A DNA stretch of 24,554 bases, from positions 1 through 24,554 of the IMG/VR virus record IMGVR_UViG_3300025874_000090, one strand, 5' to 3'. This stretch comes from a virus. The position numbers were made by a program, and so were the translations under genes. Of this stretch, positions 1 to 24,554 are shown piece after piece; positions within the stretch are counted from its first letter, which is position 1, and every line of letters begins with the position of its first letter. The notes beneath the pieces are model-generated. The model searched no databases. It saw nothing but the letters and a program-made list of their open reading frames with translations, and was not told the DNA's origin.

Positions 1-82
1 CAAAGCCTAACCCTTCATTTACGTGTTCAAGCTCTGCAATGCATGCTTTAAGCGCTCTAATGGTTTTAGGTAAGTTAGTCAT
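1..82 (-). CDS. Small hypothetical protein, 3' part outside window
   Basis: An ATG at 80-82 (minus strand) opens a frame that stays open to the left edge, giving 27 residues beginning MTNLPKTIRALKACIAELEH. A good ribosome binding site (AAGGAAC) lies just upstream, between this gene and the HTH gene that precedes it in the same leftward operon. The visible part is amphipathic and helix-like. There is too little to name a family. The stop codon is outside the window, so length and function are unknown. Confidence 0.55.
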   Translation of the reverse strand, partial: MTNLPKTIRALKACIAELEHVNEGLGF

Positions 83-101
83 TCGCCTTGTTCCTTTCTA
101 T

Positions 102-365
102 CTAGATGTAATTCAATATCGCTTTTCTTCTGTTGTCAGTCATGCCGCTTCGACTCCAGGTAAACGGCATATCCTTTGCGAATTCATGACGCCATCGGAT
201 TAAGCTAATCTCACGTCTATGTAAGACGGTGCGTATTGAGTTTGCGCTTGTTCCATAATACTCGGCCAGCTCTTTAGCTCTGAAACCTCGCTTGACTACA
301 AGGTTGTACATTCTTTCAATGCGCTTGTCCCAGATTGCTGATTGTTGTTTAATTGTTAGTTTCAT
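102..365 (-). CDS. Small helix-turn-helix protein (paralogue of the gene at 1392-1634)
   Basis: An 87-residue basic protein. Residues about 31-50 (KELAEYYGTSANSIRTVLHR) read as a helix-turn-helix: a helix ending at Y-G, a T-S turn, then a recognition-like helix. The same pattern, preceded by a similarly spaced W..R....M helix, is found in the protein at 1392-1634, so the two look like diverged copies. The start ATG overlaps the stop of the upstream gene (ATGA), which supports translational coupling. The likely role is DNA binding, as a small regulator or the DNA-recognition remnant of a larger protein, but no target is evident. The HTH call is moderate; the function is inferred. Confidence 0.65.
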   Translation of the reverse strand: MKLTIKQQSAIWDKRIERMYNLVVKRGFRAKELAEYYGTSANSIRTVLHRREISLIRWRHEFAKDMPFTWSRSGMTDNRRKAILNYI

Positions 366-583
366 TTGCTCAACTTTCTTTTAATAAAATTAATAACTCT
401 ATGCGTGCGACTAAAGCGTCTAACTAAATCAGATGTCGGTATATTGGTTAGTGTCACATGCTGCGGGCAGTAGCTTCTCAAGCACGCCCTGTCACCGTCA
501 ACCCTAACAACAATGTATTCCCGACTGCGGCGTATTAAGTTGCTAAAGCAAACAGTATCGCCGATTTCGATTGATTTATTCAT
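362..583 (-). CDS. Hypothetical 73-residue protein, SH3/KOW-like
   Basis: A 73-residue basic protein starting MNKSIEIGDTVCFSN. The opening (I.IGDTVCF......S.EYIVVRVDGDRACLR) has the alternating strand pattern and G-D-x-V turn of small SH3/KOW-like barrels common in phage early operons. A good ribosome binding site (AAGGAG) sits about 8 bases before the ATG. It lies between the HNH+AP2 gene and the small HTH gene in a leftward operon. No specific function can be assigned; the fold suggestion is weak. Confidence 0.6.
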   Translation of the reverse strand: MNKSIEIGDTVCFSNLIRRSREYIVVRVDGDRACLRSYCPQHVTLTNIPTSDLVRRFSRTHRVINFIKRKLSK

Positions 584-595
584 TTATCTGACTCC

Positions 596-1210
596 TTATT
601 GCTCAATCATATAATTAAGCAGTGCTGATCGAAGTGGCTCTGTTTGTTGAATGGCTGTTTCAGCTATCAACTCATATTTAAATAACCTATATGCTTCGCT
701 GGCTTCTTTTGGGGTGCTGTAATAACCAAGATTTTTTTGCTTACCTTCGACCGAGCATTGAGCTATATATTTCCCGCCTCTCTTGTCAAAACAAACACCG
801 ATAGGCCACTCACCCCTGCTGGCACCTTTATCAATTAAAAGAGTATTGATTGCATTTGTAACGAATAAGCATGTTTCTGGACCATATACCTTATTGCCTT
901 GGATCAATAAGTCTTTGTCTAGACAACTACCTTCCCAGTTTTGCTCTACCATCCACTTTCTGAAATTAGAGAAAGTATGCCATTCATCGGTAACTGAGCA
1001 TCCTTTATAAGTTGGAGACATTTCTTGATATTTTGGGCTGTAACATCTTCCGAGCATGTGCGCCCAAGTGCGGTAAAAAGGGCAAAAGACCTTATTGCCA
1101 TCAACAGTTGGGCGAACTACATAATCAGCGTCATTAATTCCAACGCCATGAACAGGCTTGCGTTTTGATATTGACATATTGCTAGCTGGAATTTCTACAA
1201 AATCACTCAT
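596..1210 (-). CDS. HNH-type endonuclease with C-terminal AP2-like DNA-binding domain
   Basis: A 204-residue protein. Residues about 46-125 follow the pattern of phage HNH-type homing endonucleases (YRTWAHMLGRCY, a GC.V.DEWH.F.NF..W block, then LDKD and the GNK.Y.PETC.FV....N finger). Residues about 138-182 (GVCFDKRGGKYIAQCSVEGK and onward, ending EA..AY) match an AP2-like DNA-binding domain. This combination is typical of free-standing phage homing endonucleases, which nick or cut an intron-less target allele and spread by repair. The canonical HNH histidine is not obvious: the ββα motif begins LDKD, as in divergent members. The start overlaps the stop of the upstream 41-residue gene by ATGA. 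Confidence 0.8.
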   Translation of the reverse strand: MSDFVEIPASNMSISKRKPVHGVGINDADYVVRPTVDGNKVFCPFYRTWAHMLGRCYSPKYQEMSPTYKGCSVTDEWHTFSNFRKWMVEQNWEGSCLDKDLLIQGNKVYGPETCLFVTNAINTLLIDKGASRGEWPIGVCFDKRGGKYIAQCSVEGKQKNLGYYSTPKEASEAYRLFKYELIAETAIQQTEPLRSALLNYMIEQ

Positions 1211-1332
1211 GACAACAACCCTTTGTGAAGTAACTTGTTCACTGCTAATGTAAAATTACCGCCATAATGTAAGTCAGCGTAGTCTTGAACCAACTTTATT
1301 AACTCAGCTTCAAACTTTATGCCTTTCTTCAT
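1207..1332 (-). CDS. 41-residue ribbon-helix-helix-like protein (copy 2)
   Basis: Translating 1332 to 1207 gives 41 residues starting MKKGIKFEAELIKLVQDYAD. It has a short basic strand, a helix, a G-N-F turn and a second helix (LAVNKLLHKGLL), the layout of Arc/MetJ/CopG-type minimal regulators. It is clearly related to the 41-residue protein at 4048-4173: both start MKK, share V-Q-x-Y-A-D and G-N-F-(T/S)-(L/M)-A-V, and have identical length. A good RBS (AAAGGAATAATC) precedes the ATG, and the stop overlaps the HNH+AP2 start. It could regulate the local operon. The RHH assignment rests on pattern only. Confidence 0.7.
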   Translation of the reverse strand: MKKGIKFEAELIKLVQDYADLHYGGNFTLAVNKLLHKGLLS

Positions 1333-1360
1333 GATTATTCCTTTTTGATTGTGTGTAGCT

Positions 1361-1389
1361 AGTGTATATCAAGTAACTACCAAGTGCAA
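1361..1389 (-). promoter_or_regulatory. Possible sigma70-like promoter before the 41-residue RHH-like gene
   Basis: On the minus strand TTGCAC (1384-1389) and TACACT (1361-1366) are 17 bases apart, in the gap between the HTH gene stop and the small RHH-like gene. Both hexamers have four of six consensus bases. The gap of about 60 bases is unusually large for this compact operon. This is a sequence match only. Confidence 0.3.
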
Positions 1390-1391
1390 AC

Positions 1392-1634
1392 CTAATGTGC
1401 ATTTAATTGTAAATCATATCTAATTCTGCGTATCGAATAGCCTCTCGCCTTCAATGCCAACGACACGCTGACAGAGCTAACGCCGTAATGTTCGCCGATA
1501 TGCCTTAGATTTAATCCATGTTCGATCATCTGTAATACATTGGGCATTCTTGCTGCCCATACGTTGCGATAACCTATTTCTAAGTCTAGTGGTATGCCGT
1601 GCTTGCGTCTGTAAGACTTTATCTGATGATTCAT
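1392..1634 (-). CDS. Small helix-turn-helix protein (paralogue of the gene at 102-365)
   Basis: An 80-residue basic protein. Residues about 44-63 (RHIGEHYGVSSVSVSLALKA) form a helix-turn-helix pattern that aligns with KELAEYYGTSANSIRTVLHR in the protein at 102-365, including the preceding W..R....M helix and a following basic R..R.....L tail. The two probably arose by duplication. The ATG overlaps the stop of the upstream secreted-protein gene (ATGA). It may be a small DNA-binding regulator. Its binding site is unknown. Confidence 0.65.
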   Translation of the reverse strand: MNHQIKSYRRKHGIPLDLEIGYRNVWAARMPNVLQMIEHGLNLRHIGEHYGVSSVSVSLALKARGYSIRRIRYDLQLNAH

Positions 1635-1894
1635 TTTTTATCTCCTTTAATAACAGCCGTTTTTTCACATAGCACATTATCGGTAGCAAACCCTGGGTAA
1701 ATAAAAAAGGTATTTTTGCAATTTTCAAATATTTTAGTATATGGCACCAAATCGCAGACGATCTCTACTTTTTCCCCTTTTTCGTAAATATCACACTTCA
1801 CACCTTGATTAGTTTTAAACTCAGCAATTTTATTACTTTCTTGTGACTGGATTGAAAAACTTAACAATCCAGTTAATATTAGTTTTTTGAACAT
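1631..1894 (-). CDS. Small exported protein with signal peptide
   Basis: An 87-residue protein whose N-terminus (MFKKLILTGLLSFSIQSQES) has the basic start, hydrophobic core and small-residue region of a Sec signal peptide, probably cut near residue 17-20. The mature part is about 65 residues with four cysteines (VKCDIY, IVCDLV, ENCKN, VLCEK), so it could be disulfide-bonded in the periplasm. A secreted protein inside an early replication operon suggests a role at the host envelope, for example superinfection exclusion, but nothing in the sequence proves this. I do not recognise a family. Confidence 0.65.
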   Translation of the reverse strand: MFKKLILTGLLSFSIQSQESNKIAEFKTNQGVKCDIYEKGEKVEIVCDLVPYTKIFENCKNTFFIYPGFATDNVLCEKTAVIKGDKK

Positions 1895-1943
1895 TATTTA
1901 CCCGTTACGTTATCGCGCTTGTAAGGCGCTGTGATTGATTTAA

Positions 1944-2270
1944 TTACTTACCCGCTACACTTTTACTCCATAACCCATCGGATGAGCCTGACGTTGATTG
2001 TGTTGGCTCTGGTGCTGCTTTGGCTCGTTGCTTTAGCCTGTACAATTGCGAGTCTAGTTTTTTAGCGTAGGTTTCTTCAGTGACCAGCCCAGCTTTCAAA
2101 TACTTTCTAACCCTGGCTTGCATGTCCTCGATATCTTCGACTTGTTGCGCTATCTCAAATTTACATTGAGCGTTGGTCATCTTTCGGGTCATAATCTTGT
2201 TAGCCCACATTGACGCTTGAAGATTTAAGTTCTCAATCGCCTGTTGCTCTGGTGTGATGCTGTATGACAT
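1944..2270 (-). CDS. Hypothetical 108-residue helical protein
   Basis: A 108-residue protein that is mostly charged helix (E-Q-Q-A-I-E-N-L-N-L-Q, then V-E-D-I-E-D-M-Q-A-R-V-R-K-Y-L-K), with coiled-coil character over residues 5-85 and a low-complexity P/T/S tail. It follows a tiny membrane-protein gene directly (stop TAG, then one base before the ATG). Position downstream of the replication pair suggests an accessory early function. The family is unknown. Confidence 0.6.
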   Translation of the reverse strand: MSYSITPEQQAIENLNLQASMWANKIMTRKMTNAQCKFEIAQQVEDIEDMQARVRKYLKAGLVTEETYAKKLDSQLYRLKQRAKAAPEPTQSTSGSSDGLWSKSVAGK

Positions 2271-2369
2271 CTAAATAAGCCCATTAACTTCTGCATACAC
2301 AGCCGCAACTATGTACATGGCTATTGTGATGTACAGTGTTGTTGTGACGTAGTTGTGTTTTCTTTTCAT
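2271..2369 (-). CDS. Tiny 32-residue membrane protein
   Basis: Translating 2369 to 2271 gives 32 residues starting MKRKHNYVTTTLYITIAMYI. A basic N-terminus is followed by one hydrophobic segment (about residues 11-28), predicting a single transmembrane helix. Its ATG overlaps the upstream stop (ATGA), and its TAG abuts the next gene, so it exactly fills the gap between two genes. That tight fit is the main evidence that it is real. Function unknown. Confidence 0.5.
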   Translation of the reverse strand: MKRKHNYVTTTLYITIAMYIVAAVYAEVNGLI

Positions 2370-2614
2370 TGTTTATTCACCTTAGATTTAGTGGCAGGGT
2401 TGATTATGTGGCGGTGCCTTGCCTCTGGATTAGCAAAGCCGCTGTTCAATGCTTGTAGGTTGTTTAAAAATGATGATTCTAAATTTTTATCAACGTGATA
2501 CGTGTTGCCTGATTCGCCCGCACAGGTAAATCTAACCATTTCATTCGTGAGGCTAATCCAGTTTATTGTCTCTGCATCAATGTATTCATCTTTTATAACT
2601 TCAATTAAAAACAT
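2366..2614 (-). CDS. Hypothetical 82-residue protein
   Basis: An 82-residue protein starting MFLIEVIKDEYIDAETINWI. The N-terminal half reads as alternating strands (FLIEVI, INWISL, VRFTCA), the C-terminal half as a helix and a basic tail. The start overlaps the helicase-loader-like gene's stop (TAATG), so it is coupled to the replication genes. I do not recognise it. Confidence 0.55.
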   Translation of the reverse strand: MFLIEVIKDEYIDAETINWISLTNEMVRFTCAGESGNTYHVDKNLESSFLNNLQALNSGFANPEARHRHIINPATKSKVNKQ

Positions 2615-3177
2615 TATTTGTTCACCTTTAGGTTATCTAGCTTAGTTAAAATCGTTGTCATGTTGTTATCAAGCTGCTTGGCATCACCGTCAGCATGAAT
2701 ACTATGCGGCAACTGCTCCAATGGTCTTTTACTAAATGACTGGTAATGCTCAACAAATTTCTTCTGCACCCATGTTAGCTTGTCCGTATCCGTTAGACAT
2801 ATTGTCTGCCATCCCATAACCCCAACACAAGCCGCCATAACAGGATCTTTGAATGTTGGCACTCTTGAGCTTCCTGTAAACCTAATCGCCTTAAGTATTA
2901 CTAGCCAAGCCGCCTCTGCGTTAAATTGCTCGGCTTGCTCAACCTCTTTTTTAGAACCATGTATCTGTGCGGTAATATCTGCGACCTTCGGGAAGAACTT
3001 TGATTCTATGCCTGTGCCTTTGCAGTGCGCTTTTACGGCGACTTTGATTTGTTCAACTGAATAGTCTTCGAGGAATTCAAAATAAGCCCGTAGCATTGGC
3101 TGGTCGCATTCTCTGTCATATGCGATTGATGCCAGTTGCATAGTTTGAGCGAATTCTTTTTTATCAGAGTTATCCAT
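2614..3177 (-). CDS. Helicase-loader-like replication protein (lambda P-type role)
   Basis: 187 residues from the ATG at 3177, chosen because GGGAG lies 8 bases upstream and the ATG overlaps the initiator gene's stop region; a longer form from 3207 is possible. The pattern F...M.LASIAYDRE, a short 'Y.FLEDYS.EQI..A...H' block, FPKVADI, then A.W..I..AI..TG, and 'GVMGWQTIC' with '.F...Y' matches the helical family found next to phage replication initiators (DUF6475-like, analogous to lambda P or P22 loaders). Members are thought to bring the host replicative helicase to the phage origin. The pairing with the upstream initiator gene supports this. Direct helicase binding is inference. Confidence 0.7.
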   Translation of the reverse strand: MDNSDKKEFAQTMQLASIAYDRECDQPMLRAYFEFLEDYSVEQIKVAVKAHCKGTGIESKFFPKVADITAQIHGSKKEVEQAEQFNAEAAWLVILKAIRFTGSSRVPTFKDPVMAACVGVMGWQTICLTDTDKLTWVQKKFVEHYQSFSKRPLEQLPHSIHADGDAKQLDNNMTTILTKLDNLKVNK

Positions 3178-3985
3178 TGTAATTGCTCCCATTTGAGAAT
3201 TCTTCAATGTCTCGGTTTATGCGTTGCATTTTTGCATCTGACTTGCTTAGTTGGCTGGTCTCAGCTTTCATCCACTCAGCCTTGAATGATTTCCAGCCTC
3301 GCACTTCCCATTCGATTAATGAGTCTTCAAAACTAAAGCCTTTCTCGGCAGCTAGGAAGAATTGTTTAGCAAGCTGATTAATAATTAATTGAGTTAATGC
3401 GGTGCCTTTGTTTTTTCTTCTAATCCGAACAACATCTTTAGATTGCTGCTCTGTCATTTGCAAAACTGAGTAGTCCAGCTTGACTGGCGTTTCTTTACTG
3501 GATTCAGGCATTAAGGTTTCAGGTATCAGGGATAAGGGATCAGGAATCAGGATAAGGGAATCAGCACGATTCGTTCCGTTTTCATCCTGACTTAATCGAG
3601 ATTTATCTGGATTTATCGTGAGTCCTTTTAAATCAACAGCTTGGCGCATTAATTCTGTGTACTCAGGAATATCGCTACCTTTTTCACGCTCGTTTTTATG
3701 TGGGTTCTGATGCTTACTAAAATTAGTGATATTTATGTAAGTCGTATTACTATCAGAGTAGAACCGAATAAATCCGAGTTTATCGAGATTAATCGCGATA
3801 TCTTTAACATCACAATTATCGTATGGTAAAACTTGTGCTTTTATTTTCTTTTCACGCCATTCAATATCGCCTTTAAAATCTGCAATAGTCCACAAACCAA
3901 TAAATAATAATCGGCCAATTGGATCTATTTCAGCTAATAAATCATTATTGAAAAAAGCAGGCTTTATGTTTCTAGCTCGTGCCAT
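3170..3985 (-). CDS. Phage replication initiator-like protein (MARARNIKP family)
   Basis: 271 residues from ATG 3985, which has GAGGTG about 9 bases upstream; an in-frame GTG at 3997 would add NYN-type residues and is less likely. The N-terminus MARARNIKPAFFNNDLLAEI, then GRLLFIGLWTIAD, KKIKAQVLPYD and F.KHQNPHKNE are hallmarks of a widespread phage replication-module family with a winged-helix N-domain. The central part (about residues 115-170) is polar and probably a linker. The C-domain ends in RGWKSFKAEWM, similar to the DnaT/O-type C-terminal segment that contacts the helicase or loader. It probably binds the phage origin. The origin is often inside such genes, and I saw no clear iterons here. 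Confidence 0.78.
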   Translation of the reverse strand: MARARNIKPAFFNNDLLAEIDPIGRLLFIGLWTIADFKGDIEWREKKIKAQVLPYDNCDVKDIAINLDKLGFIRFYSDSNTTYINITNFSKHQNPHKNEREKGSDIPEYTELMRQAVDLKGLTINPDKSRLSQDENGTNRADSLILIPDPLSLIPETLMPESSKETPVKLDYSVLQMTEQQSKDVVRIRRKNKGTALTQLIINQLAKQFFLAAEKGFSFEDSLIEWEVRGWKSFKAEWMKAETSQLSKSDAKMQRINRDIEEFSNGSNYNG

Positions 3986-4008
3986 GTTATAATTCACCTC
4001 TTCTTGTT

Positions 4009-4046
4009 AAAACCCGCTAGACCTGCAAGTCTGTTATGCGGGTTTT
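4009..4046. terminator. Hairpin between the RHH-like gene and the replication initiator
   Basis: AAAACCCGC (4009-4017) pairs perfectly with GCGGGTTTT (4038-4046), with a second inner stem AGAC/GTCT. The T run (six or more T) follows on the plus strand. In the minus direction, which carries the local genes, only four T follow. It may attenuate leftward readthrough from the RHH-like gene into the replication genes or stop antisense transcription. Confidence 0.5.
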
Positions 4047-4047
4047 T

Positions 4048-4173
4048 TTATTGCGCTGCTAAAGCTCGCTTAATTAATGTTCTTACAGCCATCGAGAAAT
4101 TACCCTCGCAGTTGCTATCCGCGTAAACCTGAACAGATGCAACCAACTCTTTAAAATCTATAAGCTTCTTCAT
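4048..4173 (-). CDS. 41-residue ribbon-helix-helix-like protein (copy 1)
   Basis: Translating 4173 to 4048 gives 41 residues starting MKKLIDFKELVASVQVYADS. Short strand, helix, G-N-F turn and a basic second helix (MAVRTLIKRAL) fit a minimal RHH DNA-binding protein. It is a paralogue of the protein at 1207-1332. It is the first gene after the strong-looking promoter at 4202-4230, which carries a palindrome over its -10 element, so autoregulation is an attractive inference. A hairpin separates it from the replication initiator gene. Confidence 0.7.
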   Translation of the reverse strand: MKKLIDFKELVASVQVYADSNCEGNFSMAVRTLIKRALAAQ

Positions 4174-4201
4174 ACTTCTCTCTAGTGGTTAATGTTAATG
4201 C

Positions 4202-4230
4202 ATTATTGCATATTAAATGTATATACGCAA
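4202..4230 (-). promoter_or_regulatory. Leftward sigma70-like promoter for the replication operon
   Basis: On the minus strand TTGCGT (4225-4230), a 17-base spacer and AATAAT (4202-4207) lie between the terminator at 4257-4283 and the RHH-like gene. The palindrome ATGCA-TTAT-TGCAT (4198-4211) covers the -10 hexamer, and a second palindrome ATTGC-AG-GCAAT (4250-4261) lies upstream of the -35. This looks like a regulated promoter. Confidence 0.5.
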
Positions 4231-4256
4231 AATATTTAACAGGCATTAAATTGCAG

Positions 4257-4283
4257 GCAATAAAAAGCCCCATTTCTGAGGCT
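4257..4283 (-). terminator. Intrinsic terminator ending the first leftward transcript
   Basis: In minus-strand sense AGCCTC (4278-4283) pairs with GGGGCT (4266-4271), one G-U pair included, across a 6-base loop, followed by a T-rich tract. It sits just after the last gene (4321-4506) of the NinB operon. Confidence 0.55.
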
Positions 4284-4320
4284 GGTAGTTACTATTTTTT
4301 TAATTTGATATCACGTTTAA

Positions 4321-4506
4321 TTAATATGGTTTTTCATTCCAGTCATTCGGGAAATAGTTTATATACTCATCCCATGTTATTGCTTTTTTCCACCAGAAAC
4401 CAAAAACACGAATGCTTATGTAGTGTGAATTTATCTCTTGTATAAACCCATGAGCATGATAATTAACTTTTCTATCTGTCCATTTTTGATAGCGAATTAA
4501 TTTCAT
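4321..4506 (-). CDS. Hypothetical 61-residue protein
   Basis: 61 residues from ATG 4506, chosen because it forms a TAATG overlap with the upstream tiny membrane-protein gene; the frame also has an ATG nine bases further upstream. It begins MKLIRYQKWTDRKVNYHAHG and is rich in aromatic residues (W, Y, F) with strand-like segments (HGFIQEI, YISIRVFGFWW). It is the last gene before the terminator at 4257-4283. The family is unknown. Confidence 0.55.
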   Translation of the reverse strand: MKLIRYQKWTDRKVNYHAHGFIQEINSHYISIRVFGFWWKKAITWDEYINYFPNDWNEKPY

Positions 4507-4610
4507 TACGCCCATCCTAAATATACATTAACAACTATCAGTGCAAATATAGCTATCGTGTATAAAGCTTTGTGTGATTGTATCTGGCCTTGTGTTCGTG
4601 TTGGTTTCAT
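4506..4610 (-). CDS. Tiny 34-residue membrane protein
   Basis: Translating 4610 to 4506 gives 34 residues starting MKPTRTQGQIQSHKALYTIA. A polar basic N-terminus is followed by a hydrophobic helix (about residues 16-33, ALYTIAIFALIVVNVYLG), predicting one membrane span. It overlaps the upstream gene by ATGA and the downstream gene by TAATG, which supports it as a real gene. Function unknown. Confidence 0.5.
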   Translation of the reverse strand: MKPTRTQGQIQSHKALYTIAIFALIVVNVYLGWA

Positions 4611-4810
4611 CCTATTACCCTCTTAACGTATTCGTACATGAAATACCAACTAGCTGTAACAACACACATTAATATACATGATAGGACGAGCTCGGTTACT
4701 GGTCGTTTATTGATCGTGTTGTGTAGAATGTGGTAAATCGGGAATGCTGTCGCGTAAAGTGTTAAGTACACCCATACGATAAGGCCGATTACTTCAAGAA
4801 TATTGTTCAT
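4607..4810 (-). CDS. Small two-span membrane protein
   Basis: A 67-residue protein with two hydrophobic segments, about residues 4-26 (ILEVIGLIVWVYLTLYATAF) and 40-60 (VLSCILMCVVTASWYFMYEY), joined by a basic loop (HNTINKRPVTE). Two membrane spans are likely. Its neighbour is another tiny membrane protein, and both are coupled by ATGA overlaps. Such pairs in early phage operons sometimes act in exclusion or membrane modulation. No family match is visible. Confidence 0.55.
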   Translation of the reverse strand: MNNILEVIGLIVWVYLTLYATAFPIYHILHNTINKRPVTELVLSCILMCVVTASWYFMYEYVKRVIG

Positions 4811-4845
4811 AGCGCATAAGCCGTAGGGGAAAATTCTATTTTCAT
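4807..4845 (-). CDS. Micro-ORF of 12 codons linking two genes
   Basis: Translating 4845 to 4807 gives MKIEFSPTAYAL. The ATG overlaps the stop of the 54-residue gene (ATGA), and its stop overlaps the start of the membrane-protein gene (ATGA), so it exactly fills a 36-base gap. The gene before it also begins MKIE. It may be a coupling leader that carries ribosomes to the next gene rather than a functional peptide. Confidence 0.35.
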   Translation of the reverse strand: MKIEFSPTAYAL

Positions 4846-5006
4846 CCGATTAACTCCAATGTTTCGTTTGAATTTTTAACAGTTTCATTGTGGCATTCAA
4901 ACGCTACATTTCTTATGTAGTCGCAAGCCTCGGCTTCATCTAGTTCACATTGCACGATACATAGTGCCATTTCTTCTAGCTTTTCTAGTGTTAGTTCTAT
5001 TTTCAT
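4842..5006 (-). CDS. Hypothetical 54-residue acidic protein
   Basis: Translating 5006 to 4842 gives 54 residues starting MKIELTLEKLEEMALCIVQC. It is acidic, mostly helical and has four cysteines (LCIVQCE, EACDY, FECHN). The start overlaps the zinc-ribbon-like gene's stop (ATGA) and the stop overlaps a 12-codon micro-ORF. No family recognised; the cysteines do not form a classical zinc motif. Confidence 0.5.
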   Translation of the reverse strand: MKIELTLEKLEEMALCIVQCELDEAEACDYIRNVAFECHNETVKNSNETLELIG

Positions 5007-5197
5007 TCGTTACTTTCTCCGCTGTTAAATTCTTTAATTGAGCGCCTACCTTCTGCGTCTAATGATGTATTGTGATACCATCCGCAATACTTGCACAGAT
5101 ACGTGCGCTGTTTATATTGTAGACCCCTACGACGTAGGAACTTCTTAGCGCCGCCCCTTGTCGAATAGCTTATTTTTCGGCATATTTTAAATTCCAT
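5003..5197 (-). CDS. Small basic zinc-ribbon-like protein
   Basis: 64 residues from ATG 5197, chosen because it lies one base after the upstream stop with GGA about 10 bases before; a start at 5215 would add six residues. The basic N-half (ISYSTRGGAKKFLRRRGLQY) precedes a C-K-Y-C-G-W-Y-H motif (YLCKYCGWYHNTS), a zinc-knuckle-like pair of cysteines with a following histidine. Similar short proteins occur in phage early operons with unknown role. Nucleic-acid binding is plausible. Confidence 0.6.
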   Translation of the reverse strand: MEFKICRKISYSTRGGAKKFLRRRGLQYKQRTYLCKYCGWYHNTSLDAEGRRSIKEFNSGESNE

Positions 5198-5198
5198 A

Positions 5199-5390
5199 TC
5201 ATTTGATCCATTCAACTATGATCATGCTTCGTGTTTGTCTTATACGAGTATAGCCAGACTGGTTTCTGTGATGCATGTAGCTACGATTAGGTGCTGAACC
5301 TATACGCTCACCTATGTCCGACATGTAAGAGCTTAAATCGTGGTATACGATTGGGCTGAATGGGGTTGTCATGAATTTAATCGGCTTCAT
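5199..5390 (-). CDS. Hypothetical 63-residue protein
   Basis: A 63-residue basic protein starting MKPIKFMTTPFSPIVYHDLS. It has many S, R, H and Y residues and no clear hydrophobic core. It lies between the HNH-like nuclease and the zinc-ribbon-like gene with gaps of 9 and 1 bases, so it belongs to the same operon. No family is recognised. Confidence 0.5.
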   Translation of the reverse strand: MKPIKFMTTPFSPIVYHDLSSYMSDIGERIGSAPNRSYMHHRNQSGYTRIRQTRSMIIVEWIK

Positions 5391-5399
5391 GTTTTATAC

Positions 5400-5795
5400 C
5401 TACCTTATTATTGCTTGAATTACTGACCCACTAAATGGGATATCATACCCGTCGTTTTGCATAGCTCTTATCATATTTAGCCATACTTGTTTTTCATGCC
5501 CAAAAACTGAGCGGTATTTACCTGGGTTAGTCGTTCTGTTGTATGGGTGCTTGCTCATCACACTATGTAAAGAGAACGGAATAGGCATAATAGCCAACTC
5601 ACCAACACGCCACGAAATGCCATTAATCTTGCGTTTAGTTTTGGCGCCAAGAATATGATCAACTTCAAATTGTGAATAGTCGCTAGTTATATGCCCATAC
5701 ATATTAGATAAAAAATATGACTCGTTTGCATATTCAACAACTGTTTCCAGCCATTCTTTTTCAAACGCCGTTTTGCTATGGCCTTTGCTTATCAT
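5400..5795 (-). CDS. Putative HNH-like recombination nuclease
   Basis: A 131-residue protein. The central V-D-H motif (FEVDHILGAKTKRK, about residues 43-56) followed by W.VGELAIMPIP..LH and NP...R..FG.EKQVW resembles the D-H...H core of small phage HNH recombination nucleases that sit beside NinB (in lambdoid phages the NinG, Ref or YbcO slot). The start overlaps the NinB-like stop by ATGA, so the two are co-translated. It probably cuts branched or single-strand recombination intermediates. The exact family is uncertain, and metal-ligand residues are inferred from spacing. Confidence 0.6.
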   Translation of the reverse strand: MISKGHSKTAFEKEWLETVVEYANESYFLSNMYGHITSDYSQFEVDHILGAKTKRKINGISWRVGELAIMPIPFSLHSVMSKHPYNRTTNPGKYRSVFGHEKQVWLNMIRAMQNDGYDIPFSGSVIQAIIR

Positions 5796-6244
5796 AATTT
5801 ATCCGCCCCTTTCATTAATGCGACAATATACAAGTCTTCAGGATGCGATAATTTAGCGCCTAGCTGCTCTGATGCGTAATACTCAAATCTTGCCAAGTAA
5901 TCACTAAACTTTTTAATTGACAGTGTCTTTGTCTCGCTTCTATAGATGATTGTCTCGCCGTTAATGGCTACAACTCGTAATGGCAATAACTTACGTGCAA
6001 TCAATTCGTGTATGTCTTCAGAGCTGCATACAATCCCTTGTGTCATAAACACATGTTTAGCGACTTCACCACACCACATAAAATTTAGCTTGTTTTGTGC
6101 TAGCTTGCGAGTATCGCTTAATTCCTCGATTGTGATTTTAAGCGGCTTATCAGTAGCGGCTAGGAATTTAGTGATAAATCCCCATAGGCGCTTACCGTCT
6201 TCGGTGCTGGTGGCTTTGTTAATTAGGGTGGTTTGCTTATCCAT
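5792..6244 (-). CDS. ninB: NinB-like recombination protein
   Basis: 150 residues, close to lambda NinB in length. After an N-terminal helix, KPLKITIEEL then the diagnostic L-A-Q-N-K-L-N-F-M-W (about residues 49-58, cf. S-x-x-Q-N-x-x-x-W in NinB) begins the core helix. The rest (CSSEDIHELIARKLLPL, then a strand, then SIKKFSDYLARFEYYASEQL) keeps the NinB/YbcN layout, ending with the 'HPEDLY' segment. NinB binds single-stranded DNA and assists RecBCD-independent phage recombination. It overlaps a downstream HNH-like nuclease gene by ATGA and an upstream 59-residue gene by TAATG. Confidence 0.85.
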   Translation of the reverse strand: MDKQTTLINKATSTEDGKRLWGFITKFLAATDKPLKITIEELSDTRKLAQNKLNFMWCGEVAKHVFMTQGIVCSSEDIHELIARKLLPLRVVAINGETIIYRSETKTLSIKKFSDYLARFEYYASEQLGAKLSHPEDLYIVALMKGADKL

Positions 6245-6423
6245 TATTGCGCCTTAGCCTTGTTTAGTTCTTCAACCCAATGAGCGGTAAATTCACCTAA
6301 ATTCATTTGCATTAGCAGCCCTGTATAAACCTTTTGTGCTTTGCGTTCACTCATGCCGTTAAATTCTTTTACTACTTCACCAGTTTTGTCATTGGTTACT
6401 TTTATTGTGATTAGCTTATCCAT
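6244..6423 (-). CDS. Hypothetical 59-residue protein
   Basis: Translating 6423 to 6244 gives 59 residues starting MDKLITIKVTNDKTGEVVKE. Strand-turn-strand (LITIKVTNDKTGEVVKEF) is followed by two helices. It is flanked by TAATG overlaps on both sides, upstream with the RHH-like gene and downstream with NinB, which supports it as a real coupled gene. No family is recognised. Confidence 0.55.
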   Translation of the reverse strand: MDKLITIKVTNDKTGEVVKEFNGMSERKAQKVYTGLLMQMNLGEFTAHWVEELNKAKAQ

Positions 6424-6572
6424 TATTTAAACTCCTTGGCGTGTAGCTTCAAAACTAATTCGCTCATTATCTGAGCCATTGAATAGTCGTGACGGCCATC
6501 TTCTCGACGCTTATCTGATAGCGCCTTTAACTTAGCGTGTATGTTTTTGTTTAGCTGGACTGACTTTGTCAT
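6423..6572 (-). CDS. 49-residue RHH-like protein, first leftward gene
   Basis: Translating 6572 to 6423 gives 49 residues starting MTKSVQLNKNIHAKLKALSD. A strand (KSVQLN), a helix (KNIHAKLKALSDKRR), a turn and a second helix (MAQIMSELVLKLH) make a plausible ribbon-helix-helix DNA-binding protein. It is the first gene leftward of the divergent control region, a typical place for an early regulator, and it overlaps the next gene by TAATG. The ribosome binding site is weak. Confidence 0.6.
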   Translation of the reverse strand: MTKSVQLNKNIHAKLKALSDKRREDGRHDYSMAQIMSELVLKLHAKEFK

Positions 6573-6602
6573 TATTGTTACTCGTTGATTAATTTAGCCC
6601 TG

Positions 6603-6630
6603 ATAATAGCAAGTTATTTAATATTGTCAA
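6603..6630 (-). promoter_or_regulatory. Leftward early sigma70-like promoter
   Basis: In minus-strand sense a perfect TTGACA (6625-6630) and TATTAT (6603-6608, five of six) are 16 bases apart, about 30 bases before the first leftward gene. The palindrome ATATTG-T-CAATAT (6621-6633) covers the -35 and is a candidate operator. Confidence 0.65.
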
Positions 6631-6645
6631 TATATATAAATACAC

Positions 6646-6674
6646 TTGCGTTTAATAAAAGTTACGTGTATTGT
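6646..6674 (+). promoter_or_regulatory. Rightward early sigma70-like promoter
   Basis: TTGCGT (6646-6651), a 17-base spacer and TATTGT (6669-6674) point toward the gene at 6704, which has a GGGAG ribosome binding site. The repeated GTTACG (6661-6666 and 6673-6678) around the -10 could be a regulator site. The same TTGCGT and 17-base spacer occur at the 4202-4230 promoter. Confidence 0.45.
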
Positions 6675-6703
6675 TACGGCTCAATTAATCGGGAGATGGA
6701 AAT

Positions 6704-7078
6704 ATGAGTGAAATTAAAACAGTAACGCATGAAGGGCAGGTTTATCAAATTGGCGGGGTTTATGAGTTTAGTGATGAGGGCATCTATTGGTACGTAGATT
6801 CACTCATATCAATTGATGGTTCAAAAAAACACCCTGTGAAGGGCGGTTGTTGGGAATGGAAGCTAATCAAAGAATCTAAGCGTAAAATCGGCACAATAAC
6901 ACCCGCACCCGTCGAACTTGTTGATGGTGCTGCTTATACGTTTGATGGTAGAGGCTGCAATCGCCATCACGCAGGCATATATGACGAGAGACAAGGTATA
7001 TTTAGCATCTCTCAGGGTCAGTGGGTTGACTTGGAAAGCGCCACAAACATCCGCTTAATGACAGTAGGGAGTGAATAA
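6704..7078 (+). CDS. Hypothetical 124-residue protein, first rightward gene
   Basis: A 124-residue protein with two similar strand-rich halves: THEGQVYQIGGVYEFSDEGI near the N-terminus and 'VELVDGAAYTFDGRG' near residue 75, each suggesting an SH3-like barrel starting V-Y/A-Y-x-F. It opens the plus-strand recombination operon behind the predicted promoter. Proteins of this kind are common unannotated early phage products. The family and function are unknown. Confidence 0.6.
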   Translation: MSEIKTVTHEGQVYQIGGVYEFSDEGIYWYVDSLISIDGSKKHPVKGGCWEWKLIKESKRKIGTITPAPVELVDGAAYTFDGRGCNRHHAGIYDERQGIFSISQGQWVDLESATNIRLMTVGSE

Positions 7079-7079
7079 G

Positions 7080-7751
7080 ATGAGCAAAGAAAACTTAAAG
7101 CTTTGGGATAAAGTTAAAACACCAGAAACAAAATATACTAAAAAAGTATCAATGAGGGGAGGCTATACTGCCACATCACCTCAGTATTTAATTATGCTGG
7201 CAACAGAACATTTGGGATCGTACGGAGCAGGCTTTGGGCTATCTACCAGCGAATTTGATTATAGTTTACTGAATGAGTTTAGGCTGGCAATACATACAGC
7301 TACATTCTTTTATGTTTTAGATGGCGTAAGGAATGAGTTCCCAATTACAAATACGGTGGAAGTCGTCAGTAAAAACGGCCATGTTGATACAGACTACGCT
7401 AAAAAAGTTGAGACCAACACGTTATGTAAGGCATTATCTAAAATCGGATTTGCGGCAGATGTTTACATGGGCATGTTTGATGATGGAAATTATCTGCAAG
7501 AAGTTGAGAACGAACAAGCAATACAAAACGCATCAGATAAAGATGCTGAACGCGCCAAGCAAGCTCAGGAGTTGACCGATGAATTTGACAAGGTGATTGG
7601 CCAGATAAATGAAGCTAGAAGCTTGAGCGAACTTGAGGGTCTTTACAAATCGCTAGCTCGCAAGTTAAAGGATAAGTCACTGCAACTCAAACTATCTAAA
7701 GCCAAAGATTTAATTAAAGCTAAACTGGAGAAAGACAATGCAGCTATATAA
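7080..7751 (+). CDS. Single-strand annealing protein (Erf/Rad52-like recombinase)
   Basis: 223 residues from ATG 7080 (GGGAG about 9 bases upstream); the GTG at 7071 is less likely. The pattern GGYTATSPQYLIMLATEHLG, GS.GAGFGL, FPITNTVEVVS, then D-T-D-Y-A-K-K-V-E-T-N-T-L-C-K-A-L-S-K-I-G-F and a 'GMFDDGNYL' end is shared by phage annealing proteins of the Erf/Rad52-like group, where the 'K..T....KAL...GF.AD' helix is typical. Residues about 165-223 are a charged helical tail. It anneals complementary single strands during phage recombination, with the neighbouring SSB and Gp157 genes as partners. Confidence 0.72.
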   Translation: MSKENLKLWDKVKTPETKYTKKVSMRGGYTATSPQYLIMLATEHLGSYGAGFGLSTSEFDYSLLNEFRLAIHTATFFYVLDGVRNEFPITNTVEVVSKNGHVDTDYAKKVETNTLCKALSKIGFAADVYMGMFDDGNYLQEVENEQAIQNASDKDAERAKQAQELTDEFDKVIGQINEARSLSELEGLYKSLARKLKDKSLQLKLSKAKDLIKAKLEKDNAAI

Positions 7752-8220
7752 AATGACATCGGATATAAAAAAGCTACATGATATGGATGATTTAGATCCA
7801 GACACGCTGGCTGATACGCTTGATGGTATGCTTGTTGAATTTGAAGAGAAGGGGGTTGCTATTATGGCGCTCTCTGCAAACTGGCAAGCAGACATTAATG
7901 CCGTTAGCTCTGAGATTGAGCGGCTAACAAATATTAAAAAATCCATGACAGCAAAAACAGATAAATTAAAGGATTATCTTAGATTCAACATGGAGCACTC
8001 AGGGGTAAGCAAGATATCATCCGAGTTATTCACAGCATCATTAAGAAAGCCAAGCGACATTGTTTCAATTGTTGATATGGACATGCTGCCAGATGAATTT
8101 GTTAGCATAAAAACATCAATACAAGCTGATAAAGTGGCAATAAAAAAAGCACTAAAAGAAGGTGTAGATGTACCAGGTGCTAAATTAGAAAAAGGCAAAT
8201 CTAGCCTTCTATTAAAATAA
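7738..8220 (+). CDS. Gp157-like (siphovirus Gp157 family) protein
   Basis: A 160-residue protein. The N-terminal half is a long charged helix (about residues 20-80) with a coiled-coil region, I..LK..L...M followed by the family hallmark 'LFTASLRKPSDIVSIVD', then the 'LP.EF......ADK..IKKALKEG..VPGAKLEK' ending. This is the conserved shape of the Gp157 family seen beside annealing recombinases. Its biochemical role is not known. It overlaps the annealing-protein gene by 14 bases and has GGAGA before its ATG. Confidence 0.82.
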   Translation: MQLYKMTSDIKKLHDMDDLDPDTLADTLDGMLVEFEEKGVAIMALSANWQADINAVSSEIERLTNIKKSMTAKTDKLKDYLRFNMEHSGVSKISSELFTASLRKPSDIVSIVDMDMLPDEFVSIKTSIQADKVAIKKALKEGVDVPGAKLEKGKSSLLLK

Positions 8221-8244
8221 CTATTAACTATTAAGGAATAACAA

Positions 8245-8697
8245 ATGCACATAGTACACGGCGAATTAAGAAAAGCACCCTATATCAAATCTGGTGTAGG
8301 TAAAGACGGGCAATCAACAATGTTTATCGTTGAGCTGTCAGAGGTAATTAAAGACTATAAAACTGGCGAAAAGTCATATACAAATTATAGTGCAATGCTG
8401 TTTGCTGCTAGCCCAGCGCATATTGATCATTATAGTAAAACGATAGTGGAAGGCAACTTCATTGTTTTGACTGCTGAGAAGCTTAAGATTGAAGTCAGCG
8501 AGTGCGGTAAATACACTAAGCTAATGATGGATAATGCAAGGCTTGAAGGCAGTGGGTATATTGCACAAGCCAGCCAAGGCCAGCCGCAACAGCAAGCACA
8601 GCGACCAGCACAGCAGCAGCAACAAAGGCCAGCGCAACAGAATCAACCGCCGATGGTAGAGCCTAATTTTGAGTTCGATGACGATTTGCAATTTTAA
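8245..8697 (+). CDS. ssb: Single-stranded DNA-binding protein
   Basis: A 150-residue protein with an OB-fold-like N-domain (about residues 1-112, strands such as STMFIVELSEVI and NFIVLTAEKLKIEV), a Q/P-rich flexible linker (PQQQAQRPAQQQQQRPAQ), and an acidic tip ending DDDLQF that matches the SSB C-terminal interaction motif (usually DDDIPF; here LQ replaces IP). SSB protects replication and recombination intermediates and recruits partners through the tip. It sits between Gp157 and a VRR-NUC nuclease, a common recombination cassette order. Confidence 0.85.
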   Translation: MHIVHGELRKAPYIKSGVGKDGQSTMFIVELSEVIKDYKTGEKSYTNYSAMLFAASPAHIDHYSKTIVEGNFIVLTAEKLKIEVSECGKYTKLMMDNARLEGSGYIAQASQGQPQQQAQRPAQQQQQRPAQQNQPPMVEPNFEFDDDLQF

Positions 8698-9027
8698 ATG
8701 CTAACCGAACACCAAGAGCAGAAAATGTTCGTTAAGTGGTTTGAACTGCAATATCCAAAGGTCAAAATATTTGCAGTTCCTAATGGTGGTAACAGAAATG
8801 TTATCACCGCCACTATGCTAAAAGCCGAGGGCGTCCGTAAGGGCGTCCCTGACTTGTTTATACCTGAATGGCTTCTATGGATAGAGATGAAGCGAGTTAA
8901 GGGCGGCAAGCTATCACCAGAGCAGTCTAGTTGGATTGATTACCTAAACGGTTGCGGCCATACGGCTTTAGTTGCTAATGGGTTTGACGAAGCTAAGAGC
9001 ATAATAGATAAAAGGCATGACAAATGA
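8698..9027 (+). CDS. VRR-NUC domain nuclease
   Basis: A 109-residue protein matching the VRR-NUC fold: an N-terminal E-H-x-x-Q helix, V-P-N-G-G (27-31), then K-G-V-P-D-L (48-53), W-I-E-M-K (61-65) and the K..PEQ..W helix. D52, E63 and K65 form the PD-(D/E)XK catalytic set. Stand-alone phage VRR-NUC proteins cleave Holliday-junction-like or flap DNA. The ATG follows the SSB stop with no gap, and its end overlaps the DUF3310 gene by ATGA, so it belongs to the recombination operon. Confidence 0.88.
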   Translation: MLTEHQEQKMFVKWFELQYPKVKIFAVPNGGNRNVITATMLKAEGVRKGVPDLFIPEWLLWIEMKRVKGGKLSPEQSSWIDYLNGCGHTALVANGFDEAKSIIDKRHDK

Positions 9028-9317
9028 AACATGACGCAGTTAACAACCCAAAGCATTATGACTTGTTCCCTGGTGAGCAGAGCATCGACCTGATTGAGAA
9101 GTGCTTAACGCCAGAGGAATTTAGGGGCTTTCTAAAAGGCAATTGCTTGAAGTACCGTATTAGAGCAGGCAACAAAGGCGATTTAAAGCAAGATATTGAC
9201 AAAGCTGATTGGTATCAATCTAAGCTATGGGGCTTAGAAACGGTATGGCCGGAGTCAGAAGAACGAATTGATATCATCTCTCACAACGGCCCGACAGGAG
9301 AACATTATAGTGATTAA
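9024..9317 (+). CDS. DUF3310 protein
   Basis: A 97-residue protein with the DUF3310 signature: NNPKHYDLFPG (N-P-x-H-Y), E.I......L....F.GFLKGNCLKYRIRAGNKGD, then K.D..KA.WYQ..L. This domain also forms the C-terminus of T7 gp1.7, a nucleotide kinase, but its own role is unknown. Its stop overlaps the GTG of the truncated methyltransferase-like frame, a configuration that would couple it to a methyltransferase gene if that were intact. Confidence 0.85.
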   Translation: MKHDAVNNPKHYDLFPGEQSIDLIEKCLTPEEFRGFLKGNCLKYRIRAGNKGDLKQDIDKADWYQSKLWGLETVWPESEERIDIISHNGPTGEHYSD

Positions 9318-9357
9318 GTTACTACAAGGCGATTGTCTTGAGCGAATAATTAAATAA
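9310..9357 (+). pseudogene. Remnant of a DNA methyltransferase gene (first 15 codons)
   Basis: A GTG overlapping the DUF3310 stop opens a frame translating to VIKLLQGDCLERIIK then stop. (M/V)-I-K-L-x-x-G-D-C-L-E is the stereotyped start of phage DNA methyltransferases of the class that continues with a DPPY motif. Here the frame stops 15 codons in, and the next ORF is an HNH endonuclease. The simplest reading is that the rest was lost or replaced when the HNH gene arrived. With only 15 codons, a chance match cannot be excluded. Confidence 0.5.
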
Positions 9358-9413
9358 GCTTTGCCATTATCGACACTAACGGTTACCATTGCTAGAAATA
9401 ACTAGGAGGTTTT

Positions 9414-10031
9414 ATGTTTAATAAGAGACGAACCACACATGGTAACAGAACGGTTAAAAATACTAGCGGCGCGTATACGTCTTGGAAGTGCATGAAGGCT
9501 AGGTGCTACAACGATAATAACGACAGTTACCCGCATTATGGAGAAAGAGGCATTGAAGTCTGTGAGAGGTGGTTGTTTAGCTTTGAAAACTTCTTGTCTG
9601 ATATGGGTAATAGACCAATCGGAAGAACCATAGATAGAATTGACGGAAATAAAGGCTATTCCCCTGGAAACTGTAGGTGGGCAACAAATAGAGAGCAGGC
9701 TTTGAATAGGAAAAACGTGGAAGTTATAGAGTTTAAAGGTGAAATGCTAACGCTTTCTGATATAGCTAGGAAATACTCTGTGCCACAAACAACGCTTTAC
9801 AGGCGTTATAGGCAAGGGATTAGAGGTGATGAGCTTTTAGATAGAAGCAACCGGAATAAATTACTTCGCGGAGACAAAAGCGCTAACACTAAATACAATG
9901 ACAAACAAAAAATAGAGATGATTAAAATGGTAAGTGAAGGAATGACGCAATTACAGGTTTCAAAAATCTTCGGGTGTTCTCAATACACTGTCAGCACAGC
10001 TTTATCATCGATCACTACAAATAATAATTAA
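9414..10031 (+). CDS. Free-standing HNH homing endonuclease with HTH tail
   Basis: A 205-residue basic protein. Residues about 20-95 carry the family pattern Y.SWK.M..RCY, then 'HYGERGIEVCERW', F.NFL.DMG, T-I-D-R-I-D and SPGNCRWAT..EQ..N, the HNH-type core of phage homing endonucleases. The C-terminal half has two HTH-like segments: LSDIARKYSVPQTTLYRRYR and TQLQVSKIFGCSQYTVSTAL, a typical DNA-recognition tail. The RBS is nearly ideal (AGGAGGT, 5 bases before ATG), stronger than its neighbours'. It directly follows a truncated methyltransferase start and is followed by a 17-bp stem-loop, consistent with recent insertion. Confidence 0.85.
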   Translation: MFNKRRTTHGNRTVKNTSGAYTSWKCMKARCYNDNNDSYPHYGERGIEVCERWLFSFENFLSDMGNRPIGRTIDRIDGNKGYSPGNCRWATNREQALNRKNVEVIEFKGEMLTLSDIARKYSVPQTTLYRRYRQGIRGDELLDRSNRNKLLRGDKSANTKYNDKQKIEMIKMVSEGMTQLQVSKIFGCSQYTVSTALSSITTNNN

Positions 10032-10034
10032 ATA

Positions 10035-10081
10035 AACTTAACGCTTTACACTCTAATTAAACGGGTGTAAAGCGTTAAGTT
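10035..10081. repeat. Perfect 17-bp inverted repeat (stem-loop) after the HNH gene
   Basis: AACTTAACGCTTTACAC (10035-10051) is the exact reverse complement of 10065-10081, with a 13-base loop. It starts four bases after the HNH stop codon. No T run follows on either strand, so it is not a standard intrinsic terminator. Confidence 0.8.
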
Positions 10082-10093
10082 AAGTTAAGTTAA
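10074..10093. repeat. Four tandem GTTAA units
   Basis: GTTAA occurs four times head to tail, the first copy inside the right arm of the 17-bp inverted repeat. It lies just upstream of the ribosome binding site of the gene at 10112. Slippage at this tract could change leader length. Confidence 0.75.
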
Positions 10094-10111
10094 TCAATTA
10101 AAGAGGTTTTT

Positions 10112-10393
10112 ATGCAAAACATGTTAGATAACATTCCAATTGGCACAAATACGGACTGCCATACTTTGCCGCCTGACTTGGCTCAAATGACTGATGATAT
10201 TTTAGTTAATGGGTTTTGTGAAAAATCAGGATTGACGCTTGATGAAGTAATAGACACTGCTGAAACAGATGTCACTCAGTACGTATCTATATTAAAGCAC
10301 TTGGTAACTCATCAGTCACATTCAGCCAAGGTAGAAGCTAAAAAATACGTTCAAGAATTAGCGTATAAAATGCTGGAGAGGCTTTACAAATGA
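10112..10393 (+). CDS. Hypothetical 93-residue protein
   Basis: A 93-residue acidic protein starting MQNMLDNIPIGTNTDCHTLP. The C-terminal two-thirds is helical (LTLDEVIDTA, YVSILKHLV, VEAKKYVQELAYKMLERLY). It has a good RBS (AAAGAGG) and overlaps the XRE-type gene by ATGA. It may work with that regulator, but no family is recognised. Confidence 0.55.
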   Translation: MQNMLDNIPIGTNTDCHTLPPDLAQMTDDILVNGFCEKSGLTLDEVIDTAETDVTQYVSILKHLVTHQSHSAKVEAKKYVQELAYKMLERLYK

Positions 10394-10593
10394 TTGAGTA
10401 TAAAAAGTTGTTGCGTGAAGCCCTTGCGCTAGCAAAATCAAAAGGCATTAAGAAAAAAGATATTGTGCAAATATCTGGGGTCAGCAATGCGACTATTACT
10501 AAGTGGCTTAATGGTAAGCAAAAGCCGACAATATTAAACCTGGCCGCTGTCATTAATGCGTGCGGCAAACAGCTTAAATTGAGAATGATATGA
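10390..10593 (+). CDS. Small XRE-type helix-turn-helix protein
   Basis: 67 residues. A helix (YKKLLREALALAKSKGIKKK) leads into a classic HTH: DIVQISGVSNATITKWLNGK (about residues 24-43), then 'KPTILNLAAVINACGKQL', the pattern of Cro/XRE repressor domains, with little else. It sits second to last but two in the plus-strand operon and is coupled to both neighbours by ATGA. It could be a Cro-like regulator or an antitoxin-type protein. No toxin partner is clear, since the upstream gene does not look like a RelE/HigB toxin. Confidence 0.75.
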   Translation: MIEYKKLLREALALAKSKGIKKKDIVQISGVSNATITKWLNGKQKPTILNLAAVINACGKQLKLRMI

Positions 10594-10757
10594 GCAGATA
10601 TAACACCGATTCAGTATTTAGATGTGTGTCAAACATGCGCGAACTTATACGACTTTATAGCAAAGAGCATAAAAACACCGGGCAACTTGCTATTATATTT
10701 AAGTGTAGCCGCGAAGAGGTTGAGCGGGCTCTGAAATCACAGGGGCAATTACTATGA
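10590..10757 (+). CDS. Small HTH-like protein, 55 residues
   Basis: Translating 10590-10757 gives 55 residues starting MSRYNTDSVFRCVSNMRELI. Residues about 30-52 (TGQLAIIFKCSREEVERALK) have a helix, a C-S turn and a second helix like the HTH proteins on the minus strand. The start overlaps the XRE-type gene's stop, and the stop overlaps the next gene's ATG. It is probably a DNA-binding accessory protein. The fold call is by eye. Confidence 0.55.
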   Translation: MSRYNTDSVFRCVSNMRELIRLYSKEHKNTGQLAIIFKCSREEVERALKSQGQLL

Positions 10758-10861
10758 ATAAGCAATCAAACGCTAATCACACAGACTCGCTAATTGATGC
10801 AGCTTTAGCTTGTGGGGCAATGTTTGCATTAGTTGGTGTAATGATGTATTTTTTGATTTAG
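10754..10861 (+). CDS. Tiny 35-residue membrane protein
   Basis: Translating 10754-10861 gives 35 residues starting MNKQSNANHTDSLIDAALAC. A polar start is followed by one hydrophobic segment (about residues 15-35, ALACGAMFALVGVMMYFLI). It overlaps the upstream gene by ATGA and is the last plus-strand gene before the terminator region. Function unknown. Confidence 0.5.
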   Translation: MNKQSNANHTDSLIDAALACGAMFALVGVMMYFLI

Positions 10862-10888
10862 TTTTTACCCTGACTAATACCAGCCTCG

Positions 10889-10907
10889 CCCCTTAATTGG
10901 GGTTTTT
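10889..10907 (+). terminator. Short intrinsic terminator of the plus-strand operon
   Basis: CCCC-TTAATT-GGGG followed by TTTTT, 27 bases after the last plus-strand stop codon. The stem can extend by AATT pairing inside the loop. Confidence 0.55.
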
Positions 10908-10974
10908 GGGTGCCAGCGTTAAGTCGTTGGTATGCAGGCTTGTTAGCGCGAACCTGCAAACCCTAAGACCCTTT

Positions 10975-11019
10975 GACCCGCACGATACCCTTTACGAACA
11001 TCAGGTGCGGGTCTTTTTT
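10975..11019 (+). terminator. Strong intrinsic terminator of the plus-strand operon
   Basis: GACCCGCAC (10975-10983) pairs perfectly with GTGCGGGTC (11005-11013), followed by six T (11014-11019). It faces the minus-strand late operon, and the T run touches the stop codon of the holin gene. Confidence 0.8.
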
Positions 11020-11458
11020 ATTTCAAAGAGTCAGAGTGTACATTGTGTTTCTTTTCGTAGGTTCTTTGCGCGGCTAATCCCAGCATTCCCAAAAGAAGCG
11101 TCATTAAATCGCTAATATCTAATTGCGGCGCGCCCTTTAAATCCACATCAAATAAAAATGCTATCCATGATATTAGTGGTTGAAATATGAAATTCCAAGC
11201 AATACCGAATCCGCAAACCCACCCAATGAACGGGCGCCATCCAGAGACGAATAAGCTCTTGCTAGCGGCTTCTATCTTGTTGATGTCCATTTGACCTAGT
11301 AGCAATTGCACTTCAGCTTGCAGTCCTGCCAAGTCGCCACCTTGAGCAAGTTTCGCCAGCTTTAAGTGCGCATCTGCTTGCTGTGCTGGATCAGGCCAGA
11401 TTCTACTAATAGCCATCCTGCCGATATCTAAAGCCGCGCTGATTGGATCAAAGCTCAT
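11018..11458 (-). CDS. Holin, GTA-type three-transmembrane family
   Basis: A 146-residue protein. The N-terminal half is an amphipathic helix (about residues 1-65) with an A/L/Q-rich 'QADAHLKLAKLAQ' segment. Residues about 66-130 carry the family pattern SLFVSGWRPFIGWVCGFGIAWN, a second span near 'PLISWIAFLF', then LD...LMTLLLGMLGLAAQRTYEK. This SGWRPFIGW...GMLGL..RTYEK arrangement is the GTA_holin_3TM type. It makes membrane lesions that trigger lysis. It is the last late gene, coupled to a DUF5675 gene by ATGA, within a lysis group. Confidence 0.85.
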   Translation of the reverse strand: MSFDPISAALDIGRMAISRIWPDPAQQADAHLKLAKLAQGGDLAGLQAEVQLLLGQMDINKIEAASKSLFVSGWRPFIGWVCGFGIAWNFIFQPLISWIAFLFDVDLKGAPQLDISDLMTLLLGMLGLAAQRTYEKKHNVHSDSLK

Positions 11459-11802
11459 GGGTTTCTAATCTCTAAAACATAAGTTAAATCTAAGTCGTTA
11501 AAGAAAAAATCACGCATAGCTTTCAAGCACTCTTTAGGCAATAAAATACAGCCTTCGCTATGACTTGGCTTTGTGCCTAAGTGCATTTCTATATCAGTAC
11601 GTTTATTAACATCTAGCACCCTAAACCATTGAAATCGGCCGTGTGTGTCACGTTTAAATTTATAGTGACCGGCAGGTATGCAAGAGATTGATGTTTGATT
11701 GTTTAGCCATGGCCTTTCTAATGATTTATATTCCGTGCCATCGGGCAAAGTTAGGATGCCGTTAGTTCTATCGCTCGGTGAATCAAGCCTTTGAAGTATC
11801 AT
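11455..11802 (-). CDS. DUF5675 family protein (lysis-module, L,D-transpeptidase-like pattern)
   Basis: 115 residues from ATG 11802, which overlaps the upstream stop (ATGA); upstream in-frame starts would overlap the coiled-coil gene needlessly. The pattern G.L.L.DG...K.LE.PW.NN....SCIPAGHY (S40-Y47), I-E-M-H-L-G (H74) and S-E-G-C-I-L-L (C85) matches DUF5675. The H-x-G plus S-x-G-C pair recalls L,D-transpeptidase active sites, so action on peptidoglycan cross-links is plausible, but activity has not been shown from sequence. The position next to a holin supports a lysis or cell-wall role. Confidence 0.78.
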   Translation of the reverse strand: MILQRLDSPSDRTNGILTLPDGTEYKSLERPWLNNQTSISCIPAGHYKFKRDTHGRFQWFRVLDVNKRTDIEMHLGTKPSHSEGCILLPKECLKAMRDFFFNDLDLTYVLEIRNP

Positions 11803-12140
11803 GGCATTAGTATCGTTTTGATCAACGCGACTATTACAGCGCCAAATAGGCCGACTGAAACCCATTTCAAGTGCCTAACCTGACTTTTGAAATCAATCAT
11901 CAAAGCCTGGTTTGTTTTAACGTCTGACATTTCAGCATTAAGTTTGTCGATTTTTCCAGACATGAGATTGCTGTTTATTACAACGTTGTTGATTTCGACT
12001 TGCTGGACTTGGATTTGGGTTTGTGTCTTCGATAATTCTTTTAGATTATCGTTAATGTTCTTGTTGAATTCAGACTGGCTAGCCATAAACAGGCTAATCT
12101 TTTCGTCTAACCTTGCTAGCTGCTCTATTGTTGCGCTCAT
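11799..12140 (-). CDS. Coiled-coil protein with C-terminal membrane anchor
   Basis: A 113-residue protein. Residues about 1-85 form a long polar helix with heptad-like spacing (IEQLARLDEKISLFM, LKELSKTQTQIQVQQVEINN). Residues about 92-112 (WVSVGLFGAVIVALIKTIL) form one membrane span. This layout recalls XhlA-like or spanin-like phage lysis proteins, although Rz-type inner-membrane spanins anchor at the N-terminus. It overlaps both neighbours by ATGA. It may be a holin partner or spanin substitute. Confidence 0.6.
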   Translation of the reverse strand: MSATIEQLARLDEKISLFMASQSEFNKNINDNLKELSKTQTQIQVQQVEINNVVINSNLMSGKIDKLNAEMSDVKTNQALMIDFKSQVRHLKWVSVGLFGAVIVALIKTILMP

Positions 12141-12538
12141 TTAAACAACCCCATGCTATCAAGATGGTTTTTGTGCTTATTATGATTATTAACAAACCGA
12201 CTATAGACATAAAAAGCAGCACTCAAACCCCCTGTAATTATTAGAGTAAATTCAAAAGACTCAACAATAACGCCAACATTTAATGGCTGGTGCCAAAGCA
12301 TGTTTTTTAGCGTGTCGTAAAAACCAACATGCACCAGAAAGTGCAAGACGCTGGTTAATAAACTAACCGTAGCATAGCACAATAAAAGTTTTGAGTTTGT
12401 TTTTTGATAACAGATAGCGGCTATTATAGATACAATCCCATAACTTGCGCTATATGCGAGATAGTACCAATCAGCATAAAAATTATTGCACAAGGCAATT
12501 AATGTAAACGCCAATAAAACAACCGCTATCTTAATCAT
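12137..12538 (-). CDS. Multi-span membrane protein in the lysis module
   Basis: A 133-residue protein with four hydrophobic segments: about 2-17 (IKIAVVLLAFTLIALC), 26-44 (YYLAYSASYGIVSIIAAIC), 51-72 (LLLCYATVSLLTSVLHFLV) and 92-112 (IVESFEFTLIITGGLSAAFYVY), with a basic, His/Asn-rich tail. The size and spans fit a second holin or antiholin, but no family motif is seen. It overlaps the coiled-coil gene by ATGA. Confidence 0.55.
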   Translation of the reverse strand: MIKIAVVLLAFTLIALCNNFYADWYYLAYSASYGIVSIIAAICYQKTNSKLLLCYATVSLLTSVLHFLVHVGFYDTLKNMLWHQPLNVGVIVESFEFTLIITGGLSAAFYVYSRFVNNHNKHKNHLDSMGLFK

Positions 12539-12624
12539 TTTTTAGTTTTCTTTTTGGCTTTAGGCTTAACCGCTGTCTTTTTAAAAAGCGGTGATGGCTT
12601 TCCTTTATCTTTACTTCTTGGCAT
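12535..12624 (-). CDS. 29-residue lysine-rich micro-protein
   Basis: Translating 12624 to 12535 gives 29 residues starting MPRSKDKGKPSPLFKKTAVK, with about 13 lysines or arginines and a K/A-rich end. A strong RBS (AAAGGAAAA) precedes it, and its stop overlaps the membrane-protein start (ATGA). It could be a nucleic-acid-binding or membrane-active peptide, or a leader for coupled translation. Lysine-rich ends are common in random A-rich sequence, so evidence rests on the RBS and overlap. Confidence 0.45.
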   Translation of the reverse strand: MPRSKDKGKPSPLFKKTAVKPKAKKKTKK

Positions 12625-12677
12625 CTTGATTTTCCTTTGGTTGTTGTCGCTGGTTATTTTAACACGATGGCTAGTTT

Positions 12678-13091
12678 TTATTCAAAAAGTTTAGGTTTAC
12701 CGGTTCCGCGTAAATTATCCAATGAAACGGCATCATAAAACCTGTAACTTGCTAAGTCTGATGGCGTACATGCTGGCAAAGTGGGGTATCTGTTATCTGA
12801 GAAATACCATTTGTCGCCGTCTTTTAGACCTAAGATAGCATGGTTGAACGGTACATCTTCGGGCGTATATTCAATCGCACATCTAATGATACGTAAGGTG
12901 TCAGCATCAACACCCTGCTCCATTAGCCGATTCATTATAGTTAGGGCTGCATCTTCACAATCGCCCACATGTGGGCCTTGTAGAATCTCCCACGATTCAG
13001 GCTTATTAAGTCGTGAGATATCAGATTCCCAGATAAATCCCATGTCTTTATAAAGCCAGTTGTGAGCTTTAATAAATAAATCTAAGGGCAT
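12678..13091 (-). CDS. Transglutaminase-like cysteine peptidase
   Basis: A 137-residue protein with a likely C-H-D triad: G-D-C-E-D-A-A-L (C45), F-N-H-A-I-L-G (H84) and Y-F-S-D-N-R-Y (D99). This order and the G-D-C-E-D helix match bacterial transglutaminase-like cysteine peptidases (BTLCP-type), usually about 200 residues, so this is a compact phage version. It sits beside membrane and lipoprotein genes in the lysis region, so it may hydrolyse peptidoglycan cross-bridges or act as the endolysin or a virion enzyme. No signal peptide is seen. Its start lies inside the end of the lipoprotein gene. Confidence 0.72.
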   Translation of the reverse strand: MPLDLFIKAHNWLYKDMGFIWESDISRLNKPESWEILQGPHVGDCEDAALTIMNRLMEQGVDADTLRIIRCAIEYTPEDVPFNHAILGLKDGDKWYFSDNRYPTLPACTPSDLASYRFYDAVSLDNLRGTGKPKLFE

Positions 13092-13237
13092 ATCATTGTT
13101 CCTTTGTTAGCTGGGTTATCACATATGTTCTCCACTGCTATTGGACTATCCTTGTCCGTTAGCTTGGGAGATGAAGCGCAAGATATTAGTGGCAATAGTA
13201 AAATTACTAACCCCACACGTAGATTTTTACGGCTCAT
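13082..13237 (-). CDS. Small lipoprotein (Rz1/o-spanin-like)
   Basis: Translating 13237 to 13082 gives 51 residues starting MSRKNLRVGLVILLLPLISC. A basic start, hydrophobic core and L-I-S-C lipobox predict cleavage before C20 and lipid anchoring, leaving a mature peptide of about 32 residues (ASSPKLTDKDSPIAVENICD and onward). Short phage lipoproteins in lysis groups are usually outer-membrane spanin subunits. The start overlaps the tailspike stop (TAATG), and its end overlaps the cysteine-peptidase start. No classical Rz partner is obvious. Confidence 0.65.
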   Translation of the reverse strand: MSRKNLRVGLVILLLPLISCASSPKLTDKDSPIAVENICDNPANKGTMICP

Positions 13238-15255
13238 TAAAAGGCCTGTATCACCACACCCTCGTTATTAGCGGCAGGCGCTCCAATCTTACCCCTTAAA
13301 TCATCAGATACGCTATCTTGCCACATATGAATAGCCCCTATAACAATATGAGGCCCGTCCCAAGTGCCGCCAAACAAAACGTTACCGTTTACGCCAGATA
13401 TTTTTATAGAGTCAGCACCCCCAGCTAGCTTAACCTGCAGGTCACCATCCACGTCTGCAAAATTTATATACCATTTATCCGTACCGTTTTCTTGGTATAT
13501 AGTCCTGCAAAATGTTGACGCACTTGATCTGTTGAAAACTTGATAACTCCGATCAAGAAACTCTACCGCCGACCCTTGATTATCCCCTGCGTAAACCACG
13601 CCTTCGCGTCTAGGTCTTATTGTTAAGAATGGGTCGTATGCGCCTGTAATATCAATCAGCGAACTATAAGTGCCATCGGTGTAAGGCGAACCCTCAGTAC
13701 CATCGCCAGCAATAAATATGGCATTGCTATCTGATGTTATATTGTCATCAACTGTTATTAACTTCCACGTCACCCCGCTCTGCAACGTCCCTACTGCTGA
13801 TGCGCCAAAACAAGAAAGCTCTAAATTCCTAAACTGACATGACATATAGAAAGGTTTTGCAACACTGCTTATTGAGAAATTGCTTGCACTTATATATCTT
13901 GTCCCTGTGGTTGCTAATATACCTACGTCTAATCCTTCAAGTTGTATGTTATTAAACGCAGGCTGTCTACATTCACTACCTATAAATCCGAACCTACCGG
14001 ATATGACTTTAGCACTGGCTGTTGATGTTATCGTCCTATCCAATGTTATTGCGTTTGTGTTTATTGCTGTAATAATAGCAATGCCCATGTCGTTTGATAT
14101 TGAACCGTCGGCGTTAGTGCCGACCACGACAGCCATGCCTACCTTCATGTTTGTTGCGTCTGCTACATTCAGCACTAGACCCGCTATTGAAGACACCGTT
14201 GTTACTGCAAAAGCGTCCTCCCCGTCTGACACATAACTGCCACCTTGATATCCTAGCATTTTACCAGAGAATTTAATGTTGTTACCGCCAGACCCCCCAG
14301 CTCCCCTGTATCCTGTACATGCCACGGTGTTATTTAGGAACACAGTGTTTCTCAAATCTACCGAGTCAGACTGAGGCCCGCTGATAATATCTAAAGCTAT
14401 ACCTATACTTCCCCAAAAGAAGCAGTCTAGCATGGACACCTCAAATGGTGCTCGCATCTTAACAAAGTCACATCTTGTTGGTGTTTTTGCTCCTGCGGTG
14501 AAGGGTGAGCTTATAAATCTGACGTTGTTAAGCTGAGACCTTACTAGTGAGTTAAAAAACAACAACTCTCCTGCGTCAATATCTCTAGTAACTGTGTTTC
14601 TCAATTGCATGTTCTCAATAGGGCAACTGCCTATCGTGCTGCTTCCAGAATCCCATTCAACTGTCAGCATTCTACCTGTGGTTTGAGTGTTATATAATAT
14701 TGAACCCTCGCCGTCGCCAACTAGCTTTATACCGAATTTCGTTATACTTAAGCCTGTAACTTCGTACCTTCCCGCTTTAAAATATATCTCTGCGGAATAC
14801 CCGTCTTTTGTCGAATCTTGGTCGTAAGCTGCGTTTGACTCTATATAGTTAATTATAGAATTGGTAGCCGCTGAAGATTCCTGTCCATTCACTGCGCCCC
14901 ACCCAACCGCATTAAATCTAGATTCACCGTTAATTATATCTTCGATAACTAGCACTAAGCCGTTTTGTGCAGACAATACACCGAACTCTGTGGCTGTATA
15001 TCCGGTTGTGTACTTAAACAGTTTGTTGCCTCTATCTGTTAAGCGTACCCAAGCACCGTTCGTTGCATGGGCGTTGCTTTTCGCGGCGGCTGATAAAGAG
15101 TTATCGATGGTTTTTTGAGGTACCCCGCCAATTGTAGATCCGTCACCAACAACTAGCGAATAATCATCAGTATTGACGATAATTTCACCTAAAGCTGGTG
15201 TGGCAATCGCTATTTCTGAACTTGAACCGCGTCTCCGCTTAACTTCTACACTCAT
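13237..15255 (-). CDS. Tailspike / tail fibre with beta-helix domain
   Basis: A 672-residue protein. Residues about 1-50 (VKRRRGSSSEIAIATPALGE, then DDYSLVVGDGSTIGGVP) follow the short strand-turn repeats found at the N-terminus of many tail fibres (Mtd-N-like). Residues about 120-190 ('IINYIESNAA..QDSTKDGYSAEIYFKAGRYEV') begin a pectate-lyase-like right-handed beta-helix; G/N/D-rich rungs run to about 470. The end 'DGPHIVIGAIHMW....LRGKIGAPAANNEG.VI' matches common spike C-termini. It probably binds and may cleave surface polysaccharide. It lies directly after a head-binding adaptor gene (one base gap), as split from a P22-like spike. Confidence 0.78.
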   Translation of the reverse strand: MSVEVKRRRGSSSEIAIATPALGEIIVNTDDYSLVVGDGSTIGGVPQKTIDNSLSAAAKSNAHATNGAWVRLTDRGNKLFKYTTGYTATEFGVLSAQNGLVLVIEDIINGESRFNAVGWGAVNGQESSAATNSIINYIESNAAYDQDSTKDGYSAEIYFKAGRYEVTGLSITKFGIKLVGDGEGSILYNTQTTGRMLTVEWDSGSSTIGSCPIENMQLRNTVTRDIDAGELLFFNSLVRSQLNNVRFISSPFTAGAKTPTRCDFVKMRAPFEVSMLDCFFWGSIGIALDIISGPQSDSVDLRNTVFLNNTVACTGYRGAGGSGGNNIKFSGKMLGYQGGSYVSDGEDAFAVTTVSSIAGLVLNVADATNMKVGMAVVVGTNADGSISNDMGIAIITAINTNAITLDRTITSTASAKVISGRFGFIGSECRQPAFNNIQLEGLDVGILATTGTRYISASNFSISSVAKPFYMSCQFRNLELSCFGASAVGTLQSGVTWKLITVDDNITSDSNAIFIAGDGTEGSPYTDGTYSSLIDITGAYDPFLTIRPRREGVVYAGDNQGSAVEFLDRSYQVFNRSSASTFCRTIYQENGTDKWYINFADVDGDLQVKLAGGADSIKISGVNGNVLFGGTWDGPHIVIGAIHMWQDSVSDDLRGKIGAPAANNEGVVIQAF

Positions 15256-15256
15256 T

Positions 15257-15673
15257 TTATATACTCCCGTAATCTATTGTTTCTGTGACTGCTTCGGTTA
15301 TCAATCCGTAATCAATTAATGTCGCTGCAACTTCTGATACTCTACCATAATCTATGCTTTCAATCTCGCCGCCGGTTAGTGAAATGTTATCTGCGACTCG
15401 AATAGCTGATGATGTGTCGTTAGCATCCGCCTCTGCCTCTGTCCTGAATAAGTAAGCATCATATCTACCGTTTATGTATGGCATTACGATAGCGCCACCG
15501 GCAGACACAAAGAAGCCATCAGCGTTCAATTGTAGCTTTGCGACCTCAACTAATACGTTAACAATAATGCCTATTGTTTTTGGCGTGGTAGTGGCTGGCT
15601 CGTAAGCTTTCAGCCAGTACGTTTTGAAGTCTCTGTAATTTGGCGCTATAAACGCGACTGGTGCGTAACTCAT
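15257..15673 (-). CDS. P22-tailspike-like head-binding adaptor with IDYG repeats
   Basis: A 138-residue protein. Residues about 10-80 (YRDFKTYWLKAYEPATTTPK, 'LQLNADGFFVSAGGAIVMPYINGRYDAYLF') resemble the head-binding domain of P22-type tailspikes, here as a separate gene. Residues about 104-138 contain three I-D-Y-G units (ESIDYGRVSE, TLIDYGLITE, TETIDYGSI). Such short repeats at the C-terminus may dock the following tailspike (13237-15255). A ribosome binding site (GAGGA) lies in the preceding micro-gene. Confidence 0.68.
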   Translation of the reverse strand: MSYAPVAFIAPNYRDFKTYWLKAYEPATTTPKTIGIIVNVLVEVAKLQLNADGFFVSAGGAIVMPYINGRYDAYLFRTEAEADANDTSSAIRVADNISLTGGEIESIDYGRVSEVAATLIDYGLITEAVTETIDYGSI

Positions 15674-15741
15674 TTTGCATCTTCCTCTTGTTTTAATGCG
15701 GTTGTGAAAGCAAAGGATTTTGACGATTCTGAAAATTCCAT
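15670..15741 (-). CDS. 23-residue micro-protein between ejection and spike genes
   Basis: Translating 15741 to 15670 gives 23 residues (MEFSESSKSFAFTTALKQEE and three more). GGGAG lies 8 bases before the ATG, three bases separate it from the ejection-protein stop, and its stop overlaps the adaptor's start (ATGA). It may mainly serve to couple translation; function unknown. Confidence 0.4.
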   Translation of the reverse strand: MEFSESSKSFAFTTALKQEEDAK

Positions 15742-15743
15742 TG

Positions 15744-17444
15744 TTACTGCTCCCGATTATCGACTAGCGATCTAAATGCTCGCATTTTTTTATTGAAATC
15801 TGGATCTTTAAACTTTGAAAGTTTCTGTGCTCCAATTCTTGCAGCACCCACTGGCCCACTTACTGCCTCCGCGACATCCAAGCCTGATGTTATTAGATTT
15901 CCTTTTAAAGAGTTGGAAGGAGCTAACTTAAATGCCCCATCTAATTTCCCTACGATGTGAATCAAGCTAGGTATATCATCTTTAAATCTAAATCCAAAGT
16001 CACCCAATACATTGTCGGCATCTTCAAACAATTTTTTTATGGCCGTTCTTGATGTCGCTTTTGAGTCTATACGTAGCGCCTTACCGCCTAAAGCCTCGGC
16101 TGATAAATCGCTGCCTATGTCAATATCTTTACCCGCCAACTTATCAAAGTCCTCTTTAATCTTTATTGTTTTAGCAAAAGATTCGTTAGCTTTTTTGTAT
16201 TTTGGCGAGGTATTGTCTAGCACGTTATCTATGCCGCCAGCTAGATCTTTTAACATTCTTTGTGATTCGCCTTTTATCTGCCCTGAACCGCCTACATCAA
16301 AATCGACGTTATCTCTAATCGCTCTTTTTAATTTATGCGCGGCTTCAAAGTTTGGGGCGCTATCCATTAGGTCATTCACTAAAACTGTCATTAATTTTTG
16401 ACTTCCCCCTATGAATTTTGACCGAGAAAAATCAGGTGTCACCCATCCATCATCACCTTGGCTAAATGTCACACCAAGATCTCTAAGTTGATTTATAAAT
16501 TTACTGTTCGGCTGGCTTACGTCCACATTAATATCATTCAAGCTTTTAGCTATTTTTCCTATTGTTTCGCTAGCTTTTTTATTTATTTCCGATATTTTTA
16601 AAGCCCTATTTAAAACTGACTGTCCTAATACATCGGCTGGTCTATTTGCATCTCCGAAAAGCGGATTTTCTCGACCTGTGGATATAATGTTAAGCATCTT
16701 TTTTACTTGTGATTTTGACGCTACGCTCATATTCTCAATAACTGCCACAGTTCCTTTTGCAACATGGTCGCCGCCTAGAATTTTAACCGCCCTTTTGCTT
16801 GCCGGTCTTGTGATTATATCACCACTTGCATCTAGAGCTTTAGTTACAAGTGCTGTGTTCGGGTTTCCTTTTAGAATTTGCTCGGCTAGCAATGCCCTTT
16901 TTGCTCGCGGGTTTCTTAATAGTCGCTCAGTCACTAAAGAGCCAGCTACCAAAGGTCTAAGAGTAGTTAGCGGGGTAGTACCGAGTATCGGAGGTAAAGC
17001 CCCTAAAGTATCACCGATACCTTTAACAATCCTCTGGCCCTCTTCGGTTCTTGGCGCAAAAGTTAAAGCCGAAGACCTTTCTTGGATTATATCCTCCATG
17101 CCGCCCCGTGGTATTTGCCCTGTCAATTCTTTTGCTGCACCTTCAACTGTGCCAGCCAAATAACCTAGCGCCCCGCCTGTTGCCCCTGTCACTGTTGTTA
17201 GCGCCGCCTCGCCCAGTCCAATAGCTGTATCGGCAAATGATGGGTCTACCCTAGCCGCTACTCTTGCATCTTCCGCAGCTAGATTTTCGGGGGTTGGTAC
17301 ATCAACATTCGACTCTTGAGGCCGCCGCTGATCAAATAACCCTTGAGATTTAGCAAAGGATAATATTAGCTCGTCTGTAGCCCCCTCGGGAGCTTCTATC
17401 TTGATAGATTCGCCTGTAGGCGATTGTATAGTTACAATGGGCAT
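15744..17444 (-). CDS. DNA ejection protein (P22 gp16-like position)
   Basis: A 566-residue protein. It begins MPIVTIQSPTGESIKIEAPE and a 'GATDELILSFAKSQGLFD' segment, a short N-terminal domain repeated in many phage internal virion proteins. Then G/A-rich stretches (about residues 75-110) with membrane-like helices are followed by a long helical body. Length (P22 gp16 about 609) and place as third of three ejection genes support an internal protein that enters the cell with DNA. A membrane-active role is inferred. Start overlaps the upstream stop. Confidence 0.7.
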   Translation of the reverse strand: MPIVTIQSPTGESIKIEAPEGATDELILSFAKSQGLFDQRRPQESNVDVPTPENLAAEDARVAARVDPSFADTAIGLGEAALTTVTGATGGALGYLAGTVEGAAKELTGQIPRGGMEDIIQERSSALTFAPRTEEGQRIVKGIGDTLGALPPILGTTPLTTLRPLVAGSLVTERLLRNPRAKRALLAEQILKGNPNTALVTKALDASGDIITRPASKRAVKILGGDHVAKGTVAVIENMSVASKSQVKKMLNIISTGRENPLFGDANRPADVLGQSVLNRALKISEINKKASETIGKIAKSLNDINVDVSQPNSKFINQLRDLGVTFSQGDDGWVTPDFSRSKFIGGSQKLMTVLVNDLMDSAPNFEAAHKLKRAIRDNVDFDVGGSGQIKGESQRMLKDLAGGIDNVLDNTSPKYKKANESFAKTIKIKEDFDKLAGKDIDIGSDLSAEALGGKALRIDSKATSRTAIKKLFEDADNVLGDFGFRFKDDIPSLIHIVGKLDGAFKLAPSNSLKGNLITSGLDVAEAVSGPVGAARIGAQKLSKFKDPDFNKKMRAFRSLVDNREQ

Positions 17445-18601
17445 TATCTAATCACCTTAAATCCAGCAAAATCTTCTGTGGGGTCTAGTTGAGTTTCTTT
17501 TGTTTGTATATCCCTAACTTTCTGAGCTATAAAAGCATCTAGCTGTGCCATCTTCTCATCAGGAGATGCGTTAGGATCTCCCATTGTGGCTTTTAGCGAT
17601 TCACCTTCTGTCGCTGTAAATGCCGCCCCAAAGGTTTCTTTTAATAGGGGTAATACTTGGTTATTTACGATAGCTATAAACTTAGCTTTTGCTGTAGCAC
17701 CTTTAGTTGATCCAAAACCCGTCTGCTTAACAGCAAAATCAAAAACACTTCCCCCTATGGTGCTTGTGGCAATCATGGCCAGCTCTTTTAGTTGTCCAAC
17801 TGAGTCAATAAGGCCGGGCAAAGCTGCTTTAGATCTTTGTAGGGCGGTTATCGTATCGCCGCGTTCGGTCGCTTCTTTTTCTGCTAGTTTAACTAAAGAC
17901 TTAATTTTTGGTAGGGCTTTACGTTGAGCGTCTAACTTAGAACCTTCTTTAGCCCCCGACTCCGCTGCAACCTGTTTAATTATTTTATCGCCTAACTCTG
18001 AATTAGTTGCTATCCGTTCCTGCGCCGAAGTACCTGCTGGTGCGTCCAGTCTTAGCTTTATTCTAGCCGCTTTGGTTACTAGGTCGTCTGGGTCGCCTTG
18101 AGCCTGCTTAATCAATGAATTAAATTCTCTTTGACCTACCGAAGCCGCACCTTGCCCACCCAGCCCACGACTTACAACTTCACGCTCTACAATATCCAAA
18201 TCTTGACCTAGTTGATCTAGATTGCCACTCATTACAGACTGTATAGCCTCGTCGGTTTCGGCTGGGTTTCTACCTTGTGATACTAGCGATTCTTTGCGGC
18301 GCTGTAAGAATGCTAACGCGCCTAAGCTGTCACCCTTTGATATAAAGCGGCGCAACTCTGGAATGGTGGCTGCAATTGATACAAGGTTCTGATTCTGAGC
18401 CTCAACATTTGCCGCTTGAGTATTAGCATCAATCACTTGCCCTTGCTGCTCTAATACTCCTGGCTGTAATGCTGCACTTTGTTCAAGTTGTTGTTGGCTA
18501 ACCTTTCTGTTCTGAGCGTTATTTAATGCACTCTGAAACATCTGAAATGAACTATTAAGGTCTGGCGCTTGTGCCGCTAAACTTATCCGTGGGTCAATCA
18601 T
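17444..18601 (-). CDS. DNA ejection protein (P22 gp20-like position)
   Basis: A 385-residue protein starting MIDPRISLAAQAPDLNSSFQ. Residues about 1-75 are Q/N-rich helices (QNRKVSQQQLEQSAALQPG), and the rest is long charged helix with a short glycine-rich hydrophobic part near residues 275-300 (TIGGSVFDFAVKQTGFG). This is the composition of P22 gp20-type injected proteins. It is the middle of three adjacent ejection genes and overlaps its downstream neighbour. Role assigned by order and composition rather than close identity. Confidence 0.65.
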   Translation of the reverse strand: MIDPRISLAAQAPDLNSSFQMFQSALNNAQNRKVSQQQLEQSAALQPGVLEQQGQVIDANTQAANVEAQNQNLVSIAATIPELRRFISKGDSLGALAFLQRRKESLVSQGRNPAETDEAIQSVMSGNLDQLGQDLDIVEREVVSRGLGGQGAASVGQREFNSLIKQAQGDPDDLVTKAARIKLRLDAPAGTSAQERIATNSELGDKIIKQVAAESGAKEGSKLDAQRKALPKIKSLVKLAEKEATERGDTITALQRSKAALPGLIDSVGQLKELAMIATSTIGGSVFDFAVKQTGFGSTKGATAKAKFIAIVNNQVLPLLKETFGAAFTATEGESLKATMGDPNASPDEKMAQLDAFIAQKVRDIQTKETQLDPTEDFAGFKVIR

Positions 18602-18603
18602 AA

Positions 18604-19413
18604 TTAAAGCCCTATCATGCTGTAGTTAACCATCATGTAACCGTTGTTTGTTGTTACCGCTTCGGGTTTAATCGCCTTCACTTCATCAGCCATTACGCCG
18701 CTGGAATCACCAATTAAACCAAGCTTTTCAGCCGCTTTATTCCATGTCCACGAGTAAATATTCCATCCGTTAGTCTTGCCTAGTGGCTTGATTGATTCTT
18801 TTAATGAAGGGTCTGAGAAAAACGAGGCTGCTTGCATACCAAGACCTAGAAGATTCTGCGCGCTTTGCCCTCTAGCATTTGCCCCGCCAACCATTCCCGC
18901 CGCTTGTGCTGCTGCTGCATCAGAAATACCACCCGCCGCCGCTGCTGCTTGGCCTGTTAATAGGTTGCCTTGATTTGAGGCTGTTGTTGAACCGAAGTTT
19001 AACAGGTCGCCAATGCTTTGCTTCTGACCTTGTATTAATGGTGCCGCTGCTTGCAATAGGTTTTGCTGACCTAGAGTTTGGAGTTGTTGCGCTGTGTCGC
19101 CAGCCGATAACCTACCCCTAGCCGCTGCTGATTGCATCAACCTGTCAACGTTTTGATCGCCAGCAGATAAAGCATTCTGAAATAAAGGGTTATTTTGTAG
19201 AAACTCAAACTGTGCGTTCGGGTCTGTTAGAAAGTTAGACTGCTCTAACCCCTGCTCGCCAATATTTGCAAAAGGATTGAGCAATGCGCTAGCATCTTTG
19301 CCGCCTTGGACTTGTATTTTAGCCGCTTCTAGTGCCGCATTTGCTTGTACCTCGCCAGAATCCCGCGCCGCGTCTACTGCTGTCTTTCCTGTTAAATCAC
19401 GAATAAAGCCCAT
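18604..19413 (-). CDS. DNA ejection protein (P22 gp7-like position) with C-terminal S74-like domain
   Basis: A 269-residue protein. The N-terminal 195 residues are A/Q/G-rich helices (ALEAAKIQVQGGKDASALLN; QAAAAAGGISDAAAAQAAG), typical of ejection proteins. Residues 198-269 match the peptidase S74 intramolecular chaperone pattern: F-S-D-P-S-L-K-E-S-I-K-P-L-G, YSWTWN, 'GVMADEVKAIKPEAV' and V-N-Y-S-M-I-G-L, with S200 as possible self-cleavage serine. The domain normally trimerises fibres, so here it may chaperone or mature the ejection protein. First of three adjacent ejection genes. Confidence 0.72.
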   Translation of the reverse strand: MGFIRDLTGKTAVDAARDSGEVQANAALEAAKIQVQGGKDASALLNPFANIGEQGLEQSNFLTDPNAQFEFLQNNPLFQNALSAGDQNVDRLMQSAAARGRLSAGDTAQQLQTLGQQNLLQAAAPLIQGQKQSIGDLLNFGSTTASNQGNLLTGQAAAAAGGISDAAAAQAAGMVGGANARGQSAQNLLGLGMQAASFFSDPSLKESIKPLGKTNGWNIYSWTWNKAAEKLGLIGDSSGVMADEVKAIKPEAVTTNNGYMMVNYSMIGL

Positions 19414-19414
19414 T

Positions 19415-19849
19415 TTAAACCATCCTCAATATATTTACGCTGTACTTAATACCATTCTTGATGCAACCATCATCGACCATATCAATTACTTTAAACCCAA
19501 AACTATAAGCAAAATCTAGAACGTTTTGATAGTTGCTAGGTATTTCTGCATATAATGGTTGAGTTCCACGGAATAAAAGGGATTGTTCACCAAATTTTTG
19601 AGCGTGTTTTTGTCTGTGTTCTGGCAATACTTGCACATGGCATATATTGCCGTCCTTATAGCAATGATACACCATTAGGGCGATAATCTCACCCCTAAGA
19701 TACCCGCCTACATATTGATATCCATCAAAGGGGATTATGAAGTCTTCAGCAAGTGGTGAAAGATCATCTGATATCACATCATAAATATCTGGGTGACATA
19801 AGATTGCTCTAATATCATCCTCGTTGACCGTCTCTTTTACGACTAAGAT
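19415..19849 (-). CDS. GNAT/DUF2824-like protein at the P22 gp14 position, start uncertain
   Basis: About 144 residues. Its core (FDGYQYVGGYLRGEIIALMV, then HVQVLPEHRQKHAQKFG, then IPSNYQNVLDFAYSFGFKV) is the GNAT acetyltransferase-like pattern found in phage virion-region proteins; VLPEHR.KHA fits the acetyl-CoA loop. A GTG at 19777 would lose a conserved-looking N-terminal stretch (VVKETVNEDDIRAILCHPDI) that reads in frame up to 19849 without ATG, GTG or TTG. An ATC at 19847-19849 with AGG 9 bases before, or a frameshift from the upstream gene, may be used. Role in morphogenesis inferred from order. Confidence 0.6.
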   Translation of the reverse strand: MLVVKETVNEDDIRAILCHPDIYDVISDDLSPLAEDFIIPFDGYQYVGGYLRGEIIALMVYHCYKDGNICHVQVLPEHRQKHAQKFGEQSLLFRGTQPLYAEIPSNYQNVLDFAYSFGFKVIDMVDDGCIKNGIKYSVNILRMV

Positions 19850-20172
19850 AGCGGTTGACCTGAAATAGTGAAATAGATGCTATCTAAGGCTGAACACTCA
19901 ACTTGTAGCGTGGCCGCTGTAGGTACGACTTGATTAACTAAGCCAATACCTAAATCATTCTCGCCCCAAACGACTATTTTATCTTTTATAATAGCTTGCG
20001 TGGGGTTTGTGCCATCGTTAATGTAAACGCTATAAGAAGCATTAACGCCGCTGTTATTGCTGGCTGTAAACGAGTTTATGCGCGTTCCCGAACCTGTCAG
20101 AGCTGCTGTGTATGCTGTTTCTATCGTATCAACTAAAGAGTTAGTGAAGTTATTAGCAAGCTTTGCCATCAT
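19843..20172 (-). CDS. Small beta-rich virion protein
   Basis: A 109-residue protein from ATG 20172, overlapping the upstream stop; a second ATG three bases on has better spacing from GAGGAG. After a helical start (KLANNFTNSLVDTIETAYTA), residues 30-109 are all strand-like (INSFTASNNSGVNASYSVYI, then AATLQVECSALDSIYFTISG), a jelly-roll or Ig-like layout. Its position between the fibre/needle and gp14-type genes suggests a tail accessory or decoration protein. Confidence 0.6.
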   Translation of the reverse strand: MMAKLANNFTNSLVDTIETAYTAALTGSGTRINSFTASNNSGVNASYSVYINDGTNPTQAIIKDKIVVWGENDLGIGLVNQVVPTAATLQVECSALDSIYFTISGQPLS

Positions 20173-21560
20173 CTCTCCTCAACTTCTAAGTATGCGTCAA
20201 CCTCTGCCGTAATGTTATTCGTTGCATTAACATTAGCGACTTGAAGCTTGATATAGTCATCTTCATTCAACACCACGTTAGCTCGTAGAGTAAAGGCTGC
20301 TACGTCCCTGCCTCCCTGTGAATTATTAATGACTCTGCGTATACTTTTAGAGTCCTCAAAACTTGCTGTAGCGTCGCGGTATATGACCAGCTTCAAATCA
20401 ACTTCGTCATTTGCTGTACTATCTAGCACCATATCCGCAAAAACTGTAAACTCTCTTGGGGTTATTCCAAGATGCTTTAGTTGACCCCCTGCTGGCGAGT
20501 TGAAATGCACTAGGTTCTGAGTGACCCATGACCCTGCATTTAAGTCAACGAATGTACCCGCCGTGGTTATAGTGGTAACTGCCTCTGTTGCCACATCAGT
20601 CTCACCACCGACGAAAGTATTAGGTAGTCCAACATTGCCCTTGAATGAACTTACTAAGTTAGCGGCTGTTATATTCGGCGTGTAATTTGCATCATCAGGT
20701 TCAAATGCGCCGTTGCGTGTTATTATCATACCGTGCAACTGTAAGGATGACGAGTTGATAAAGTTGCCGGGCACGAAATCTGTGAAGGACATGAGAGTGT
20801 TTAAGTCTACGTTCATATCTGTTAAGAAGCGGTTTGTCATAGTGAAGCCAGCCCCTGCTTTAAAGAGAGTCCCCGTTCCTCCTGGTGCAAGACCTCTAGT
20901 TATAGAAGTCGTACATCTGTAACCACCCGCCCAAACCCCGGCTAATGTCAAAGTTGGGGTGATGCCGAACCTGCCGGTGTTCTCTTCTAAACCCTGCCTA
21001 TAGTTATTTACTATGCCTATTTCGTTACAGTTGTTAAAGTTAACGCGAGACCATTCAAAAGACTCGTTGCCAGTAGCCCCGACTAAATTAAATACCCTAG
21101 AGTTTGCCCCTATTGTATCAAAAGCAAGGTCTACCCCCGATATTGAGCCTGACCCGCCAACGGGAGAGGTAAACATTTCGTAATTATTCTCTGATGACAC
21201 AAGTTGTGAACGAGCGGCATCAATACCACGTAATGAAATACCCCCTACTGGAACCTCTGCGGATACCGTACCCATGTCTATAATGCCGTCGATCAAATAT
21301 ACCTTAGTGCTGTCTATCACTCCACCAAGCGTGGTCGCTATGTTTGACTGCCTAACTATAATTCTATTATCAATCTTATTGGCCGCTATGTCAGCAGCGT
21401 TAGTGGCTATATCAGTGATGTTAGTAGCTATGTCAGCAGCGTTAGCCGCTGTAGTGGCGTATGTTTCTGTTGTGTTGGCCTCAATCTTAGTGAAGGCATC
21501 GAAAAGGTTGTCGCCGTTTTTGGCGTTCACGGCTCCAATGATTATGTTTTGTTGTGCCAT
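20169..21560 (-). CDS. Trimeric needle/fibre-like tail protein
   Basis: A 463-residue protein. Residues about 22-62 are a trimeric coiled-coil type repeat (AANAADIATNITDIATNAAD). A beta-helix-like part follows (about 70-300, short N/G rungs such as ISGVDLAFDTI), and the last 130 residues form strands (FTVFADMVLDSTANDEVDLK, 'KSIRRVINNS', DDYIKLQVANVNATNNITAE) like a TNF/C1q-type knob. It takes the P22 gp26 tail-needle position after the gp10-like gene, but is longer and spike-like, so it may be a fibre rather than a needle. Confidence 0.65.
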   Translation of the reverse strand: MAQQNIIIGAVNAKNGDNLFDAFTKIEANTTETYATTAANAADIATNITDIATNAADIAANKIDNRIIVRQSNIATTLGGVIDSTKVYLIDGIIDMGTVSAEVPVGGISLRGIDAARSQLVSSENNYEMFTSPVGGSGSISGVDLAFDTIGANSRVFNLVGATGNESFEWSRVNFNNCNEIGIVNNYRQGLEENTGRFGITPTLTLAGVWAGGYRCTTSITRGLAPGGTGTLFKAGAGFTMTNRFLTDMNVDLNTLMSFTDFVPGNFINSSSLQLHGMIITRNGAFEPDDANYTPNITAANLVSSFKGNVGLPNTFVGGETDVATEAVTTITTAGTFVDLNAGSWVTQNLVHFNSPAGGQLKHLGITPREFTVFADMVLDSTANDEVDLKLVIYRDATASFEDSKSIRRVINNSQGGRDVAAFTLRANVVLNEDDYIKLQVANVNATNNITAEVDAYLEVEER

Positions 21561-21853
21561 TATGCAATCACCTTGTCTGTTGTTATCTTAGTAGTGTCTG
21601 TGGTGAATCCTGTTGTATCCACGGTAAACTCTGGCAATCCAGCTATTGCCCTTGTGTTCTGCTGCAAAAATGAGTTTAGGAAGTTAAACCCTTCCGATTC
21701 ATTGTTATTGATTAAGTCATTAGACCCGCCGGTTCTTTGCCACAGCTGGAAGAGTATTGTCCTTTGCTGATCGAAGAAAGCAACCGCTTCCCTATCACCA
21801 GCAAACCGCTTAGGTATCATCAATGCTGGTGGTGGATTTACATTAACCGCCAT
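21560..21853 (-). CDS. Small conserved phage structural protein
   Basis: A 97-residue protein. 'PKRFAGDREAVAFFDQQRTI' then LFQLWQRTGGSNDLI is a motif repeated in short proteins beside gp10-like genes of P22-type phages. The C-terminal TVDTTGFTTDTTKITTDKVI has a T/D repeat suited to a short beta or needle-like tip. It overlaps the gp10-like and needle/fibre genes by TAATG. Probably a tail-tube or needle accessory; not proven. Confidence 0.6.
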   Translation of the reverse strand: MAVNVNPPPALMIPKRFAGDREAVAFFDQQRTILFQLWQRTGGSNDLINNNESEGFNFLNSFLQQNTRAIAGLPEFTVDTTGFTTDTTKITTDKVIA

Positions 21854-23271
21854 TAGTTACCCGCCAGCCTTAAATCAATAGTTCCCGAATAGATAGAATA
21901 ATTAACCGGGTCGCTTGTGCTTATTCTAAATATTCTATCGTAAAACACGCCAAGATTAAAAAATTCAACCTGTAATGTAAACTCGCCTAATCGACCAACG
22001 CGAGGCCATGAGCCATGCCGCCAAGTTCTGCCGCCATCGTCTGAGTATTCAATCATTATTCGTGGGTTGTCACCTTGCCCATCAATAAGCCCTACGCCTG
22101 TCTCCATTATGAATTTAGACTTAGACATTTGAACACGAGAACCTTTACGGCCTAACAAGTCACCATTAACACTATTAGTAACACGCTCCCGCCTGATTGG
22201 GTCGCCGTTGTTCGTGTAGGTGTTAAGGTCTAATGTGTACACGCTGCCATTATCAACATCAGATATGTACGTTTTACCGTATACGTCTATGAAGCTGTTG
22301 CCCTGGTATCTGTCGCCACTCATACCGCTAGATAATTCAGACCAACCTAGCTGTCCTAAACTCTCGTTTAAAATAAACGTCTTGTTTCCAGTTGGGAAAG
22401 TTAAGCAATAAAAATTCTGCCCGCTAATGGTGAAAGCTGATCCTATCGCGTCGCTAGAATCTGAATAGGTCGCTATCTCATCACTGATAGGGTCAGTGCT
22501 AACGACTTCTTTTGCACCAGTAGCCGAGCGATAAACACGGTTGTCATCCCCTAACCAATACATAGCTTCATCAGTTCTAACTACTGAGTGAATAGCGCCT
22601 AGGCCAACTTGAAAGATACGACCTTGAAGTTTTTCAATGGGTGGATTGCCAACGCCGCTGTTATACCATGCAACTGTTGACCGCTTGCCAAACCTGTAAA
22701 TGATTTCATCAAATACGAAATCCCTAACCATGTCATCTGGATCGGTTTCTTCGCCGATTGTATTTAACCCGCTGGCAGTAGAGCCGTCGCCCACGTTTGA
22801 TACCGTGGTAAATCTTGGCTTAGTGTAAAGGAATTGATTGTTTATAAAGTCAACGCTTTGCGAGCCTGCAATATTCGAGTCGGTAACTATTGTGACCGCA
22901 TTAGTGTCTGTTGAGTACTGATAAACACCTGTAACCGATACAATAAACATATTGATACCGTCATCGGCCATTATGCAACGGTCAACACCCAATATCGTGC
23001 CTCTGCGCGTCGCTACGCCGTTATTTGATATTTCATACAAGCTTGTTCCTTTGACTTGATAAAGTATCTCAGCCATTCGGTGAAAGCCTCGATCAATGCC
23101 AGTGCCAACAGTGTTAGGTAACAGCCCGCCAAATGGCATCAATACAAATGGCTCTTTTGCTTGCTGTGACGCTTGCGGACGCCAGTTAACCGTTCTTTGG
23201 CTAGATAGCGGTCTGCTTCGGCTCTGATATGATGCGCCTGTTATTTGTACAGGTAAGGTTTGAAACTTCAT
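21853..23271 (-). CDS. P22 gp10-like packaged-DNA stabilisation (tail accessory) protein
   Basis: A 472-residue protein, matching P22 gp10 in size. The N-terminus (ITGASYQSRSRPLSSQRTVN with W and P following) and repeated beta-propeller-like blades (MADDGINMFIVSVTGVYQYS; EIIYRFGKRSTVAWYNSGVG; RTDEAMYWLGDDNRVYRSAT; SKFIMETGVGLIDGQGDNPR then ...YSDDGGRTW) fit the gp10 family. It closes the portal channel after packaging and joins the needle. It sits between the adaptor and needle/fibre genes, exactly as in P22. Confidence 0.85.
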   Translation of the reverse strand: MKFQTLPVQITGASYQSRSRPLSSQRTVNWRPQASQQAKEPFVLMPFGGLLPNTVGTGIDRGFHRMAEILYQVKGTSLYEISNNGVATRRGTILGVDRCIMADDGINMFIVSVTGVYQYSTDTNAVTIVTDSNIAGSQSVDFINNQFLYTKPRFTTVSNVGDGSTASGLNTIGEETDPDDMVRDFVFDEIIYRFGKRSTVAWYNSGVGNPPIEKLQGRIFQVGLGAIHSVVRTDEAMYWLGDDNRVYRSATGAKEVVSTDPISDEIATYSDSSDAIGSAFTISGQNFYCLTFPTGNKTFILNESLGQLGWSELSSGMSGDRYQGNSFIDVYGKTYISDVDNGSVYTLDLNTYTNNGDPIRRERVTNSVNGDLLGRKGSRVQMSKSKFIMETGVGLIDGQGDNPRIMIEYSDDGGRTWRHGSWPRVGRLGEFTLQVEFFNLGVFYDRIFRISTSDPVNYSIYSGTIDLRLAGN

Positions 23272-23891
23272 GGGCGTAAACTACTGTTATCAATCTTGAC
23301 CGCCGGCGCATTACCGTAACGGCCTTTCTTGTCTGCCTTATTCGCGCCTTTGATTGAACTCATAAACCGCGCCCTGTAAACCTGCTGCTGATCGAAGTCT
23401 TGAGCGTAAAGCATAGCTTCATATAACGCACCGTTTAGATATACGGCTGGGTTATTGGTGAGTACAGCGTTTGTTTGATTAGCATCGGTTAACGCCGGCT
23501 CTCGTCTGTAATATTGTATCTGCAATGTGTACGAGGTATCAGGCGTGATATCAAACTCAATGGTATCACCAACGATGGTGAAGAAATTCGGCCTGCCTGT
23601 TCCACCGATACTGTTTAAAGCTTCTGGTGTTACATAGACTAATTGGCCGTTATCAATCGTTAGTCTGGTACTTCTTGAAGACTCGAAATCAGCAGGTAGT
23701 GAAATGATTCGGGTTGGCGTGGTTATCTCCGCTGTAACTTCCATAGAGCGTAATTTTAACGGTTCCATGTCATTGTTATACATAGCATCTTCAGCCAGCA
23801 TGACAAAATCAGGGATTAATGATGCCAAGTCTTCACGATGTGACCATTTAATAACGGCTTTACATAACTCATCGAAATTTGTGATCGCCAT
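23268..23891 (-). CDS. Head-tail adaptor protein (P22 gp4 slot, SU10-adaptor-like)
   Basis: A 207-residue protein. A helical start (FDELCKAVIKWSHREDLASL, IPDFV.LAEDAMYN.DMEPL) leads to a strand part (MEVTAEITTPTRIISLPADF; 'DTIEFDITPDTSYTLQIQYYRR') and a C-terminal helix (NGALYEAMLYAQDFDQQQVY). This is the SU10-type adaptor layout, which binds beneath the portal ring. It is followed by a gp10-like gene with ATGA overlap, so it holds the gp4 slot. Confidence 0.75.
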   Translation of the reverse strand: MAITNFDELCKAVIKWSHREDLASLIPDFVMLAEDAMYNNDMEPLKLRSMEVTAEITTPTRIISLPADFESSRSTRLTIDNGQLVYVTPEALNSIGGTGRPNFFTIVGDTIEFDITPDTSYTLQIQYYRREPALTDANQTNAVLTNNPAVYLNGALYEAMLYAQDFDQQQVYRARFMSSIKGANKADKKGRYGNAPAVKIDNSSLRP

Positions 23892-24220
23892 TATATGCGC
23901 CCCGCTTTAGTTCTTAACCGTGAATAATTGTAATCATTCAACTTGGCTATGAAGAATTTCTTGTTGTTTGCAGACATCGGGTTGGTGTCATGCGCTCCAG
24001 ATATTTTAAGTTCATTGCGCCACTGCTCAACAACTACCATCGGGATTCTGGCGACATGATGCATGTCACCTTTCCAACCTGTACCGGCATTGTTTCGGTT
24101 GTCGGCGTTTAAGTCGATAACACTATCAATGTTTTGACTGGTTTTAACATGAACACGTCCGTTTTTAATATCAACGTGTTCAGTTATGCCAGTGAATTTA
24201 TCTGTGTCGAGTAGACGCAT
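23891..24220 (-). CDS. Conserved phage head protein of unknown role
   Basis: A 109-residue protein. The central 'TGWKGDMHHVARIPMVVVEQWR' and the ending 'KLNDYNYSRLRTKAGRI' resemble small proteins found between coat and adaptor genes of podoviruses. Basic, mixed strand and helix. Its ATG is one base from the upstream gene's stop, and its stop overlaps the adaptor's start (TAATG). Probably a head-completion or scaffold-like factor; unproven. Confidence 0.6.
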   Translation of the reverse strand: MRLLDTDKFTGITEHVDIKNGRVHVKTSQNIDSVIDLNADNRNNAGTGWKGDMHHVARIPMVVVEQWRNELKISGAHDTNPMSANNKKFFIAKLNDYNYSRLRTKAGRI

Positions 24221-24406
24221 TTAAACCTCAATAAATTTTGATTTAATCACACCTAATTCGGTCAATCTTTCAAGTTCGTCTGAGTCTTCAACTTGGCATA
24301 CATCACCTTTGTTACATCGAACTTCATTGATATCGAAATACACACGAGTAAATACATCAACACGTTGCTTTTTTGGCTTTGATACTTTTGGCTTAACTGG
24401 GTTCAT
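24221..24406 (-). CDS. Small head-region protein, 61 residues
   Basis: A 61-residue protein starting MNPVKPKVSKPKKQRVDVFT. A lysine-rich tail is followed by a compact strand-rich part (VYFDINEVRCNKGDVCQVED then a LTELGVI helix) like small phage head or connector proteins. It is the first gene after the terminator at 24473-24500. The family is not recognised. Confidence 0.55.
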   Translation of the reverse strand: MNPVKPKVSKPKKQRVDVFTRVYFDINEVRCNKGDVCQVEDSDELERLTELGVIKSKFIEV

Positions 24407-24429
24407 TTTGGGAGTCTCTTAATGATGTT

Positions 24430-24459
24430 TGTATAGTTTAACGTTTTGTGGCAATTCAA
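24430..24459 (-). promoter_or_regulatory. Weak sigma70-like promoter before the head-completion genes
   Basis: Minus strand TTGAAT (24454-24459) and TATACA (24430-24435) are 18 bases apart between a terminator and the 61-residue gene. Each has four of six consensus bases. Confidence 0.3.
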
Positions 24460-24472
24460 TCAAATAACAAAC

Positions 24473-24500
24473 AAAAAGACCGCAATTAAGCGGCCTTTTA
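24473..24500 (-). terminator. Intrinsic terminator after the coat-like gene
   Basis: In minus sense GGCCGC (24490-24495) pairs with GCGGTC (24478-24483), one G-U pair, loop TTAATT, followed by TTTTT. On the plus strand the same stem is followed by TTTT, so it could act in both directions. Confidence 0.65.
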
Positions 24501-24515
24501 TCTGACTATCTAAGT

Positions 24516-24554
24516 CTATGCTACGGTTAACGCGGCGATTATGCCACTTGATTT
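24516..24554 (-). CDS. C-terminal end of an upstream late protein, probably the coat protein
   Basis: The right edge contains the last codons of a minus-strand frame reading KSSGIIAALTVA then TAG. The short G-I-I-A-A-L-T-V-A ending is typical of P22-type and other coat proteins, and P22 order places the coat gene directly upstream of head-completion genes. A terminator follows. With 12 residues only, identity is inferred from order. Confidence 0.45.
   Translation of the reverse strand, partial: KSSGIIAALTVA

Follow-up and report, generated by a model that had tools for sequence, protein, structure and literature searches.

A relic of a DNA methyltransferase gene lies directly behind the DUF3310 gene of this phage, next to an apparently intact HNH endonuclease gene. 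The two features probably record separate events, with deletion of a coupled methyltransferase coming first and entry of the HNH gene into the neighboring flank later. The window, by which we mean the whole stretch of DNA analyzed, is a linear 24.5-kb viral record (24,554 nt), probably a fragment, from a phage described as marine. Features are on the + strand except where stated.

The short frame behind the DUF3310 gene

The DUF3310 protein gene (9024-9317; PF11753, E 1.6e-17) ends in the tail WPESEERIDIISHNGPTGEHYSD and is a conserved upstream neighbor, present also in the related contigs L005-L011. Its stop codon (9315-9317) is overlapped for 8 nt by a 15-codon GTG frame, which starts at 9310-9312, codes over 9310-9354 for the peptide VIKLLQGDCLERIIK and terminates at a TAA (9355-9357). 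An AGGAG ribosome-binding site is located ~9 nt 5' of the GTG. Positions 9301-10110 are letter-identical in contigs L024 and L025, whose overlaps with the window show ≥99.9% identity, and because they carry the identical junction between the frame and the HNH gene, this junction is not an assembly artefact. The DUF3310 tail motif WPxxxRIxxIxHNGPTGEHY (9240-9311) recurs in otherwise unrelated phage proteins (L015, L016 and L017, each at 4001-4060) as a small common module.

The peptide was scored over codons 2-12 with a PSSM built from the N-termini of 79 phage N4/N6-methyltransferases. It scored 36.6 bits, 8.8 s.d. above the mean, compared with a median of 35.9 bits for real methyltransferases and 5.6 bits for the runner-up among all six-frame positions of the window. 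The N-terminal strand and GDCLE motif of the PF01555 N4/N6 DNA methyltransferases are both present. The nearest full-length genes, those of L023 and L026 (the L026 locus ends inside the gene), start with MIKLLQGDCLERM and belong to PF01555, a family with solved relatives DpnA, CcrM and MboIIA; the first 36 nt of the window DNA match L026 at 29/36 positions. The match fades after ~12 of the 15 codons, and the relic comprises the start codon and codons 2-12 (9310-9345, VIKLLQGDCLER) with the ribosome-binding site 5' of it. Codons 13-15 are also methyltransferase-like (CGAATGATTGAG in L023 versus CGAATAATTAAA in the stub); thus, the exact break point may be a microhomology.

These results confirm the claim of an earlier note that the GTG frame, fused to the DUF3310 stop, is a methyltransferase N-terminus positioned like a gene coupled to DUF3310. 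Its observation that no C-terminal methyltransferase piece follows in the window also held. The stub contains neither a catalytic DPPY-type motif nor the SAM-binding FxGxG block, the frame stopping after 15 codons, and a profile search gave no PF01555 methyltransferase elsewhere in the 24.5-kb window. The stub is a 12-codon relic that lacks the catalytic motifs, not an enzyme.

The conserved flank and the HNH gene

In L005-L007, L008 and L009, which carry neither an HNH gene nor a PF01555-type methyltransferase at the DUF3310 slot, the DUF3310 gene is followed directly by (AT)AATTAAATAAACTTAA(T/C)GCTTTACACTC. The flank ATAATTAAATAAAC stands immediately behind DUF3310 in L005-L008, and a near-identical form does so in L009. 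The end of the window's GTG frame, ATAATTAAATAA (9346-9357), can be read as IIK-stop (ATA ATT AAA TAA) but is identical to the start of this conserved downstream flank. It lies within the left copy (9345-9361, AATAATTAAATAAGCTT) of a 17-nt direct repeat that brackets the HNH segment. The right copy (10023-10039, AATAATTAAATAAACTT), at which the full flank resumes from 10023, includes the stop codon of the HNH gene. Between the copies 16/17 nt match, with one mismatch; the repeat is AT-rich, and in simulations 0 repeats of such kind are expected per window. The end of the stub is the flank of HNH-free relatives, and a second copy lies beyond the HNH gene, so that the HNH segment borders flank and not methyltransferase sequence. 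The presence of flank at both HNH edges therefore suggests that deletion of the methyltransferase probably preceded the arrival of the HNH gene. The conserved flank also includes a terminator-like or operator-like hairpin (10028-10088), found in a weaker form in HNH-free relatives; compared with relatives, the window has the more perfect right arm, with a few extra bases near AAAGCG. The next conserved gene is a 93-aa ORF with no assigned function (10112-10393), 67-69% identical in L005-L008.

The HNH gene (9414-10031; phrog_3377, E 2.1e-51) is preceded by a leader with an AGGAGG motif (9362-9413), which is absent from the HNH-free relatives. It encodes an apparently intact free-standing endonuclease: an alignment of 28 proteins shows that the HNH residues conserved across its 27 relatives are kept. 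A separate DNA-binding part is formed by C-terminal helix-turn-helix repeats, with HTH matches at 108-135 and 163-194. No solved structure for the protein was found. Location of the gene inside an intron was considered and rejected, as no Rfam match to a group I intron around it reached the gathering threshold. A link of this HNH family to methyltransferases was likewise rejected, since a PF01555-type methyltransferase or DUF3310 gene occurs within 2.5 kb in 0/27 loci of the HNH relatives. Given the latter result, the gene fits a putative mobile endonuclease, free-standing and intergenic, rather than a methyltransferase-tied element. The corresponding site between DUF3310 and the conserved flank is empty in the close relatives L005-L009. 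Elsewhere in the window, the - strand encodes another HNH endonuclease at 596-1210 (phrog_953, E 6e-88; weak PF00847 match), whose C-terminal domain is AP2-like and which is of the HNH-AP2 type described previously (PMC10448857).

A complementary relic and the proposed history

Contig L011 carries a DUF3310 gene with 75% DNA identity to that of the window and an upstream nuclease 86% identical to the upstream nuclease of L005; its downstream genes differ from those of the window. The L011 DUF3310 reading ends in ...WPESDDRMNIVVHNG and passes directly into a 59-aa methyltransferase C-terminal piece, which covers PF01555 profile positions 170-220 of 221 (E 3.3e-19) and is 86% identical over 57 matched residues to the intact methyltransferase of L085. 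No other methyltransferase was found in the L011 contig. At the joint, CATAATGGAGCA is readable either as DUF3310 or as methyltransferase, and this fit to both partners suggests a deletion at microhomology. The breakage is present without any HNH gene at the DUF3310 slot. Compared with its kin, the L011 DUF3310 gene (4001-4255) appears to be shifted in frame by one base, which may mean either decay of the upstream partner as well or an error in the contig.

The front end of the methyltransferase is thus kept in the window and the back end in L011, at the same place behind DUF3310. A PF01555-type methyltransferase occurs near DUF3310 in only one of 90 DUF3310 loci, L011 itself, so that finding relics at the same position in two related phages is not background. 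The two complementary relics therefore indicate an ancestral DUF3310-methyltransferase pair. Intact pairs were sought in viral records, phages, bacterial genomes and plasmids using DUF3310, the 93-aa neighbor, the methyltransferase, the HNH protein, the HNGPTGEHY pattern and the upstream nuclease as queries. None was found in the same phage family; the search turned up only the L011 relic and the distant L037, outside the 90-locus set, in which DUF3310 is followed by one small ORF and then a methyltransferase. A literature search by title, abstract and search terms returned nothing describing DUF3310 with a methyltransferase or a truncated methyltransferase with a homing endonuclease.

We infer the order of events, the mechanisms of deletion and insertion, and the activity of the HNH protein as follows. 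In the ancestor, an N4/N6 (PF01555) DNA methyltransferase gene would have stood behind the DUF3310 gene and been coupled to it. A deletion would then have brought the intergenic flank ATAATTAAATAAACTTAACGC... up against the methyltransferase at about its codon 12, creating the 15-codon open frame. The free-standing HNH homing-type gene, as a 678-bp unit, would later have entered the flank, with the 17-nt flank repeat duplicated and left on either side. Its spread would involve predicted nearby cutting of HNH-free relatives and copying-in by recombination (intronless homing). We consider this two-step history probable. Several points count against it: no relative was found with an intact methyltransferase between a window-type DUF3310 gene and a window-type flank, the arrangement of shared upstream and downstream flanks proposed as a check in the earlier note; L011 has different genes downstream; codons 13-15 of the stub are methyltransferase-like as well; L005-L009 may never have carried the methyltransferase; and the repeat is rich in AT.

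The earlier note had proposed that the HNH gene replaced the methyltransferase by capturing its locus, and that phage DNA modification may have been lost. On such a view the HNH gene would have invaded the methyltransferase gene or been homed in, the same event or later decay removing the remainder. We regard this route as unlikely, and a one-step replacement as less likely than two separate events. The HNH gene does sit where the methyltransferase body would be, and boundaries of gene exchange in phages are a known location of homing endonucleases (PMC10448857). The stub is real and L011 carries its complement; however, each edge of the HNH segment is a copy of the flank repeat, the left one being the flank common to HNH-free relatives. 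Moreover, the methyltransferase is missing in L005-L009 and broken in L011 in the absence of an HNH gene. Capture of the modification locus by the endonuclease was accordingly not borne out, as L005-L009 lack both genes and none of the 27 HNH relatives has such a neighbor within 2.5 kb.

It is improbable that the stub is a piece of foreign DNA, joined by illegitimate recombination with the methyltransferase start of another phage, and that the place behind this DUF3310 gene never held a methyltransferase. PF01555-type methyltransferases are common in phages (1364 records) and no intact arrangement turned up in the family of this phage, but the complementary C-terminal relic occupies the same place in L011, and the stub begins as a resident coupled gene does, with a start codon, a ribosome-binding site and an overlap with the stop of DUF3310. 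It is very improbable that the 15 codons encode a functional small protein or leader peptide with no more than a resemblance to a methyltransferase start, for although the frame is open, has a good ribosome-binding site and is kept in three contigs (uninformative, because these are nearly identical), it is absent in L005-L011, scores as true methyltransferase starts do, and draws its last codons from the flank.

Gene turnover and relation to known systems

Contig L009 is ~91% identical to the window from 10753 onward and contains an extra 200-aa ORF (L009 4975-5577) that has a DPPF motif, matches PF01555 weakly and is exactly absent from the window at ~10753-10757. The edges of this ORF share TATGA at the start codons, a microhomology. 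This methyltransferase-like ORF would be a second modification-type gene, gained or lost nearby. L005-L007 contain an extra 84-aa ORF (L005 4320-4574) with a copy of the leader TTAATCAATT(G/A)CAGAG on either side; L008 (4040-4057) has a single leader copy and lacks the ORF, consistent with a cassette-like insertion or deletion. These extra ORFs indicate that the early region often gains and loses single genes. A further suggestion, which we hold to be doubtful, is that in this marine phage family modification genes have been lost repeatedly from the slot behind DUF3310, through deletions that arose independently in different lineages, and that the short flank repeats there are landing sites for cassettes that come and go, homing endonucleases included.

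Free-standing HNH homing endonucleases occur in phage intergenic regions, as with the mob genes of T4 (PMC2988022), and homing endonuclease genes mark boundaries of exchange (PMC10448857). Like these, the HNH gene of the window is a single gene with its own leader and no intron, in an intergenic site that conserved phage genes flank and that is empty in relatives. Unlike them, it belongs to phrog_3377 with a C-terminal helix-turn-helix and is flanked on both sides by the 16/17-nt repeat; its activity is a prediction. The methyltransferase remains resemble orphan phage N4/N6 DNA methyltransferases (PF01555, phrog_67; relatives of DpnA, CcrM and MboIIA) in the N-terminal MIKLLQGDCLER motif of the window and the C-terminal motif I block of L011, whereas the window retains only the 12-codon relic, with neither DPPY nor FxGxG.

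Two complementary relics leave a fossil record of how a phage family lost a methyltransferase, beside an HNH insertion with both edges and its empty sites visible. The relic and the HNH insertion are both real, and in kind ordinary phage gene flux. What looks like the exchange of a gene for an endonuclease can be two separate events, which calls for caution in claims that homing endonucleases displace modification genes.
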